Below, in pieces: positions 1-64,000 of a stretch of DNA of 64,000 bases (its first letter is position 1; each line of letters starts with the position of its first letter). The stretch covers positions 18,451 to 82,450 of the forward strand of contig JADZBO010000261.1 of the NCBI GenBank assembly GCA_020851995.1, read 5' to 3'. The position numbers and the translations under genes were made by a program. Source of the DNA: Burkholderiaceae bacterium. GTDB lineage: Bacteria > Pseudomonadota > Gammaproteobacteria > Burkholderiales > Burkholderiaceae_B. The notes under the pieces were generated by a model that worked only from the letters and a program-made list of their open reading frames with translations, was not told the DNA's origin and did not search any database.

Positions 1-405
1 GCCAACCCGGGCGTCATCGATTTTCAGGACGCACTGTCGGGACCGATCACCTACGACCTGGCCTCGCTTGTGATGGATGCGCGCACGACCTGGGAAGAGC
101 CGCAACAACTCGACTGGGCGATTCGCTATTGGGAACGCGCACGCGCGGCAGGCCTTCCGGTCGAGACGGATTTCGCAAACTTTCACCGCGATTATGAATG
201 GATGGGGTTGCAACGGAACATCCGGATTCTCGGCGTTTTTGCCCGACTGAATCACCGCGACGGCAAATCAGCCTACCTGGCGCACATGCCTCGGGTGATT
301 GGCTACGTGCGGCAAGTCGCGGGGCGCTATGGCGTATTCAGGCCGCTGCTGCGGGTACTGGATCGTCTGGAAAACATTCAGCACAGCGTCGGATATACCT
401 TCTGA
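1..405 (+). CDS. amgK: AmgK-like sugar kinase (aminoglycoside phosphotransferase fold), 3' part only
   Basis: This reading frame is open from base 1, so the gene starts outside the window; 134 C-terminal residues are visible. The fragment begins with [19 protein letters not shown], the metal-binding DFQ segment and following helix of aminoglycoside phosphotransferase (APH) fold kinases. The next gene, murU, starts inside its stop codon (TGATG). In Pseudomonas and many betaproteobacteria this pair is AmgK-MurU: AmgK phosphorylates N-acetylmuramate and N-acetylglucosamine at the anomeric carbon, and MurU turns the product into UDP-MurNAc, recycling cell-wall sugar. The assignment rests on the fold plus the neighbour; the ATP-binding half cannot be seen. 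Confidence 0.8.
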
Positions 406-1118
406 TGCGGGCGATGATCCTTGCCGCGGGCCGCGGCGAGCGCATGCGGCCACTGACCGATACTGTTCCGAAGCCCTTGTTGCCGGTGGCAGGCAAACCG
501 CTGATCGTCTGGCACATTGAACGGCTGGTCGCCGCGGGAATCCGCGACATCGTCATCAATCACGCCTGGCTGGGCGAGCAGATCGAGCACGCGCTCGGCG
601 ACGGATCGCGCTTCGGCGCGCACATCCGCTTCTCTCCCGAAGGCTCGGCGCTCGAAACAGCCGGGGGCATTGCGACTGCCCTGCCGTTGCTCGGCAAGGA
701 GCCGTTTCTGGTTCTGAACGGTGACGTCTGGTGCGATTGGGATCCCGCGCTCGCGCCTGGTTTGGCAGCGAATCTGGCAACGCAAGGCGCGCTCGCCTGG
801 CTTCTGCTGGTGCGCAATCCGGAGCATCATCCCGAAGGGGATTTCGCGATGGACGCCGCGGGCCGCGTCCACGCCCGGGGCGCAGTGTGTCACACCTTTT
901 CGGGCATCGGCATCTACGACCCCGCATTATTCTCCGGTTGCCGGCCTGGTCAACCGGCCCCGCTCGCCCCGGTACTGCGCAATGCGATGCAGGAGCACCG
1001 GGTTTGCGGCATGCTGCACGAGGCACGCTGGGTCGACGTCGGCACCGTCGAGCGACTGGCGCAACTGGAGACCCTGCTGCGTCAGGCATCGGCTGACCCA
1101 CTCCGATTGGCGGGATGA
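405..1118 (+). CDS. murU: N-acetylmuramate alpha-1-phosphate uridylyltransferase MurU
   Basis: A 237-residue nucleotidyltransferase that makes UDP-MurNAc from MurNAc-1-phosphate and UTP in cytoplasmic peptidoglycan recycling. The N-terminus [18 protein letters not shown] holds the nucleotide-binding GxG loop, followed by the sugar-phosphate lysine segment [12 protein letters not shown] at about residues 22-33, and [10 protein letters not shown] near residue 105 gives the metal-binding aspartate. The length is typical of MurU and shorter than bacterial GlmU or RfbA. The ATG at 405 overlaps the kinase stop codon, so the two are translationally coupled. The longer ORF starting at 198 is rejected because it runs inside the kinase gene and lacks family similarity upstream of MRAMILAAG. 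Confidence 0.9.
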
Positions 1119-1197
1119 CCTAAAGACAGGCTATTCTTGCGGCGTGGCTGCTGCTCGCGCGTGAGCGGCCACTTGCTTTGAGGAAGGAACACTTTGT

Positions 1198-1926
1198 ATG
1201 GCAATCCGCATTGAGGCCAAACGGCCCGTTTTCAAACCCGCCCCCTATGAAAGCAGCCGACACTCGCGTCGCTTGCCGAGTTGGCTGATCCTGTTGTTTC
1301 TGGGTATCGCTCTTGGCGGCGGGGGTGTCCTTTTCCTGCAGGCCAGCTACGGCCCGAAGCGTCTGTCAGCGCTCGAATCACAGAAGCTGACCGATGAACT
1401 GACCAGCATCACACTGGAGCGCCAGGGGCTCCAGACGCGGCTGGACGAAATCAGCAGAACCCTCAACAGCGAACGCACCGAGGCCGGCCAGACGATCAAG
1501 TCCCTGCAGGGCGAAGTCTCTGGGCTCAAGGCGCAGATCGAACCCCTGCGCGAGCAACTCAAGCTCTTTGCGCAGACCCTGCCGTACGACGGCAAACTCG
1601 GCCCTGTCGGAATCAGTACCGCCAGTTTCTCGCAGGGCAGGGACGGGGGGGCGCTCTCCTACCTCGTCCTGCTGATGCAGGAAAAGGCTGACAAGCCAGA
1701 GTTGCGCGGAAACGTGGAGTTCGCCGTCGAAGGCAAGGCGGCGGACGGTCGGACACAAACCGTTCAAGTGCCAGCCGTGAACATTACCCTGGGACACTAC
1801 CAGCATGTGGCGGGTCAGGCCAAGTTGCCGGAGGGATTCCTCGCGCGCCGTGTCACGGTCCGTTTCATGGATTCCACTGGATCGCGGCCGCTGACCTGGC
1901 GGATTTTCACTGTTCAGGCCAAGTAG
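1198..1926 (+). CDS. Single-pass membrane protein with coiled coil, unknown function (DUF6776-like)
   Basis: A 242-residue protein with a basic cytoplasmic start, one hydrophobic helix (WLILLFLGIALGGGGVLFL, about residues 29-47), a long heptad-rich coiled coil (about 55-125, many Leu, Glu, Gln) and a C-terminal beta-rich domain. This build is seen in a conserved betaproteobacterial family of unknown function; I recognise the architecture, not a role. The start is backed by GAGGAAGGAA eight bases upstream. It lies 79 bases after murU on the same strand and could be cotranscribed with it. The C-terminal half is probably periplasmic, by the positive-inside rule. Confidence 0.75.
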   Translation: MAIRIEAKRPVFKPAPYESSRHSRRLPSWLILLFLGIALGGGGVLFLQASYGPKRLSALESQKLTDELTSITLERQGLQTRLDEISRTLNSERTEAGQTIKSLQGEVSGLKAQIEPLREQLKLFAQTLPYDGKLGPVGISTASFSQGRDGGALSYLVLLMQEKADKPELRGNVEFAVEGKAADGRTQTVQVPAVNITLGHYQHVAGQAKLPEGFLARRVTVRFMDSTGSRPLTWRIFTVQAK

Positions 1927-1959
1927 TCACGCCCAAGCAAAGGCAGCCCTGTGAAGTGG

Positions 1960-1977
1960 GCCCGCCCGAGCGGGGGC
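1960..1977. terminator. GC-rich hairpin between convergent genes
   Basis: CCCGC-CCGA-GCGGG forms a five-base-pair stem with a four-base loop, extendable by G:C pairs. It sits between the convergent ends of the coiled-coil protein gene and the SDR gene. There is no T tract on either strand, so use as an intrinsic terminator is only a possibility. Confidence 0.3.
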
Positions 1978-2009
1978 TTGCCATTGCCCCGGAAAACGCG
2001 GCACTGATA

Positions 2010-2789
2010 CTACGCGGCGGTCCATCCGCCGTCGACCATCAGCGCCGACCCGGTCACCATCGCCGAAGCGTCGCTGGCCAGGAAAACCACGGCCCCCATC
2101 AGATCCTGCGGCTGTCCCACGCGACCCAATGCGATTTTCGAATGCACCATCTCCATGAATGCGGCATCCTCAAACATTCCACGGGTCATGGCGGTCTCGA
2201 TGAACGTCGGACAAATCGTGTTGACACGGATTCCCGCATGCCCGACTTCCCAGGCAAGCGCCTTGGTCATTCCTTCCACCGCATGCTTGCTGGCGCAATA
2301 GACCGTGCGTCGAAATCCGCCGACGTGGCCCATCTGGGATGAAATATTGATCAGGCTTCCAGGCAGACCTGCGTCAAGCAACCCCCGAACCACCTCGCGG
2401 GCGACATAATAGGCCGCCTTGACGTTCAGTGAGAGGATCGCATCAAGGTCTTCGTCAGTCGTTTCGGTCATGAGATTCGGACGATTCATCCCGGCATTGT
2501 TCACCAGGATCTGCATTGGCCCGAGCCGGGCGACGCCGGCGGACACGGCAGCAGAATCGGTCACATCGACCACCCAGGGAGTCGCGTGCCCGCCCTGCGC
2601 ACGCACGCGCGCACATGCCTCGCTGACTTCCGCGCTGTTGCGCGCGGCCACGACCACGTGGGCACCCGCTTCAGCCAGAGCCATGACCGCAGCCAGACCA
2701 ATGCCCCGGCTTCCCCCCGTCACCAGCGCGCGGCGACCATCCACCCTGAAACTTGGCGTTTTCACATTGTTTCCCCATGATGCGGCCAT
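2010..2789 (-). CDS. SDR family NAD(P)-dependent oxidoreductase
   Basis: A 259-residue classical short-chain dehydrogenase. Visible motifs are the coenzyme loop TGGSRGIG (about residues 22-29), NNAG after strand beta-4, the active-site YCASK (Tyr and Lys four apart), and a C-terminal VTGSALMVDGGWTAA that is typical of the family. It most resembles 3-oxoacyl-ACP reductase or gluconate-5-dehydrogenase type SDRs, and the real substrate cannot be read from sequence. It is transcribed away from the glycosyltransferase gene that starts about 130 bases further right, so the two share an intergenic promoter region (2790-2916). Confidence 0.88.
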   Translation of the reverse strand: MAASWGNNVKTPSFRVDGRRALVTGGSRGIGLAAVMALAEAGAHVVVAARNSAEVSEACARVRAQGGHATPWVVDVTDSAAVSAGVARLGPMQILVNNAGMNRPNLMTETTDEDLDAILSLNVKAAYYVAREVVRGLLDAGLPGSLINISSQMGHVGGFRRTVYCASKHAVEGMTKALAWEVGHAGIRVNTICPTFIETAMTRGMFEDAAFMEMVHSKIALGRVGQPQDLMGAVVFLASDASAMVTGSALMVDGGWTAA

Positions 2790-2916
2790 GAGCGGAGCGC
2801 CCGGGCGCGTGACTCAGATGATCATTATGCATCTGCGCGCCAGACATGCGCAAACTGGCCGAGGGCCGCCGCACGGCGTGCGTTTATACTGCCGCCTCAG
2901 GCAAGGAACGCACCCT

Positions 2917-4470
2917 TTGGAACCTTCAAATCCCGCAGGCCATGTCACGCAGGCGCAGGCGCAGGCGCTCACGCGCCGCCTGCTTGCGTTGCTTGCGCTC
3001 GGCCTGGTCATTCACCTTGTATTCGGGTGGCTGCTGACGCTGTCCGTCGACGAGGCGCACTACATGTACTACGCGTTGCGCCTCGACTGGAGCTACTTCG
3101 ACCATCCGCCGCTGGTCGGCTGGGTCCAATGGCCCCTGATTGCGATCAACGCGCCGGTCGGTGCCATTCGTCTGGTGCCGCAGGCCTTGTGGCTGGTCTC
3201 CTGCCTGTTGGCCTGGCGCCTGGCCCGCAATCTCCACGGTGTAGTGTCTGCCTGGCCAGCCCGCCTGGCGCAAAGCGCCGGCGTCTGGGCGGTGGGGCTG
3301 GCCCTGCTCGCCCCGGTGATGCATGTGCTCGCGGTCGGATTGCTGCCCGACACGTTGCTGATGACCCTGACACTGGCCCTGATGTCGGTCACGCTCTCGC
3401 TGGCGCAACCCGCGCGCGACGACGCACGGCAACTGGGCACCTGGATCGCGCTGGGCGTATTGCTCGGTCTGGCCGGGCTCGCCAAATACACGGCCATTCT
3501 GGCCGCCGCAGCGGTCGTCGTTGTGCTGACCATGCGCCGCGGCCCGAAGGTACTGGCGACTGCTGGCCCCTGGATCGCCACGCTGGTTGCCGCCGTCATG
3601 GTAGCTCCGGTTTTCTACTGGAATGCCACGCACGACTGGATGTCCTTCGCATACCAGCTCAACCATGGCGCCGGCGGCACCTGGCAGCTTCGCCGGCTCG
3701 CAGCCTTCTTCGGTGTGCAAGTGCTCGCCTATGGGCCGCTGCTGTTTCTGGGGACCGCGGTGGCCATACGCCAGGTCTTGCGCGGGCGCGATTGGGATGC
3801 CGCAGCGCTGATGTCGTTCTTCGCGATCCCGTTCGCCGTAACCGCCTGGATGTCGGGCGGTGGCGGAAGCCTCCCCCACTGGACTGCACCGGCCTGGCTG
3901 GCCATGACGCCATTCGCGGCCAACGCCGTCGCGGGGATGTGGGACAGCGGTCGCCACGCGCTGATCAAAGCACTTGCCCGCACGCAGGCCGTGATTTGCC
4001 TGCTCGCCTTCGTCGTGCTCTTTTTTGGGGGACTTCCCGGCATTGGGCAGAATCACCCCCTGGGCCGCAAGAACCCGATCGCCGACTTGTGGGGCTGGGA
4101 CGATGCCGGCGCACGTGCCCGTGCCATCGCTGCTGAACGCGGTGTCGCGGCGCTCGCGGTCGGCAACTGGACGCTCGCCAGCCGACTCGCCTGGTATGCC
4201 CGACCACTGCCGGTCCATGTCATCGACGATCGGGTCGATCAGTTCGACCTCTGGTTCGGCCCGGTCAAGCCCTCGAGCGACGCAATTTACCTCGCGTGGT
4301 CGCAAATGCCCCTGGATCTGCCGGTCGGTCCGGCCAGGTTCGCGTCGTGCGATCTGATCGGCGATCTCGACATTGCGCGACTTGGCCGCGTCCTGTCGGA
4401 TTTCAAGTTCTATCATTGCAGGAACTGGGACACCCTGACGGCCTCAGGAAGTACCATGAGGAAACCGTGA
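2917..4470 (+). CDS. ArnT-like membrane glycosyltransferase (GT39/GT83, PMT_2 domain)
   Basis: About 517 residues with many hydrophobic helices. The first periplasmic loop carries VDEAHYMYYALRLDWSYFDHPPL, the acidic DEAHY and YFDHPP signature of undecaprenyl-phosphate-sugar dependent transferases such as ArnT. These enzymes move a sugar from a polyprenyl carrier to lipid A or another envelope acceptor on the outer face of the inner membrane. I chose the TTG at 2917 because AAGGA lies about nine bases upstream and because the longest ORF (from 2419) would run through the opposite SDR gene. The stop overlaps the next start (GTGA), so the two are coupled. Acceptor and sugar are unknown. Confidence 0.8.
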   Translation: MEPSNPAGHVTQAQAQALTRRLLALLALGLVIHLVFGWLLTLSVDEAHYMYYALRLDWSYFDHPPLVGWVQWPLIAINAPVGAIRLVPQALWLVSCLLAWRLARNLHGVVSAWPARLAQSAGVWAVGLALLAPVMHVLAVGLLPDTLLMTLTLALMSVTLSLAQPARDDARQLGTWIALGVLLGLAGLAKYTAILAAAAVVVVLTMRRGPKVLATAGPWIATLVAAVMVAPVFYWNATHDWMSFAYQLNHGAGGTWQLRRLAAFFGVQVLAYGPLLFLGTAVAIRQVLRGRDWDAAALMSFFAIPFAVTAWMSGGGGSLPHWTAPAWLAMTPFAANAVAGMWDSGRHALIKALARTQAVICLLAFVVLFFGGLPGIGQNHPLGRKNPIADLWGWDDAGARARAIAAERGVAALAVGNWTLASRLAWYARPLPVHVIDDRVDQFDLWFGPVKPSSDAIYLAWSQMPLDLPVGPARFASCDLIGDLDIARLGRVLSDFKFYHCRNWDTLTASGSTMRKP

Positions 4471-5495
4471 AGAAATCCCTGAAACTCGTCTGGCCTTATC
4501 TGCGCATCGCCTTGTCGGTTCTGCTGCTGTGGCTGGCCGCGCGAAACATCGCCTGGGATACGCTGGCACGCAGCGAAATCGCAATCGAACCGGGGTGGTT
4601 CCTGCTCGGCCTGCTCTGCCTGCTGACCGCCAACGCCCTGGCGGCATTCCGGTGGGGATGGATCATGCGCAGTGTCGATCTGCACGGATCCTGGCTCGGG
4701 ATATTCGGCCTTTATCTGTCGGGCGGGCTGATCAACCAGGGGCTTCCCAGCACCATTGGCGGCGATAGCTACCGCGCCATCGAGGCAAGCCGGCAGGCAC
4801 TGGCCGGGCCATCAGCGGATCTTCCGAGCCTTTCAGACGAGTTGCATTCACGAATCGACCTGAACAAGGCCACACCGCGGCTGCGGCTATCGTTTGTCGC
4901 AGTGGCGCTGGATCGGATGCTGGGCCTGACCGGCAACATTGTGCTCGGTGCACTTGGACTGATCCTGGCCGGCAGTGTCATTGCGCCCTGGGCTCAGACC
5001 GTCGGATGGATGTTGCTTGCCGCAACAGCCGGCGGAGCCATCGTTTCAATCTGCCTGCTTGGACTACGTCCTGCGCGTCGGGTTCTGCTCGGCATCCTCG
5101 ATCGCCTGGGAATGGAAACCGCAATCAACGCCCTTCGAACCGCCCTGGGATGGCCGCAGATTCTGCCCCAGCTTGCCCTCTCCGCCGGGATCCATGTGGT
5201 GACCATTGCATCACTGTGGCTGTGCCTCAGAGCCTTCGGCCCCTGGGTTCCATTCGAAGCCCTGATGGTCGGCCTGCCAGCCTTGTCCATTCTCATGATT
5301 CTGCCAATCAGCATCTCTGGCTGGGGACTGCGGGAAACCACGCTTTCCGCCATGCTGACCCTCTGGGGTGTTCCCGCAGGGACTACCGTGCTGGCCTCTG
5401 TCAGCTTTGGCATCCTTGGTTTGCTGGTCTGTATGCCGGGAGCCCTGTTCCTGTTTCGCCGCCGCAAAGCGGGACACGCGCTTCCAGGGCAGTAA
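4467..5495 (+). CDS. Lysylphosphatidylglycerol-synthase-like transmembrane protein (UPF0104/AglD type)
   Basis: About 342 residues, mainly transmembrane helices. The pattern with FRWGWIMRSV, GGLINQGLPSTIGGDSYRAIEA and a late PISISGWGLRETTL segment is that of the integral membrane domain shared by MprF flippases and AglD-like proteins. These are thought to flip or present lipid-linked molecules. The start is the GTG overlapping the stop of the glycosyltransferase gene (GTGA) with GAGGAAA upstream; the ORF starting at 4296 overlaps the previous gene and is not credible. Its position between a lipid-linked-sugar transferase and a GT9 protein suggests it handles a glycolipid or its carrier, but that is inference. 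Confidence 0.75.
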   Translation: MKKSLKLVWPYLRIALSVLLLWLAARNIAWDTLARSEIAIEPGWFLLGLLCLLTANALAAFRWGWIMRSVDLHGSWLGIFGLYLSGGLINQGLPSTIGGDSYRAIEASRQALAGPSADLPSLSDELHSRIDLNKATPRLRLSFVAVALDRMLGLTGNIVLGALGLILAGSVIAPWAQTVGWMLLAATAGGAIVSICLLGLRPARRVLLGILDRLGMETAINALRTALGWPQILPQLALSAGIHVVTIASLWLCLRAFGPWVPFEALMVGLPALSILMILPISISGWGLRETTLSAMLTLWGVPAGTTVLASVSFGILGLLVCMPGALFLFRRRKAGHALPGQ

Positions 5496-5507
5496 AATGC
5501 GCCTACC

Positions 5508-6761
5508 ATGAGCCTGAGCGTTGACACCATGCGCGCCATCGACCACTGGGTCGGTGTGCCGCTTTGCGCCCTGGCCAGCCCATTCGTGGCGCTGGCCGAT
5601 CGTCTGCGGCGGGCTTTCCGCGGCTCGCCCGCACAGGTACGCAGGCTGTTGTTCATCGAGCTCTCCGAGATGGGAAGCGCCATCATCGTCGATCCCGCCA
5701 TGCGCGATGCGCAAGCGCGGGGTGCGGAAATTTTCTTCCTGATTTTCCGCAGTAATCAGGCGAGCCTCACCCTGCTCAACACCGTCCCGCCTGAAAACGT
5801 CTTCACCATCGATGCGTCCAGTGTCCTGACACTGGTGCGCGACACCCTGAAGTTTCTGGTCCAGGCGAGGGCGCGCCAGATCGACACCGTCATCGATCTG
5901 GAACTGTTTTCGCGCTTTACCGCGCTGCTCACCGGCTTGTGCGGCGCGCAGCGGCGCGTGGGTTATCACATATTCCACGGCGAAGGTCTGTGGCGTGGCA
6001 CGATGCTCACCCACAAAGTGCACTACAACCCGCACATGCACATTGCGAAAAACTTCCTCTCGCTCGTGCATGCCGCGTTTGCGACCACGGAAGAATTGCC
6101 GTTCTCTAAAATCCAGATCCCGGATAGCGCAGTGCGCATCGCGCAGGCCACGATCGCCCCTGATGTGCGCTCAAAGGTGCTTGAACGCATCAATACACTG
6201 GCAGCAACTGCGGGCCGACCATTCCGTCATGGTCAGGAGCCCTTGTTTCTGGTCAATCCCAACGCCAGCGATCTGCTGGTGCAGCGTCGCTGGGCGCCCG
6301 AGCGATTTTCCGAACTGATCCGCGCCCTGCGGGATCGTTGGCCCGAGAGCCTGATTCTCGTGACCGGCTCCCCTGCCGAGCATCAATACGTCGAAAACGT
6401 GCGACGGGGCGCGCAGGTCCCCAACGCGCTCAATTTTGCCGGACAGGTCGCCTTCTCTGAACTCCCCACGCTCTATAGCCTCGCCGATGTCATGGTCACC
6501 AACGATTCAGGGCCAGGCCATTTTTCATCGGTCACCCGTCTGCACACGGTCGTGCTGTTTGGGCCCGAAACTCCGGCGCTCTACGGTTCTCTGGGAAAAT
6601 CCATTCCCATCACCGCCAACCTGGCATGCTCGCCATGCGTCAGCGCCGCCAACCATCGCAAGACCCCTTGCACCGACAATGCCTGCATGCGGGCGATCCG
6701 CGTCGACGACGTACTGGAAAAGATGACAATTCAATATGCTGCAGCCCGTGCGCACGCCTGA
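5508..6761 (+). CDS. Glycosyltransferase family 9 (heptosyltransferase-like) protein
   Basis: A 417-residue GT-B protein. The C-terminal half has LVNPNASDLLVQRRWAPERF for the nucleotide-sugar pocket entrance and MVTNDSGPGHFSSV (about residue 330), the NDSGPxH donor-binding signature of lipopolysaccharide heptosyltransferases (GT9). A CSPC...CTDN cysteine cluster near residue 375 is seen in some family members. It probably works at the cytoplasmic side of the inner membrane adding heptose or another sugar to a lipid-linked glycan. The ATG at 5508 follows a TAAAAT element ten bases upstream, suggesting a short-leader transcript of its own as well as readthrough from the previous gene. It overlaps the PAP2 gene by 26 bases. 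Confidence 0.82.
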   Translation: MSLSVDTMRAIDHWVGVPLCALASPFVALADRLRRAFRGSPAQVRRLLFIELSEMGSAIIVDPAMRDAQARGAEIFFLIFRSNQASLTLLNTVPPENVFTIDASSVLTLVRDTLKFLVQARARQIDTVIDLELFSRFTALLTGLCGAQRRVGYHIFHGEGLWRGTMLTHKVHYNPHMHIAKNFLSLVHAAFATTEELPFSKIQIPDSAVRIAQATIAPDVRSKVLERINTLAATAGRPFRHGQEPLFLVNPNASDLLVQRRWAPERFSELIRALRDRWPESLILVTGSPAEHQYVENVRRGAQVPNALNFAGQVAFSELPTLYSLADVMVTNDSGPGHFSSVTRLHTVVLFGPETPALYGSLGKSIPITANLACSPCVSAANHRKTPCTDNACMRAIRVDDVLEKMTIQYAAARAHA

Positions 6762-7569
6762 CCCGTCGGGCGCAGTCCCCCTCACGCCTGCGTCAGCGGC
6801 CATTCCGGTCTGGGCATGGGCCCTGTGGATGCTGCCGATAGGAGTTTGGCTCGCGCTTTTGCCGATGATCCCAACGATCGATCTGTTTCGTCTACTCAAT
6901 CACATGACGTCACGGGCACCCGATGAAGTCTGGGTGATCTTTAATTTTCTCGGCAATGGCTGGAGCCTGTTCGCCATCGTCTCGCCCGTGCTGGTGTTCG
7001 CACCCCGCGTCATGCTGTCGGGCCTCTGCGCCGGTGCGGTCGCCGGCATTCTGTCGCGCAGCCTGAAAATGATTCTGGAAATGCCACGCCCGGCAGGTGT
7101 GCTGGATCCTGCCTCGTTTCACATCATCGGCAAGCCGCTGACCTCCATGGCAATGCCCTCCGGCCACACGCTGACCGCCTTCGCCATCGCCACCGCATTC
7201 TTCTTCAGCATCGCGCCCGGCCGGCGCGCAAAATTTGCCTGGCTATTCGTTCTGGCAGCGCTGGCGGGGATCGCGCGCATCGGCGTGGGTGCACACTGGC
7301 CGTCGGATGTCATGGTGGGGAGCGCGATCGGGCTTTTTAGCGGTGTGGCTGGCGCATCGATCGCCAGGCGCGCACCGGCGCAATGGCTGTTGCCGACGTC
7401 CTGGCTCCTGTGGGTGCTGGCGGCAGGCGCATTACTGTGCGGCTATATCCTGGCCACATCGGAGATCGACTTTCCGCTCGCCCGCGCGTTTCAACCGGTG
7501 GGCATTGCCGTGGTCGCCATCACGCTGATTCTCTTCGCGCGCCAAGCCCTGCGCGCGCGTCAGCGCTGA
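6736..7569 (+). CDS. PAP2 family phosphatase (lipid phosphate phosphatase)
   Basis: A 277-residue polytopic membrane protein with all three PAP2 motifs: KMILEMPRP (K-x6-RP, near residue 110), MPSGH near 141, and ARIGVGAHWPSD (R-x5-H-x3-D) near 185. These residues form the phosphohistidine active site facing the periplasm. Family members dephosphorylate undecaprenyl diphosphate, lipid A (LpxE, LpxF), or phosphatidylglycerol phosphate. It overlaps the GT9 gene and closes the four-gene envelope operon; it converges with the RraA-like gene, sharing ten bases at the 3' ends. With sugar transferases alongside, a lipid A or polyprenyl diphosphate substrate is the best guess. Confidence 0.85.
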   Translation: MLQPVRTPDPSGAVPLTPASAAIPVWAWALWMLPIGVWLALLPMIPTIDLFRLLNHMTSRAPDEVWVIFNFLGNGWSLFAIVSPVLVFAPRVMLSGLCAGAVAGILSRSLKMILEMPRPAGVLDPASFHIIGKPLTSMAMPSGHTLTAFAIATAFFFSIAPGRRAKFAWLFVLAALAGIARIGVGAHWPSDVMVGSAIGLFSGVAGASIARRAPAQWLLPTSWLLWVLAAGALLCGYILATSEIDFPLARAFQPVGIAVVAITLILFARQALRARQR

Positions 7570-8273
7570 CCCGTCTCGGCCTTGTAACGCGCAAGGTTTT
7601 CAGCATTGGGCGGATAGAGCCCCGGCAGCGGATGTCCCTGCTGCACCTGACTCATGATCCAGTTCTCAAGCGCTTCCTGGCCGGGCGCGGCGGCCAGCAT
7701 CTCATCCAGCAACGCAGCAGGAATCAGCACGGCGCCATCGTCATCGACAACCACCACGTCGCCGGGGAACACCGCCACACCGCCGCAGCCGATCGGCTGC
7801 TGCCAGTCGACAAAAGTCAGACCGGCAACCGACGGGGGCGCAGCGGCACCGGAACACCAGACCGGCAATCCAGTCCCCAGAACGCCAGCCATGTCACGCA
7901 CCACACCATCGGTCACGAGGCCGGCCACTTTTTTCCTGGCGATTCGGGCGCAGAGAATATCACCGAAAATCCCGGCGTCCTTCACGCCCATCGAATCGAC
8001 GACGGCGATGCATCCCTCGGGCATATCCTCGATTGCCGCGCGGGTAGACTTCGGTGACGACCAGGATTCGGGGGTGGCGAGATCCTCGCGCGCAGGCACG
8101 AAGCGCAGGGTAAAGGCGCGCCCGACCAGCCGCGGCTGCCCGGGACGAATCGGTCGTGTGCCGCGCATCCAGACATTGCGCAGCCCCTTCTTGAGCAATA
8201 GGGTGGTGAGCGTCGCCGTCGAGATCGTCGACAGCGTTTCGATGACGTTCTTGTCGAGCTGCATATTGATCAT
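7560..8273 (-). CDS. RraA-like / 4-hydroxy-4-methyl-2-oxoglutarate aldolase family protein
   Basis: A 237-residue protein of the RraA fold. It contains GLVTDGVVRDMAGV near residues 120-133; the Arg-Asp pair of this motif is what the class II pyruvate aldolases of the family use for pyruvate and metal binding. RraA proper is about 160 residues and regulates RNase E, so the extra length and the RD motif favour an aldolase or decarboxylase for a branched keto acid. It lies 72 bases downstream of a DHDPS-fold gene on the same strand; both fold families cleave or make keto-acid C-C bonds, so the two may act in one catabolic route. Substrate unknown. Confidence 0.75.
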   Translation of the reverse strand: MINMQLDKNVIETLSTISTATLTTLLLKKGLRNVWMRGTRPIRPGQPRLVGRAFTLRFVPAREDLATPESWSSPKSTRAAIEDMPEGCIAVVDSMGVKDAGIFGDILCARIARKKVAGLVTDGVVRDMAGVLGTGLPVWCSGAAAPPSVAGLTFVDWQQPIGCGGVAVFPGDVVVVDDDGAVLIPAALLDEMLAAAPGQEALENWIMSQVQQGHPLPGLYPPNAENLARYKAETGQR

Positions 8274-8345
8274 GCTTCTTTCTCCTGACCGATGTCTTTC
8301 AGGTCGCCTGATGATTTCGGGGACTGCGCATTGGATATTCGTACG

Positions 8346-9281
8346 TTAAGCAAGCGCGCGCAATTTTCTTTCCTGGCGCGCAATCAGCCGCTCGATGTCG
8401 GCAATATCCAGCGCCGACAGCTTCGGACCCGGCTTGCGCACCGCGTCGCTGGCAATGACGCCTCGCCTGGCCAGGATGTACTTGCGCACTGCAAGACCGG
8501 GCCCCGCCTGCTGCTCGTACTTTGCCAGCGGCAGGTACGCGTCATAGAGATCGAAAGCACGCTCGACTTCGCCTGCGAAATACGCCTTGCAGACCTCGAC
8601 CATCATTTCCGGGTAGGCGAAGCCGGTCATCGCACCGTCGGCACCCCGCACGAGCTCCTCCGGCAGGAACAGGCCGCCGCCGTTGCCCGTCAAAATCGAG
8701 ATGCGACGCAACTCGCCCTTCGCAGTCGCTGCGCGAACCGCTGACAGTTTCGCCAGACCAGGCCAATCCTCGTGTTTGAGCATGACACAACGCGGCGAAT
8801 TCCTGAGTATCCGCAGCACCACAGCGGTCGACATCTGGACCGTGGTGGCGCCCGGGTGATCCTGAAGGCACCAGGGCACATCGGGGCCCAGCGTTTCGTT
8901 CACCATGTCGAAGTATGCGCAGATCTGGTCATCCGTGCGCACCGAAGGCGGCGGCGCGACCATCACTCCAGCCGCACCAAGATCCATCACGCTTTTTGTC
9001 AGTTCCGACATCGAAGCGAAACCCGGTGCCGAGGCACCCACAACAATCGGGATCCGGCCGTTGACCCGGTTGAGCACCTGGCGAACAAACGTCCGGGATT
9101 CTTCCGCCGTCAGTTTGGGGGCCTCGCCCATGATTCCGAGAATCGTCAGCCCGTCGACGCCCTGCTCCAGGCAGAAATCCACCATGCGATCGGTGCTCGC
9201 CAGATCAAGCGCGCCATCGTCCTTGAACGGCGTCACGGTAATCAGGTAGACGCCGCGGGTTGTTTCGTTGAATTTGCTCAC
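8346..9281 (-). CDS. Dihydrodipicolinate synthase / N-acetylneuraminate lyase family protein (not DapA)
   Basis: About 311 residues forming a TIM-barrel class I aldolase. The Schiff-base lysine is in CVMLKHEDWPG, near residue 168. The start GTG at 9281 has GGAG six bases upstream and gives the usual MSKFNETTRGVYLITVTPF N-terminus; the ORF start at 9320 adds a non-homologous leader. The catalytic tyrosine of DapA and NanA (YNxP) is replaced: the segment reads CLQDHPGATT. The GTTGE loop reads LGIMGEAPKLT. Together these argue against lysine biosynthesis and for a subfamily acting on another keto acid. It is the first gene of an apparent pair with the RraA-like gene. Confidence 0.8.
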   Translation of the reverse strand: MSKFNETTRGVYLITVTPFKDDGALDLASTDRMVDFCLEQGVDGLTILGIMGEAPKLTAEESRTFVRQVLNRVNGRIPIVVGASAPGFASMSELTKSVMDLGAAGVMVAPPPSVRTDDQICAYFDMVNETLGPDVPWCLQDHPGATTVQMSTAVVLRILRNSPRCVMLKHEDWPGLAKLSAVRAATAKGELRRISILTGNGGGLFLPEELVRGADGAMTGFAYPEMMVEVCKAYFAGEVERAFDLYDAYLPLAKYEQQAGPGLAVRKYILARRGVIASDAVRKPGPKLSALDIADIERLIARQERKLRALA

Positions 9282-9342
9282 TTTGCTCTCCGGAAAATTC
9301 GGTTCGTGCCCCACACCCAATCAGGTAATGGCCGATATGTAA

Positions 9343-9960
9343 TTACTCGAATGTCCATTTGGCCCAGGCAAACAGCACGTTGCCCCACCCGCTGCCACCG
9401 GGCACGTAAGCCGCCTGGACACTGAAATCGGCAATGCTGAGGGTCGCGACCGGCAGAATCCCGGGGAAAGGCGTGTAGTTTGCCGTATCGGCCCGCGCAG
9501 TCAGGAACCCCACGACGCCAATCCCTGCCTTCAGCGCCGTGTCACCCAGCGGCCAGGTTGGAATCCACGCGTATCCTGCCATGTACTGCGGTTGACCGTG
9601 CGAATCCTGGAACACCATGGCGTAAGTGCCTTCGTAGTTTCCACTCGCGTTGTAACGTCCAAGACCCATGCCGAAGCCCAGCGGGTTTTCCTTATAGTTC
9701 GCACGCTGCTCTGACGAGTAGGCAAAAGGCATATGGAAAGACAGGAATGGCACGTAGGCCTCGACCTTGCCTTCGGTCCAGGTGTCCTTGATGTGATCGA
9801 CACCCGTGTAAAACAACTCCCGCCACCACGCCGCGTCCGCAGGGGACTGTGGATCGACCGTCACTGCGGTCGCCCCGCGCTCGATGGCCTGAGCCTGCGC
9901 TGCGATCGGACGAAACAGCGCGATGAGCAAAAAGCACAGGTAACAAAGAGCGTTTTTCAT
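9343..9960 (-). CDS. pagP: Lipid A palmitoyltransferase PagP
   Basis: A 205-residue outer-membrane beta barrel with a signal peptide (MKNALCYLCFLLIALFRPIAAQA). Segments match Escherichia coli PagP closely in kind: FLSFHMPFAYSSEQ holds the catalytic His, NPLGFGMGLGRYN and YAMVFQDSHGQPQYMAGYAW follow, with Asp-Ser of FQDSH matching the catalytic Asp76-Ser77, and the chain ends in NVLFAWAKWTFE with a C-terminal aromatic as barrel proteins do. It transfers palmitate from phospholipid to lipid A, strengthening the outer membrane against host peptides. The ATG at 9960 is chosen because the signal peptide begins there. A TAAAAT element (10041-10036, minus strand) could be its -10. Confidence 0.9.
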   Translation of the reverse strand: MKNALCYLCFLLIALFRPIAAQAQAIERGATAVTVDPQSPADAAWWRELFYTGVDHIKDTWTEGKVEAYVPFLSFHMPFAYSSEQRANYKENPLGFGMGLGRYNASGNYEGTYAMVFQDSHGQPQYMAGYAWIPTWPLGDTALKAGIGVVGFLTARADTANYTPFPGILPVATLSIADFSVQAAYVPGGSGWGNVLFAWAKWTFE

Positions 9961-10118
9961 TCCTGGGTCAGTTGAACGGACCCCCCCTTTGGCTAAGCGG
10001 GAGTGTTTGTGAAGTGGTGAAAAATCAGCCTGCACATTTTACCCGCTTATTACTTTTGGTTACTCGCAGCCAGCGCCCAGGAGGGCCGTCTGAAATCCGC
10101 CGCTGATTCAGCCAGGTT

Positions 10119-11180
10119 TTAATACGCGCGTAAGCGCGCGACCAAAGCCTCCCCAGTTTGCCGGGTCCCCAGGCTGCCGCCCATGTCGCGCGTCGACTCG
10201 CGCGCGGCAATCGCCTGGGCAACGGCTTCATCCAGCGCATGACCTGCCTGAATGAAGTTCTCCCTGCCCTCGCGTTGACCGTACCAGGTCAGCAACATGC
10301 CCGCAGAGCACACCTGCGAAAACGGATTGGCGATGTTCTGGCCGGCAATGTCGGGCGCCGAACCGTGCGCTGCCTGCGCCATCGCATATTTGGTTCCGGA
10401 ATTGATCGAAGCCGCCATGCCCAGACTGCCAGACAACTCGGCGGTCAGGTCCGACAGGATGTCACCAAACATGTTGGTGGTGACGATCACGTCGTAGCGC
10501 TCCGGGGCGCGAACCACGTGTGCCATCATCGCGTCGACAATCACCTCGTCGACACGCACGTCGGGGTAGTCGCGGGCGACCAACTGGCAGGAATCGATGA
10601 ACATGCCGTCACCCAACCGCAGCACGTTGGCCTTGTGGACTACCGTGACATGCCTTTGCCGCGTCATCGCCAGATCGAAGGCCGCCCGCGCAATCCTCTC
10701 ACAGCACGGGCGCGTAATGCGGCGCAGCGAGACCACGACATCCGGCGTGATCAGCATTTCGCTACCGCCGGATTCAATGTTGCGATCCGCGTAAAACCCC
10801 TCGGTGTTTTCGCGCACAACCACGAGATCAAGCTTGCCGTAGCGCGAACCGCTGCCTTCATAGGTGCGGGCCGGGCGAATATTGGCAAACAGGTCGAGAT
10901 TTTTCCGGAAATACTTCGACGGATTGATCTCGCCACGCGACTCGTCCTTGAAGTCATAGGTCGACATGGGCCCGAGGATCAGGCCATCGGCAGCCTTGAC
11001 CCGATCGAGCAGTTCGGGACGCACGGTCGTGCCGTATTGCCGGAGGCTGTCATGGCCTGCCACATCAGGCTGCAAATCCAGTCCGAGCCGGAACCTGGCG
11101 TCGACTGCTTCGAGCGACGCGGTCGCGACCGCCACAGTTTCGGGGCCGATGCCGTCGCCCGGTAGCACGATAATCTTCAT
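10119..11180 (-). CDS. Isocitrate/isopropylmalate dehydrogenase family protein
   Basis: A 353-residue beta-decarboxylating dehydrogenase. It has MKIIVLPGDGIGPE at the N-terminus, VVRENTEGFYAD (substrate loop), VVHKANVLRLGDGMF with the catalytic lysine, and FGDILSDLTAELSGSLGMA with the metal-binding aspartates. The NAD loop reads AAHGSAPDIAGQNIANP where LeuB has EPVHGSAPDIAGKNIANP. It is not placed with leuC or leuD, so it is more likely a tartrate/malate- or homoisocitrate-type member than LeuB; the actual substrate cannot be settled by eye. It is divergent from the PaaI gene across a 159-base gap that holds a paired TTGTAC motif. Confidence 0.8.
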   Translation of the reverse strand: MKIIVLPGDGIGPETVAVATASLEAVDARFRLGLDLQPDVAGHDSLRQYGTTVRPELLDRVKAADGLILGPMSTYDFKDESRGEINPSKYFRKNLDLFANIRPARTYEGSGSRYGKLDLVVVRENTEGFYADRNIESGGSEMLITPDVVVSLRRITRPCCERIARAAFDLAMTRQRHVTVVHKANVLRLGDGMFIDSCQLVARDYPDVRVDEVIVDAMMAHVVRAPERYDVIVTTNMFGDILSDLTAELSGSLGMAASINSGTKYAMAQAAHGSAPDIAGQNIANPFSQVCSAGMLLTWYGQREGRENFIQAGHALDEAVAQAIAARESTRDMGGSLGTRQTGEALVARLRAY

Positions 11181-11259
11181 ATACAGGATTCCTGATCAGT
11201 AGCGTGATGCCCCAGTCTTATGGCGCAACAATAGGCTGGTACGCTGAAACGTAGCCTCT

Positions 11260-11275
11260 TGTACGAACTTGTACA
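11260..11275. promoter_or_regulatory. TGTAC-N6-GTACA inverted repeat in a divergent promoter region
   Basis: TGTACGAACTTGTACA lies between the divergent dehydrogenase and thioesterase genes. It is both an inverted repeat (TGTAC...GTACA) and a ten-base direct repeat of CTTGTAC. The spacing suits a dimeric helix-turn-helix repressor such as a GntR-type protein. No regulator gene is adjacent, so this is a candidate operator only. Confidence 0.35.
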
Positions 11276-11339
11276 CTCTGCGCAAGTTGACGCGCAAGTC
11301 GCCGAATTGAACTGAACCCAACAGGAAGCACGAACCGCC

Positions 11340-11777
11340 ATGTCGAAGTTACGCAAAGAATACGATCTCGCAAAACTCAACCAGCGTGCCGCAGAATTCT
11401 TGCCGGGCTTGCTCGGCATCGAGGCGACAGCACTTGCCGAAAACCTCGTCACATGCCGCATGCCACTGAAAAAATCGCATTTCGCCCCCAACGGATTCGT
11501 GCATGGTGGCGCCGTTGTGGCGCTGGCTGACACCACCTGCGGCTACGCCACGTTTTCGCACCTGCCGGCCGGGGCCGAATCCTTCACCACGATCGAACTC
11601 AAGAGCAACCACCTTGCCACCGTGCGTGAAGGTGCGATCGTTTGCAAGGCGACACCGCAGCACCTCGGGCGCAGCACGCAAGTCTGGGATGCGACCGTCA
11701 GCGACGAAACGACCGGTCGCACGATTGCGCTGTTCCGGTGTACTCAGATGATCCTGTGGCCAAAGGCCGGCGGCTGA
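11340..11777 (+). CDS. PaaI-type hotdog thioesterase
   Basis: A 145-residue single hotdog domain. NGFVHGGAVVALADTTCGYAT (about residues 57-77) is the family signature: a HGG turn followed by an acidic residue on the long helix that activates water. Such enzymes hydrolyse acyl-CoA esters, often phenylacetyl- or hydroxyphenylacetyl-CoA, in the cytoplasm. The start ATG at 11340 is preceded by AACAGGAAGC. No phenylacetate genes are nearby, so the acyl group is unknown. It probably rescues CoA from dead-end thioesters. Confidence 0.83.
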   Translation: MSKLRKEYDLAKLNQRAAEFLPGLLGIEATALAENLVTCRMPLKKSHFAPNGFVHGGAVVALADTTCGYATFSHLPAGAESFTTIELKSNHLATVREGAIVCKATPQHLGRSTQVWDATVSDETTGRTIALFRCTQMILWPKAGG

Positions 11778-11918
11778 TACAGCCACGCTCCGGGGCGCCC
11801 CGGAGCAGGTCATTATCCACCGATGCGTCGACTTCCCGGCAAGGGCGTATGATGAATCCGTTACGTGTCACGGACGGAGGTTCCGGGTCGGGTTTGCATA
11901 CCTGACGCCTGTATCGAC

Positions 11919-12407
11919 ATGCACAATGATCTATCGGGCCCCGCTGGGGACATCCTGCTGCGCATAGGCCTTGCATTGCTGTCCGGCCTGATCCTCGGGC
12001 TCAATCGCTGGTTGCACCACAAACCCGCCGGAATCCGTACCCACAGCCTGGTTGCCGTCGCCGCAGCCGCCGCGATGCTCTTGATCGACAACCACATGGG
12101 AACCGATGCGCAGGCACACAGCCGCGTGCTGCAGGGCCTGCTCACCGGCATTGGCTTTCTGGGCGCGGGCGTCATCATTCGCGAGGCCAACTCGCGACAC
12201 GTGCACGGTTTGACCACCGCAGCGAGCCTCTGGGCCAGCGCGCTGGTCGGCGCGGCGTTCGGTGCCGGACACCTGATGCTCGGCACGGTAACGCTCGGCG
12301 CGATCATGCTGGTGTTAATACTGGGCGGCAGGCTGGAAAACCTGATCGGGCGCTGGTTCAACCGCTCTCCCACTCCGGACAAGAGCGACAAGAATCAGGA
12401 AACCTGA
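11919..12407 (+). CDS. MgtC/SapB family membrane protein
   Basis: About 162 residues with four to five hydrophobic helices and the family pattern GLILGLNRWLHHKPAGIRTHSLVAVAAA...GIGFLGAGVIIRE...VHGLTTAASLWASALVGAAFGAG. MgtC proteins help growth at low magnesium and inside macrophages, partly by restraining the F-type ATP synthase; the short form seen here lacks the C-terminal ACT-like domain. The start is uncertain: ATG 11919 gives the normal N-terminus, while the ORF track begins at a GTG at 11865 that would add 18 residues without hydrophobic character. Function beyond the family is unknown. Confidence 0.8.
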   Translation: MHNDLSGPAGDILLRIGLALLSGLILGLNRWLHHKPAGIRTHSLVAVAAAAAMLLIDNHMGTDAQAHSRVLQGLLTGIGFLGAGVIIREANSRHVHGLTTAASLWASALVGAAFGAGHLMLGTVTLGAIMLVLILGGRLENLIGRWFNRSPTPDKSDKNQET

Positions 12408-12455
12408 ACACTTCACGACTCCTGTCCCGGGTTGCAGCAACGGCACAGCACCAGC

Positions 12456-12476
12456 GTGCAGCGTTCAACGCTGCAC
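12456..12476. terminator. Perfect 21-base palindrome between convergent genes
   Basis: GTGCAGCGTT-C-AACGCTGCAC is a perfect inverted repeat: a nine-base-pair stem with a TCA loop as RNA. It lies between the convergent mgtC-like and mtnA genes. There is no following T run, so it may work as a bidirectional Rho-aided stop or 3' end stabiliser rather than a classical intrinsic terminator. Confidence 0.4.
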
Positions 12477-12516
12477 TAGTCCGCCGAAGTGGCTGGCATC
12501 GTTGTCGGCACCCCGG

Positions 12517-13572
12517 CTACAAAAACAGCGACGCGAGCGCATCACGATCCGGGTTGCGCACCACGCCCTTTTCGGTCACCAGCGCCGTGACCAACGCGGC
12601 CGGTGTGACGTCAAAGGATGGGTTTCTGACTGAAACGCCGTTTGGGGCCCAGCGGCATTCACGAAAGCCCAACACCTCCGCCGCAGCACGCTCCTCGATG
12701 GGGATTTGTTCGCCGGTGGCGATCGTGAGATCGATCGTTGAAAGTGGGCACGCCACATAAAAAGGGATGTGGTGCCTTTGCGCAAGCACCGCAACCATGT
12801 ACGTCCCGATCTTGTTGGCCACATCTCCGTTGGCCGCCACGCGGTCAGCACCGACTATGATGGCGTCGATCTGACCCTGTTGCATCAAGTGCCCCGACAT
12901 GTTGTCGGTAATCAGCGTCACCGGGATACCTTCCTGCACCATTTCCCAGGCAGTCAGCCGGGCACCCTGGAGAAAAGGCCGCGTTTCGTCCGCAATGACG
13001 GAAATGCGTTTTCCCGCCGCGACCGCCGACCGGATGACGCCCAGGGCCGTGCCGTGCCCGGCGGTGGCGAGCGCCCCCGCGTTGCAGTGCGTGAGCACGC
13101 GTGCGCCATCGGCCAGGAGTTCAGCTCCAAATTGGCCCATGCTTCGATTAATGCGTATATCCTCGTCGTAAATGGCTTGCGCCTCCGCCAGCAGCCGCAA
13201 TGCGAGGGCCGGGTTCGACTCCTGTTGGCCCGATTGCCAGACGATCCGCATGCGTCGCAATGCCCAGAAAAGGTTGACAGCGGTCGGTCGACTGGCCGCG
13301 AGCAGCTCAATGCCGTGTTCAAGCGTTTGATCGAACACCGCCTTAGGCAGGTGTTGGCAACGCAATGCCTCCAGGGCTACCCCGAATGCGGCGGCTACGC
13401 CGATCGCGGGCGCGCCGCGCACGACCATGCTGCGAATGCCCTCGGCCACACCTTGCGCAGAGTTGTACGAGATGTAGACGACACGCTCGGGAAGCGCTCG
13501 CTGATCGATCATCTCGAGCGTGTCGGCGCGCCAGCGCAGCGTCTCCACGGAAACTCCTTCCGAACTGAACAT
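12517..13572 (-). CDS. mtnA: S-methyl-5-thioribose-1-phosphate isomerase MtnA
   Basis: A 351-residue cytoplasmic enzyme that converts methylthioribose-1-phosphate to methylthioribulose-1-phosphate. RGAPAIGVAAAFG near residue 52 binds the phosphate; the catalytic cysteine is in THCNAGALATAGHGT (Cys163) and the catalytic aspartate in VGADRVAANGD (Asp243), matching Cys160 and Asp240 of the Bacillus enzyme. The end IDLTIATGEQIPIEER is typical of MtnA rather than eIF2B subunits. It is last in the operon mtnP - aldolase - mtnA, nine bases after the aldolase stop. No mtnB, mtnC or mtnD is present here, which points away from the universal methionine salvage route. Confidence 0.93.
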   Translation of the reverse strand: MFSSEGVSVETLRWRADTLEMIDQRALPERVVYISYNSAQGVAEGIRSMVVRGAPAIGVAAAFGVALEALRCQHLPKAVFDQTLEHGIELLAASRPTAVNLFWALRRMRIVWQSGQQESNPALALRLLAEAQAIYDEDIRINRSMGQFGAELLADGARVLTHCNAGALATAGHGTALGVIRSAVAAGKRISVIADETRPFLQGARLTAWEMVQEGIPVTLITDNMSGHLMQQGQIDAIIVGADRVAANGDVANKIGTYMVAVLAQRHHIPFYVACPLSTIDLTIATGEQIPIEERAAAEVLGFRECRWAPNGVSVRNPSFDVTPAALVTALVTEKGVVRNPDRDALASLFL

Positions 13573-13581
13573 CTCAGATCC

Positions 13582-14376
13582 TTATTCGGACTGACGGGTC
13601 GCCTGCGCTTCGGACCGTACGGTCGTCTGCGCTTCAGACCGTACGGTCGCCTGCGCTTTGGACCGTACGGTCGCCTGCGCTTCGGACCGCAGGGTCGCCT
13701 GCCGACCGTAATCCTTGAACTGACGAAAAACCGCCGACATTTGCCCGGCACTGAGCAAGGCCGGCTCGCCGGCGCGCGTGGCAATCAAATACTGTTCGCA
13801 CAGGGCTTCGACTTCGACTGCAATCGCCATCGCGTCGTCGAGATCCGCGCCCAGCGTGATCAGCCCGTGATTAGCCAGTAGGCAAGCCTTGCGGCCCTCA
13901 AGTGCTGCCAGGGCAAGGTCCGAGAGCTCTTGTGTCCCGAACAGCGCGTAGGGTGCGCAACGAATTGAATCGCCACCTGCGACGGCAATCATGTAGTGAA
14001 ATGGCGGCAAGTCCCTGCGCAAACACGCGAGCGCCGTCGCGAACGTTGAATGAACATGAATGACGGCGCCAACTTCCGCGCGCTGATGCAGAATATCGCG
14101 ATGAAACCGCCATTCGCTTGACGGCTTTCCGGCGCCTGCGACCTTGCCCGAAAAATCCATCCGCACGATGCTCTCCGGCGACATGTCGTCAACCGGGATC
14201 CCCGAGGGGGTAATCAGAAACCCGTCAGGTTCGCTGTGTCGCGCGGAGCAATTGCCCGAAGTACCCCGATTCAACCCGCACGCGACGAGTTGCCGCGCAA
14301 TGCGCAGCAAACCCTCGCGCAATGATTGCTCTGACGGACCGGACATGGATGCCTTGACGGTATGCCGGGCAGTCAC
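13582..14376 (-). CDS. ald2: Class II (fuculose-phosphate-like) aldolase, probable methylthioribulose-1-phosphate aldolase Ald2
   Basis: A 264-residue zinc aldolase. The first 220 residues follow FucA almost motif by motif: GTSGNCSAR, LITPSGIP, PSSEWRFH (catalytic Glu), VIHVHSTFA (zinc His-x-His), HYMIAVAGG, CAPYALFGT, LLANHGL (third His). MtnB dehydratases lack the PSSEWRFH and HYMIA..GG blocks. Its ATG overlaps the mtnP stop (ATGA) and mtnA follows nine bases later, so the likely substrate is methylthioribulose-1-phosphate, split to dihydroxyacetone phosphate and methylthioacetaldehyde (DHAP shunt). Odd feature: the last 38 residues, after FKDYGRQ where FucA ends, are five copies of an ATVRSEAQ-like octapeptide encoded by a 24-base tandem repeat. 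Confidence 0.82.
   Translation of the reverse strand: MTARHTVKASMSGPSEQSLREGLLRIARQLVACGLNRGTSGNCSARHSEPDGFLITPSGIPVDDMSPESIVRMDFSGKVAGAGKPSSEWRFHRDILHQRAEVGAVIHVHSTFATALACLRRDLPPFHYMIAVAGGDSIRCAPYALFGTQELSDLALAALEGRKACLLANHGLITLGADLDDAMAIAVEVEALCEQYLIATRAGEPALLSAGQMSAVFRQFKDYGRQATLRSEAQATVRSKAQATVRSEAQTTVRSEAQATRQSE
13597..13704. repeat. 24-bp tandem repeat (about 4.5 copies) in the aldolase C-terminus
   Basis: The unit on the plus strand is GGTCGCCTGCGCTTCGGACC plus GTAC. Copies begin at 13597, 13621, 13645 and 13669, with a half copy at 13693; they differ by one to three bases. The unit is a multiple of three and encodes TVRSEAQA in the aldolase frame, so copy-number change would lengthen or shorten the protein without frameshift. 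Confidence 0.95.
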
Positions 14377-15266
14377 CGGGACAGAACCCTGCCCGCCACC
14401 GCATCGAGCTTCCTGACGAGGGCTGGGTCGCGTGACGGCGCGGGTGTAATCAACGCGTGCTCAAGCACGCCCCGACACTTGCAGTCAACCGCGTGGGCAT
14501 CACCGCTGAGCATTGGCACCACATGGCGAATCAGCGCGCGGGCCTTGCCGGCGTTTAACGCCATGACTCCGACTACCTGATCGACCGTGACATCATCATG
14601 ATTCGGATGCCAGCAGTCGTAATCGGTCACCATGGCAACAGTGGCGTAGCAGAGTTCAGCCTCGCGCGCGAGCTTTGCTTCGGGCATGTTCGTCATGCCG
14701 ATGACGTCGCAGTTCCAGCTGCGATAGAGTTCAGACTCGGCAAGGCTCGAAAACTGGGGCCCCTCCATCACAAGATAGGTGCCGCCGCGCACCGCCTGAA
14801 TGGCGGCCTCGTGCGACGCGGCCTCCAGATGGTCGCCCAAGCGCGAGCAGACCGGATGCGCCATGGAAACATGGGCAACGCATCCAGTGCCAAAAAAGGA
14901 CTTTTCGCGGGCAAAGGTACGGTCGATGAACTGATCGACAATGACAAAAACGCCCGGAGCCAGATGCTCACGCAGCGACCCAACCGCGCTGACGGAAATG
15001 ACGTCGGTCACGCCGGAACGCTTCAAGGCATCGATGTTGGCCCGGAAATTGATTTCCGACGGCGGGATGTTGTGGCCGCGCCCGTGGCGCGGCAGAAAGA
15101 CCACGGCCTGGCCCTCCAGGTCTCCAAACAGCAGATCGTCAGAGGGATTGCCAAACGGGGATTCCACACCCAGCCACCGCTTGTTCTTAAGCCCCTCGAT
15201 ATCGTAGACACCGCTACCGCCGATGATCCCGATCACCGAATTCGAATGCTCCTGACGAGGCTGCAT
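14373..15266 (-). CDS. mtnP: S-methyl-5'-thioadenosine phosphorylase MtnP
   Basis: A 297-residue purine nucleoside phosphorylase (family 2) that releases adenine and methylthioribose-1-phosphate from methylthioadenosine. Visible are GIIGGSGVYDIEGL (phosphate loop), FLPRHGRGHNIPPSEINFRANI (PRHG-x-GH phosphate and ribose contacts), YLVMEGPQFSSLAES (ribose-binding Met-Glu), and IGMTNMPEAKLAREAELCYA with VTDYDCW (base pocket). The Asp-Tyr-Asp context favours the adenine-specific MTAP over guanosine phosphorylases. It is the first gene of the operon and overlaps the aldolase start by four bases. Methylthioadenosine comes from polyamine, homoserine lactone or radical SAM reactions. Confidence 0.92.
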   Translation of the reverse strand: MQPRQEHSNSVIGIIGGSGVYDIEGLKNKRWLGVESPFGNPSDDLLFGDLEGQAVVFLPRHGRGHNIPPSEINFRANIDALKRSGVTDVISVSAVGSLREHLAPGVFVIVDQFIDRTFAREKSFFGTGCVAHVSMAHPVCSRLGDHLEAASHEAAIQAVRGGTYLVMEGPQFSSLAESELYRSWNCDVIGMTNMPEAKLAREAELCYATVAMVTDYDCWHPNHDDVTVDQVVGVMALNAGKARALIRHVVPMLSGDAHAVDCKCRGVLEHALITPAPSRDPALVRKLDAVAGRVLSR

Positions 15267-15690
15267 GGACGCTCCGCAAGCGCGGCTCCTGATGGCCGCG
15301 CATCAACGACTGCAAAATGCATCGTCGTATACGGCAATCATTATGCCCTATCGCATCAGCGTCGGTTGCCAGACCGCGTGACCGAACCGCGATTGAGACT
15401 CCGGCAAATTCCGCCCATCCGGTGTGGTCAGTGGCTGATCATCCAGGGTCGCGATCCCGCAAATATCTTGTTGCCGTTGGGCAGCACCCGGGTCTTGGAT
15501 TGCTTGGCGGATCCCGAGCAGCAACCGGAACCGAATGGGTGCCGCAGCCGTAACGATCGGCGCCCGCTTCCAGGCTGACTGATCCAGGGGCATAATCGGT
15601 ACCCCAAGGGCATAATCGATACCCGGACTCAGTCAGTCGTGGTGCCGTCCTGGCAGCACTTCTTGCAGGCACGCCGCTGGCATCCTAAAA
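15267..15690. other. Intergenic region upstream of mtnP and the secreted hydrolase
   Basis: This 424-base divergent gap must hold the promoters of mtnP (minus) and the hydrolase (plus). Three small ORFs overlap in the middle on the minus strand but none has a ribosome site or recognisable family, and they disagree in frame, so I call no gene. The right-hand third holds the repeat/stem structure listed separately. Confidence 0.5.
15574..15636. repeat. Two 20-bp direct repeats enclosed by an inverted repeat
   Basis: GGGCATAATCGGTACCC (15588-15604) and GGGCATAATCGATACCC (15608-15624) are near-identical direct repeats with a 20-base period, and each can fold on its own through GGG...CCC ends. 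They are enclosed by CTGACTGATCC and GGACTCAGTCAG, which are complementary with one bulged base. The whole could fold as an outer stem with two inner hairpins about 55 bases before the hydrolase start. Confidence 0.7.
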
Positions 15691-17820
15691 ATGGCATTCC
15701 ACACGACTCGTCACATCCTGATCGCCTTACTGCTCGGTGCGTCCCTGGCCACGCAGGTTCAGGCGCGCGTCACCCGCATCGTGATCGACGAAACAATCCC
15801 GTTCAAGCCACCCTGGATGAGTTCGCGCGCGCCGATCCCCTACGAAAAGATCGCGGGCCGCGCGTTTGGAGAACTCGATCCGACACTGCCCGTCAACGCA
15901 ATCATCCAGGACATCGACCTCGCCCGCGACAAGGACGGTAAGGTTCGCTATGTCGCGTCGTTTGTACTCTACAAACCGGTGAACCCCAGACAGACCAGCG
16001 GATTAATGTGGCATGACGTGCCCAACCGCGGAGGCGTTTTGCCGATGGCGGTCCAGGAGACCGAAGCGGGCGACGTCATGTTGGCCAGCGCCTGGCAGGG
16101 CGACAATGCCGGTGGCACCACGGTGCGACGCCAGGCTTCCGTGGAAGGAGGTCAGTTCCTGCAAGTTCCCGTTGCGCGCAATCCGGATGGCTCACCGGTC
16201 ACAGGCAAGGTCCTGGGTCGTATTGTCAACCGTGCAGGCAAAAATTCGCAGGCGCTTGTCGTTCAGAGCAGTCCCATTCCGTACAAGCCTGTCTCGCTGG
16301 ACACCCGGCAATCGACGCTGGTTTCGCGTGGCGGCGAAACGATGGACGGCAAGGCAATCGACGAAGTGACAATCGCACCCGGCGACTGGGCCTGGGCAAA
16401 GTGCAATGAATCGCTGCCATTCCCGGGATCGCCGGATCCGACGCAGATTTGCCTGAAGGACGGATTTGATCGCAAGCGTCTCTACCAGGTGGTGTTCACA
16501 GCGGCCAACCCTTATGTGCTGGGGATCGGCTTCGCCGCGTGGCGCGACGTCGGTCAGTTCTTCAAGACTGCGCGCGCCGACGACCACGGAACTCCGAACC
16601 CGATCGCCCAGCGGGTGGCGCACAGTATCGGCCGCGGCGTTTCGCAATCGGGCAATTTCCTGCGCGCCTGGCTGCACCTGGGATTCAACCAGGCCGAGGG
16701 TGGCGGCAAGGTGCACGACGGCATCTGGCCCATTATCTCCAACCGCCGCCTCGCCTTAAACGTGCGCTGGGCCCAGCCCGACGGTGTGCAGGAGCTCTAC
16801 CAGGCCGGCAGCGAAGGGCCGCAATGGTGGCTGCCGCACGCGGATCCCGCGAGGCGTCTTCCAGCCGGTGGCGCACTCGATCGCTGCATCGCCAGCAAGA
16901 CCTGTCCGAAGATCATCGAGCACTTCGGTTCGACTGAGGTCTGGGCCATGAAGATGACGCCAGGCTGGGTCGGCACCGACGGCAAGGCAGATTTGCCACT
17001 CCCGGATTTCGTGCGTCGCTACTACATCGCGAGCAGCCCGCACGGGGGCGGTGCCGGCGGTTTCAACTCCAGTCTTCCCGGCGTCGAATTGCCCGCCAAA
17101 GGACCCTTCTGCGGTGGCAATAATTTCGGGGTCGGCATCCTGCCGGCGAATCCTGTGCCGCATTACGAAACCTACAACGCAATCCGGCTGCACTTTCGGA
17201 ACTGGGTCACCAAGGGGATCGACCCACCACCCAGTCGTTATCCGACGCTTGCGCCGAAGGCTGGCGAGAAGTCTGGCACGCTCGCGCCTGCGAACAAGGC
17301 GGCAATCGGCTTTCCGACGCTGCCCGGACTGCGCGCCACAGTGCCCGAAAGGGACTTCATCATTTCGGTGCTCGATTATGACTGGGGTCCCAGGTTCAAC
17401 GCGATGGACCTCTCCGGCATCCAGTCGAATGTTCCGCCGCCCGTGCGCGGCAGCCTCCCCATGTTCGCGCCCAAGGTGGATGCCGACGGAAACGAACTCG
17501 GCGGGGTCCCTGTGGTCTTGCTCGACGCGCCTTTGGGCACATACCTGGGATGGAACATCACAGCCGATGGCGAAAGACCATTTCACAAGGGGCAGATCTG
17601 CAATTACGTCGGCGGCATGATCCCGTTTGCGACGACTGCGCGCGAGCGCAGCGCAAACGGCGACCCACGCCTTTCGCTCGAAGAGCGCTACGGAACTCAC
17701 GATGGCTACGTCAAGGCGGTGCAGCGTGCCGCAGACCGTGCCATGCGTGAACGATTCCTGCTACCCGATGACGCAAAGGCGCTGGTCAAGGCCGCCCAGG
17801 ACAGCAAAGTATTGAAATAG
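15691..17820 (+). CDS. Secreted alpha/beta hydrolase domain protein (Abhydrolase_10-like)
   Basis: A 709-residue exported protein; the N-terminus MAFHTTRHILIALLLGASLATQVQA is a Sec signal peptide. The rest matches the large proteobacterial alpha/beta-hydrolase-domain family: a beta-rich N-terminal part to about residue 290, then IGRGVSQSGNFLRAWLHLGFN near 320, where GVSQSG looks like the nucleophile elbow G-x-S-x-G. The C-terminal half holds HGGGAGGFNSSLPG and the DAPLGTYLGWN segment. Members are suggested to be periplasmic esterases or amidases but no substrate is established. It stands alone, with the intergenic repeat structure just upstream and convergent to the rhodanese gene. Confidence 0.75.
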   Translation: MAFHTTRHILIALLLGASLATQVQARVTRIVIDETIPFKPPWMSSRAPIPYEKIAGRAFGELDPTLPVNAIIQDIDLARDKDGKVRYVASFVLYKPVNPRQTSGLMWHDVPNRGGVLPMAVQETEAGDVMLASAWQGDNAGGTTVRRQASVEGGQFLQVPVARNPDGSPVTGKVLGRIVNRAGKNSQALVVQSSPIPYKPVSLDTRQSTLVSRGGETMDGKAIDEVTIAPGDWAWAKCNESLPFPGSPDPTQICLKDGFDRKRLYQVVFTAANPYVLGIGFAAWRDVGQFFKTARADDHGTPNPIAQRVAHSIGRGVSQSGNFLRAWLHLGFNQAEGGGKVHDGIWPIISNRRLALNVRWAQPDGVQELYQAGSEGPQWWLPHADPARRLPAGGALDRCIASKTCPKIIEHFGSTEVWAMKMTPGWVGTDGKADLPLPDFVRRYYIASSPHGGGAGGFNSSLPGVELPAKGPFCGGNNFGVGILPANPVPHYETYNAIRLHFRNWVTKGIDPPPSRYPTLAPKAGEKSGTLAPANKAAIGFPTLPGLRATVPERDFIISVLDYDWGPRFNAMDLSGIQSNVPPPVRGSLPMFAPKVDADGNELGGVPVVLLDAPLGTYLGWNITADGERPFHKGQICNYVGGMIPFATTARERSANGDPRLSLEERYGTHDGYVKAVQRAADRAMRERFLLPDDAKALVKAAQDSKVLK

Positions 17821-17917
17821 CGGCGGTCCTCAGAAGCGGGTGCGCGGGGGATTGCCGACCTCACTGCCGCGGCGCAAGCGGCGGCGGTCACCGCACCCCG
17901 CGGATTGGGTGGCGAGG

Positions 17918-19570
17918 CTAAATGACCGTGAAATGGTGTGTGCCGTCGCGACGGAGTTGCTCGACCAGACCAAACTCCCAGTCGAGATAACCCTGCATCG
18001 CCTCACGCGCGTTGTTCGTTCCCTCATAGGGTCGCTTGTAGCGATCCAGCGGCGGTGAAGCCAGGCGGGTCGGGCCTTGCTCAAGCGGATGGCCCGCGGC
18101 CTTCCAGGCGTTGGTTCCGCCCGCCAGCACCTCCACTTCACGCCCAATCGCGGCTGACACGTCGGGTGCGGCGTAAGCAGACAGGAGTCCATCGGGACAG
18201 GTGATCACCACGCGCGGCGCACTCGGCATCTGCTCCAGGGCGCGCGCCAGTTGCGATCGCAAGGCGAACCAGGCGCCGGGAATGTGGCCCTGAACGTACT
18301 GCGCGTGCCGCGCGAGGTCGATCACAAGCAAGTCTGCGGGATCGCGCATGGCAACAGCAAAATCCGCCACACTCAGGCTGCGATGCGCGGGCGTCGGTGG
18401 CAAAGGAGCCCATCCGGAGCCAGCTTGCGTCAAGTCGTCGCGGGTGACCCCATCGAGCACGTAGACGTCCCAGGCCATCTGGGCAAGCCAGGATGCGGTC
18501 ATGTTCGCGCGTACGCCATCGGTATCCACGAGCAGAATGCGGGCGCCCCGCACCGGCGCGACCATCTCGGTTTCCTGAACCAGTTGCCCGCCCGGTGTCG
18601 AACGAAATCCGGGCAGATGCCCCGCGGCGAATTCTTCCGGCGTGCGTGCGTCAAAAAAGTAGGTCGTGCGCCCCTCCTGGGCCTGCCACGCCTGCGCATC
18701 GGCAAGCGTCGCCCGCCGCACGCCCGCGCGGTTGGCCACGTCCTGTGCGCGCCGGGCGGCCACCGTCACCGACGATGGGGCGGGAGCGCCGGCCTGCCGT
18801 TGCTGGCCTTTGTCCAGTGTCTGGCCTGCAAGTGTCCAGCCGATAGTGCCGTTGCGCAACGCACTGACCGGATTCGGCAGCCCCGCATTGATCAGCGATT
18901 GTGTGCCGATGATGCTGCGAGTGCGGCCGGCGCAATTGACGATCACGCGGGTCTCGGGACGCGGCGCCAGATCGGGCACCCGAAGCACAAGCTCGGCCCC
19001 CGGACAACTGACCGCCGTGGGGATGCTCATGGTCTGGTATTCGTCAAACCGCCGCGCATCGACAATGACCACATCGGCCTTCGCCTCGATCAGGGACTGA
19101 ACTTCCTCTGCGGAAAGCGAGGGCGTGTGGCGCTTTGACTCCACCAGTTCACCAAAGGACTTGCTCGGAACATTGACGTCGCGGAATACCTCGCCGCCTG
19201 CGGCGATCCAGCCCTGCAGCCCGTCCCGGAACACGGAAACGTCCGAATAGCCGAGCGCCCGCAGGCGCGCCGCGGCCAGCATCGCCGTCCGGTCGTTCGC
19301 GCCGTCGTCAAACGTCACAATCGGGACGTCGCGCCGTGGCAGTTTGGCATAGGCGTCGAGTTCGAGGCGCGCAAGCGGAAAATTCGCAGCAAACAGCGGA
19401 TGGGCTTGCGCATGCGGATCTTCCTCACGCACATCCAGCAGCGCAATCTCGTGACGAGCAAGCAGGCTGGCGCGGACAAACGCATAATCGCGCAGCGGAA
19501 TTTCGACTGGTTTTGTATCGGACGCTTTCATGCTTTCGACTGGTTTTGTATCGGACGCTTTCATGCTCAT
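17918..19570 (-). CDS. Four-domain rhodanese (sulfurtransferase)
   Basis: A 550-residue protein made of four rhodanese modules. The active-site loops in order are FDDGANDR (Asp in place of Cys), NCAGRTRS (Cys present), VDTDGVRA (no Cys) and TCPDGLLS (Cys present), so active and inactive domains alternate, as if a catalytic/structural pair had been duplicated. Such proteins move sulfane sulfur between thiols in the cytoplasm. The start at 19570 overlaps the stop of the thiol dioxygenase gene (ATGA), proving coupling of the two. The first 24 residues hold the peptide MKASDTKPVES twice because of a perfect 33-base duplication; translation could also begin at the second copy. Confidence 0.85.
   Translation of the reverse strand: MSMKASDTKPVESMKASDTKPVEIPLRDYAFVRASLLARHEIALLDVREEDPHAQAHPLFAANFPLARLELDAYAKLPRRDVPIVTFDDGANDRTAMLAAARLRALGYSDVSVFRDGLQGWIAAGGEVFRDVNVPSKSFGELVESKRHTPSLSAEEVQSLIEAKADVVIVDARRFDEYQTMSIPTAVSCPGAELVLRVPDLAPRPETRVIVNCAGRTRSIIGTQSLINAGLPNPVSALRNGTIGWTLAGQTLDKGQQRQAGAPAPSSVTVAARRAQDVANRAGVRRATLADAQAWQAQEGRTTYFFDARTPEEFAAGHLPGFRSTPGGQLVQETEMVAPVRGARILLVDTDGVRANMTASWLAQMAWDVYVLDGVTRDDLTQAGSGWAPLPPTPAHRSLSVADFAVAMRDPADLLVIDLARHAQYVQGHIPGAWFALRSQLARALEQMPSAPRVVITCPDGLLSAYAAPDVSAAIGREVEVLAGGTNAWKAAGHPLEQGPTRLASPPLDRYKRPYEGTNNAREAMQGYLDWEFGLVEQLRRDGTHHFTVI
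19501..19566. repeat. Perfect 33-bp tandem duplication at the rhodanese N-terminus
   Basis: Bases 19501-19533 and 19534-19566 are identical. The unit encodes an 11-residue peptide (MKASDTKPVE plus Ser or Ile at the join) and includes an in-frame ATG, so each copy brings its own potential start codon. Confidence 0.97.
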
Positions 19571-20139
19571 GACCACAGATTGGGAACGACGTCGCTGCAA
19601 TAGCCCGACACGAACGATTTCTCGGCGCCAGTGACCGGATCGAACACATGGCGATGAATCCGGCCGATATTGCCACCATACACATGGATACTGATCGAAG
19701 TCTGGTCGGCGTAAAAATTCGCAACTTCATGAATGTCGTGTGTCGTCGGCGAGACAGATCCGACCTGACCGGGCAGCAGCGTCACACAGCGACCCGGAGT
19801 CATTGCTCCGTGCGCATCGCGCAGATAGTGGGTCTCGACCTCCTTGCCCCGAAGCATACCGATCAGGCCCCAGGTCATGTGGTCGTGGACAGGTGTTTTT
19901 TGCCCAGGGCCCCAGACGAAGCTGACCATCGAAAACCGCTCAAGCGGATCGGCATATAACAGGTACTGCTGGTAGTACTGCGGGTGGGGCACAGCGAACT
20001 GCTCAGGCAACCAGTCATCCTGCGCCACGAGCGCTGCCAGCAATACGCTGCCGTCGCGCAGGATGTCAGGCTCGGCGGGGCGCGTTTCAAGCAGGCGACT
20101 CATGCCCTGCGCGAATGCGAGCAATTTCTCGTTTTTCAT
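19567..20139 (-). CDS. Cysteine dioxygenase family thiol dioxygenase
   Basis: A 190-residue cupin. PVHDHMTWGLIGML (about residues 82-95) gives two iron-binding histidines and THDIHEVAN the third; ISIHVYGGNIGR carries the conserved Tyr. These enzymes add dioxygen to a small thiol, yielding a sulfinate. The segment YYQQYLLYADPLERFSMV lies where cysteine dioxygenases have an Arg for the substrate carboxylate and 3-mercaptopropionate dioxygenases have Gln; the Gln-rich reading here leans towards 3-mercaptopropionate, but an alignment is needed. It is coupled to the rhodanese gene, a common bacterial pairing for organic sulfur breakdown. Confidence 0.83.
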   Translation of the reverse strand: MKNEKLLAFAQGMSRLLETRPAEPDILRDGSVLLAALVAQDDWLPEQFAVPHPQYYQQYLLYADPLERFSMVSFVWGPGQKTPVHDHMTWGLIGMLRGKEVETHYLRDAHGAMTPGRCVTLLPGQVGSVSPTTHDIHEVANFYADQTSISIHVYGGNIGRIHRHVFDPVTGAEKSFVSGYCSDVVPNLWS

Positions 20140-20448
20140 GTGATCAGTCCGGCAATGGAGTGCGGATCAGTTTAAACGAGTGAACACTTGGCGCATCGCA
20201 AGAGCTATTTCACGAAACGCAAGTAAAAATCAGTAACCAAACGCAAACTCAAGGTCTTCAATCCACCTCTTTGCGCGCATCATGACCTAAAAATTATTTA
20301 CGTTTTGATTGATTCCAGGAATTCCAGGCAAGGCGCACCGCACCGCTCCGCTGCAGCCAACCCGATGAACCGGCAGGAACAACTCAAACGAACTGTTGTC
20401 CTGTTAAAAACTATCCGGGCTTAGGGCGTTCCTCTATACTGCGATCTT

Positions 20449-20465
20449 TTATCACTTAGTGATAA
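20449..20465. promoter_or_regulatory. Candidate TetR-type operator upstream of the RND operon
   Basis: TTATCACT-T-AGTGATAA is a perfect 17-base palindrome. It begins about nine bases after a TATACT -10-like element (20435-20440), so a bound repressor would cover the transcription start. Palindromes of this size in front of RND pumps are usually read by TetR-family repressors; no such gene lies in the window next to it. Confidence 0.55.
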
Positions 20466-20551
20466 TTAATCGGCTTATCGTTGAACGAGATCAATCAGCA
20501 AAACGGTTTGCGTGTTGACCGGGCGTTTCCTCCATCCAAGGTTCGGCAACA

Positions 20552-20572
20552 TTTAGTAACTCATTCACTAAA
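20552..20572. promoter_or_regulatory. Second inverted repeat 27 bp before the pump start
   Basis: TTTAGT-N9-ACTAAA is an imperfect inverted repeat with AGTAACT/ATTCACT half-sites that resemble the AGTGAT half-site of the upstream palindrome. It may be a secondary binding site of the same regulator, or an mRNA hairpin near the ribosome site. Confidence 0.35.
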
Positions 20573-20599
20573 AGCACGTTTTAAAGCGGACGCCAAAGG

Positions 20600-23500
20600 A
20601 TGTGGATCGTTAGAGTAGCCCTGGAACGCCCTTACACATTCCTTGTGATGGCGATCCTCATCTTGCTGGCGACTCCTCTGGCCGTGCAACGTACGCCTGT
20701 TGACGCACTGCCCGACATCAACATCCCCGTGATCAGCGTCATCTGGACCTACAACGGCCTGTCAGCCGAGCAGATGGGCAACCGGATCACGCAGAACCAT
20801 GAACGCACACTGACCACCACGGTCAATGACATCGAACACATCGAGTCGCAATCTCTGGGTGGCATCTCGATCATCAAGATCTACTTCCAGCCTAACGTCA
20901 ACATCCAGACCGCGCTGGCTCAGGTTGTGGCGGTGTCACAGTCCGCTCTGCGCTCATTGCCCCAGGGCACGGTTCCGCCGCTCATCATCAAGTACACGGC
21001 ATCCAGCGTGCCAGTGGTGCAGATCGGTATGTCGAGCAAGACCATCGCGGAAAAGGAGTTGTTTGACGCGGCTCTCAACGTCGTCCGTCCGCAGATGATC
21101 ACGATTCCGGGCGTGGCGATGCCGTTCCCCTACGGTGGCAAACCCCGGGTGATCTCCGTCGATATTGATCCTCAAGCCCTGCTTGCGAAGGGAATGACGT
21201 CTTCGGATGTCATCAATGCGATCAACACGCAGAACCTGATTCTGCCCTCCGGGACGGCCAAGATCGGCGACTTCGAATACACGGTCGCCGTCAACGCATC
21301 GCCCGGCAGCATCGAAGGGCTCAACGACATCCCGGTCAGAACGGTCAACGGTGCCACCACCTATCTGCGCGAAGTGGCGCACGTGCGGGACGGATTTTCA
21401 CCTCAGACCAACATCGTGCGGTTGAACGGGGAACGTGGACTGATTCTCTCCGCGCTCAAGAATGGCAGCGCGTCGACGCTGGACGTCGTGGCTGACATCA
21501 AGAAAAAACTGCCGACTTTGCTGCCCTTGCTGCCCGAGGGGGTTGATGTGCAATTGCTGGCGGACCAGTCGATCTTCGTGAAGGCCGCGATCTCGGGGGT
21601 GGTCTACGAAGCCCTGATTGCCGCCACACTCACCGCGGTCATGCTGCTGCTCTTTCTGGGCAATTGGCGCACGACCGCCATCATCGCGATCTCGATCCCT
21701 TTATCGATCTTTACCTCGCTGATCTTTCTGAAACTGTTGGGCGAGACCATCAACGTCATGACGCTGGGCGGCCTGGCGCTGGCGGTCGGCATTCTGGTGG
21801 ATGATGCCACGGTGACCATCGAGAATATCGAGCGCCATCTGCACATGGGGACGGGTCTGCATGAGGCCATCCTGGAAGGCGCGGGTGAAATTGCGGTTCC
21901 GGCATTTGTTTCGACGCTGGCCATCTGTATCGTGTTCGTGCCGATGTTTTTCCTCGGCGGTGTGGCGAAGTTCCTGTTCGTGCCCCTGGCCGAAGCGGTG
22001 ATTTTTGCCATGCTGGCGTCCTACGTCCTTTCGCGTACGCTCGTACCGACCCTCGCGCTGATGATGCTGGGGCATGACGTCAAACCTGGTCGATTCGCAC
22101 GTGCGGTCCAATCCGTGCACCACCGTTTCAACGCCAGGTTCGAAAAGTTCCGCGCCGCCTATACGCTGCTGTTGAGCCATCTGCTGACACACCGCAAGGC
22201 CTTCATCGCAAGTTTCCTGGGGTTTTGCATCTTGTCCTGCGGCCTGTTCGCATTCCTGGGGCGCGACCTCTTTCCGGTCGTCGACACGGGTCAGATCAAG
22301 CTGCACGTGCGCACCCCCACCGGCACCCGCATCGAAAAGACCGCCGAGATCGTCGCCGAGGTGAATGACGTGATCCGTCAGGTCATTCCCGAATCCGAGC
22401 TTTCATCGATTCTCGACAACCTCGGCCTGCCGAACAGCGGTATCAACCTTTCCTACAGCAGTTCAGGCACGATCGGTTCGCTCGATGGCGATATCCTCAT
22501 CACGCTCAAACCCGGCCATCGTCCCTCTGAGGAGTACATGGAAAAATTGCTGCCGGAGTTGCGCAGGAATTTCCCGGGCGTGGAGTTCTTTTTCCAGCCC
22601 GCCGACATCGTGACCCAGATCCTGAACTTTGGCATCCCGGCGGCAATCGATGTTCAGATCCTCGGCCCCAACTACGCGGCCAACCAGATTCTCGCCGGCA
22701 AACTGGTCAGCAAAATCGCCGCGATCCCCGGCGCGGCGGATGTTCGCGTGCACCAGCGTCTTGACGCCCCCTCGATCAAGCTGACCATGGATCGCACGCG
22801 CATCCAGGGCATGGGACTCAATCCTCAGGATGTCGCGCAGAACCTGTTGCTGCCACTGTCGGGCAGCGCGCAGACCTCCCCCAATTTCTGGCTCAACCCG
22901 TTCAACAACATCAGCTATAGCGTCCAGGCGCGCGCCCCGGAGGTCAGGATCGAATCGCTTGATGATTTGATGCGACTGCCAGTGGGCACGGCGAGCGCCG
23001 CGGCAGCGGCGGCAGCGGCGACCGGTGGCGGCAACGCCGCATCGGGTCGGCCCACCCAGGTTCTCGGCAACCTCGTCAGCGCACAACCCGCAACCGAGTT
23101 CGCAATTCTGACGCGCTACAACATTTTGCCGTCGATCAACATTTACGCCAACGTTCGAGGCCGAGACCTGGCTTCGGTTGCGGAGGAAATCCAGCGCATC
23201 ATCGATGAGGCGCGCCCCGACCTGCCGCGCGGCAGCAAGATCAGCATGCGCGGGCAGGTCGACACGATGCTCAACTCCTACATCGGCCTGGGCATCGGAC
23301 TGATAGGCGCAATCATTCTGGTGTATCTGCTGATTGTCGTGAACTTCCAGTCGTGGCTGGATCCTTTCATTATCATTTCGGGTCTGGTTGCGGCGCTGGC
23401 GGGCATTGCCTGGATGCTGGTCATTACCGGAACCAACCTGAGCGTACCTGCGCTGACGGGCGCCATCATGTGCATGGGCGTGGCCACCGCCAACAGTATC

Positions 23501-23803
23501 CTGGTGGTCTCGTTTGCCCGACAACGAATGGCAGACGGCATGCCACCGCTCTCGGCGGCGCTTGAGGCGGGAGCCACACGACTGCGGCCCGTCCTGATGA
23601 CGGCGCTGGCGATGATCCTGGGCATGATTCCCATGGCGCTCGCTCTGGGCGAAGGTTCGGAGCAAAATGCGCCGCTCGGCCGGGCCGTGATCGGTGGCCT
23701 GCTCTTCGCGACAGTTTCAACGGTGCTGTTCGTGCCCGTGGTATTTGCGTCGTTCCACCGCTGGCTGGCAGTACGCGCCGAACACAGGAAGGCCTTGACA
23801 TGA
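20600..23803 (+). CDS. RND efflux pump inner-membrane permease (AcrB/HAE1-like)
   Basis: A 1067-residue twelve-helix antiporter. PDINIPVISVIWTYNGLSAEQM near the start, GILVDDATVTIENIERHL (Asp403-Asp404 region, proton relay of TM4) and the late GAIMCMGVATANSILVVSFARQR of TM10 define the family. In AcrB the TM10 motif contains Lys940 (SAKNAIL); here the matching residue is Ala964 (TATANSIL), so the proton relay must differ. An alanine run with a glycine tail (about residues 796-812) looks like a low-complexity insert in the periplasmic part. It is the first gene of a pump-adaptor-channel operon; the stop overlaps the adaptor start (ATGA). Substrates are unknown. Confidence 0.9.
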   Translation: MWIVRVALERPYTFLVMAILILLATPLAVQRTPVDALPDINIPVISVIWTYNGLSAEQMGNRITQNHERTLTTTVNDIEHIESQSLGGISIIKIYFQPNVNIQTALAQVVAVSQSALRSLPQGTVPPLIIKYTASSVPVVQIGMSSKTIAEKELFDAALNVVRPQMITIPGVAMPFPYGGKPRVISVDIDPQALLAKGMTSSDVINAINTQNLILPSGTAKIGDFEYTVAVNASPGSIEGLNDIPVRTVNGATTYLREVAHVRDGFSPQTNIVRLNGERGLILSALKNGSASTLDVVADIKKKLPTLLPLLPEGVDVQLLADQSIFVKAAISGVVYEALIAATLTAVMLLLFLGNWRTTAIIAISIPLSIFTSLIFLKLLGETINVMTLGGLALAVGILVDDATVTIENIERHLHMGTGLHEAILEGAGEIAVPAFVSTLAICIVFVPMFFLGGVAKFLFVPLAEAVIFAMLASYVLSRTLVPTLALMMLGHDVKPGRFARAVQSVHHRFNARFEKFRAAYTLLLSHLLTHRKAFIASFLGFCILSCGLFAFLGRDLFPVVDTGQIKLHVRTPTGTRIEKTAEIVAEVNDVIRQVIPESELSSILDNLGLPNSGINLSYSSSGTIGSLDGDILITLKPGHRPSEEYMEKLLPELRRNFPGVEFFFQPADIVTQILNFGIPAAIDVQILGPNYAANQILAGKLVSKIAAIPGAADVRVHQRLDAPSIKLTMDRTRIQGMGLNPQDVAQNLLLPLSGSAQTSPNFWLNPFNNISYSVQARAPEVRIESLDDLMRLPVGTASAAAAAAAATGGGNAASGRPTQVLGNLVSAQPATEFAILTRYNILPSINIYANVRGRDLASVAEEIQRIIDEARPDLPRGSKISMRGQVDTMLNSYIGLGIGLIGAIILVYLLIVVNFQSWLDPFIIISGLVAALAGIAWMLVITGTNLSVPALTGAIMCMGVATANSILVVSFARQRMADGMPPLSAALEAGATRLRPVLMTALAMILGMIPMALALGEGSEQNAPLGRAVIGGLLFATVSTVLFVPVVFASFHRWLAVRAEHRKALT

Positions 23804-24993
23804 CAGAATCGCAGCACGCGCATTCGGGACTACCCGAATTTCATCTCCACGGTCCGGATAACGACCTGAGCCGCGCCGGCGTTGTGCGCAAGGCGCGCTA
23901 TGTCGCAATCCTGATCGTCCTGGTCCTGCTGGCCGGTCTGGCCAACGCTGTCTACGGCCGGTGGTCGCGCGCCGACACACTGACCGCCCGCGCTCAGGCC
24001 GCATCCATCCTGCATGTCCTCGTTGTTCATCCAACGCCGGCGAGCAAGCTCGGCCCGCAGTTCACCAAGCTGCGCTTGCCCGGCACCCTGCTCGGTATTT
24101 CGGAAGCCCAGATCTACGCGCGCAGCAACGGTTATGTGAAGCAATGGCTCAAGGACATCGGCGAACCGGTCAAAAAAGGCGAGGCCCTTGCGCTGCTTGA
24201 CCTGCCCGAGGTCGCCAAGCAGGTGGACGAGGCCGAAGCCAACTTCCAGCTGGCCAAAAAGGCCTTTGATCGCTGGACCCGCCTGCGCGCCGAGGATGCC
24301 GTCTCACAACAGGAACTGGATGAAAAGACCGCAGCCTACCGGCAGACCGAGGCGACGATGAAGCGCTTGCGCGAGCAATTGGGTTTCGGTCAGGTGGTCG
24401 CGCCTTTCGACGGCATCGTCACCCGCCGCAACGTCAACGTCGGGGATCTGGTCAACGCCGGCAATACCGGTACTGCACAGGCCATGTTCTCGATGGCGCG
24501 CGTCGACAAGCTGCATGTGTACGCCTTTGTGCCGCAGGACCGCGCCGGCGACATCCGGGTCGGTGAATCGGTGGAGTTGTTCCGCGCGAGTGCGCCCGAC
24601 AAGCCGATTATCGGCAAAATCGCTCGCACAGCCGGCGCCATCGACAATACGACGCGGACGCTGCAGGTGGATATCGAGGTCGACAACGCCAATCGCGCGC
24701 TCATGCCGGGCACCTATGTCGACATCGTGTTCAAGATCGATCCGGCCCACCTTCTCGTGCTGCCGACCAACACGCTGCTGTTCGGCCCGCAGGGACCGCA
24801 AGTGGCGACGGTCAAAGATGGCACCGTGACCCGCAAGCCAGTCAAGCTCGGCATTGACTACGGGCCGATGGTTCAGATTCGGTCTGGGGTCGAGGAAGCG
24901 GATCAGATCATCAGCAGCCCGCCGGACTCGATCGCCAATGGCCAGAAGGTCGTCGTCGAAACCCCGGCGCCAAAGGCGAAGAAAGGCCCATGA
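23800..24993 (+). CDS. RND efflux periplasmic adaptor subunit (HlyD/AcrA family)
   Basis: A 397-residue adaptor with an uncleaved N-terminal membrane anchor (YVAILIVLVLLAGLANAVYG, about 30-50) instead of a lipobox. The biotinyl-lipoyl domain is split around a helical hairpin: RSNGYVKQWLKDIGEPVKKGEALALLD, then an alpha-hairpin with AEANFQLAKKAFDRWTRL, then APFDGIVTRRNVNVGDLVNAG. Beta-barrel and membrane-proximal domains follow (GTYVDIVFKI, LPTNTLLFGPQGPQVATV). It links the inner-membrane pump to the outer-membrane channel. Its start overlaps the pump stop and its end overlaps the next gene, so all three subunits are translationally coupled. Confidence 0.9.
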   Translation: MTESQHAHSGLPEFHLHGPDNDLSRAGVVRKARYVAILIVLVLLAGLANAVYGRWSRADTLTARAQAASILHVLVVHPTPASKLGPQFTKLRLPGTLLGISEAQIYARSNGYVKQWLKDIGEPVKKGEALALLDLPEVAKQVDEAEANFQLAKKAFDRWTRLRAEDAVSQQELDEKTAAYRQTEATMKRLREQLGFGQVVAPFDGIVTRRNVNVGDLVNAGNTGTAQAMFSMARVDKLHVYAFVPQDRAGDIRVGESVELFRASAPDKPIIGKIARTAGAIDNTTRTLQVDIEVDNANRALMPGTYVDIVFKIDPAHLLVLPTNTLLFGPQGPQVATVKDGTVTRKPVKLGIDYGPMVQIRSGVEEADQIISSPPDSIANGQKVVVETPAPKAKKGP

Positions 24994-26498
24994 GAAGCAA
25001 GCTTGCCCTTGGCCTGATTGCACTGGCCTGCGCCGGGTGCTCGCCCATCGGGCCGGATTATGAACGGCCGGTGTTTGACCTGCCTGCAAACTGGAAGTCG
25101 CTGCCGGCCGCGAATCCGTCACTCTGGAAAATCGCCGAGCCTGCGGATGACAAGCCCAAGGGCGAATGGTGGAAGGCGTTCGGCGATCCAACGCTCGATT
25201 CCCTTGAAGCGCGATGCCTGGAAAACAACTTCACGCTGCAGGCGTCGCTGGCCCGGCTGGATCAGGCGATTGCTCAAAGTGACTCGCAGTCGGCCGCTCT
25301 GTACCCGAACGTGCAACTCGGGGTGACGGCGCAACGCTTCGCGACTTCTCCCAACCGACCGCAAACCAATTACGACTCCGTCAACGCCGCCACAGTCCAG
25401 AACGACTTCAAGCCCGTCATGGTCATGACCTACGAGGTCGACTGGCTGGGGAAGGTGCGCCGCGCGGTCGAAGCCTCGCGCGATACCGCCGGGCAGGCGG
25501 CGGCCGACAGTGACAACGTGCGGTTACTCTTGACGGCTCAGGTCGCGACGGCCTATTTCCTGCTGCGCCAGTACGACGAGGAAATCCTCGTGCTCGAGGG
25601 TGTCGTGAAGCTTCAGGACAAACTCCTGAGCATTTTCAAGTCCCGCTATGCGGAAGGCGCCGCCGGACGCACTGAACTGTCGCAACAGGCCGCGCTGTCC
25701 GAAGCGACCGGCGCACAACTTGAACTGATCAAGGCGCAACGCAACGCGCAGGAAAACCTGCTGGCAACACTCACCGGTACACCGGCACCGGATTTCAGGA
25801 TTCCCCCCGGACGTCTGCCCGCAAGTTTGCCGGCCTTCCCCGTCAGCATTCCCTCGACGCTGCTGGAGCGCCGACCCGACGTCGCCGCGTCCGAACGCGC
25901 GATGGCCGCGGCCAACGCGCAGATCGGCGTTGCCAAAGCCGCGTTCTTCCCGTCCCTGCTGGTCGCACCCATGTTCGGCGGCTACGAATCTGCCGTGATG
26001 TCGACCCTGTTCGCGGCGCCGTCGATTATCTGGTCCATCGGGCTGACCGCCGCGCAAACCATTTTTGACGGGGGTCGGATCTCCGCCAACCTGCGGTTTG
26101 CCAAAGCAGGCTATGCGGGCACCCTGGCGAATTACCGTCAGTCCGTGCTGGTCGCGATGCAGGAAACTCAGGATGCGATGAACACCCTCACCCAACTTGA
26201 TGCCGCGCGGCGCAGGCAGGACGAGGCCGTGAAGAACTACGACAAAGCCTACGGCATCAGTCTGATCCGCTACCGCGAAGGTCTGGATAATGCGCAGGCG
26301 CTGGCGCTGATCCAGCAGAACCAGTTACAAGCCTTGCGGATCAAGTGGCAGATCCATGGCGGCCAGTTCCTGGCCAGCGTCAGCTTGGTCAAGGCGCTCG
26401 GAGGTGGTTGGCAAGGCCTGCCCCTGCCGAACCCGACGACCGCGCCGACCGCGGAACAGATTGACGCGTTGCAGACGTCCGGCCGGAGCGGTTCTTAG
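24990..26498 (+). CDS. RND efflux outer-membrane factor lipoprotein (NodT/OprM family)
   Basis: A 502-residue TolC-like channel. The signal ends in a lipobox (LACAGC, Cys at about residue 16) followed by the usual SPIGPDYERP. Two OEP repeats follow; each has the hairpin helices typical of the periplasmic tunnel (for example ARLDQAIAQSDSQSAALYPNVQLG and ERAMAAANAQIGVAKAAFFPSL). IPSTLLERRPDVAASE is a strong NodT-family mark. The ATG overlaps the adaptor stop (ATGA). It completes a self-contained tripartite pump, so the operon does not depend on an outside TolC. Confidence 0.9.
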   Translation: MRSKLALGLIALACAGCSPIGPDYERPVFDLPANWKSLPAANPSLWKIAEPADDKPKGEWWKAFGDPTLDSLEARCLENNFTLQASLARLDQAIAQSDSQSAALYPNVQLGVTAQRFATSPNRPQTNYDSVNAATVQNDFKPVMVMTYEVDWLGKVRRAVEASRDTAGQAAADSDNVRLLLTAQVATAYFLLRQYDEEILVLEGVVKLQDKLLSIFKSRYAEGAAGRTELSQQAALSEATGAQLELIKAQRNAQENLLATLTGTPAPDFRIPPGRLPASLPAFPVSIPSTLLERRPDVAASERAMAAANAQIGVAKAAFFPSLLVAPMFGGYESAVMSTLFAAPSIIWSIGLTAAQTIFDGGRISANLRFAKAGYAGTLANYRQSVLVAMQETQDAMNTLTQLDAARRRQDEAVKNYDKAYGISLIRYREGLDNAQALALIQQNQLQALRIKWQIHGGQFLASVSLVKALGGGWQGLPLPNPTTAPTAEQIDALQTSGRSGS

Positions 26499-26615
26499 AG
26501 TCCGGCATGGCGATGGACCGGGTGACGCGCCGGCCAGCGACCCGGCCGAGCGGTACCGGCTTTGGGCGCGGCGCGCGGGGCTCTGTTCGCAAATACAAGC
26601 GGCTGAGTTTTGCGC

Positions 26616-26621
26616 TAAAAT
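26616..26621 (+). promoter_or_regulatory. Probable -10 element of the tRNA-Lys gene
   Basis: TAAAAT sits 15 bases before the tRNA 5' end, in an AT-richer patch after a GC-rich spacer. TAAAAT occurs at similar positions before several genes of this window. No clear TTGACA is present at the expected distance. Confidence 0.4.
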
Positions 26622-26636
26622 GGAAGGCTTGGTGCA

Positions 26637-26712
26637 GGGCTGTTAGCTCAGTTGGTAGAGCAGCGGACTCTTAATCCGTAGGTCGAGTGTTCGAGCCACT
26701 CACAGCCCACCA
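26637..26712 (+). tRNA. tRNA-Lys (anticodon CTT), CCA encoded
   Basis: All arms can be folded: acceptor GGGCTGT with ACAGCCC, D arm GCTC-AGTTGGTA-GAGC, anticodon arm GCGGA-CTCTTAA-TCCGT with anticodon CTT, variable loop AGGTC, T arm GAGTG-TTCGAGC-CACTC, discriminator A and an encoded CCA. It reads the AAG lysine codon. It lies between the efflux operon and the convergent c-di-GMP gene; no integrase or duplicated 3' end was seen next to it. Confidence 0.95.
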
Positions 26713-26859
26713 GTTTCCCATGCGGGTTTGCAGGCCATTGGCCTTCAAAACTCTTCATCACCGCCGCACCCAAGCTGCACATCGCAAATCAGTGACGATC
26801 AGGCGTGCCTGGTGCCGGGTCAGCGTATCGCCGACCACTCGATCGCTGTTTCGGGAAGA

Positions 26860-29661
26860 TCAGGTAGTCTTCGGGTTGGAGGCACGATAGTGCTCAACCC
26901 AAGTACGGAACTCTGCGGCCGGCAACGGTTTGGTGAACAGATAGCCCTGTGCCTGGCGGCAGCCCATACGCTTGAGTTGTTCCATGATATCGGCACTCTC
27001 GACGCCTTCGGCGATCGTCATCAGTTTCAGCGCGTGCGCGATTTCAATGATGGCCTGTACGATGGCCCGGTCCTCAGCGTCCGTGGGAAGATTTCCAATG
27101 AACGACTTGTCGATTTTAAGTTTATTGATTTTCAGGTTCTTCAGGTAGGAAAGGCTGGAGTACCCGGTACCAAAATCATCGATAGAAATCTGAATACCCC
27201 GCTCTTCCCACCGTTCGAGGATATCGGTCACCGCGGACGCACCTTGCAGCAAGATGGACTCGGTGAGTTCGAGTTCGAGAGATTGCGGATTCAGATTGTG
27301 ATGGAATAACGCCTCGTAGACCTCCTGTTCGACGCGCCCCTGACGGAACTGAACCGCAGAGAGATTCACCGCATAAACGATCCCGGCAAGACCGTCCGCC
27401 TCCCACGCTTTCGCCTGCCGGCACACCTCGTTCAAAACCCAGCGCCCGATCTCGGCAATCAGACCGCTTTCCTCGGCCACGCCGATAAACCTGTCGGGCA
27501 TGGTCAGATCAGCACCCGGACGAGCCCAGCGCAGCAATGCCTCAGCGCCGACAATTTTGCCCGAAATCAGGTCGATCTGTGGTTGATAATGAATGACAAA
27601 TTCGCTTCGTTCGATTGCCAGCTTGAGCCCATCCCGGGTGTTCGTGAAGGTGGCGGCAACCGCGTTCATGTGGGGCTCAAAGAATCGGTAGTGATTCGGC
27701 CCGCCCAGCTTGGCTGCCGACAACGCGGCATCCGCATTGCGCAACAGGGTGTCACTACTGTCGCCATCCTGTGGGTAGACAACTATGCCGATCGAAAATG
27801 ATTCCGCTAACTGCAGGCCCTCGACTTCATAGGGAGCCGCCAGATACGCGAGGACGCTATCGCAATAAGCGGCAATGTCGCTCAGCGATGCGACGTCGTC
27901 CACCACCACCATGAACTCATCGCCCAACAGACGCGAAAGGGTGTGGCCTGGACGCATGAAACTATTCAACCGGTCTCCCACCGCCTTGATGAGCGCATCG
28001 CCCACGGCGTGGCCGTGAGTTTCATTGGTGTACCTCAACTTATTCAGATCAATGTGAAGGAGGCAAACACTGGCTCTGCGCGCGTGCGCGGCGGCAATGA
28101 CCTGGTCCAGATGCTCGACTGCAGACGTCTTGTTCGGCAACCCAGTCAAGGGATCACGATAGGCCAGAAACCGGATCCGCTCGATCGCTTTCTTTTGCGC
28201 GGTAATGTCGGTCAACACCACATGGAGTCGCTTTTTACGATTTTCTTCGATCGCCGTCAGTGACACATGAACCGTAAACGCCTCACCATTCAGACGCAGA
28301 TGCTCCCATTCAAAATCGTTTGAACCATTGGCAAGCGCGCTGCGCTCGAACTCGTTGCTTCTCTGCGAACTAAGGGAACCATCGGGTTGCCGTTCCGGAG
28401 AAAGGTCCTTTGCTGACTCTCCGATCAGCTGATCGAAGGATTTCATTCCGAACAATTTGAGCGTTGCCCAATTCGCGGCAATGATGCGACCGTCCTCAAC
28501 AAGGTAGGTTGGCTGACGACTGTGCTCGAAAAGTCCGCGAAATCGTTCCTCACTCTGACGCAACTCCACCTCGGCACGATCACGCTGGTCGAGCATCGCG
28601 TTGAGCTGCGTTGATATATTCCGGAGTTCCGTCGGGCCACGCGGCGTTGCCCGCACATCGACAGCGCCACGGCTGACACTTTTCATGACATCGGAAATCG
28701 CTTCGACCGGCAGTGCGAGACGCCGTGCAAACCAGGCGGTGCTCAATCCGACGATAGTCACCAACGCAAGCACCCACAGAATGCGTTTCACGACAATGGC
28801 AATCAGCGGACCGCGCACGGCGGCCTCTTCAATCGAGGCAAAGGCGATCCAGTCCGTGCTCTCGATCGGTGAAAACGTGTAGTAACTACTCTCGCCACGG
28901 CTGTTCAATCCAAGGACATGCCCTTCACGATCCTTGAGCATGGCGCGGAACGACTGCGAGTCAACCTTGGAGCCGACCGTCGTCGCCCGATCGTGGGAGA
29001 CCGCAATCACGGTGCCATCACTATTGACAATGCCAACTGAGATCGCGGCGGAGAGATCGTCTCTGGACACGTGTGGCTGATAGTTCGACAAATCGACTGA
29101 CGTCGCAACCGCCCCATTGAACTGACCGGCCTCATCAAACAGCGGATACGCAAGCGTCGAGACCCAACGGCCCGTCACGAAGCCCTTGGCTGGCTTTCCG
29201 GCGATAAATCTCGGGTTGCGGGAAAGTTCGGCAAAAAAGTATTTCTGGTCCGGTCCCTTTGCGGTTTCCGGCGTAATCGGTGCGACGCTACAAACCAGGC
29301 GGCCATCGACATCCAGCGTGAACACGTTCGCATAGGCCGGCTGGAGCTTTTTGACCTCTGCCAATACCGGATCGCAACGCTTCGGATCAAGCCGACGGAC
29401 CTCGGGGCGCTTCGACAATTCGGCGAGGATGTGCTTTGCCCCCGACAGAAACTGATCGGTTTGCACGACTGTCGTCGCCAGCACGGTGCCGGTCATACGG
29501 TAGGCGTCTTCGGTAGCAGACCGATACCGCTGAACCGTGTCGTACGCCAACGCAACAATCAGCGCCAACAGCGGCAGGGAAACCAGCCCGAAGAGCGACC
29601 ACCGGATGGGGTGTCCTTTGCCCCGACCCGCCTCGAACTGGGTGTTGTGAGTCGGATGCAC
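26860..29661 (-). CDS. Cache-HAMP-PAS-GGDEF-EAL protein, probable cyclic di-GMP phosphodiesterase
   Basis: About 933 residues. A first membrane helix (WSLFGLVSLPLLALIVALAYD), a periplasmic Cache-like sensor, a second helix, a HAMP linker (LPVEAISDVMKSVSRGAVDV), PAS, GGDEF and EAL follow in order. The GGDEF motif reads LGDEF, so cyclase activity is doubtful. The EAL domain looks complete: AEALLRWARPG, NLSAVQF, LELTES, DDFGTGYSS, LKIDKSF, AEGVES. I infer a membrane sensor that degrades c-di-GMP, possibly tuned by GTP binding to the GGDEF part. The GTG at 29661 with GGAG six bases upstream is preferred; the ORF start at 29718 reads through an AT-rich leader that looks like promoter DNA. Confidence 0.87.
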   Translation of the reverse strand: MHPTHNTQFEAGRGKGHPIRWSLFGLVSLPLLALIVALAYDTVQRYRSATEDAYRMTGTVLATTVVQTDQFLSGAKHILAELSKRPEVRRLDPKRCDPVLAEVKKLQPAYANVFTLDVDGRLVCSVAPITPETAKGPDQKYFFAELSRNPRFIAGKPAKGFVTGRWVSTLAYPLFDEAGQFNGAVATSVDLSNYQPHVSRDDLSAAISVGIVNSDGTVIAVSHDRATTVGSKVDSQSFRAMLKDREGHVLGLNSRGESSYYTFSPIESTDWIAFASIEEAAVRGPLIAIVVKRILWVLALVTIVGLSTAWFARRLALPVEAISDVMKSVSRGAVDVRATPRGPTELRNISTQLNAMLDQRDRAEVELRQSEERFRGLFEHSRQPTYLVEDGRIIAANWATLKLFGMKSFDQLIGESAKDLSPERQPDGSLSSQRSNEFERSALANGSNDFEWEHLRLNGEAFTVHVSLTAIEENRKKRLHVVLTDITAQKKAIERIRFLAYRDPLTGLPNKTSAVEHLDQVIAAAHARRASVCLLHIDLNKLRYTNETHGHAVGDALIKAVGDRLNSFMRPGHTLSRLLGDEFMVVVDDVASLSDIAAYCDSVLAYLAAPYEVEGLQLAESFSIGIVVYPQDGDSSDTLLRNADAALSAAKLGGPNHYRFFEPHMNAVAATFTNTRDGLKLAIERSEFVIHYQPQIDLISGKIVGAEALLRWARPGADLTMPDRFIGVAEESGLIAEIGRWVLNEVCRQAKAWEADGLAGIVYAVNLSAVQFRQGRVEQEVYEALFHHNLNPQSLELELTESILLQGASAVTDILERWEERGIQISIDDFGTGYSSLSYLKNLKINKLKIDKSFIGNLPTDAEDRAIVQAIIEIAHALKLMTIAEGVESADIMEQLKRMGCRQAQGYLFTKPLPAAEFRTWVEHYRASNPKTT

Positions 29662-30111
29662 TCGGGACTCCGTCAAATTTTTATATATTTTTATAATTTC
29701 TTCATGGTAACGCAACACGGGCCATAGGCGTCATCCATGCGTCTCAATTTCCGTTGGTCGTCGGCAACCTGTCGGACCGTCCACTCGTGAATGGATGCAA
29801 TCGCACTTTAGTGGTGCTCCCTGCTGTGGTTCTACCGGCTGTGGTTCTACCGGCTTTGGTACTACCTGCTTTGGTACTACCTGCTTTGGTACTACCTGCT
29901 TTGGTACTACCTGCCTTGGTACTACCGGCTGTTCTACTCCCGGCTCACCCCGGAGCGTTAGTAGTTTGCCTCCCGCTGACTGACGCACAGTCACTCGAGG
30001 CTACAATCCTTGTGTCGTGCGCAACCCTGATAGCGTCAGATTCAGAATCGGTTTTCCGCACTGTACAAAATTCATGATGCGGTTTTCCGCATTGCACCAC
30101 ATCGCCAATTC
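29662..30111. other. Divergent intergenic region with a 15-bp repeat array
   Basis: This 450-base gap separates the GGDEF-EAL gene (minus) from the SGNH hydrolase gene (plus). Its left end is AT-rich (TATAAAAATATATAAAAA on the minus strand), a likely promoter of the GGDEF-EAL gene. The middle is filled by the tandem array. The array is open in several frames on both strands, which creates spurious ORFs (VLPAL, GTTCF and VVPKQ repeats); none has a convincing ribosome site. Confidence 0.6.
29811..29945. repeat. 15-bp tandem repeat, nine copies
   Basis: Nine contiguous 15-base units start at 29811, 29826 and so on to 29931. Two subtypes exist: GTGGTTCTACCGGCT (two perfect copies, left) and TTGGTACTACCTGCT (four nearly perfect copies, centre), with diverged copies at both ends. 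Homogeneous centre and degenerate edges are the mark of slippage-driven expansion. Confidence 0.97.
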
Positions 30112-30768
30112 ATGCCGGCCTTCAACAACGACTCATCAACCGAAGCGTCAATCGCACCAAAACGGTGGTTCTTGCCCCGACTGGCGCAACGCATCAGCCT
30201 CGTGCTCGCACTCTTCATGACATCGGCCATCGCGCAAACGCCTGCAGGCAAAGGCCAGATCGACGTCGTTCTGATCGGGGACTCGATTACCTGGGCGGGC
30301 AAGTGGGAATCCCGCTTCCCCGGTCTGCGACTCGTCAATCGCGCAGTGCCCGGCTACAAGACGACGGACGTGCTGTCTCAGCTGGACTCGACGATCGCGT
30401 TGCAGCCGAAAAAAGCCGTTCTGATGATCGGCATCAACGACCTGTTGAGCCTTGCACCAGTCGACCAGGTGTATGACGGTATCGCCGCCATTGTCCAACG
30501 CCTGCAGGCGGGCGGCATCCCGATCATCATGCTGGCAACGCTTGAATGCAGCCGACAATCCTGCGGGCAGGCGGTTGACTGGGTGCGGGAGCTCAACAGA
30601 AAACTGAAGGTTCTCGCACAGAAGGAAAAGATCCCCTTCATCGACCTGAATCCCAAATTCACCGACCCGGATAGTGGGTTGCTGCCCAAATACACCTGGG
30701 ACGGCCTGCACCTTTCAGAACCCGCCTATGTCATCTGGGCTGACGCGATCAGGCCTTATCTCAAATAG
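30112..30768 (+). CDS. GDSL/SGNH-family hydrolase, exported
   Basis: A 218-residue lipase/esterase-type protein. Block I is VVLIGDSITWAG (Ser nucleophile), the oxyanion Gly is in VNRAVPGYKT, block III is LMIGINDLL (Asn), and block V is WDGLHLSEPAY (Asp and His two apart). These four residues make the SGNH catalytic set. The N-terminus has a basic stretch and then LVLALFMTSAIAQTPAG, a likely signal peptide, so it probably works in the periplasm, perhaps as a thioesterase/lysophospholipase like TesA or as an acetyl-esterase. The start could also be downstream, nearer the signal sequence. Confidence 0.82.
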   Translation: MPAFNNDSSTEASIAPKRWFLPRLAQRISLVLALFMTSAIAQTPAGKGQIDVVLIGDSITWAGKWESRFPGLRLVNRAVPGYKTTDVLSQLDSTIALQPKKAVLMIGINDLLSLAPVDQVYDGIAAIVQRLQAGGIPIIMLATLECSRQSCGQAVDWVRELNRKLKVLAQKEKIPFIDLNPKFTDPDSGLLPKYTWDGLHLSEPAYVIWADAIRPYLK

Positions 30769-30770
30769 CG

Positions 30771-30797
30771 CAACCCGTGCAGGTCGCTCACGGGTTG
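30771..30797 (+). terminator. Hairpin directly after the SGNH hydrolase stop
   Basis: CAACCCGTG (30771-30779) and CACGGGTTG (30789-30797) form a perfect nine-base-pair stem with a nine-base loop, two bases after the stop codon. There is no T run behind it, so termination strength is uncertain. Confidence 0.45.
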
Positions 30798-30887
30798 GTC
30801 GAGTGGCTCGGATTGCATGGGTGGCTCCGGTCGAACAAGCCAACCGGCATTCCGAGCGATGAAGCAAACATGCGCGCTTCTGGTTAC

Positions 30888-31607
30888 TCAAGCTGCGACC
30901 GTGAGCCCCTTCACCGAATGCCGGGCGATCAGTTGGGCCACCAGGCCTGAGGACTTCGCCTCGTCGACAAACTGCTGCAGAAACGCATGCGCCTGCGCGC
31001 GCCCCTTGCGCACGCCGATCGACTGCTGAACTGCCGTGAAGCGCCCATCGAGCACTCGGGAACCCGGCAAGCGCTCAAGGTACGGAAACAAACCGGGCCG
31101 CAGGCTGGCCATCGCCTCAAGGCCGCCAGTGACAAAGGCATCAAAGGTGGCTTCGAAGCCCTCGGCATGGACCAGCGTGGCGTGATGAATATTGCGCTGC
31201 AACCAGAGATCGTAGGCGCTGCGTGCGGCCACCGCGATCCGATTGCCCGCGCGATCAACGTCCTCCACGCGCAGCAACGGCGATCCCGGTGGCACAAGGT
31301 AGGTGGCTTCGATTTCCACATAGGCCGTTGTGAAGTCAATGTGGAGGGCACGTGCGGGCTCCGCACCAATCAGCCCGATATCCCACGCGTCGCTGACGGC
31401 AGCATCAGCCAGCTCGCCGGGGGTTTCGAAAGGAACCAGTTCGAGCGGTACGCCGAGGCGATCCGCAATGGCGCGCGCGAGGTCGGGCGCCACACCTTGC
31501 GGCTCGCCATGCGCCCCCTTGCCGGTGACCAGCAAAAAATTGAGCAAGTTGATGCCTGCGCGAAGCTTGCCGGTTGGCGCCAGTTGCCGCACGATTTCAT
31601 TCTGCAT
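30888..31607 (-). CDS. Solute-binding-fold protein (SBP family 3) without signal peptide
   Basis: About 239 residues of the amino-acid-binding (SBP_bac_3) fold: KLRAGINLLNFLLVT, GVAPDLARAIADRLGVPLELVPF, WDIGLIGAEPARALHIDFTTAYVEIEATYLVPPGS, and a C-terminal hinge return. The ATG at 31607 fits the family N-terminus but has no signal peptide, which is unusual for a transport receptor. The longer ORF (to 31865) only adds an Arg/Lys-rich stretch coded by the 15-base repeat and overlaps the opposite gene's promoter. It may be a cytoplasmic sensor or enzyme-like relative. No ABC permease is next to it. Confidence 0.7.
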   Translation of the reverse strand: MQNEIVRQLAPTGKLRAGINLLNFLLVTGKGAHGEPQGVAPDLARAIADRLGVPLELVPFETPGELADAAVSDAWDIGLIGAEPARALHIDFTTAYVEIEATYLVPPGSPLLRVEDVDRAGNRIAVAARSAYDLWLQRNIHHATLVHAEGFEATFDAFVTGGLEAMASLRPGLFPYLERLPGSRVLDGRFTAVQQSIGVRKGRAQAHAFLQQFVDEAKSSGLVAQLIARHSVKGLTVAA

Positions 31608-31620
31608 GATGCCCCATCCC

Positions 31621-31755
31621 CGTCTTTTCCTGAGCCGTCTTTTTCTGAGCCGTCTTTTTCTGAGCCGTCTTTTCCTGAGCCGTCTTTTCCTGAGCCTTCT
31701 TGTACAGAGCCGTCTTGTACATAGCCATCTTGTCCAGAGTCGTCTTGCGACCGCC
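31621..31755. repeat. 15-bp tandem repeat upstream of the solute-binding-fold gene
   Basis: Units of CGTCTTTTTCTGAGC begin at 31621, 31636, 31651, 31666 and 31681 (nearly perfect), then decay at 31696 (CTTCTTGTACAGAGC), 31711, 31726 and 31741. The array starts 13 bases upstream of the ATG of the minus-strand gene, so it forms that gene's 5' leader or promoter spacer. Confidence 0.95.
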
Positions 31756-31800
31756 TTCCGACGCGGCCAGCGCCATCTTAAGCGAATTGCCGGGTCCGCG

Positions 31801-31829
31801 TTGACAAACGCCAGGCCGCTGCCTACAGT
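31801..31829 (+). promoter_or_regulatory. Sigma70-type promoter of the hydroxyacid oxidase gene
   Basis: A consensus TTGACA at 31801-31806 is followed after exactly 17 bases by TACAGT at 31824-31829. The predicted start near 31836 leaves a 30-base leader to the GTG start. It reads away from the repeat array. Confidence 0.6.
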
Positions 31830-31865
31830 GCCTGACAACCAATTCAAAGCAATGGGTTCAACCAA

Positions 31866-32975
31866 GTGGCCTCACAAGTGACAACCAAGGCAAGCACACC
31901 CTCGCCTTTTCTGGCGCTGCACGAAATCGTCGCCAAGGCACGTCAAAGGCTCAGCCACGATAACTGGGATTACATCGTCGGTGGCACCGAAACCGAAACC
32001 ACGGTCAACCGCAATCGAGCCGCGATCGACTCGCTGGCATTCGAGCCGCGTGTGCTGCGCGATGTCAGCAACATCCGCCTGGGCACCACGTTTCTGGGGC
32101 AGTCCCTGCGTCTGCCCCTGCTGCTCGCCCCCGTTGGAAGCCTAGAACTCTTCGCACCGGAATCGGCAGTTGCTGCCGCGCGCGCCGCAGCGCAATTCGG
32201 CATCGCGCACATGCTCAGTTCGGTCAGCGAGGTCGGGTTCGAGGCGGTCGCGCGGGAAGTACCCGAAGCGCTGCGTTTGTTTCAACTCTACGTCCATGGC
32301 GATCCTGCCTGGGTCGACGACATGGCGCAGCGGACGGTCGCCGCAGGCTTCAGCGCCTTTTGCCTGACGGTCGACAGCGCCTACTACAGCCGGCGCGAGC
32401 GCGACATCGCTAAACGCAATATCCGCCGCAGCGTCGTGCCTGGCCGGGAAAACCAGCCCAAACTGACCTGGCGCGACGTCGACCGACTGAAATCCAAGCT
32501 GCCGATACCGCTGATCCTCAAAGGCATCGCGACGCCACAAGACGCGGTGATCGCACTCGACCACGGTGTCGACATGATCTACGTGTCGAATCACGGGGGC
32601 AGACAGCTTGATCATGGACGCGGAACCCTCGATGTGCTGCCGGGGATCGCGCGGGCGGTCAATGGGCGCGCCAAACTGATCATCGACGGCGGTTTCAACC
32701 GCGGCACGGACATCGTCAAGGCGATCGCAGCCGGTGCCGACATGGTTGGGCTGGGGCGCATGCAGTGCTATGGTCTTGCCGCCGACGGCTCGGCCGGTGT
32801 CGTGCGGATGCTGGAACTGCTTGAAGCAGAAATGCACGCCTGTCTCGGTATGCTGGGCGTGAGTGCGCTGGACGAACTCAATCCGGAGTATCTCCATGCG
32901 ATTGCACCCGTCGGTCCAAGCCACGTCCTCAGCGCCTTCCCGTTGTTGGCGCTCGACGAAAAATCGTTCTACTAA
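31866..32975 (+). CDS. FMN-dependent alpha-hydroxy-acid oxidase/dehydrogenase
   Basis: A 369-residue TIM-barrel flavoprotein of the lactate/glycolate/mandelate oxidase family. YIVGGTETETTVNRN is the N-terminal Y...GG...T signature, LPLLLAPVGSLELFAPE binds FMN, FCLTVDSAYYSRRERD contacts the substrate, and YVSNHGGRQLDHGRG (near 240-255) contains the catalytic His and an Arg. IIDGGFNRGTDIVKAIAAGADMVGLGR binds FMN phosphate. It oxidises a 2-hydroxy acid to the 2-keto acid. The start is GTG 31866; no good ribosome site is visible, but a canonical promoter lies 37 bases upstream. Its substrate cannot be told from sequence alone. Confidence 0.87.
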   Translation: MASQVTTKASTPSPFLALHEIVAKARQRLSHDNWDYIVGGTETETTVNRNRAAIDSLAFEPRVLRDVSNIRLGTTFLGQSLRLPLLLAPVGSLELFAPESAVAAARAAAQFGIAHMLSSVSEVGFEAVAREVPEALRLFQLYVHGDPAWVDDMAQRTVAAGFSAFCLTVDSAYYSRRERDIAKRNIRRSVVPGRENQPKLTWRDVDRLKSKLPIPLILKGIATPQDAVIALDHGVDMIYVSNHGGRQLDHGRGTLDVLPGIARAVNGRAKLIIDGGFNRGTDIVKAIAAGADMVGLGRMQCYGLAADGSAGVVRMLELLEAEMHACLGMLGVSALDELNPEYLHAIAPVGPSHVLSAFPLLALDEKSFY

Positions 32976-33103
32976 ACGTGGTCTGCGTCAGGCGCCACGG
33001 AATAAAGTGAATGCCTCCCGTTTCAGGCTGCGGCGTGACGATACTACGCCTTCTCAAGCCTGAACTATCGCCCATTTGACGCGACTGCGGTACATTTGAC
33101 CGT

Positions 33104-33577
33104 ATGAAAAAGGCGCTTCTACTTCCCTTCCTCGCGTTTGCCCTGGTCGGATGCAACCAGTCGAAAGTTATCGATTTCTCGACACGAGCCTATGCGTGCC
33201 CCCGGGGTGCCAACCCCGGAACCTCGTGCAAGGGCCCGCTCGTCTTCGTGGGCAACCTCTACATCAGAGTCGACGAAACCGACTCGAGTGTTCAGATCCA
33301 CGCCGAACCAAAGGGTGACTCCGGTCTGTTAACCGCGGCTACCGTGCAATTTCCCAGTTGCAATATCCAGAATCGCCTGAACTGGTCATGCGACGAAGGA
33401 AACCTGATGACCGCCTACTACCGTTACATTATGCGCAACGGCGTCTTTCACGCGGACTGGGCCACGCCAGGCGATGCAGGAAAACTGCCAGTCGTTGCAA
33501 TCTCCGGCCCCATGCGCTGGCTCTATCGATTCGGTTTTAAAACGGCTGACTCCAAACTCCTTGCGCAGTCGCGGTGA
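33104..33577 (+). CDS. Small lipoprotein of unknown function
   Basis: A 157-residue protein with a lipoprotein signal: MKKALLLPFLAFALVGC, lipid-modified Cys at residue 17. The mature part has four more cysteines (YACPRG, GTSCKG, PSCN, WSCDEG) that could form two disulfides, and aromatic strands towards the end (YYRYIMRNGVFHADW). I do not recognise the family. It is a single-gene unit: a rho-independent terminator follows 35 bases after the stop. The residue after the lipid Cys is Asn, so export to the outer membrane is likely. Confidence 0.75.
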   Translation: MKKALLLPFLAFALVGCNQSKVIDFSTRAYACPRGANPGTSCKGPLVFVGNLYIRVDETDSSVQIHAEPKGDSGLLTAATVQFPSCNIQNRLNWSCDEGNLMTAYYRYIMRNGVFHADWATPGDAGKLPVVAISGPMRWLYRFGFKTADSKLLAQSR

Positions 33578-33611
33578 ATCCAGACACCTGATTACGCCAC
33601 CGAGCGTCCCG

Positions 33612-33632
33612 TGCCGGATGCGGCATTTTTTT
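33612..33632 (+). terminator. Rho-independent terminator after the lipoprotein gene
   Basis: TGCCG-GATG-CGGCA gives a five-base-pair stem and four-base loop and is followed directly by seven T residues. It is the clearest intrinsic terminator in the window. Confidence 0.7.
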
Positions 33633-33795
33633 CACCGTCAGCCCCGTTGGCACGGATGCGCAACGCACTTGAGGCAAGTCGTCCCTTATTTCAGGCAGTG
33701 CGGGCCGGAACAGGCCGGATGATTCGCTCGAAACCGGTATCGAACACTGGAGGGTTTCCACAGAAAGTCGCGGCGACCTCCATTAAAATCGAACA

Positions 33796-34494
33796 ATGGT
33801 CAAAGAAAACAATCCACACAAACTCACCGAACTGTTCGAAAACAACCGGCAGTGGGTGGAATCGGTCACGGAGTCCGATCCGGACTATTTCCGTCGCCTG
33901 GTCGCACAGCAGTCGCCGCAATACCTGTGGATCGGCTGCTCCGACTCCCGGGTCCCGGCCAATCAGATCACCGGGCTTGCCCCGGGCGAGGTATTTGTTC
34001 ATCGCAACATCGCCAACGTGATCGTCCACACCGATCTCAACGCCCTGTCGGTCATCCAGTTCGCGATTGAGCAGATCAAGGTCAAGCACATCATTGTGGT
34101 GGGGCACTACGGATGCTCCGGCGTCAATGCCGCGCTCAACCAGTTGCGCGTTGGCCTGGCCGACAACTGGATCCGGCACGTGCGCGACGTCAGCGACAAA
34201 CACGGCACCTACCTTGGAAGCCTGAAACACCCCAAAGAGCGCCTGGACCGGCTCTGCGAGCTGAATGTCATCGAACAAGTCGTCAACGTCTGCCACACCA
34301 CCAGCGTGCAGGATGCCTGGGCGCGCCAGCAACCGCTTACGGTGCACGGCTGGGTTTACGGGCTGGAAGACGGCATTGCGCGCGACATGGGGATCAGCGT
34401 CGCAAACCCGGACGAGCTTGACCAGCGCTACAACGCCGTCGTGACTAAAAATTTCCACATGTCCGCAGCGCCGGAAACCGAAAGTTCCCTTTAA
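33796..34494 (+). CDS. can: Beta-class carbonic anhydrase
   Basis: A 232-residue zinc enzyme that interconverts carbon dioxide and bicarbonate, supplying bicarbonate for carboxylases. Zinc ligands are visible: Cys48 and Asp50 in WIGCSDSRVPANQI, and the His-x-x-Cys pair in VVGHYGCSGV (about 104-107). GEVFVHRNIANVIVHTDLN is the family follow-up. The length and WVYGLEDGIARDMG end resemble Can of enterobacteria. A TAAAAT element at 33784 lies only seven bases before the ATG, suggesting a leaderless or nearly leaderless transcript. Confidence 0.93.
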   Translation: MVKENNPHKLTELFENNRQWVESVTESDPDYFRRLVAQQSPQYLWIGCSDSRVPANQITGLAPGEVFVHRNIANVIVHTDLNALSVIQFAIEQIKVKHIIVVGHYGCSGVNAALNQLRVGLADNWIRHVRDVSDKHGTYLGSLKHPKERLDRLCELNVIEQVVNVCHTTSVQDAWARQQPLTVHGWVYGLEDGIARDMGISVANPDELDQRYNAVVTKNFHMSAAPETESSL

Positions 34495-34518
34495 CCGAAT
34501 CCACTTAAAATCCAGCGC

Positions 34519-35175
34519 ATGAACAAACCCGTCAAAATCGATTTCGTGTCCGACGTCGCATGCCCCTGGTGCGCGGTCGGACTTGGTGCGCTTGAGCAGG
34601 CGCTGGCAAACCTGGGCGACGAGGTGCAGGTCGAATTGCACTTCCACCCGTTTGAGCTCAATCCCGACATGCCCCCCGGCGGGCAGGATGTCATCGAGCA
34701 TCTGACCCAGAAATACGGAATGCCCGAGGAGCAGGTCCGCAAGAATCAGACTGCCATACGGGAGCGGGCGGCTGCCGTTGGAGTGACTTTTCACCCCGAA
34801 GGCCGAAAGCGCGTCTACAACACGTTCAACGCACACCGACTGATTCACTGGGCGGGCGTCGAGGCAGGCGCCGAGGCACAACGTCGCATCAAGAAGGAAC
34901 TCCTCGCGACTTACTTCACGCTGGCGATCAGCATGGATGATCCGGAAAACCTGATCGACGCAGTGCGGCGCGCAGGCCTTGACACCAAACGCGCGCGCGA
35001 AATTCTGACCAGCACTGAATTCGAAACCGAAACCCGGGCCAGCGAGCAGAAGTATCTGGGGCTGGGGATCAGTTCGGTCCCATCGCTGATTCTCAACGAC
35101 AAGTACCTGCTCCAGGGCGCGCAACCGGTCGAGTCGTTTGAACAGGCGTTACGCCAACTGGCCAGCGCCTCTTAA
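34519..35175 (+). CDS. DsbA-family thioredoxin-fold oxidoreductase (FrnE-like)
   Basis: A 218-residue protein with the active-site motif CPWC at residues 15-18 in FVSDVACPWCAVG, directly after the first strand, and no signal peptide, so it is cytoplasmic. The middle helical insert (VIEHLTQKYGMPEEQV, FNAHRLIHWAG) and the end VPSLILNDKYLLQGAQPVE with the cis-Pro loop (SVPS) match the FrnE/2-hydroxychromene-2-carboxylate isomerase branch of DsbA. FrnE of other bacteria is a disulfide isomerase linked to oxidative stress. It follows the carbonic anhydrase gene by 24 bases with its own TAAAAT element at 34506. Confidence 0.85.
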   Translation: MNKPVKIDFVSDVACPWCAVGLGALEQALANLGDEVQVELHFHPFELNPDMPPGGQDVIEHLTQKYGMPEEQVRKNQTAIRERAAAVGVTFHPEGRKRVYNTFNAHRLIHWAGVEAGAEAQRRIKKELLATYFTLAISMDDPENLIDAVRRAGLDTKRAREILTSTEFETETRASEQKYLGLGISSVPSLILNDKYLLQGAQPVESFEQALRQLASAS

Positions 35176-35241
35176 GGGGTGTCCGGGAGTCAGGGGTTCG
35201 GAATCCGTGCATCCGCCCGGAATAAATCCACTTCGCTCGCG

Positions 35242-36042
35242 TCATTTCCCAGTCCAGACCGGCTTGCGCTTCTCCTGGAAGGCGGTAATGCCCTCGCGGG
35301 CGTCCTGGGTACTCGCCATGGACGGCACCATGACCTGCGCGTATTCCAGCGCGGACTCAACCGACATATCGCGCATCGCGTGAAAGGCCTGCTTGCCGAT
35401 GCGGATCGCGGTCGGTGACTTATCCAGGATTCTGCCCAGAAGCCACTCAAGCTTCTCGTCGAGATCGGCGCGGGGCACTGCGTAGTTCACCAGTCCGATT
35501 TCCAGCGCCTCCCGGGCGGTGTAGGGCTCCCCGGTGATGCACATTTCCATTAGTTTGCGCTCAGGAATGATCCGCAGCATGCTCGGCAGAATCATCATTG
35601 GAATCAGGCCGATCTTGGTTTCCGGCGTGCCGAACAAAGCGTCATCACTGGCGACAGCCATATCGCACGAGCAGAGGATGCCGATTCCGCCAGCCATCAC
35701 GTGACCATTGACACGCGCGATGATCGGCACACGGCACGACCGCATGCGTTTGAACAGATCGACAAGGTAGTGACGGGGCTGAGAATAGTCGACGTCGAAC
35801 GCACCGCCCTGCACGCCCTTCTGCAAATCAGCACCCGCGCAGAACGCCCGCACGCCTGCGCCCGTGATGACGACCGCGCGGCAATCGGGATTGTTGCCGG
35901 CAGCTTCAATCCCACGGTCAATCAGCACGACGACGTTTTCGTTGAGCGCGTTCCTTCTGTCGTCGCGGTTGATCGTGATCCATTGCACTGCGCCGCGCAT
36001 CTCGACCAGGACGGGTTGTTGCGTACTTTCTATCGTATTCAT
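35242..36042 (-). CDS. Enoyl-CoA hydratase/isomerase family protein
   Basis: A 266-residue crotonase-fold enzyme. AFCAGADLQKG and NGHVMAGGIGILCSCDMAVAS hold the two oxyanion-hole segments; FGTPETKIGLIPMMILPSML has one catalytic Glu (in PETK). The usual second Glu position is altered, so hydration is likely but isomerase or hydrolase activity cannot be excluded. It is the last gene of the minus-strand set CoA-transferase, acyl-CoA dehydrogenase, Bug receptor, hydratase, lying 17 bases after the Bug gene. Together they can bring in an acid, thioesterify it, desaturate it and hydrate it. Confidence 0.85.
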   Translation of the reverse strand: MNTIESTQQPVLVEMRGAVQWITINRDDRRNALNENVVVLIDRGIEAAGNNPDCRAVVITGAGVRAFCAGADLQKGVQGGAFDVDYSQPRHYLVDLFKRMRSCRVPIIARVNGHVMAGGIGILCSCDMAVASDDALFGTPETKIGLIPMMILPSMLRIIPERKLMEMCITGEPYTAREALEIGLVNYAVPRADLDEKLEWLLGRILDKSPTAIRIGKQAFHAMRDMSVESALEYAQVMVPSMASTQDAREGITAFQEKRKPVWTGK

Positions 36043-36059
36043 TGCAGGGCTCCGCCGAT

Positions 36060-37067
36060 TCAGTCGATTTTGGCACCGGAAAACTTCACGATTTCATCCC
36101 ACTTCGTGATCTCGGCAGCCATGTAGGCGGTGAACTGCGCAGGCGTGCCCCCCATTGGGGTGTAGCCCATGTTGACGAGGCGATCGCGGTACTTCGGATC
36201 GGCAAGCGCAACGTTGATCGCTTTGTTGATTTTTGTGGTGATTTCCACCGGTGTACCTTTCGGCGCGAGCAACGCCATCCAGGTCGCCGACATGAGTTGC
36301 GGGTATCCCAGTTCCTTTGTCGTGGGGACATCCGGCAGGACTGGCGTGCGTTGCTCCGCCATGACCGCCAGCGCACGAAGCCGCCCTTCCTTGACCAGCG
36401 AGGCGATCGCCATCGTGCCGGGGAACACCGCCTGCAACTGGCCCCCGACCAGATCCTTGGTGACGGCGGCCGGACTGGTGTATGGCACATGCGTCATCTG
36501 TACGCCGAGCACTTTCTTGTAGAGTTCCGCAGCCAGGTGCCACGAGCTGCCGCTGCCGGTCGATCCGAAATTGATCTCGCCAGGGTGCTTGCGGGCATAT
36601 TCCGTCAGCTCGGTGAGATTGCGGATTGGCAGTTTGGCATCAACAGTGATGACATTCGGGATCGATCCGATCAATACGATCGGTTCGAAATCCGTCATGG
36701 GATTGAAGGGCTTGGAGCCGTACATCGTGACGGCCGAGACCAGCGTTCCCGTCCAGGACATCAGCAGGGTGTATCCATCCGGCTGAGCCTTGGCCACGTA
36801 GGCCGCACCGATATTACCGTTCGCGCCCTGGCGATTTTCGACGATGAAACTTCCCCCATACGCGTTGGTGAGGATTTCGGCCGCGATGCGCGCGAGCGGA
36901 TCGGAGCTTCCGCCAGGCGCTGCGGGATTGATGATGCTGACCGTCCGCCCGGCGGGCCAGGTCTGTGCCGAAACAGCACCGACGGCGAAGGCGCCTACAA
37001 AGCCGGACAGCAAGGCAAGCCGGCCTGAGCGCAGTAGGCTAAGGCGTCCGTTGTTCAAGATGTTCAT
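36060..37067 (-). CDS. Bug family (TctC-like) tripartite tricarboxylate receptor
   Basis: A 335-residue periplasmic receptor. A signal peptide at about residues 14-36 (LALLSGFVGAFAVGAVSAQTWPAG) precedes RTVSIINPAAPGGSSDPLARIAAE, the Bug ligand loop, and then KPFNPMTDFEPIVLIGSIPNVI and INFGSTGSGSSWHLAAELYKK. Bug proteins bind carboxylic acids, often with no dedicated transporter; no TctA/TctB membrane genes lie here. It sits between the acyl-CoA dehydrogenase and the hydratase, so it likely captures or senses the acid broken down by them. A 40-base repeat array precedes it. Confidence 0.88.
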   Translation of the reverse strand: MNILNNGRLSLLRSGRLALLSGFVGAFAVGAVSAQTWPAGRTVSIINPAAPGGSSDPLARIAAEILTNAYGGSFIVENRQGANGNIGAAYVAKAQPDGYTLLMSWTGTLVSAVTMYGSKPFNPMTDFEPIVLIGSIPNVITVDAKLPIRNLTELTEYARKHPGEINFGSTGSGSSWHLAAELYKKVLGVQMTHVPYTSPAAVTKDLVGGQLQAVFPGTMAIASLVKEGRLRALAVMAEQRTPVLPDVPTTKELGYPQLMSATWMALLAPKGTPVEITTKINKAINVALADPKYRDRLVNMGYTPMGGTPAQFTAYMAAEITKWDEIVKFSGAKID

Positions 37068-37083
37068 TGATGTCTCCGCAGAA

Positions 37084-37283
37084 TTCAGTCTTAGGCTGTT
37101 CGTTGAAAAGGGATGGTCGCCACTTCAGTCTTACGATGCTCGTTGAAATTGGGTATTCGTCACTTCAGTCTTACGCTCTTGGTTGAAACGGGGTATTCGT
37201 CACTTCAGTCTTACGCTCTTGGTTGAAACGGGGTGTTCGTCATTTCAGTCTTACGCTATTTGTTGAAAGGACGTGTTCGTCAT
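37084..37283. repeat. 40-bp tandem repeat, five copies, inside an operon
   Basis: Copies start at 37084, 37124, 37164, 37204 and 37244, marked by TTCAGTCTTA followed by GCTCTTGGTTGAAACGGGGT and ATTCGTCAC. The central copies are identical or differ at one or two bases; the outer ones are more diverged. It fills the 244-base gap between acyl-CoA dehydrogenase and Bug genes. There are no spacers, so it is not a CRISPR array despite a GTTGAAAC segment. Confidence 0.96.
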
Positions 37284-37311
37284 TCGTGCACCGTTTTTTG
37301 CGGTACGACGA

Positions 37312-38478
37312 TCAATAGGATTTGGGCAGATTCAGTACTCGCTCGGCAATGTAGGACAGGATCATCTCGCGGCTGACCGGCGCGATCCGGGCAATCATGA
37401 CCTCGCGCAAATAGCGTTCGACGTGATATTCCTTGGCGTAGCCGAATCCGCCATGCGTCAGGATCGCCTGCTCGCACGCGCGGAATCCCGCCTCGGCGCA
37501 AAGGTATTTCGCAGCGTTTGCCTCGGAACCGCACTCTTGTCCCGAGTCGTAAAGCCAGGCCGCCTTGCGGGTCATGAGGTCCGCGGCCTCAAGCTCCATC
37601 CAGTTGCGGGCCAGTGGATGCTGTATCGCCTGATTCTGCCCGATGGGCCGGTTAAAAACGATCCGGTCGTTTGAATAGTCGGTTGCCTTCCTGAGCGCAA
37701 CGCGGCCGATACCAACCGCCTCGGACGCGAGCAGTATGCGCTCGGGATTCATGCCGTGCAGAATGTATTTGAACCCCTTACCTTCTTCGCCAATGAGGTT
37801 CTCAACCGGAATTTCCAGTCCATCGATGAACAATTCATTGGAATCCACCGCGTGACGCCCCATCTTCTCGATCAGCCGCACCTGCACTTTGCCGCGGTCA
37901 AGATCGGTGTAGAACAGCGACAGGCCATGGCTATGGCTCTTGCATTCTTCGATCGGAGTCGTGCGGGCCAGCAGCAGGATTTTGTCGGCCTTCTGCGCCG
38001 TCGAAATCCAGACCTTCTGGCCATGAACCACGTAGCGGTCGCCCTGACGCACGGCGCGGGTCTTGAGCTGAGTCGTGTTCAGACCGGTATTGGGCTCGGT
38101 CACACCGAAGCACGAACGCACCGAACCGTTGACGACCGGTGGCAGAAACCGGCGCTTCTGCTCCTCTGTGCCAAAGACGGCAATGGGCATCAAGCCAAAG
38201 ATGTTGATATGAAAGCTGGCGCAACCCGACATGCAGGCACCGGTTTCTGCCACAGTCTGCATCATCGCGGACGCCTCCGACACACCGAGTCCCGATCCGC
38301 CATACGCATCGGGTATCGCGATACCCAGCCAGCCGGCTTTGGCCATCGCAGCGTAAAAGTCGTCCGGGAAATGGCCGTCGGCATCACGTGCCAGCCAGTA
38401 ATCCTCACCAAAAGGCGCACAAGATTGCCTTACCGCTTCCCGGATCGCTCTTTCCTGTTCCGTGATTTCGAAATTCAT
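37312..38478 (-). CDS. Acyl-CoA dehydrogenase
   Basis: About 388 residues with the normal three-domain build: helical N-domain (FEITEQERAIREAVRQ), beta domain with CFGVTEPNTGLNTTQLKTRA (FAD and substrate contact), and a C-domain with the FAD-binding YSNDRIVFNRPIGQNQAIQHPLA. The usual YEGTSEI stretch with the catalytic Glu reads IARIAPVSREMILSYIAE, an altered form, so the base must be elsewhere. The start at 38478 gives MNFEITEQ with AGAGG upstream and overlaps the CoA-transferase stop (ATGA). It desaturates an acyl-CoA at C2-C3 and passes electrons to ETF. Confidence 0.88.
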   Translation of the reverse strand: MNFEITEQERAIREAVRQSCAPFGEDYWLARDADGHFPDDFYAAMAKAGWLGIAIPDAYGGSGLGVSEASAMMQTVAETGACMSGCASFHINIFGLMPIAVFGTEEQKRRFLPPVVNGSVRSCFGVTEPNTGLNTTQLKTRAVRQGDRYVVHGQKVWISTAQKADKILLLARTTPIEECKSHSHGLSLFYTDLDRGKVQVRLIEKMGRHAVDSNELFIDGLEIPVENLIGEEGKGFKYILHGMNPERILLASEAVGIGRVALRKATDYSNDRIVFNRPIGQNQAIQHPLARNWMELEAADLMTRKAAWLYDSGQECGSEANAAKYLCAEAGFRACEQAILTHGGFGYAKEYHVERYLREVMIARIAPVSREMILSYIAERVLNLPKSY

Positions 38479-39743
38479 TGGGTTACCTCTTGTGCCGGGC
38501 CGGGTTCCGCGATGGCGATAATGTGGTCGCTTGACAGTTTCCGGATCTCGGCATCGGGCACGCCGGCCTCGCGCAACACTTCGCGCGTGTGTTCGCCGTG
38601 ACGCGGTGCATGGCGGCGCGCGGCCGGTTGGGTCCGGGACCATGTGCCGGGAAAGCGCATGCGAGTAAGCCGGCCTTCGGACGGATGATCCTCGGGCTCG
38701 AAGAATCCGGTCGCTTTCAGATGTTCGTCATCGAATATGCTGTCGAGGTCGTGCACGACGGTCGCAGGGATGTCAGCCTGTGTCAGGCTGGTCAGCCACT
38801 CTTGCGTAGTGCGCGTGGCGAGGATCGCTTCGAGTCCGGCATAAATCTCGTCAATATGAAGCGCGCGGGCGGCAAAGCTTGAAATTCTGGGGTTAAGGTC
38901 AAACTCTTCCTCTCGCCCTATCAACCGGTAAAAGCTGCGCCATTGCTTATCGGTGTAAATCAATGCGCTGACATAGCCATCACGGGTTTTGTAGGGCCGG
39001 CGGCTCGGCGAAAGCTGGCGCGCGTAACCACCACCATCAAGCGGCGGGTCGTACGACAAACCGCCCAGATGATCCGACAGCACGAAGTTCACCATGGTCT
39101 CGAACATCGGAATGTCGATCCGCTGGCCTTCGCCGCTTGCGGTGCGCTCGTAGACAGCGGCGAGAATCTGTCCCACGGCACTGATTCCGGTGATCCGGTC
39201 GCACAACGCGTTGGGCACGTAACGGGGCGGTCCGCCTCCGCTGCGCGAAAACAGTGACGCCAGGGTCGATGCGCCCTGCATCAGATCGTCATAGGCCGGC
39301 CGTGCCGCGTAAGGACCCTCTTGTGCGTAGCCAAACACGCCGGCATAAATGATGCGGGGATTGATCTCCCGGACCTTTTCATACGAAAGACCGAGTCGTT
39401 CCATCGCCTGTGGCCGCACGTTATAGACCAGGATATCCGCGTCGCTGAGCAAGCGGAAAATCAGCGCAAGCCCCTGGTCTGTTTTCAGATCGATCACGAC
39501 GCTGCGTTTACTGCGATTGGCATTCAGGTAGATCGGACCCATGTCGTAGTGGCGCGCGGGTCCGATCTCGCGCACCATGTCGCCGTCCGGCGATTCAACT
39601 TTGATGACGTCAGCGCCCAGATCACCCAGCATCTGGGTGCAGCAGGGGCCCATGAGCACCGAGGTGAGGTCGATCACTCTCAGTCCGTTCAATGGCCCCG
39701 GCTTCGCGGTCGAAAGTTCTGCAGTACCCGTGCCAGGTGTCAT
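38475..39743 (-). CDS. CaiB/BaiF family (class III) CoA-transferase
   Basis: A 422-residue CoA-transferase. LNGLRVIDLTSVLMGPCCTQMLGDLGADVIKVESPDGD is the N-terminal CoA-binding signature, AYDDLMQGAS carries the catalytic-site Asp, and MRWRxxR-type and GRLTRMRFPGTWSRT segments close the fold. The enzyme moves CoA between carboxylic acids through a mixed anhydride on Asp. It is the first gene of the operon and overlaps the acyl-CoA dehydrogenase start, so it probably activates the incoming acid. Confidence 0.88.
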   Translation of the reverse strand: MTPGTGTAELSTAKPGPLNGLRVIDLTSVLMGPCCTQMLGDLGADVIKVESPDGDMVREIGPARHYDMGPIYLNANRSKRSVVIDLKTDQGLALIFRLLSDADILVYNVRPQAMERLGLSYEKVREINPRIIYAGVFGYAQEGPYAARPAYDDLMQGASTLASLFSRSGGGPPRYVPNALCDRITGISAVGQILAAVYERTASGEGQRIDIPMFETMVNFVLSDHLGGLSYDPPLDGGGYARQLSPSRRPYKTRDGYVSALIYTDKQWRSFYRLIGREEEFDLNPRISSFAARALHIDEIYAGLEAILATRTTQEWLTSLTQADIPATVVHDLDSIFDDEHLKATGFFEPEDHPSEGRLTRMRFPGTWSRTQPAARRHAPRHGEHTREVLREAGVPDAEIRKLSSDHIIAIAEPGPAQEVTQ

Positions 39744-39894
39744 GACGCCTGAGTCTCCTGATGAATAAAAGTTTTCCGCGGTTGCAATCGACGATCACGC
39801 AGACTCCGTCAGCCTGATCCGGAGTGCGGCAAGCGTATGTCGACCCAGTTGGGTTACACAGAGCCAAACCCTGACCTGGGCTGACACCGCGCAC

Positions 39895-41076
39895 TCAGGG
39901 CAGCAGCACTTCCTGTGCCATGCGCTCGCGCAAGCGGCCGATAAACCCGAGGCACTCTTCAAGTTGGCTGATTTCAATGAACTCGTTCGGCTTGTGGGCC
40001 ACCTCGATATCACCGGGGCCCACCACCACACAGGGAATCCCCGCCTGCTGCAGCCACCCGGCGTCAGTGGCAAACGACACCCGTCCAACCAGGTTGTTAC
40101 GCGCCAGCGCCCGGCCCAGATAGGTGATGGGCGCATCGTCCTCGGTATCGAGTGGCGCCGCATTCGCGATCGTCTCGAACGAAATATCCGCCTGCGCGCT
40201 GATCTTGCGCATTTCAGCGCGCAGCTCATCGGCATACGCCTCGATCTGCTCGATCAGTTCATCGGACTGATTCTGCGGCAGCGTGCGGCAGTCAAAGACG
40301 AACTCGCAATCGCGCGGCACAATGTTGGCCGCCGTTCCGCCGTGGATGATTCCTGTCTGTAGCGTGGTGTGGGCAATCTTGTAGGCGGGATCGAAAGGCC
40401 CCTCGGTGCGGATCCGGCCAGCAACCTGGCGGATCCGTTCAATCATGCGGCCCGCATATTCAATCGCATTGACCGCCTCGGGGGCCATCGACGAGTGCGC
40501 CTCCAGGCCATGGACGCGACAGCGGGTCACCCGCATTCCCTTGTGTCCCGTCATCACCTGCATCCGGGTGGGCTCACCCACAAAGCACCCTGCCGGTTTG
40601 ATCCCGGCCTGCTGCAGATCCTCAATCAGTGTCCGGACACCAATACAACCGATCTCCTCGTCATAGGTGAAGCCCAGATGCAGCGGCTGGCGCAGTGGCC
40701 CTGCAAGAAAATCCGGCAGCGAAGCCAGGCTGGCAGCGATAAAGCCTTTCATGTCGACCGCGCCGCGTCCGTAGATGCGGCCGTCGGCGATATGCGCCAC
40801 GAAGGGATCGGTATCCCACGCCTGGCCGTCGACGGGAACGACATCGGTGTGCCCGCACAGCACGATGCCGCGCGCCTGCGGGTCGCCGATCGTGGCAAAC
40901 AGGTTCGCCTTGCGCCGGTCTGCGTCGTAGGACAGCCGCGCTGCGATGCCCAGTGACTGCAGATGATCGCGCATGTACTCGATCATGCCGAGGTTGGACT
41001 CGCGGCTGGTGGTGTCAAACGCGATCAGCGTCTTGAGCAACTCGATGGTGTTGTGCTGTGTATTGATCTGTGACAT
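39895..41076 (-). CDS. argE: Acetylornithine deacetylase
   Basis: A 393-residue M20 metallopeptidase-fold enzyme. The metal ligands and catalytic residues sit in VLCGHTDVVPVDGQAWDTDPF (His, Asp), GRGAVDMKGFIA (bridging Asp), TYDEEIGCIGVRTLIEDL (Glu-Glu) and the C-terminal PNEFIEI. The sequence FDTTSRESNLGMIEY at the N-terminus is typical of ArgE and not of succinyl-diaminopimelate desuccinylase. It releases ornithine from N-acetylornithine in arginine synthesis; bacteria with ArgJ use it in salvage. It is single, after the catabolic set, with its own promoter. Confidence 0.87.
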   Translation of the reverse strand: MSQINTQHNTIELLKTLIAFDTTSRESNLGMIEYMRDHLQSLGIAARLSYDADRRKANLFATIGDPQARGIVLCGHTDVVPVDGQAWDTDPFVAHIADGRIYGRGAVDMKGFIAASLASLPDFLAGPLRQPLHLGFTYDEEIGCIGVRTLIEDLQQAGIKPAGCFVGEPTRMQVMTGHKGMRVTRCRVHGLEAHSSMAPEAVNAIEYAGRMIERIRQVAGRIRTEGPFDPAYKIAHTTLQTGIIHGGTAANIVPRDCEFVFDCRTLPQNQSDELIEQIEAYADELRAEMRKISAQADISFETIANAAPLDTEDDAPITYLGRALARNNLVGRVSFATDAGWLQQAGIPCVVVGPGDIEVAHKPNEFIEISQLEECLGFIGRLRERMAQEVLLP

Positions 41077-41168
41077 GGAGACCCTGAGAACCGATGACCG
41101 GCGTGCTTGCGATCGGGAAACTTTAACGCATATCCTACGCCTCTGAACAAATCAACCGGAGGGCGGGA

Positions 41169-41354
41169 ATGGACTTGCGACTCAAAGGGCGCGTGGCCTT
41201 GGTCACAGGCGGATCGCAGGGCATCGGCAAGGCCGTTGCAGCTACCCTGGCGCGGGAAGGCGCCAGCGTGGTGGCTTTCCTGGCCTCGGAAGCCGCAAGC
41301 TACGTGACGGGCAGCAGCATCAACCTCGACGGCGGTGCTTCGGCCGTTATGTAG
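41169..41354 (+). pseudogene. Internally deleted SDR gene (in-frame remnant)
   Basis: Sixty-one residues in one open frame. The first 36 are the start of a classical SDR (MDLRLKGRVALVTGGSQGIGKAVAAT...EGASVVA) and the last 25 are its end (FLASEAASYVTGSSINLDGG). About 190 residues, including the active-site Tyr and Lys, are missing between, joined at a VVA/VVAFLASE point where both halves would read GTGGTGGC. A good ribosome site (GGAGGGCGGGA) remains, so a short peptide may still be made, but it cannot be a dehydrogenase. Confidence 0.85.
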
Positions 41355-41466
41355 TCAAATGACTTCTCCCGCCTCTTGAGCATCGAGACAGCGCCCGGCC
41401 TACTGTCGCCGGGTGCGTTTTCTGGTTAAAGTCGGATACCCCCATTTCACGCCGGAGAATGCTTGC

Positions 41467-42186
41467 ATGTCATCGCTCACACACACTGTCAAAGCCATGG
41501 TCTTCGACGTTTTCGGCTCGGTCGTCGACTGGCGGGGCAGCATCATCCGCGACCTGACACGCTGGGGTGAGCAACAGGGCGTACAGGCTGACTGGGCCCT
41601 GCTGGCCGATAAATGGCGTGGCCTTTACCAACCGCAGATGGAACGCGTGCGCACGGGTGCGAGGCCATGGACGATTCTCGATGTACTGCACCGCGAATCG
41701 CTCGACCAGTTGCTACCCGAATTCGGCCTGGCGCACCTGACCGAAAGTCAGCGTGATCATGTCAACCGTGTATGGCACAGGCTGGACGCCTGGCCCGATT
41801 CGATTGCCGGCCTCGGCCGCCTTAAATGCCGCTACATCATCGGCCCGCTTTCCAATGGCAACGTCGCGCTGCTCACCAACATGGCGAAGTATGCCGGTCT
41901 GCCCTGGGATGCCATCCTGTCGACTGAACTCTACCGCGCCTACAAGCCGCAACCGGCCGCCTACCTGGGCGTGGCGAATATTCTCGGCTTGCAGCCCGCA
42001 GAGGTGATGCTGTGCGCAGCGCACAACAACGATCTGGGTGCCGCGCGCGCGGCCGGCCTGAAGACGGCGTTCTGGCCGCGTCAGACCGAACATGGCCCGG
42101 GTCAGACTGGCGATCTGAGGGCGTCCGAGTCATGGGATATCGTTGCGCTGGACATTCGGGACCTGGCGACTCAGATGGGTTGCTGA
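41467..42186 (+). CDS. Haloacid dehalogenase type II-like HAD hydrolase
   Basis: About 239 residues of the HAD superfamily. MVFDVFGSVVDWRGSI is motif I with the nucleophile Asp, GPLSNGNVALLTNMAK (motif II, Ser/Asn), AYKPQPAAYLGV (motif III, Lys) and MLCAAHNNDLGAARAAGLKTAFWPR (motif IV) follow. The pattern fits (S)-2-haloacid dehalogenase type II, which turns 2-haloacids into 2-hydroxyacids, though many such genes act on phosphoesters. The ATG at 41467 has GGAG upstream; the earlier start at 41413 adds an unrelated stretch. Confidence 0.83.
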   Translation: MSSLTHTVKAMVFDVFGSVVDWRGSIIRDLTRWGEQQGVQADWALLADKWRGLYQPQMERVRTGARPWTILDVLHRESLDQLLPEFGLAHLTESQRDHVNRVWHRLDAWPDSIAGLGRLKCRYIIGPLSNGNVALLTNMAKYAGLPWDAILSTELYRAYKPQPAAYLGVANILGLQPAEVMLCAAHNNDLGAARAAGLKTAFWPRQTEHGPGQTGDLRASESWDIVALDIRDLATQMGC

Positions 42187-42282
42187 TCCGGTGTACGACA
42201 CACCCTGCCCTTCCTGACGAGGTGGAAGTCGCCATTCGGATGACCGTGCGGCTCGCTGTCTGACGCACGGTGGGGCGAGTGA

Positions 42283-43701
42283 TCAGGTACGCACGATATG
42301 CACGCTGCAGGGCGCTTCTTCGACAATCTTGGTCATTGAGGTCCGCCATGGCGTGACTTTGGCGGGAATCTTGTGCGATGCGCCGATCAGAATCAGCGCA
42401 GCATCGTTGTCCTGTGCGAACTCGACGATGCGCGACGCCGGATCCATGGCCTCGAGCACATGGCACGACAAGCGCTCAGGGGGCAATTCAAGCGGCCGCG
42501 CCCATTGCATCAGCTGGACCAGGTGTCCACGCACAATACCGCTGGCCGATTCGGCCTCCTTGCGCCCATCCATCGCAGGGGTGCTGCCGATGGTGCTCAC
42601 ACACGCAAGCCGGCTTTCCGGCGACCCCTGGAGTAATTGACGCACGGCAGCAAGCATCCGCTCGCGCAATTCGGCGTCCAACTGGCGGGTATCGATCGCC
42701 GCGACGATCAGCGGTGCATCGTCGCTCCCCGCGCTGGGTTTGGCTGCCGGTGATGGTTCGTAGCCCGCCCCGCGCCACCAGCGTTTGACGTTGGCCCAGA
42801 AGCCCAGCGACTCCAGGCGATTGGCACGCTCGGTCAGGCGGACCTGATCCGGTTCGCGCAAACACTGGCGCAAACGGGCCGCGGTCTGATAGCGATCGGC
42901 GGCTAACGCTTCCATGCAGCGCAGGATGATTTCCTGCAGCCAGGGTGGTGTGTCCGGGCGCAACTTGCGCGGGGGTTCCGGCTGTGCCCAGAGGCGGCGG
43001 CGCAGTCCGCGCAAGGACTGCGGACTGCCGTGGGGCAACTCGCCGGTCAGCAATTCGTAGAGAATCGCGCCGATCGAGTAGATATCGCTGCGGTAGTCCT
43101 CGCGGACCCCTTTGACCTGCTCGGGCGAGATATAGGGCGCAGAGCCCACGCCCTCGCGCATTTCTTCCGCCAGCAAATCGGGGAACTGTGCATGATGAGC
43201 CAGACCGAAATCGATGAGTGTCAGCTTGCCTTCGTCATCGATCAGGATGTTGTCGGGCTTGAGATCGAGGTGAATCGCATCCTGCGCGTGCAATGACTGC
43301 ACGGCCTTCGCAAGCTCCGCCCCGATCTGTACCACCTCCTCGATCGAAAACTTCTTGCCAGCCTTGATGGCGTCTTCCAGAGGCCGGCCGCTGACGCGCT
43401 CCATCGCGATGTACGGCCGCGTGGCCATGTTGCCCGCGCCGAGGAACCTGGGCACATAGGGACTCTTGAGCGAGCGCAGGATAATCAGTTCGGTCTCGAA
43501 CCCGATCAGACTTTCGACAGGCTGATTGCGACCGACCCGCGGAATCTTGATCAGGATGGGAACATCGATGCCTTCCTTGGTTGCCGACATCAGCACCGCC
43601 ATGCCACCTCGGTGCACCTCCTCGCCAAGCAGGAATCCGTCGACGACGTTGCCTGCCTGGAATACTTCGTCGACCGCCAGGATTTCGGGCCCGGAACTCA
43701 T
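42283..43701 (-). CDS. Ser/Thr protein kinase fused to a universal stress protein domain
   Basis: A 472-residue two-domain protein. Residues 20-280 form a Hanks-type kinase: ILIKIP (ATP lysine), AIHLDLKPDNILID (catalytic loop, HLD in place of HRD), LTLIDFGLAH (Mg), GSAPYISPEQVKG (activation segment) and SDIYSIGAILYELLTGELP. A basic linker (WANVKRWWRGAG) leads to a UspA-like domain (PLIVAAIDTRQLDAELRERM to ALILIGASHKIPAKVTPWRTSMTKIVEEAPCSVHIVRT), which often binds ATP. No transmembrane helix is seen, so it is cytoplasmic. It follows a metallophosphoesterase gene by 16 bases, suggesting a paired on/off phosphorylation module. Confidence 0.87.
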   Translation of the reverse strand: MSSGPEILAVDEVFQAGNVVDGFLLGEEVHRGGMAVLMSATKEGIDVPILIKIPRVGRNQPVESLIGFETELIILRSLKSPYVPRFLGAGNMATRPYIAMERVSGRPLEDAIKAGKKFSIEEVVQIGAELAKAVQSLHAQDAIHLDLKPDNILIDDEGKLTLIDFGLAHHAQFPDLLAEEMREGVGSAPYISPEQVKGVREDYRSDIYSIGAILYELLTGELPHGSPQSLRGLRRRLWAQPEPPRKLRPDTPPWLQEIILRCMEALAADRYQTAARLRQCLREPDQVRLTERANRLESLGFWANVKRWWRGAGYEPSPAAKPSAGSDDAPLIVAAIDTRQLDAELRERMLAAVRQLLQGSPESRLACVSTIGSTPAMDGRKEAESASGIVRGHLVQLMQWARPLELPPERLSCHVLEAMDPASRIVEFAQDNDAALILIGASHKIPAKVTPWRTSMTKIVEEAPCSVHIVRT

Positions 43702-43717
43702 GGTGGATTTATGCAGA

Positions 43718-44470
43718 TCAATGCCCTGTAATCAGTCGGTTGGCGAGGGATTCCGGCAAACCGGCATCACGAACCTTTTCAGCCGCCGTGAAATAATCGT
43801 AGGGCACCCGGTGAAATGTGATGAGTTCGGAATTCGGTTCAAAGAGCGCCATGCAGGCGTCCGGATTGCCGTCGCGCGGCTGCCCCATCGAACCGACCAC
43901 ACTCACCCAGCGGCGCAGGCGCGACACTGGCACGTCACGGCCGGGATGCGGCTCAAAGCGCCTGAGCTTGCCGATCTCGGTCTGATAGAACAATTGGGGT
44001 TCGTGCACGTGGCCGACAAAGGTGTAGGTTTTGCCGGATGCCTCGGCACACTTCCAGGCGCCCATATCGTCGCTGACATAATTCCAGCGATCCGGGTTGT
44101 GCGCCGATGCGTGTACGAAGCAGATGTCTTCCTCGTTGATCACCAGCGGCAGCCCGCGCAGGAATTCCATTTGCGCGCTGCTGACCTGCTCGCGGGTCCA
44201 GTTCACAGCAGCCAGCGCGTCAGGGTTCATCTTTTCGCTATGGTCGACGAACAATGCCTGATCATGATTGCCGAGGACCGCCTGGGCCTGACCGGCGCGC
44301 ACCATCCCGGCGACCCGGTCGATCAGCGCACAGGGATCAGCGTTGTAACCGACGATGTCGCCGAGGAACACATACCGGGTGGCTCCGAGATACCGGGCAT
44401 GCGCCATGCACGCCTCGAAGGCCTCAAGGTTGCTGTGCAAATCGGCGAGAAGGGCGATGCGTTCAGTCAT
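43718..44470 (-). CDS. Calcineurin-like metallophosphoesterase
   Basis: A 250-residue enzyme with all metallophosphoesterase motifs: LADLHSNLEAF (D-x-H), FLGDIVGYNADP (GD), VLGNHDQ (GNHD), FVHASAHN and TFVGHVHEPQL (GH-x-H). The set is the dinuclear-metal core of the family that includes protein phosphatases such as PrpA and diadenosine tetraphosphatases. Being the first gene of a pair with a Ser/Thr kinase makes a phosphoprotein substrate possible, but the sequence alone does not prove it. Confidence 0.85.
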   Translation of the reverse strand: MTERIALLADLHSNLEAFEACMAHARYLGATRYVFLGDIVGYNADPCALIDRVAGMVRAGQAQAVLGNHDQALFVDHSEKMNPDALAAVNWTREQVSSAQMEFLRGLPLVINEEDICFVHASAHNPDRWNYVSDDMGAWKCAEASGKTYTFVGHVHEPQLFYQTEIGKLRRFEPHPGRDVPVSRLRRWVSVVGSMGQPRDGNPDACMALFEPNSELITFHRVPYDYFTAAEKVRDAGLPESLANRLITGH

Positions 44471-44619
44471 GTCCCAATCATAGGACAGCTTGCGAGTGGT
44501 TCACAAACTCCAACGCACATATGCGCACCGAAGTCGACTAAACCTAGGGTTAATGCGGATGCACGAGGTCGGTCTTGAACAACACGCCGGAGAACCCGGT
44601 ATTGAGCGAACAACGGACC

Positions 44620-45477
44620 TCAGGTGGTCAGTTCAAGGATGAATTTCCGGGCAATCTCCGCACAGGCATCGGGGTGTGTCGCAGCGATGTGATACGAATC
44701 CGCCGCGAGTTCAACCAGGCGCGAACCGGGGATCCGGCTTTGCCAGCGTGCAACATCGGCCACCGGTTGCCTTTGATTGGTCGCGTCCGGATTGTCATCC
44801 GGCAGGACGGCAACGATCACCTGGGTCGGGCAAGCGATCTGTTCAAGGCGCGCCGGCTCGGCCAGGCCGGGCAACATCCGGAAGCACGCTTTGACCGCAC
44901 TGGGCGGCGCCTTGCCCATGTAGTGTGTCCACCATTCCATCGCCTCGGGGCTCAGCGCTTTGCCCATACGCCCGGGCTGCGTGTGGCGCGCCCAGGCCTC
45001 CACCCCTTGCTCGTCGACGATCCGGATCCAGGTGTCGATCCATTTCCCGACCGCCCCGCCCGGCGAAATCAGCACACCGGCAAGCGTCATGGACGCCATC
45101 CAGCCCGCTCGCTCCTGCGCGAGCAGGAGCGCGATTTGCGCGCCGAGCTTGGCGCCCACCACATGCACACGCTCAAGGCCGAGTTCACGCACCAGGGCGT
45201 CGATATCGCGGGCCATTTCATCGAGCCGGAGTTCCTCGTGCTGACCCACAAACGTGGATTCGCCATACCCCCGCAGATCCGGACGGATCACGCGAAACTG
45301 CCGCGCCAGATGCGGCACCCAGCCGTTGAACGCTTCGGCGGATTCGGCGATGCCGTGGAGCAGCATGACCACGGGTGCATCTTTCCACCCGTCGGTGTAA
45401 TCATCGATCAGGCAGGCAATTTCGACGGTCGGAGAAACGCGAACGCGCTGGGCGTGGTGCGTTGGGTGCAGAGACAT
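44620..45477 (-). CDS. Alpha/beta hydrolase (3-oxoadipate enol-lactonase-like)
   Basis: About 285 residues. APVVMLLHGIAESAEAFNGWVPHLARQF gives the oxyanion HG; VIRPDLRGYGESTF and VVGAKLGAQIALLLAQE hold the nucleophile elbow region, but the elbow reads V-G-A-K-L-G with no Ser in the G-x-S-x-G position (Ala/Lys instead). SYHIAATHPDACAE supplies the late His. If the elbow is read correctly, the protein may be catalytically unusual or inactive as an esterase. The ATG at 45477 is preferred, as GGAAGG lies upstream; the extra 35 residues from 45582 are not family-like. Confidence 0.75.
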   Translation of the reverse strand: MSLHPTHHAQRVRVSPTVEIACLIDDYTDGWKDAPVVMLLHGIAESAEAFNGWVPHLARQFRVIRPDLRGYGESTFVGQHEELRLDEMARDIDALVRELGLERVHVVGAKLGAQIALLLAQERAGWMASMTLAGVLISPGGAVGKWIDTWIRIVDEQGVEAWARHTQPGRMGKALSPEAMEWWTHYMGKAPPSAVKACFRMLPGLAEPARLEQIACPTQVIVAVLPDDNPDATNQRQPVADVARWQSRIPGSRLVELAADSYHIAATHPDACAEIARKFILELTT

Positions 45478-45591
45478 GGCGACCTTCCAGACAGGTTGCT
45501 GCGCGGCAACTTGGAACCGATGCGCACCGAACGGGCGCGCGAGCGCGTGTTGCTGCGCACTGTAGACGCGCGCCGACGACAATGCAAGGGC

Positions 45592-46140
45592 TCAGCGGGC
45601 GACGTTACGCCAGATTTCTGGCTCGACGCTCGCCTCACCACGCGCGGTCGAGACAAACGCGGTGCCATCCTGAATGGTGACATGGACATCCATGTTTCGC
45701 TCGGCCAGTTCGCCCAGAATCCGACTCTGTCCGACAGGCAGTGCCACCACGGTCAGATTGCGCGCACGCGCAAGGCGAGGCCCGACCCCGTCCCACCAGA
45801 TCTTGCTGGCATGCCCGCCGTAGCAATACACCGTAACGTGCGCTGCCCGACCGCAGGCACGCAGGATCCGCCGTTCGTCTGGCTGACCAACTTCGATCCA
45901 GTGCTCGATCGCACCGGTCAGGTCCTTTTTCCAGAGATCGGGTTCGTCGACATCCGAGAGCCCCTTGGTGAAAGCCAGATCTTCGCTCGCATTCAACGCG
46001 AAGGCGAGCAGCCGCACCATCAGGCGCTCGTCAGTCTCCGACGGATGGCGTGCCAGCGTGAGGGACTGGCTACCGTAGTAGTTTCGGTCCATGTCCGCCA
46101 CGTTAAGGTCGACTTTGAAGATTGTTGCGCGCAACGCCAT
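45592..46140 (-). CDS. yaeQ: YaeQ family protein
   Basis: A 182-residue protein matching YaeQ: MALRATIFKVDLNVADMDRNYYGSQSLTLARHPSETDERLMVRLLAF at the start, DEPDLWKKDLTGAIEHWIEVGQPDERRI in the middle, and IQDGTAFVSTARGEASVEPEIW at the end. The fold is related to PD-(D/E)xK nucleases; the Escherichia coli protein was once linked to RfaH-like suppression, yet its role is unsettled. The ATG at 46140 gives the canonical MAL-type start; 46173 is too far upstream. It is divergent from the long catabolic operon. Confidence 0.88.
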   Translation of the reverse strand: MALRATIFKVDLNVADMDRNYYGSQSLTLARHPSETDERLMVRLLAFALNASEDLAFTKGLSDVDEPDLWKKDLTGAIEHWIEVGQPDERRILRACGRAAHVTVYCYGGHASKIWWDGVGPRLARARNLTVVALPVGQSRILGELAERNMDVHVTIQDGTAFVSTARGEASVEPEIWRNVAR

Positions 46141-46287
46141 AGGTAAACCAGTGCCATGATGAGTCAGTTTCATGTTATACCGCGTTCATGGAGTACGGTC
46201 GGCAGCGACTGCCGCGACAGTACGCCATGAGACAGACGCCGCGAATGCATCACGGCGGCGATAACCATAAAAAATCAGGGAGCAGCC

Positions 46288-47259
46288 ATGCACCGATTCT
46301 TGTTCGGGGTTCTTTCCGTTACTGTGAGCCTGTTCGCCGCAGTGGCGCCTGCGTCCGCGCAAACCTATCCGGACCGTCCGATCCGCTGGATCATTCCCTG
46401 GCCGCCCGGCGGCGGCGCAGACGTCATCGCCCGATTGTTGGGCAATCAGGTTGCCGAGGGGCTGGGCAAGCCGGTCATCATCGAAAACCGCGCTGGCGCC
46501 GCCGGCAACATTGGCGCCCAGCAGGCTGCGCGCTCGGCGCCCGACGGCTATACGATCGTGTTCGCGTATTCGGGTACCCACTCGATCAACCGGCATCTTT
46601 ACAAGGAAATGACCTTCGAGGAGAGTGATTTTGCACCAGTGATCCTCCTCGCGGATGTGCCCCAGATGCTGGTGGTCAATGCAAACCTGCCGATCAAGTC
46701 CGTGGCCGATCTGATCGCAATGGCCCGGGCTAACCCAGGCAAGCTGACCTTTGGTTCCAGCGGCAACGGCGCAATCAACCATCTGGCCGGGCAACTCTTC
46801 GCTTCGATGGCGGACGTCAAGCTGACGCATATTCCATACAAGGGCGGCGCGCCGGCCGCCAACGCGGCCATGGCAGGTGAAATCGACATGATCTTTGGCG
46901 AACCCGCCACGCTGCTGCCGCTCGTCGAATCGGGTAAATTGCGTGCGATCGCCACCACCGGCGCCAGGCGCGCGCTGGGTATGCCGGCCCTGCCCACCAT
47001 CGCCGAGAGCGGTGTGCCCGGATACAACGTCACCTCCTGGAACGGAGTACTCGCCCCGGCAGGCACCCCGGCCGCGGCGATCGCCCGACTGAACGCTGAG
47101 TTCAACAAGGTACTCGCCGAACCCGAGATGCGGGCACGACTACTGAAGACCGGCTATGAGCCGGTTGGCGGGCCTCCAGAACGGTTTTCACAGAAAATCG
47201 AAAGCGAAACCCGCAAGTGGGGACCGGTGATCAAGCAAGCCGGGTTGCAGATGAACTAA
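46288..47259 (+). CDS. Bug family (TctC-like) receptor, first gene of the catabolic operon
   Basis: A 323-residue periplasmic receptor with signal peptide MHRFLFGVLSVTVSLFAAVAPASAQ, then TYPDRPIRWIIPWPPGGGADVIARLL (ligand loop), GKPVIIENRAGAAGNIGAQQAARSAPDGYTI (the most typical Bug stretch) and LTFGSSGNGAINHLAGQLFASMADVKLTHIPYKGGAPA. GGGAD suggests an aspartate or carboxylate contact. It opens a run of eleven plus-strand genes spaced by -14 to 123 bases, so it should bind the substrate or an early product of that pathway. No membrane partners are present. Confidence 0.9.
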   Translation: MHRFLFGVLSVTVSLFAAVAPASAQTYPDRPIRWIIPWPPGGGADVIARLLGNQVAEGLGKPVIIENRAGAAGNIGAQQAARSAPDGYTIVFAYSGTHSINRHLYKEMTFEESDFAPVILLADVPQMLVVNANLPIKSVADLIAMARANPGKLTFGSSGNGAINHLAGQLFASMADVKLTHIPYKGGAPAANAAMAGEIDMIFGEPATLLPLVESGKLRAIATTGARRALGMPALPTIAESGVPGYNVTSWNGVLAPAGTPAAAIARLNAEFNKVLAEPEMRARLLKTGYEPVGGPPERFSQKIESETRKWGPVIKQAGLQMN

Positions 47260-47303
47260 CAGGAAACCGCCGCATCCGTATTGCGCGGGCGGCGGGAGCA
47301 TTG

Positions 47304-47795
47304 ATGATTTTCATGAGTCAGAGCGGGCTGACTGACCCGTCAAGGGCGGGCGAGTGGGCCCAGTGGTATGTGGAGCACCTGCGCATCATGCGCACGGTTG
47401 ACGGGATTGACTCTGCCGAGCGTTTTGTGACGGACGCGCACGAATGGCCACCATCGCTCGCGATGTACACGCTCCGCTCGGCGGCGGTTTTCGATGATCC
47501 CCACTATCAGAAGATTCGCGGAATGGGTTCATGGCTGCCCCTGATCGACCGCCGCTATTACCGTCGCAACCTGTTCAGCGGTGCTTCGCACGCACCGCAG
47601 GTTCCGCCCGGTTACGTGTTGCTCGTCACCGATCGCGCCACCCCGGACAGCGACATGCCCGGTATCGGCTGGACCTGGCTCGCGAGTGTCGGACTTGACC
47701 AGTCCACACCGTGGCGCGGCATCGCCGTTGAAAAGCAGGAGGTGGCGCAAGCCTTGCCTGCCCGCGTCGATTTCGCCGTCTACCGCAGGTGCTGA
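47304..47795 (+). CDS. Unknown protein with two probable dimeric alpha-beta barrel (EthD-like) halves
   Basis: About 163 residues, not recognised with certainty. AGEWAQWYVEHLRIMRTVDGIDSAERFVT reads like a ferredoxin-like alpha/beta half (strand, helix with W-x-x-W-Y-x-x-H, strand), and a second half begins near PPGYVLLVTD. This is how EthD or stress-responsive A/B barrel proteins look, often accessory enzymes in catabolic operons. The ATG at 47304 follows GGGAG by five bases; the ORF begins inside the Bug gene and that part is not coding. Spacing of 44 bases before and 19 after places it firmly in the operon. Confidence 0.65.
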   Translation: MIFMSQSGLTDPSRAGEWAQWYVEHLRIMRTVDGIDSAERFVTDAHEWPPSLAMYTLRSAAVFDDPHYQKIRGMGSWLPLIDRRYYRRNLFSGASHAPQVPPGYVLLVTDRATPDSDMPGIGWTWLASVGLDQSTPWRGIAVEKQEVAQALPARVDFAVYRRC

Positions 47796-47814
47796 CCGGC
47801 AGCCCTCCCAGACC

Positions 47815-48873
47815 ATGAGCAGACACACAAAGACCCTGATCGCGGGCGCGACTGGCCAGATCGGCAGCAGCGTCGGCACCCACCTGGTCCAGGCCGGGGG
47901 CGACTGGAATCCGGTCGGTCTGGCGCGCCGGCCACCGAGGCCGGCGGCGTTTCCGATGATCGCTGTCGACCTGACCGATGCCGCAGACTGCAAGACGCAG
48001 TTGGGCGGGCTTGAGGATGTCACGCACATCGTTTACGCGGCGCGCTTCACACACTTCGGCGGGGCACCCGAGTCGGTCGAAACCAATGTCGCGATGCTCG
48101 CCAACCTGATGGACGCGGTTGAGCCGGTTGCGTGCAGGCTCAGGCATGTGCACCTCGTGCACGGAACCAAATACTACGGACATACCGTGCGGGAACGCCC
48201 GGTGCCCTACCGCGAGGAAGACGCCTGCGGCAATCCTGCCACCTTCTACCTGCCACAACAACGACTGATCGAGCAGCGCCAGCGGGGCCGCGACTGGAGC
48301 TGGAGCGTTTCGCGCCCACATGCGTTCTGCAATAACCGCGACGACGAGCCTCGCAACATGATCCTGGTGGTCGCCATCTACGCAACGCTGCTGCGCGAGC
48401 TCGGCCTGCCACTGATCTTTCCGGGCACGGCGCGCAGCTACGACGCGCAGACGCAGTTTTCGTGGCTGCCAACCCTGTCGCGGGCGATTGCCTGGATGAT
48501 GCGCGCGCCCCAATGCGCCAACCAGGCCTACAACGTCGTGAACGGCGACCCGATGCGCTGGCGTGAACTCTGGCCGGAGGTTGCTGCGTATTTCGGCATG
48601 ACACCGGGAGAGCCGGACGGATCCGGTTTCACAGGCTTCGTGGCCGACAAGGCACCGCTCTGGAATACCATTGTCGAACGCCACAACCTGCGTCAAACTG
48701 ATCTGCACGCCATTGCGCAATGGCCCTATGGCGACTATGTGCTGTCGGTACAGTGGGATGTGGTCTCGGATATGTCGAAGGCTGCTCGCGACGGCTTTAC
48801 CGAACGCGTCGACTCGCGGCGAATGTGGATCGATGGCTTCGATTACTTTCGCAGACAACGCATCATTCCCTGA
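47815..48873 (+). CDS. PRISE-like (progesterone 5-beta-reductase/iridoid synthase-like) SDR
   Basis: A 352-residue extended SDR. TLIAGATGQIGSSVGTHLVQ is the G-x-x-G-x-x-G coenzyme loop; HLVHGTKYYGHTVRERPVPYREEDA, then FYLPQQRLIEQRQRGRDWSWSVSRPHAFC, match PRISE enzymes, in which a Tyr lies in the segment after FY(L/M)xQE and the Lys is displaced from the usual YxxxK. QAYNVVNGDPMRWRELWPEVAAYFGM is a further mark of this branch. PRISE enzymes reduce the C=C bond of activated enones with NADPH. An enone or cyclic ketone is therefore a plausible pathway intermediate. The ATG at 47815 is chosen by family N-terminus. Confidence 0.78.
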   Translation: MSRHTKTLIAGATGQIGSSVGTHLVQAGGDWNPVGLARRPPRPAAFPMIAVDLTDAADCKTQLGGLEDVTHIVYAARFTHFGGAPESVETNVAMLANLMDAVEPVACRLRHVHLVHGTKYYGHTVRERPVPYREEDACGNPATFYLPQQRLIEQRQRGRDWSWSVSRPHAFCNNRDDEPRNMILVVAIYATLLRELGLPLIFPGTARSYDAQTQFSWLPTLSRAIAWMMRAPQCANQAYNVVNGDPMRWRELWPEVAAYFGMTPGEPDGSGFTGFVADKAPLWNTIVERHNLRQTDLHAIAQWPYGDYVLSVQWDVVSDMSKAARDGFTERVDSRRMWIDGFDYFRRQRIIP

Positions 48874-48894
48874 AGCAAAGGACTGGAGAACATC

Positions 48895-50382
48895 GTGTCA
48901 GGCGAAACGATCGCGGACGTATTGGTCATCGGAGGTGGCGGCGCTGGCCTTGCCGCTGCGCTTGAGGCCGCCCAGCTCGGCCGCAACGTGATTCTGCTCG
49001 AGAAAAACCCGGCAACCGGCGGATCGACCTCGTGGTCGGTGGGCTCGATCACCGCAACCAATACGCCGCACCAAAGGCGCGCGGGCATCACGGACAGCGC
49101 CGATGCGCATTTTGAAGACCTCGGCAAACACGCCGGCGCGCTTGCTCCGCGCGACAACTTGCGACTGCGCCGGATCCTGGCCGACAACACCAGCGACATG
49201 ATGGACTGGCTGACCGCAATGGGTGTGGTTTTTGTCGGACCAGAGGAAGAGCCCCCGCACCGGGTCGCGCGCATGCACAACGTCGTTCCCAACTCGCGTT
49301 CGTTTGCGTATCACCTCACGCGGCACTGCCGCAAAGCCGGGGTCGATATTCGTCTCAATACAGTGACCGAACGCATCCTTCTCGAGGACAACTGTGCGGT
49401 GGGCGTCGCCGCGCGCCTGGCCGACGGATCAGAGCACCTGTTCAGAGCCACCCAAGGCATTGTGCTGGCGAGCGGCGACTACAGCGCAGCGCCCGACCTC
49501 AAGGAGAAGCTCGCGTCGCCCGAGGTGGCACCAGTCGACGCCGTCAATCCGACGGCCACCGGAGACGGCCATCGCATGGCACTCGCAATCGGCGCGACGG
49601 TGGTCAATGGCGACATCGTGCGTGGCCCGATCATGCGGTTCATCGCGCCGACCCGCCCCAATATCCTTCAGAAACTGCCGCCCACTCGCTGGATCGCACA
49701 GTGCATTGCCTGGTCGGCACGCCACCTGCCGCAGTGGATTCTGCGACCTTTCCTGATGAGCTTCCTGACAACCGCAGTCAGCCCCTCGGTCGACCTCTAC
49801 CGCGAAGGCGGCATCCTGATCAACAAACGCGGCGAGCGCTTCACCGATGAACTCGGTCGACCGAATCAGGACACCGCGCGCCAGCCTGATCGCGTGGCGT
49901 GGATCGTCTTCGACAGCGCCGTCGCCGCTAAATTTTCCGCGTGGCCCTACTACATCTCGACAGCGCCGGGCGTGGCTTACGCCTATCTGGACGATTACCG
50001 CCGCAACCGACCCGACATTTTCCACAAGGCCGATACCATCGCGCAACTGGCAGAGCACATGGGGGTTCCCGCGCAGACGCTTGAACGAACGCTCGCGCAG
50101 TACAACGCCGGCGAGCGCGGGAAACGACCCGCTCTCGGACAGGGACCTTTTTACGCGCTTGGCCCGGTGCGCAGCTACGTCGTTTTCACCGACGGCGGCC
50201 TGCGCGTGAACCCGCGTCTTGAGGTCCTGCGCGCCGATGGGACGCCAATCGACGGACTCTATGCCGCCGGCTCGGCCGGACAGGGTGGCCTGCTGCTGGA
50301 AGGACACGGACACCATCTTGGATGGGCCTTCATTTCCGGGCGGATCGCGGGGCGTAACGCAGCCCGCCACTGTCGCGCCTGA
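48895..50382 (+). CDS. FAD-dependent dehydrogenase (3-ketosteroid-dehydrogenase/fumarate-reductase-like)
   Basis: A 495-residue flavoprotein. VLVIGGGGAGLAAALEAAQLGRNVILLEKNPATGGST is the FAD Rossmann motif; GIVLASGDYSA, NPTATGDGHRMALAIGA and YAAGSAGQGGLLLEGHGHHLGWAFISGRIAGRNA follow the fumarate reductase/3-oxosteroid 1-dehydrogenase/urocanate reductase branch. These enzymes insert or remove a C=C bond next to a carbonyl. The start is GTG 48895 with CTGGAGAAC upstream. It sits between a PRISE-like reductase and a CoA-transferase, so both act on the same unknown skeleton. Confidence 0.82.
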   Translation: MSGETIADVLVIGGGGAGLAAALEAAQLGRNVILLEKNPATGGSTSWSVGSITATNTPHQRRAGITDSADAHFEDLGKHAGALAPRDNLRLRRILADNTSDMMDWLTAMGVVFVGPEEEPPHRVARMHNVVPNSRSFAYHLTRHCRKAGVDIRLNTVTERILLEDNCAVGVAARLADGSEHLFRATQGIVLASGDYSAAPDLKEKLASPEVAPVDAVNPTATGDGHRMALAIGATVVNGDIVRGPIMRFIAPTRPNILQKLPPTRWIAQCIAWSARHLPQWILRPFLMSFLTTAVSPSVDLYREGGILINKRGERFTDELGRPNQDTARQPDRVAWIVFDSAVAAKFSAWPYYISTAPGVAYAYLDDYRRNRPDIFHKADTIAQLAEHMGVPAQTLERTLAQYNAGERGKRPALGQGPFYALGPVRSYVVFTDGGLRVNPRLEVLRADGTPIDGLYAAGSAGQGGLLLEGHGHHLGWAFISGRIAGRNAARHCRA

Positions 50383-50422
50383 CCATCCGAACCCCACAGA
50401 ACAAAACACTCAAAGGATCGAC

Positions 50423-51652
50423 ATGCTGCCGTACGAATCACTTCCGACCCTGCAGTCTGGCACAGGCTTTGACATGTTCGACGGAATCCGGGTGCTTGAC
50501 CTGAGCACCTCGATCGCCGGACCGTATGCCACTCAACTGCTGGCCGATTTTGGCGCAACCGTGCTGAAGATCGAAAAAAGCGGCACCGGTGACGATGCGC
50601 GCCAGTGGGGCCCGCCTTTCCTGAACGGCGCCGCACTCTGGTTCCTGAGCGTGAACCGCAACAAGCACAGCATGGCGCTGGACGTCAGCAAGCCCGAAGG
50701 CCTCGCCATACTGACCGAACTGCTTGAAACCACCGATGTGCTGGTGGTCAATATGACGCCGCGCGTGCAGCAGAAGCTGGGCATCGATCACGCCACGCTG
50801 GCCGCCCGCTTTCCACGCCTGATTCACGCCTCGCTGACCGGCTTCGGTCTGACAACGAGCCGCCGCGAATACCCGTGCTACGACCTGATTGCCGAAGGCT
50901 ATTCGGGAATCATGGATCTGACCGGCGAACTCGAAAATGACCCCCAAAAGGTCGGAACGCCGGCCGCCGACATGCTGGGAGGTCAGGATCTGGCAATGGC
51001 AGTCATGGCGGCACTCTACAAGCGCCAGCGCACTGGCAAGGGCGCGAGCATCGATATTTCCATGATCGCCACCATGACGCGCTTCACCGCGCCAAGGGTC
51101 TCCTCTTACCTGGGTTCGGCCGAATTGCCGCGCCGCTCCGGTGGTCGCGATTCGGTCATCGCCATTTATCAGGTATTCGACACCGCCGACGAGCAACTGA
51201 CGCTTGGGTTGGGCAACGACCCAATCTGGCAACGGTTCTGGGAAGCCGTGGGTGATCCGGAATTCGCGCGCAAGCCAGAATATGCCAGCAATGCATCGCG
51301 CCGCGAAAACCGCGTCGAAATCGTGCAGAGGATTGCGACCATTCTGGCCAAGCGACCCCGCGACGAATGGCTCGCGCTTTTTGCGCGCAACCGTATTCCC
51401 GCCGGGCCGCTGAATCGGGTGGACGAGGTGGTCCGCGACCCAGACCTCCTGGACACAAAGTTTTTTTATCAGAGCGATTCAAGCTACGGGAACATCCCGC
51501 AGATCGGTCTGGGCATCGCGATCGACGGCAAACAGGATATCCATCGCAAAGCTCCCCCTGCGCTCGGCGAGGATACCGGGACAGTGCTGCGCGAATGGCT
51601 CGGCAAGTCAGAGTTTGAAATCGGAGCATTGAAAAAATCAGGCATTATTTAG
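50423..51652 (+). CDS. CaiB/BaiF family CoA-transferase
   Basis: A 409-residue class III CoA-transferase. FDGIRVLDLSTSIAGPYATQLLADFGATVLKIEK is the N-terminal signature, YDLIAEGYSGIMDLTG holds the catalytic Asp, and ISMIATMTRF, RVDEVVRDPDLLDTKFF follow. The ATG at 50423 has AAAGGATCG upstream; the earlier ORF start at 50219 lies inside the flavoprotein gene in another frame. The next gene begins four bases after its stop. It differs clearly from the second CaiB gene of the operon (54966), so two distinct acids may be activated. Confidence 0.88.
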   Translation: MLPYESLPTLQSGTGFDMFDGIRVLDLSTSIAGPYATQLLADFGATVLKIEKSGTGDDARQWGPPFLNGAALWFLSVNRNKHSMALDVSKPEGLAILTELLETTDVLVVNMTPRVQQKLGIDHATLAARFPRLIHASLTGFGLTTSRREYPCYDLIAEGYSGIMDLTGELENDPQKVGTPAADMLGGQDLAMAVMAALYKRQRTGKGASIDISMIATMTRFTAPRVSSYLGSAELPRRSGGRDSVIAIYQVFDTADEQLTLGLGNDPIWQRFWEAVGDPEFARKPEYASNASRRENRVEIVQRIATILAKRPRDEWLALFARNRIPAGPLNRVDEVVRDPDLLDTKFFYQSDSSYGNIPQIGLGIAIDGKQDIHRKAPPALGEDTGTVLREWLGKSEFEIGALKKSGII

Positions 51653-51656
51653 TGTA

Positions 51657-53390
51657 ATGTTCGACGCTTTTCCGCTCGATCCACTGCTCCGCAATGAATA
51701 CTTCAGGACCACGGCAATGATGCTGACCTTGCACGATCCCCAGCGAGCCAGACACTACTACGACACCGGTGTATGGCAGAACGACACGCTCTATACGCTG
51801 CTGCGCCGTCATGCGCTTGAACAGCCCGATGCCATCGCGCTGCGCGACCCGCACACGACGCTCACCTGGCGTGGCCTGTTTGACGAGGTTGAGCGCGTCG
51901 CGGCCTCGTTGCATGCGAGCGGTTTACAGCGTGGCGACCGGGTTGCCATCTGGTTGCCGAGTCGTGTCGAATGCGTGGCGATCTTCCTGGCCTGCTCCCG
52001 CAACGGCTATGTCTGCTGCCCTTCGCTTCACCAGAGCTATACCGCGCCAGAGATCATCGCGCTGCTCAAACGCGTCCGCTGCAAGGCATTCTTCACGATG
52101 CCGGGCCACGGTGCCGAGACTGCGGCAAACCCGGTGTTTCCGTTGCTTGCCGAGGCTCCCGATCTGAAACGGACTTATGTGCTGGGCGGCGCCCTCGGTG
52201 CCGGCGCACCCTCGATTGACGGTGCCACGCCCTACCCCGACGCGACCGTGCAGCCCTGCGATCTGGAGCCGGACCTCAACCCGGACAAGGTCACCTACCT
52301 GGCCTTTACCTCGGGCACCACCGGCCTGCCCAAAGGGGTCATGCACAGTGACAACACGCTGCTCGTCAATGGCCGGACGATGGTGGCGGACTGGCACCAT
52401 GACCGCGACACCATTCTGCTCTCGCTCAGCCCCATGAGCCACCACATTGGCACGGTGGCGATGGAACAATTCCTCGTCGCCGGCATGCAACTGGTCATCC
52501 ACAACCCGGCAGCGGGCAAGGCCGCGCTCGATTGGGCGCTGGAGACCGGTGCCACCTACGTGATGGGTGTGCCGACCCACGCCATGGATATTCTTGATGA
52601 GTTGCGCCGCCGCGGCGATGAACGTCTGGGCAAGGTGCGCACGTTTTACATGGCCGGTGCGCCGATTCCCCTGGAATTGGCTGAGCAGTTTCTGCGCATT
52701 GGCATCACGCCCCAGAATGTCTATGGGATGACCGAAAACGGCTCGCACCAGTACACCCTGCCGACCGATCCCACGAACACCATCGTCGGCACCTGCGGCC
52801 GCTCGGGCGCGGGGTACGAAGTGCGGATCTTCGACGCCGAGAATCCCGATCTCGAGTTGCCCGTGGGTCAGGTGGGCGAAATTGGCGGGCGCGGCGGTCA
52901 GCTCACGCTAGGCTACTATGACGACCAGATCGCGACCGAAAGCTCGTTCAATAAATCCGGGTGGTTCATGAGCGGAGACCTTGGCGTGCTCGATACGCAG
53001 AACTGTCTGCAGATCGTCGGGCGCAAAAAGGATCTGATTATCAGGGGCGGCCACAATATTCATCCGGCCCGCATTGAGGATCTCGCGCATCGTCACCCGG
53101 GAATCGCCAAGGCGGCGGCGTTTCCGGTCGCCGACGAGCGCTTGGGCGAAAAGGTCTGCCTCGCCATCATCGTGCGACCCGGTTTCGCGCTCGCGGCAAC
53201 CGAGGTGCTGCAGCACCTGCACGACACCGGACTCTCCCGCTACGACATGCCCGAATACTTCATTGCAATGGATGCTTTCCCCCTCACGGCAAGCGGGAAG
53301 ATTCTCAAGCGCGATCTCAAGGAGATGGCGACACGGGGCGAGATCTCCCCTGAACCCGTACGCTGGAACGCGCGGGTTGCGGGCGCGTGA
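51657..53390 (+). CDS. AMP-forming acyl-CoA ligase (cyclohexanecarboxylate/medium-chain acyl-CoA ligase-like)
   Basis: A 577-residue adenylate-forming enzyme. FTSGTTGLPKGVMHSDN is the ATP P-loop, VYGMTENGSHQY is the acyl-site A5 motif, WFMSGDLGVLD and GRKKDLIIRGGHNIHPARIEDL are A7 and A8, and LTASGKILKRDLKE holds the catalytic lysine. It forms an acyl-AMP and then the CoA thioester. A start at 51717 (MMLTLHDPQRARHYY) has a better ribosome site (AGGACC) and may be the true one. Its company (two CoA-transferases) suggests several carboxylates appear in the pathway. Confidence 0.88.
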   Translation: MFDAFPLDPLLRNEYFRTTAMMLTLHDPQRARHYYDTGVWQNDTLYTLLRRHALEQPDAIALRDPHTTLTWRGLFDEVERVAASLHASGLQRGDRVAIWLPSRVECVAIFLACSRNGYVCCPSLHQSYTAPEIIALLKRVRCKAFFTMPGHGAETAANPVFPLLAEAPDLKRTYVLGGALGAGAPSIDGATPYPDATVQPCDLEPDLNPDKVTYLAFTSGTTGLPKGVMHSDNTLLVNGRTMVADWHHDRDTILLSLSPMSHHIGTVAMEQFLVAGMQLVIHNPAAGKAALDWALETGATYVMGVPTHAMDILDELRRRGDERLGKVRTFYMAGAPIPLELAEQFLRIGITPQNVYGMTENGSHQYTLPTDPTNTIVGTCGRSGAGYEVRIFDAENPDLELPVGQVGEIGGRGGQLTLGYYDDQIATESSFNKSGWFMSGDLGVLDTQNCLQIVGRKKDLIIRGGHNIHPARIEDLAHRHPGIAKAAAFPVADERLGEKVCLAIIVRPGFALAATEVLQHLHDTGLSRYDMPEYFIAMDAFPLTASGKILKRDLKEMATRGEISPEPVRWNARVAGA

Positions 53391-53431
53391 CTTCTCACAA
53401 AAATTTTGATGAATTGACACAAGGAACTTCA

Positions 53432-54307
53432 ATGAGCGACATCAGGACCATCGGCATCGTCGGTTGCGGCACCATGGGAACGGGCATCGCGATCGTCTGC
53501 GCGCGGGCGGGCTTCATCACACGCGTCTTCGACGTGCGTCCCGAGCCCCTCGAAGGAGCACGAAAGCAGATCGCAGCCTTTTTGCGCAAATCGGTCGAAC
53601 GCGGCAAACTGGCCGCCGGCCAGGATGAGGCGATCCTCGCCCGCCTGCATACCTCCACTCGCATCGAGGATTTCGCGGATTGCGACCTGGTGATCGAGGC
53701 CGTTTTCGAAGACCTCAAGGTCAAACACGCGATCTTTTCGCAGTTGAATGCGATTTGCCCGGAACACACGATTTTTGCTTCCAACACTTCGACGATTTCG
53801 ATCACCGAGATCGCCGGCGGCAGCGGTCGTGACGACCGTTTTGTGGGCATGCACTTCTGCCTTCCGGCGCAACTGATGAAGCTCGTCGAAATGTCGCCGG
53901 GAATCAACACCTCCGAAGAAACGTTCGAGCGCGCCTGGAAAGCCACCATCGCGCTGGGCCAACACCCGGTGCGCACGCGCGACACCCCGGGCTTCATCCT
54001 CAACTACTTCCTGGTTCCCTGGCACAACGATGTCATTAACCTGGTCGATCAGGGCGTCGCGACGCCAGCTGACATCGATCTGGCAGTGAAGACGGCACTT
54101 GGCTATCCGCTTGGCCCGCTCGAACTACTTGACATGGTCGGCATGGATACGCAAAAGCTGCTTTGCGAGGCGCTGCACGGCGTGACCAATGAACCGCGCG
54201 CGGCCTGCCCGCCGCTGGTGAGGCGCATGATCGGCTCGGGACGTCTGGGACGCAAGACCGGACGCGGATTTCACACCTATGACAGCAAAAAGATTTTCGG
54301 GGCCTGA
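53432..54307 (+). CDS. 3-hydroxyacyl-CoA dehydrogenase, NAD-binding plus first C-terminal domain
   Basis: A 291-residue enzyme: RTIGIVGCGTMGTGIAIVCARAGF is the NAD Rossmann loop, DLVIEAVFEDLKVKHAIF and ASNTSTISITEIA are conserved, and GMHFCLPAQLMKLVEM provides the catalytic His with Glu downstream. The C-domain (TPGFILNYFLVPWHNDVINLVDQGVATPADIDLAVKTALGYPLGPLELLDMVG) is complete. The ATG at 53432 has AAGGAAC upstream. The stop TGA (54305-54307) is followed in the same frame by ATC ATG, the start of the next gene; together they would equal a PaaH-type two-domain dehydrogenase of about 514 residues. Confidence 0.87.
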   Translation: MSDIRTIGIVGCGTMGTGIAIVCARAGFITRVFDVRPEPLEGARKQIAAFLRKSVERGKLAAGQDEAILARLHTSTRIEDFADCDLVIEAVFEDLKVKHAIFSQLNAICPEHTIFASNTSTISITEIAGGSGRDDRFVGMHFCLPAQLMKLVEMSPGINTSEETFERAWKATIALGQHPVRTRDTPGFILNYFLVPWHNDVINLVDQGVATPADIDLAVKTALGYPLGPLELLDMVGMDTQKLLCEALHGVTNEPRAACPPLVRRMIGSGRLGRKTGRGFHTYDSKKIFGA

Positions 54308-54310
54308 ATC

Positions 54311-54979
54311 ATGACCTACAAGATTATCCAGCACGGGGAAAGCCGATCGTTTCCCGACCACCATCCGTTCGTCGCACACGCCAACCCTGACGGCCAGGGC
54401 AGCGTGTTCATCGGGTCGCAGGCCGCCGGCGCGTTTCAGGCGCATCGCGAGATCGTCTCGCAGTCCGGTTTCGTGGCAATCGAACTGGGGAACGAGTGCC
54501 TTGGCGTTCACCTGAGCGACGACGCGGGCCCGGACAACGTCGTCGGCTTCGCGCGGTTTCGCATCGGTGATGCGGCACCGACTGACCTGGTGGAATTGGT
54601 TCGGATGCCCTACACCAGCACGCAGGCGCTGGACAGCGCACGGCTTGCGTTTGAGGCGGCCGGACTCAAGGTCGCGGTCTGCAATGACTTTCCGGGCCGG
54701 ATTCTGAACCGCCTGCTGCGTCCGTATTACAACGCGGCACTGCGGCGTCTGGACGAAGGGCTCGCTTCGGCAGCGGATATGGACACCACGCTGCGACTCG
54801 GCCTGGGCTATCCCGAAGGTCCGATCGCCTTGCTGACCCGTACGGGCCTGCATCACCATTTTGAAGTGACACGCGACCTGTACGAGCAACTCGGCCAGGA
54901 GGCCTATGCTCCAGCCCGACGCGCACGCAATGCGTGGTTGCGGCGTCAGCGCGAGGAGGACGGTGATGCAACCGCTTGA
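54311..54979 (+). CDS. 3-hydroxyacyl-CoA dehydrogenase C-terminal half (split PaaH-like)
   Basis: A 222-residue protein that lacks the G-x-G-x-x-G loop but keeps a worn Rossmann-like part (GFVAIELGNECLGVHLSDDAG) and a full second 3HCDH_C domain (NDFPGRILNRLLRPYYNAALRRLDEGLASAADMDTTLRLGLGYPEGPIALL). This is what the second half of two-domain PaaH-type proteins looks like. It is in frame with the gene before it, with one codon between stop and ATG. It likely forms a complex with its neighbour, unless a TGA readthrough or mutation is involved. It overlaps the next gene by 14 bases. Confidence 0.8.
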   Translation: MTYKIIQHGESRSFPDHHPFVAHANPDGQGSVFIGSQAAGAFQAHREIVSQSGFVAIELGNECLGVHLSDDAGPDNVVGFARFRIGDAAPTDLVELVRMPYTSTQALDSARLAFEAAGLKVAVCNDFPGRILNRLLRPYYNAALRRLDEGLASAADMDTTLRLGLGYPEGPIALLTRTGLHHHFEVTRDLYEQLGQEAYAPARRARNAWLRRQREEDGDATA

Positions 54980-56072
54980 AGGCGTCAAGGTCCTGGACTT
55001 CAGCACCCTGCTGCCAGGACCGATGTGCACGCTGCTGCTGGCTGACGCCGGCGCGGATGTCATCAAGATCGAACGGGCGCAGGGCGATGAGATGCGTTCG
55101 TATGTCCCGAAGTTCGGCACCGACAGCGTTAATTTCGCGCTGCTCAATCGCGGCAAGAAGTCCATCGTGGCGGACCTTAAATCGCCGGAAATTCGCGCCC
55201 GCATCGAGGCACTGTTGCGTGAGGCCGATGTGCTCGTCGAGCAGTTCCGCCCCGGCGTGATGGATCGCCTGGGTCTGGGTTACGCGGACGTCTCGAAGAT
55301 CAATCCACGCATCATTTATTGCTCGATCACCGGCTACGGGCAGGATGGGCCTTACGCGCAGGTCGCTGCGCACGATCTGAACTATCAGGCGCAGGCGGGA
55401 ATGCTCAGCCTCGCAGCCGACGATACCGGCAAACCCATCGTGCCAGCCGTCCTGACGGCCGATCTCGCAGGCGGCGCGTACCCGGCCGTCATGAATATCC
55501 TGCTGGCGCTGCGCCAGCGTGATCTCAGCGGAGCCGGCTGTCACCTTGACGTGTCGATGGCCGACAACCTGTTCACGCTGATGTACTGGGGACTGGGCAA
55601 CGGCTGGACATCCGGCGAATGGCCAACGCCGGCGGGCGATCTGGTCACGGGTGGCAGCCCCCGCTACCAGATTTACGAAACCGCGGACGGCCAATACCTT
55701 GCGGCGGCTCCGCTTGAAGATAAATTCTGGGGAAATTTCCTGGCGCTCATCGGCGCACAGGAATTGCGGGAAGACCCCGATGCGCGCGCCGTGCAAGCCA
55801 AAATAGCGGCGATCATCAAGACCAGGTCCGCCCAGGCATGGCTGGCGATCTTCGAAGGCCATGACACCTGCGTTTCGCGGGTACTCTCACTCGATGAAGC
55901 GACCGAGGACCCGCACTTCCGGGCGCGCGGGGTTTTCGCGCGACGCCTCGCCGCCGCCACGGGGGAGTCGATTGCAGCGCTGCCAACGATTGTCAATCGC
56001 GCCTTCCTTGCACCCAGGGCGGATAGCGCTTCACCCGAACTTGGACAACACACACAGGAAATCTTAAAGTAG
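54966..56072 (+). CDS. CaiB/BaiF family CoA-transferase (second of the operon)
   Basis: A 368-residue class III CoA-transferase of the alpha-methylacyl-CoA racemase-like branch: LEGVKVLDFSTLLPGPMCTLLLADAGADVIKIERAQGDEMR at the start, SITGYGQDGPYAQVAAHDLNYQAQAGML with the catalytic Asp in HDLNY, and ISRVLSLDEATEDPHFRARGVF near the end. In racemases of this fold, Asp and a His do the chemistry; H-D-L-N-Y is the racemase-like signature, so racemase activity is an alternative. The ATG at 54966 lies inside the previous gene, hence translational coupling. Confidence 0.87.
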   Translation: MQPLEGVKVLDFSTLLPGPMCTLLLADAGADVIKIERAQGDEMRSYVPKFGTDSVNFALLNRGKKSIVADLKSPEIRARIEALLREADVLVEQFRPGVMDRLGLGYADVSKINPRIIYCSITGYGQDGPYAQVAAHDLNYQAQAGMLSLAADDTGKPIVPAVLTADLAGGAYPAVMNILLALRQRDLSGAGCHLDVSMADNLFTLMYWGLGNGWTSGEWPTPAGDLVTGGSPRYQIYETADGQYLAAAPLEDKFWGNFLALIGAQELREDPDARAVQAKIAAIIKTRSAQAWLAIFEGHDTCVSRVLSLDEATEDPHFRARGVFARRLAAATGESIAALPTIVNRAFLAPRADSASPELGQHTQEILK

Positions 56073-56195
56073 ACCCTATTGATCGATATCGACATTCAGC
56101 CAGACAGCCATTATCACTAGTCCATCCGCGATCCGGGGAGCCCGATTCGGGCGCGCGTGACCGCGTTTGCAGGTTTTCAAACAGGAGACATCACC

Positions 56196-57404
56196 ATGAA
56201 GTTCAAACACACTCTGCTCGCCGCCGCCATGACGCTGCTGGCACCCCTTGCCCAAGCCCAGACGCCGCAACCCTTTCGTATTGGCGCGCTGGTGGATATG
56301 TCGGGCGTGTATTCCGCGCATGGCGGTCCCGGCATGGTGACGGCAGTGCAAATGGCCGTCGAGGATTTCGGCGGCAAGGTGCTCGGACGTCCGATTGAAG
56401 TGCTTTCGGCCAACTACCAGAACAAGGTGGACATCGCGGCGGCGCGCGCACGCGAATGGTATGACCGCGACGATGTGCAGATGATTATCGAGTCGACCGA
56501 CTCGGCCGCAGCGCTTGCGTTGCAGCGACTGGGCGTCGAGAAGAAGCGCATCACCCTGTTCGCCGGATCGGCGAGTTCGGCGCTGACCAATGCCGAATGC
56601 TCTCCATACGGCGTGCATTACGTCTATGACACGTACGCCCTGTCGCACGGCACTGGACTTGCGGTCACCAAGGCGGGCGGCGACAGCTGGTTCTTCATCA
56701 CTGCGGATTACGCGTTCGGTCACGCGCTTGAAAAGGACACCGCCGAAGTCGTCACGCAAAATGGTGGCAAAGTGCTAGGTCAGGTCCGCGCCCCGTTGAA
56801 CACTCCCGACTTCTCATCGTTCCTGCTGCAGGCCCAGGCGTCCAAGGCCAAGGTCGTTGGCCTGGCCAACGCCGGCACTGACACGCAAAACTCGGTTCGC
56901 CAGGCCAATGAGTTCGGCATCACGCAGGGCGGCCAGAAGCTGGCGACGTTGCTGGTGTTCCTCCACGACATCAAGGGTCTGGGCCTGCAGGCCGCGCAAG
57001 GACTGCAGTTCACCGACGGCTTCTACTGGGATTACAACGACGAAACGCGTGCATTCGCCAAGCGGTTCTACGAGCGCCACAAGGGCATGCCGTCGATGGT
57101 GCAAGCCGGCGCCTACTCGGCAACGATGCATTACCTCAAGGCCATCACCGCGGCCGCATCGACCGAGCCCGACGCGATCATGGCCAAAATGCGCGCCACG
57201 CCGGTCAACGACTTCTTCGCCAAGAATGGCGTGATTCGTGCCGACGGACGCATGGTGCACGACATGTACCTGGCCGAAGCCAAGAAGCCCTCGGAATCGA
57301 AAAGCGACTGGGATCTGCTGAAGATCAACGCCGTGATCCCGGGTGACAAAGCCTATCGCCCACTGTCTGAGAGCCAGTGCCCGCTGGTCAAGAAGCCGTC
57401 CTGA
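56196..57404 (+). CDS. ABC-type (branched-chain amino acid/amide) substrate-binding protein
   Basis: A 402-residue periplasmic receptor of the Leu/Ile/Val-binding type (Peripla_BP_6). Signal peptide MKFKHTLLAAAMTLLAPLAQAQ, then PFRIGALVDMSGVYSAHGGPGMVTAVQMAVEDFG (ligand hinge) and EVVTQNGGKVLGQVRAPLNTPDFSSFLLQAQASKAKVVGLANAGTD. Such receptors in catabolic operons often bind aromatic or cyclic acids rather than amino acids. The ATG at 56196 has CAGGAGAC upstream. The gene follows the CoA-transferase after 123 bases; no LivH/M/G/F genes are in the window. Confidence 0.88.
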   Translation: MKFKHTLLAAAMTLLAPLAQAQTPQPFRIGALVDMSGVYSAHGGPGMVTAVQMAVEDFGGKVLGRPIEVLSANYQNKVDIAAARAREWYDRDDVQMIIESTDSAAALALQRLGVEKKRITLFAGSASSALTNAECSPYGVHYVYDTYALSHGTGLAVTKAGGDSWFFITADYAFGHALEKDTAEVVTQNGGKVLGQVRAPLNTPDFSSFLLQAQASKAKVVGLANAGTDTQNSVRQANEFGITQGGQKLATLLVFLHDIKGLGLQAAQGLQFTDGFYWDYNDETRAFAKRFYERHKGMPSMVQAGAYSATMHYLKAITAAASTEPDAIMAKMRATPVNDFFAKNGVIRADGRMVHDMYLAEAKKPSESKSDWDLLKINAVIPGDKAYRPLSESQCPLVKKPS

Positions 57405-57521
57405 TGCGTGCGCGGCAGGCTCCCCTGCGGGGGTTGGCCTGCCGCCGGCGCACAGACGACTGACGACAAGCCACAGACCACAGACAGATTTGCATCACAA
57501 CGAAAACGAGAACGAGACAAA

Positions 57522-58490
57522 ATGAACATATTCGCGCGCACCTTTCTGGCCGCCGCCGCCCTGCTCGCCATGGGTCAGTCCGTTGCCGCCGACCCCTGGC
57601 CAACCAAACCCATTCGAATTGTCAGTACTTTTGCCCCCGGCGGCACATCGGACGTGCTGTCACGCGCGATCGCGCCAGAGCTCTCCAAGGCCCTCGGAGT
57701 GCCGGTGGTCGTGGTCAACAAGCCCGGCGCCAACAGCATCATCGGCACCCAGGAGGTCGCCAAGGCTGCCCCCGATGGCTACACGCTGGGCATGTTCATC
57801 AGCGCCCATGCCATCAACCCGCACATCGCAAAATCGCTTCCCTATGACACAAGCAAGGATTTCATCCCGCTTGCGCTGATCGCGCTGATGCCGGGACTCC
57901 TGACCGTGAATCCGTCGGTTCCGGCCAATAGTGTGCAGGAGTTGATCAAACTCGCCAAGGACAAGCCCGGATCACTGTCGTATGGGACACCGGGTGGGCT
58001 GACGTCCGGCCAGTTGTCGATGCAATATCTGGTCAAGCTTGCCAACATCGACGTGACCGAGATTTCCTACAAAGGAGGCGGCCCAGCGCTCGCCGATCTG
58101 CTGGCCGGCCATATCCAGATGCTGATCAACAGCCCCACTTCCACCATTCCCCATGTCAACAGCGGCAAACTGCGCGCACTGGCGACCACAGGCGCGCGTC
58201 GCCCGGCCGTATTGTCTAGTGTGCCGACGATCGCCGAGTCGGGATTCCCGGGCTTTGAACTCTACGAATGGTATGGGCTGTTTCTTCCGGCCAACACCCC
58301 TGCGGAAATTGTCGACCGCCTGCATGCCGAAATCATGAAAATCATGTCTTCGCCGGAAATGGTCAAACGCATCCACAACATCGGCGCCGAGTCGAGCAGG
58401 ATGACCCCGCCGGAATTCCAGAAATGGTTTCAGAAGGACGAGCAGACCTGGGGACAGCTCATCAAGCAAATCGGAATCCAGCCGGAATAA
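57522..58490 (+). CDS. Bug family (TctC-like) receptor, last gene of the catabolic operon
   Basis: A 322-residue receptor with signal peptide MNIFARTFLAAAALLAMGQSVAA, then PWPTKPIRIVSTFAPGGTSDVLSRAIAPELSKAL and GVPVVVVNKPGANSIIGTQEVAKAAPDGYTLGMF, and LSYGTPGGLTSGQLSMQYL and ISYKGGGPALADLLAGHIQMLI. The ligand loop (APGGTSD) differs from the operon's first Bug (WPPGGGAD), suggesting a different acid. The ATG at 57522 begins the signal peptide; the longer ORF from 57408 covers only leader DNA. It follows the ABC receptor after 117 bases. Confidence 0.9.
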   Translation: MNIFARTFLAAAALLAMGQSVAADPWPTKPIRIVSTFAPGGTSDVLSRAIAPELSKALGVPVVVVNKPGANSIIGTQEVAKAAPDGYTLGMFISAHAINPHIAKSLPYDTSKDFIPLALIALMPGLLTVNPSVPANSVQELIKLAKDKPGSLSYGTPGGLTSGQLSMQYLVKLANIDVTEISYKGGGPALADLLAGHIQMLINSPTSTIPHVNSGKLRALATTGARRPAVLSSVPTIAESGFPGFELYEWYGLFLPANTPAEIVDRLHAEIMKIMSSPEMVKRIHNIGAESSRMTPPEFQKWFQKDEQTWGQLIKQIGIQPE

Positions 58491-58612
58491 GCTTGCCTGA
58501 TCTCGCCCGACTGGCCCCTGGCGTGCCACGGTTTACCCGTTGCACGCCATCCCGATACAAGGCCGGTTCGGGTTGAGCGCTGCATGCGACCTGTTGCCCC
58601 TGAACAAGCCGC

Positions 58613-59377
58613 CTATTGCCGGAACCGGGTTCCGGCATCCACCGAGATCACGTCGCCGCTCATGTAACTTGCCAGGTCTGAGGCGAAGAACACGGCCAGG
58701 TTGGCGACCTCCTCGGGGGTTCCCATCCGGCCATACGGCAGGTTGGCCATCACTTTGGCATAAGCCTGCCGGTCGGTCTCATTGCGCGGGTGCAGAAGAC
58801 TTTCCGTGCGCGGAGTGTGGATCAGCCCGGGGTTTATTCCGAGGACACGCACGCCATGATCGACAGATTCCGCGCCGAACGCCTTGGTGAAGGCGATCAG
58901 GGCAGCGTTTGCCACGGTGGTTCCGATCGAGTTGGAGTTCAGACGCTCTCCGGCAATACCGATGATATTGATGATCACACCGGACTTGCGCGCCATCATG
59001 TGGGGATAAAGGGCGCGGCTCAGCATGATGGCCGACATGACCTTACCCTCGAAACCATCGCGAAAAGCGGCGGTGTCGAAGCTAAGCAGGCCGCCGCGGC
59101 CGATGGCACCGGCAGAGTTGATCAGGATGTCGGTTTCGGGGAATGCGGCCCCGAGATCCTCGGCTCCGCCGGGTTCTGACAGGTTGACCGACTCAATCAG
59201 GATTTCGACCGGATAGCGTTCGCGGATTCGATCCCTGGCCTGCTGAAGCGACGCAAGATCGCGCGCGACCAGTCTGAGTGCGCACCCCTGCGCAGCCAGC
59301 CCTTCAGCGATGGCCAGACCGATCCCCTTGGATCCGCCAGTGACCATGGCGACCTTGCCTTTCAGGTTGTAATCCAT
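58613..59377 (-). CDS. SDR family oxidoreductase
   Basis: A 254-residue short-chain dehydrogenase: GKVAMVTGGSKGIGLAIAEGLAAQG, then ILINSAGAIGRGG (NSAG), and TVANAALIAFTKAFGAESVDHGVRVLGINPGLIHTPR. The active-site Tyr of YxxxK is not in its usual form; the segment reads NSIGTTVANAALIAFTK, with no Tyr four before Lys, so this member may have lost classical catalysis or use another residue. The ATG at 59377 has GGGGGA upstream. It is convergent with the catabolic operon and divergent from the FAD dehydrogenase. Confidence 0.82.
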   Translation of the reverse strand: MDYNLKGKVAMVTGGSKGIGLAIAEGLAAQGCALRLVARDLASLQQARDRIRERYPVEILIESVNLSEPGGAEDLGAAFPETDILINSAGAIGRGGLLSFDTAAFRDGFEGKVMSAIMLSRALYPHMMARKSGVIINIIGIAGERLNSNSIGTTVANAALIAFTKAFGAESVDHGVRVLGINPGLIHTPRTESLLHPRNETDRQAYAKVMANLPYGRMGTPEEVANLAVFFASDLASYMSGDVISVDAGTRFRQ

Positions 59378-59432
59378 TGCATTCCCCCGTGATGTTTTGT
59401 TGTGCCGCGCGGCGACCGATATACTACCGCAC

Positions 59433-61043
59433 ATGATTCGCGTCACAGAACTTCGCCTGCCTGTCGATCACGACGCCCACGCCCTTGAAGCCGCCCTGCT
59501 CGCGCGGCTCGGCCTTCGCAAGGCAGATCTGGTGCAATTCACAGTCTTTCGGCGCAGCCATGACGCGCGCAAGAACAGCGCACTGACATTTACCTATACG
59601 GTCGACGCCGAACTGCACAATGAAGCGCCTGTGCTGGCGCGCTTTTCGCAAGACCCCAAAATTCGCCCAACGCCGCAGATGGATTACCGCCCTGTCGCGG
59701 TCGCCCCAGCGGGATTCGCGCGACGTCCGATTGTCGTGGGCTTCGGCCCCTGCGGAATGTTCGCCGCACTGATCCTCGCGCAGGCGGGCTTTCGCCCAAT
59801 CGTGCTCGAAAGGGGAAAAGCGGTACGCGAACGCACCCAGGACACCTGGGGACTTTGGCGCAAACATACGCTGAACCCGGAATCCAACGTTCAGTTCGGC
59901 GAGGGCGGCGCAGGCACTTTCTCGGACGGAAAGCTGTACAGCCAGATTAAAGACCCGCGGTTTCTCGGGCGCAAGGTCCTGACGGAGTTTGTTCGGGCCG
60001 GCGCACCGGAAGAAATCATGTATGTGGCAAAACCGCATATCGGCACCTTCCGCCTGGTCGGCATGGTCGAGAAAATTCGCCAGGAGATCATCGACCTGGG
60101 CGGTGAGGTGCGCTTTTCACAAAAAGTCACCGGGCTGGATATCCGCGAAGGCGCCATCCGCGGCGTCCTGGTCGAAAGTGGTGAGCACATTGACGGCGAT
60201 CACGTGGTGATGGCGCTGGGTCACAGTGCGCGCGATACCTTTCAGGTGCTGCACGACGCCGGCGTCGCGATGCAAGCGAAGCCCTTTTCGGTGGGTTTTC
60301 GCATCGAGCACCCCCAATCAGTCATCGACCGGGCCCGGCTGGGCCCGCATGCGGGAAATAAACTCATTGGCGCGGCCGATTACAAATTGGTGCACCATGC
60401 GAGCAACGGCCGGTCGGTTTACAGCTTCTGCATGTGCCCTGGCGGCACCGTGGTCGCAGCGGCGTCTGAACCGAACCGCGTCGTCACCAACGGAATGAGC
60501 CAGTATTCGCGGGCCGAACGTAATGCCAACGCCGGGATCGTGGTCGGCGTGACGCCCGAGGACTACCCCGGTGGACCGCTGGCGGGCATCGAATTCCAGC
60601 GCGAGCTTGAATCACGTGCCTTTGAACTTGGGGGCGGTAATTACGACGCGCCCGTCCAGCTCGTCGGCGATTTTCTGGCCGCGAAATCGTCCACTGCGCT
60701 TGGCGAAGTCGCCCCGTCCTACAAACCCGGCGTACGATTGACGGACCTTGCGCAGGCGCTTCCGGCCTACGCCATCGAAGCGATTCGTGAGGCGATTCCA
60801 GCGTTCGAGCGCCAGATCAAGGGCTTTTCGATGCATGACGCCGTGCTGACCGGAGTCGAAACCCGCACATCGTCGCCCCTGCGTATCCCGCGCGGGGACG
60901 ACTACCAGAGCGTCAACGTCCGCGGGCTGTTTCCGGCGGGCGAAGGCGCTGGATATGCGGGGGGAATTCTTTCGGCCGGCGTTGACGGCATCAAGGTCGC
61001 CGAAGCGGTAGCGCTGGATATCCTGAAGCCTTCCCGTCACTGA
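59433..61043 (+). CDS. FAD-dependent dehydrogenase (YtfP/HI0933-like, N-terminal DUF-type domain)
   Basis: A 536-residue flavoprotein of a widespread but poorly understood family. The N-terminal ~90 residues (VTELRLPVDHDAHALEAALLARLGLRKADLVQFTVFRRSHDARKN) form a small alpha/beta domain, then RRPIVVGFGPCGMFAALILAQAGFRPIVLERGKAVRERTQDT binds FAD. NVQFGEGGAGTFSDGKLYSQIKD and FCMCPGGTVVAAASEPNRVVTNGMSQYSR are family signatures, and FPAGEGAGYAGGILSAGVDGIKVAEAVA closes the FAD site. The usual annotation is NAD(P)/FAD-dependent oxidoreductase; substrate unknown. The ATG at 59433 is chosen since the upstream part of the ORF lies over the divergent SDR start. Confidence 0.85.
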   Translation: MIRVTELRLPVDHDAHALEAALLARLGLRKADLVQFTVFRRSHDARKNSALTFTYTVDAELHNEAPVLARFSQDPKIRPTPQMDYRPVAVAPAGFARRPIVVGFGPCGMFAALILAQAGFRPIVLERGKAVRERTQDTWGLWRKHTLNPESNVQFGEGGAGTFSDGKLYSQIKDPRFLGRKVLTEFVRAGAPEEIMYVAKPHIGTFRLVGMVEKIRQEIIDLGGEVRFSQKVTGLDIREGAIRGVLVESGEHIDGDHVVMALGHSARDTFQVLHDAGVAMQAKPFSVGFRIEHPQSVIDRARLGPHAGNKLIGAADYKLVHHASNGRSVYSFCMCPGGTVVAAASEPNRVVTNGMSQYSRAERNANAGIVVGVTPEDYPGGPLAGIEFQRELESRAFELGGGNYDAPVQLVGDFLAAKSSTALGEVAPSYKPGVRLTDLAQALPAYAIEAIREAIPAFERQIKGFSMHDAVLTGVETRTSSPLRIPRGDDYQSVNVRGLFPAGEGAGYAGGILSAGVDGIKVAEAVALDILKPSRH

Positions 61044-61086
61044 ATTTAAGCTTCCCGGCCGTCAATCAGATTGCGGATGCACTATT

Positions 61087-63162
61087 TCAGAGGCTGCGTT
61101 CGCCGGGTGCCGAGCCCGCGGGCGGAGTCAGGTCGTCGCGCATCTGCTGACGCGGGATCAACCCCTTTGTGGTTCCGAAGAACATGTCCCCCGGTGACTG
61201 CACGTTGGGATCCATCGGTCTGTCCGAAAGTTGAGGTGCCGACCGCGGCGCTGGAACCGGGCTTGCGGCGGATTTTTCCGCAGCGGCCCGATCTGCCGCA
61301 GCCTGCGCTTCAGCCTTTTGGATCGCGACCCTTTCAGCGGCAGATTTTTCAGCGGCTGCTTTATCCGCAGCGGTCCTTTCGGCGGCAGCCTTCTCAAGAG
61401 CCGAAGCCCTTTCTGCTGCGGTCTTCTCGGCAGCAGCCCGCTGCGCAGCAGCGCTCTCTGCGGCGGCTTTCTCGGCGGCAACTCTTTCAGCGGCAGCCTT
61501 TTCAGCGGCAGTTCTCTCTGCTGCTCTCTCAGCAGCAGCCCGTTCAGCCGCAGCTCTTTCCGCGGCAGCCTTCTCAGCGGCAGCCCTCTCAGCCGCGGCC
61601 TTCTCAGCAGCAGCTCTCTCTGCTGCTCTCTCAGCAGCAGCCCGTTCAGCCGCAGCTCTTTCCGCAGCAGCCCGTTCAGCCGCAGCCCGTTCAGCCGCAG
61701 CTCTTTCCGCAGCAGCTCTCTCAGCAGCGGCCCTTTCCGCTGCAGCTTTTTCAGCGGCAGCTTTTTCAGCGGCAGCTCTCTCCGCGGCTCTCTCAGCAGC
61801 CGCCTTTTCAGCAGCAGCCTTCTCAGCAGCAGCCTTCTCAGCAGCAGCCTTCTCAGCAGCAGCCTTTTCCGCTGCGGCCTTCTCAGCGGCAGCTCTCTCT
61901 GCTGCTCTCTCTGCTGCTCTCTCAGCAGCAACCCGATCAGCCGCAGCTCTTTCCGCTGCAGCCCTCTCCGCGGCGGCCCTTTCCGCTGCAGCTTTTTCAG
62001 CGGCAGCTCTCTCCGCGGCTCTCTCAGCAGCCGCCCGTTCAGCCGCAGCTCTTTCCGCTGCAGCTCTTTCCGCTGCAACCTTCTCAGCGGCAACCTTCTC
62101 AGCGGCAACCTTCTCAGCGGCAACCTTCTCAGCAGCAGCGCGTTCAGCAGCAGCCCTCTCCGCTGCAGCTCTTTCCGCTGCAACCATCTCAGCGGCAACC
62201 TTCTCAGCAGCAGCCTTTTCAGCAGCAGCGCGTTCAGCAGCAGCCCTCTCCGCTGCAGCTTTTTCGGCAGCAACCCGTTCAGCCGCGGATCTTTCCGCAG
62301 CAGCCCGTTCCGCGGCAGCTCTCTCAGCAGCCGCTTTCTCGGAAGCCGCCTTTTCAGCCGCGATCTTCTCAGCAGCTGCTTTTTCGGCAGCAGCACGCGC
62401 AGGTGCTTCGGACTGAAGCACAGCGGCGCGTTGCGACAACTCGGCCGCCTTGTCGGGTTTGCCGATCAGGCGATAGGTTTGCGATGCGGTGCGGGCAACC
62501 TCGGGGTCGCGTGGTGCAAGGGAAAGTGCGGACTGCAAAGCTGAGTCGGCAAAACGGCCATCGCGCGCCTGTGCGGCGATGACAGCCGCAGCAAGCTGCG
62601 CTTGCGGATTTCTTGGATTGGAAACCGCGAGATCCCGGGCAACATCCATTGCACGCGCAGTATCGCCAGCCATCGCGTAAAGGCGGCCAAGCAACCCAAG
62701 AGCTCCGACATCTTTGGGGCGTTGCGCGAGCAACGGTGTCAGCTTCTCATACGAGGCCGCGAGCTGCCCCCTTTCCTGAAGCGCAGCAGCATCCCAGACG
62801 CCCTGCGAAAACGCCAGGTCGTCGTACTGCTCGCGCTGCGCGGGTGTGAGCTGACGGTCTCGCAGCGCCCTCAGTACCGCGCCACTTTCGACGCCCTGCC
62901 CGGTCTGTTGCAATGCCGCCGCATAGCGCAGTTGCAGATCAGGGTCGCTTGCCCCCTTGCCCATCATCAGTGTGCGCAACTCGCGCAAGGCCCTGGCCGA
63001 CTCCTCGACCCCGGTCACCTGCGCAAACGGCGCAGAACAAATCGCCCAGAGCACAACCAGCGTACATCCCGCAAGCGTACCCTTGCCGGCGCGCCGCGGC
63101 ACGCCCCCCCGCCGGAATGGAGGCGTCGTTCGCCGCAGCAATGCCATTTTTTTCGTCGTCAT
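61087..63162 (-). CDS. TPR-like protein with a very long alanine/glutamate (AAAEK) helix
   Basis: A 691-residue protein. A basic N-terminus and a hydrophobic stretch ([21 protein letters not shown], about 28-48) suggest export or anchoring. Residues about 50-250 carry TPR-like helices ([45 protein letters not shown] and [36 protein letters not shown]). Residues about 255-630 are roughly 75 units of AAAE(K/R), a predicted single long alpha helix like TolA domain II, reaching tens of nanometres. The end [22 protein letters not shown] is unstructured. I infer a periplasm-spanning scaffold; its partners are unknown. The shadow ORFs on the plus strand are repeat artefacts. Confidence 0.8.
61270..62400. 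repeat. Degenerate 15-bp repeat tract coding the AAAE(K/R) helix
   Basis: On the minus strand the unit is GCNGCNGCNGAGAAG or GCNGCNGCNGAAAGA with varied synonymous bases, and now and then a 12-base unit. The synonymous variety shows that the amino-acid pattern has been kept by selection while the DNA has drifted, unlike the near-identical short arrays elsewhere in the window. Several local blocks are exact copies, which suggests recent slippage on top. Confidence 0.9.
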
Positions 63163-63260
63163 GTCAGTTCAACCCGGGATCCCGCAATACGCTAAGTTAG
63201 CAGGATGTTGGCCCGGATTGAAATTGGACCTTGCCAGGACATGAGGGGTCGCGCAAATTG

Positions 63261-63911
63261 TCAGCCCGAAAAGTAGCGCTGCGCAAACACAAAAAGCTCC
63301 AGCCTGTTGGCGACTTCAAGTTTCGTGTAGATTGAGGTCAGGTGATTGCGCAGGGTGTGTTCGCTGATTTCAAGCGACTTGGCCGTGTTGCGCAGCGTCT
63401 GACCCTGACCCGAGAGGATCGCGCGAATCACGATGCGTTCCTTGTTGGTCAGCCGATTGATGCGCGCCTCTTCAGGAGTGAGTTCGCGTGCCGGATTGTT
63501 GATGCCGCTGAGGATACGTGACGTCATCTGCCGGTTAAGCCAGAATTCGCCCTCGTGTACCTTGACCATCGCCTTGAACAATTGTTCAGGGTCGGCAACG
63601 GGACCGAGCACGCCTCGCGCGCCCTCGCGAATCCACAGGTCGACCTGAGCCGGTGCATCGGTCGGGCTCATGACGATCACTTTGGCGTCACCCATTTCGA
63701 CCAGTTTGGCGACCGCACCCTCGGACCGCGCATGGGTCATTTCTATGAGAATCACATCGTAATGGTGATCCGGACTGCGAATCAGTTCACAGGCGGTATC
63801 CACATCCGGTGCCAGCCCGGTCACCAGCACCTGACCCGGTCGGTCAATCAGACGCCGCATCGCCGCCTGCATGATGCTGCTGGGATGAATAATCAATACG
63901 CGAAGTACCAT
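63261..63911 (-). CDS. LuxR-type response regulator with a degenerate receiver domain
   Basis: A 216-residue protein: receiver-like domain (about 1-120) plus a LuxR helix-turn-helix (LTNKERIVIRAILSGQGQTLRNTAKSLEISEHTLRNHLTSIYTKLEVANRLELFVFA, about 150-210). The receiver lacks its acidic pocket: VLIIHPSSIMQ stands where VLIVDDHP is normal, the phosphorylation site reads VILIEMTHA (Glu for Asp), and the conserved Lys is not in EGARGVLGPV. It is therefore probably not switched by ordinary phosphorylation. The ATG at 63911 fits the receiver start; 63947 adds an unrelated leader. It is transcribed towards the TPR/AAAEK gene, 98 bases away, and may control it. Confidence 0.85.
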   Translation of the reverse strand: MVLRVLIIHPSSIMQAAMRRLIDRPGQVLVTGLAPDVDTACELIRSPDHHYDVILIEMTHARSEGAVAKLVEMGDAKVIVMSPTDAPAQVDLWIREGARGVLGPVADPEQLFKAMVKVHEGEFWLNRQMTSRILSGINNPARELTPEEARINRLTNKERIVIRAILSGQGQTLRNTAKSLEISEHTLRNHLTSIYTKLEVANRLELFVFAQRYFSG

Positions 63912-64000
63912 TGCGACTGTCCCCGATAAATAGAAAAACCTCACCACCCGACGCAGGCAACCTGTGCGATCTCCCTACTGATACGGGCAACCGGATAATC

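Follow-up and report, generated by a model that had tools for sequence, protein, structure and literature searches.

The closest described enzymes are the PaaH/PaaC-type 3-hydroxyacyl-CoA dehydrogenases (TIGR02279 and NF006124; PDB 3mog), each of which is one chain. The two adjacent genes studied here lie in a window of 64,000 nucleotides, which is the whole stretch of DNA that was analysed. They resemble the PaaH/PaaC-type enzymes in domain order, in approximate total length and in carrying the catalytic residues in the first half. However, they encode two polypeptides, and the N-terminal part of ORF2 is strongly diverged. Similar pairs are annotated as two CDS on complete plasmids of Achromobacter, Sphingomonas, Cupriavidus, Aminobacter and Ancylobacter, and RefSeq labels both members of such pairs "3-hydroxyacyl-CoA dehydrogenase family protein". 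The pairs on the Achromobacter, Cupriavidus and Aminobacter plasmids share with the window the same two genes, their order, their close spacing and a downstream CaiB/BaiF gene. In those plasmid operons, acyl-CoA dehydrogenase, enoyl-CoA hydratase and SDR genes stand beside the pair, whereas in the window a ligase gene is directly upstream. One-gene fusions were found on plasmids of Salipiger abyssi and Celeribacter indicus (499 and 504 aa); these keep both parts and their order, but as a single polypeptide with a short linker. A literature search for a split PaaH or for this operon returned nothing relevant. The features of the window locus were as follows.

51657..53390, + strand: acyl-CoA ligase (AMP-binding, PF00501), the upstream gene of the operon
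53421..53426, + strand: AAGGAA, Shine-Dalgarno-like sequence of ORF1, read in the sequence
53432..54307, + strand: ORF1, from ATG at 53432 to the TGA at 54305-54307, 291 aa, kept in relatives
54299..54302, + strand: GGGG, Shine-Dalgarno-like sequence of ORF2 inside the last ORF1 codons, GGAG in nearly all relatives
54305..54307, + strand: TGA, read as the genuine stop of ORF1, at the point where two-gene relatives stop with TGA, TAA or TAG
54308-54310, + strand: ATC, the one codon between the ORF1 stop and the ORF2 start
54311..54979, + strand: ORF2, from ATG at 54311 to the stop at 54977-54979, 222 aa
54953..54959, + strand: GAGGAGG, Shine-Dalgarno-like sequence of the downstream CoA-transferase, read in the sequence
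54966..56072, + strand: CoA-transferase family III (CaiB/BaiF, PF02515), overlapping ORF2 by 14 nt

The earlier note had described ORF1 as ending in TGA, followed by ATC and then by the ATG of ORF2 in the same frame, and the coordinates and the reading of the sequence bore this out. It had also assigned the two ORFs a PaaH-type domain order. This agreed with the Pfam search, in which ORF1 matched PF02737 (199.5 bits) and PF00725 (92.8 bits), both far above the cut-offs of about 22 for the 3HCDH family, and the only domain of ORF2 was a second PF00725. Alignment to solved enzymes placed the catalytic set Ser120, His141, Glu153 and Asn191 in ORF1; the correspondence to S137, E170 and N208, mutated in the human enzyme, was made by motif spacing and entry titles. 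Judged from these matches, ORF1 is a complete single-domain catalytic 3-hydroxyacyl-CoA dehydrogenase. The domain search gave no match to PF02737, the NAD-binding domain, in ORF2. At the position of the catalytic His, ORF2 has Ala81, while Glu95 (present in 18/18 aligned relatives) and the conserved Asn133 are retained. The structural model of ORF2, of moderate confidence (mean pLDDT 74.9), resembled the later part of 3HCDH enzymes, including 3mog. ORF2 is a half-Rossmann-like part joined to the second (helical) 3HCDH domain, and probably a non-catalytic partner.

In profile comparison, the two ORFs aligned in order to the two halves of the NF006124 and TIGR02279 models. The scores were far below the curated cut-offs of these equivalogs: ORF1 reached 251 bits against 669.4 for TIGR02279 and 299.8 bits against 508 for NF006124, and ORF2 scored lower still. 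PaaH equivalogs are also single polypeptides, whereas the window and 60 further pairs have two genes. ORF2 occurs once in the genome of the window, and contig C76 of that genome separately carries a one-chain PaaH-type gene of 510 aa that is intact.

Relatives of ORF2 were found in 43 of the 269 family genomes and in 15 of the 399 sampled genomes of the order, the window's own genome being included in both counts, as well as in 28 named contigs and, at a coverage of at least 80%, in 13 plasmids. A class-wide search of a spread sample at E<=1e-40 matched the own genome alone; the relatives were therefore collected by family and order searches. Wherever a locus extended far enough to reveal the upstream gene, ORF1 lay directly before ORF2. 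Three fused genes and L115, a broken gene of the fused type, were set aside, which left 61 distinct two-gene pairs, from Burkholderiales and Alphaproteobacteria and with complete plasmids included. In the nearest relative, an independent assembly (L007/L036), the junction was the same and ORF2 was 92% identical. Compared with this relative, dN and dS were 0.020 and 0.547 for ORF1 and 0.047 and 0.871 for ORF2. Because dN is well under dS, both ORFs are, by this measure, under purifying selection and maintained as proteins.

Some of the collected loci had peculiarities of their own. The search reported one TGA within the ORF2 match range at G474:C2:121746-122411, and the junction survey found ORF2 open there (L114); the TGA in question probably lies where the match ends. 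Four environmental MAGs (L048, L050, L058 and L062) are titled Bordetella parapertussis. By their gene pair they stand nearest to freshwater Alcaligenaceae, and the names look wrong.

Besides the two plasmid fusions, the ORF1 and ORF2 parts were also joined in a single open frame, about 500 aa long, in a relative from the family (L111). We built a tree from the joined sequences, with PaaH-type enzymes as the root. In it, the fused genes formed a clade (support 100) within the two-gene family, inside another clade of support 100 that also held two-gene members; the taxon sample was modest and the basal supports were 86-87. The tree did not include the pair L101, whose extracted sequence contained stops that arose from an uncertain start position. 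Because the fused clade nests inside the two-gene family, the simplest history suggested by the tree has an old fission and, later, a single re-fusion. In another relative of the fused form, L115 (G601:C1:162895-163395), the frame seems broken in the ORF2 part.

Do the two products act together? They are encoded by separate genes, and the retention of Asn133 and Glu95 in ORF2 would fit an ORF2 that works alone, with nothing in common with ORF1 but the operon. We consider such a pair of independent enzymes unlikely. ORF2 lacks both the NAD-binding domain match and the catalytic His, and its constant place right after ORF1, together with its fusion to ORF1 in one lineage, argues for a joint function.

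The frame shared by ORF1 and ORF2, with a single intervening codon, suggested a second possibility, that programmed readthrough of the TGA yields some one-chain enzyme from the window locus. The same junction in the nearest relative is consistent with it. In the 61 pairs, however, the spacer, with the alignment start as reference, was 2 nt in 21, 4 in 13, 5 in 11, 6 in four, 3 in three, 1 in three, 7 in two and longer in four, so that 57 fell within 1-7 nt. ORF2 was in frame with ORF1 in nine pairs and out of frame in 52. The in-frame arrangement is thus no commoner than expected by chance (9/61). In a readthrough gene the stop should be in frame with the extension in relatives, and in those 52 pairs a fusion by readthrough is impossible. 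The stop was also TAA or TAG in some pairs and TGA in others. RNA folding against shuffled sequence revealed no readthrough-promoting structure near the TGA beyond that of the shuffles; the RNA around and after the stop folded worse than they did (z +1.05 and +1.84). In addition, the conserved GGAG start signal would be unneeded. Readthrough, one of the options of the earlier note, is therefore very improbable. That note had also held that separate orthologues with different spacing would speak against a special in-frame stop, and this is what we found. Because the gaps vary, 52 of the 61 pairs are out of frame and the plasmids annotate two genes, we read the TGA at 54305-54307 as a true stop and the shared frame in the window as a coincidence, produced by random variation of a short spacer.

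The earlier note had also proposed a point mutation. That a fused PaaH-type gene recently gained a nonsense codon, or was misread during sequencing, has next to no chance of being correct: it would explain only the shared frame and the PaaH-type domain order, while the independent assembly has the same junction, the two-gene relatives end ORF1 at the same point, and the one-chain PaaH-type gene of this genome is intact on contig C76. An assembly error at the junction was ruled out by the relatives and the independent assembly.

The end of ORF1 seems to carry a start signal for ORF2. In 29 of 31 pairs the penultimate codon of ORF1, which encodes Gly, was GGA; only the window and its sister had GGG. 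By comparison, GGA made up 79 of the 784 Gly codons in the ORF1 body (about 10%). This bias fits a Shine-Dalgarno site for ORF2 within the end of ORF1. In the commonest arrangement, GGAG lies about 7 nt before the ORF2 start, which is a normal Shine-Dalgarno distance. A short spacer and a start signal inside the upstream gene, the marks of a coupled pair, are both present, and translational coupling of ORF1 and ORF2 is likely. According to published work (PMC10666635), termination-reinitiation is favoured when genes lie very close together, and short overlaps are over-represented between genes whose products belong to one heteromeric complex. However, termination-reinitiation is best documented for overlaps of -4 and -1 nt, the commonest ones in that study (PMC10666635), whereas the gaps here are mostly +2 to +5, and the window has GGGG instead of GGAG. 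Coupling over gaps of +2 to +5 nt is thus plausible rather than proven.

Around the pair, the downstream CoA-transferase gene is kept in most relatives. Immediately upstream, most relatives carry genes for an acyl-CoA dehydrogenase and an SDR, but neither stands there in the window or its sister. Contig C149 of the window's own genome (G000) has two copies each of acyl-CoA dehydrogenase (12161-13327 and 2318-3484) and enoyl-CoA hydratase (10570-11280 and 640-1404), close relatives of the plasmid-operon genes; the operon in the window has neither of the two. The pathway's substrate would be a CoA ester on which the ligase/CoA-transferase operon acts. Elsewhere in the window, the minus strand has a 691-aa ORF (61087-63162) in which imperfect repeats rich in Ala, Glu and Lys form a long run. 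At 42283-44470, also on the minus strand, is a protein kinase-like gene whose C-terminal part is universal-stress-like and which adjoins a metallophosphoesterase-like gene (translations read by eye).

Taken together, we consider it probable (about 0.85) that the two intact adjacent genes encode separate halves of a PaaH-like dehydrogenase, a two-subunit enzyme of ancient split, probably coupled, in a CoA-ligase/CoA-transferase operon. The ORF1 product would be the NAD-binding catalytic subunit. Most likely, the ORF2 product pairs with it in the manner of the second half of the one-chain enzyme, and the two may form a heteromer. Ribosomes finishing ORF1 would start ORF2 a few nucleotides on, aided by the Shine-Dalgarno site within the Gly-Ala-stop end of ORF1. 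Of the real fission with coupled reinitiation suggested in the earlier note, the fission stands, although as an ancient, family-wide one and not as an event at this locus; the coupling is likely, as far as the sequences can tell. We lean slightly towards the wider view that this is a widespread obligate two-subunit dehydrogenase with a degenerate, non-catalytic second subunit, which underwent fission and then re-fusion and serves an uncharacterised CoA-ester degradation pathway. The explanation is an ordinary one; what is modestly new is the history of fission and later refusion. The analysis dispels a false alarm, as there is neither recoding nor a broken gene at this locus. The occurrence of two-gene and one-gene forms of the same enzyme in one family makes the pairing of the subunits testable.
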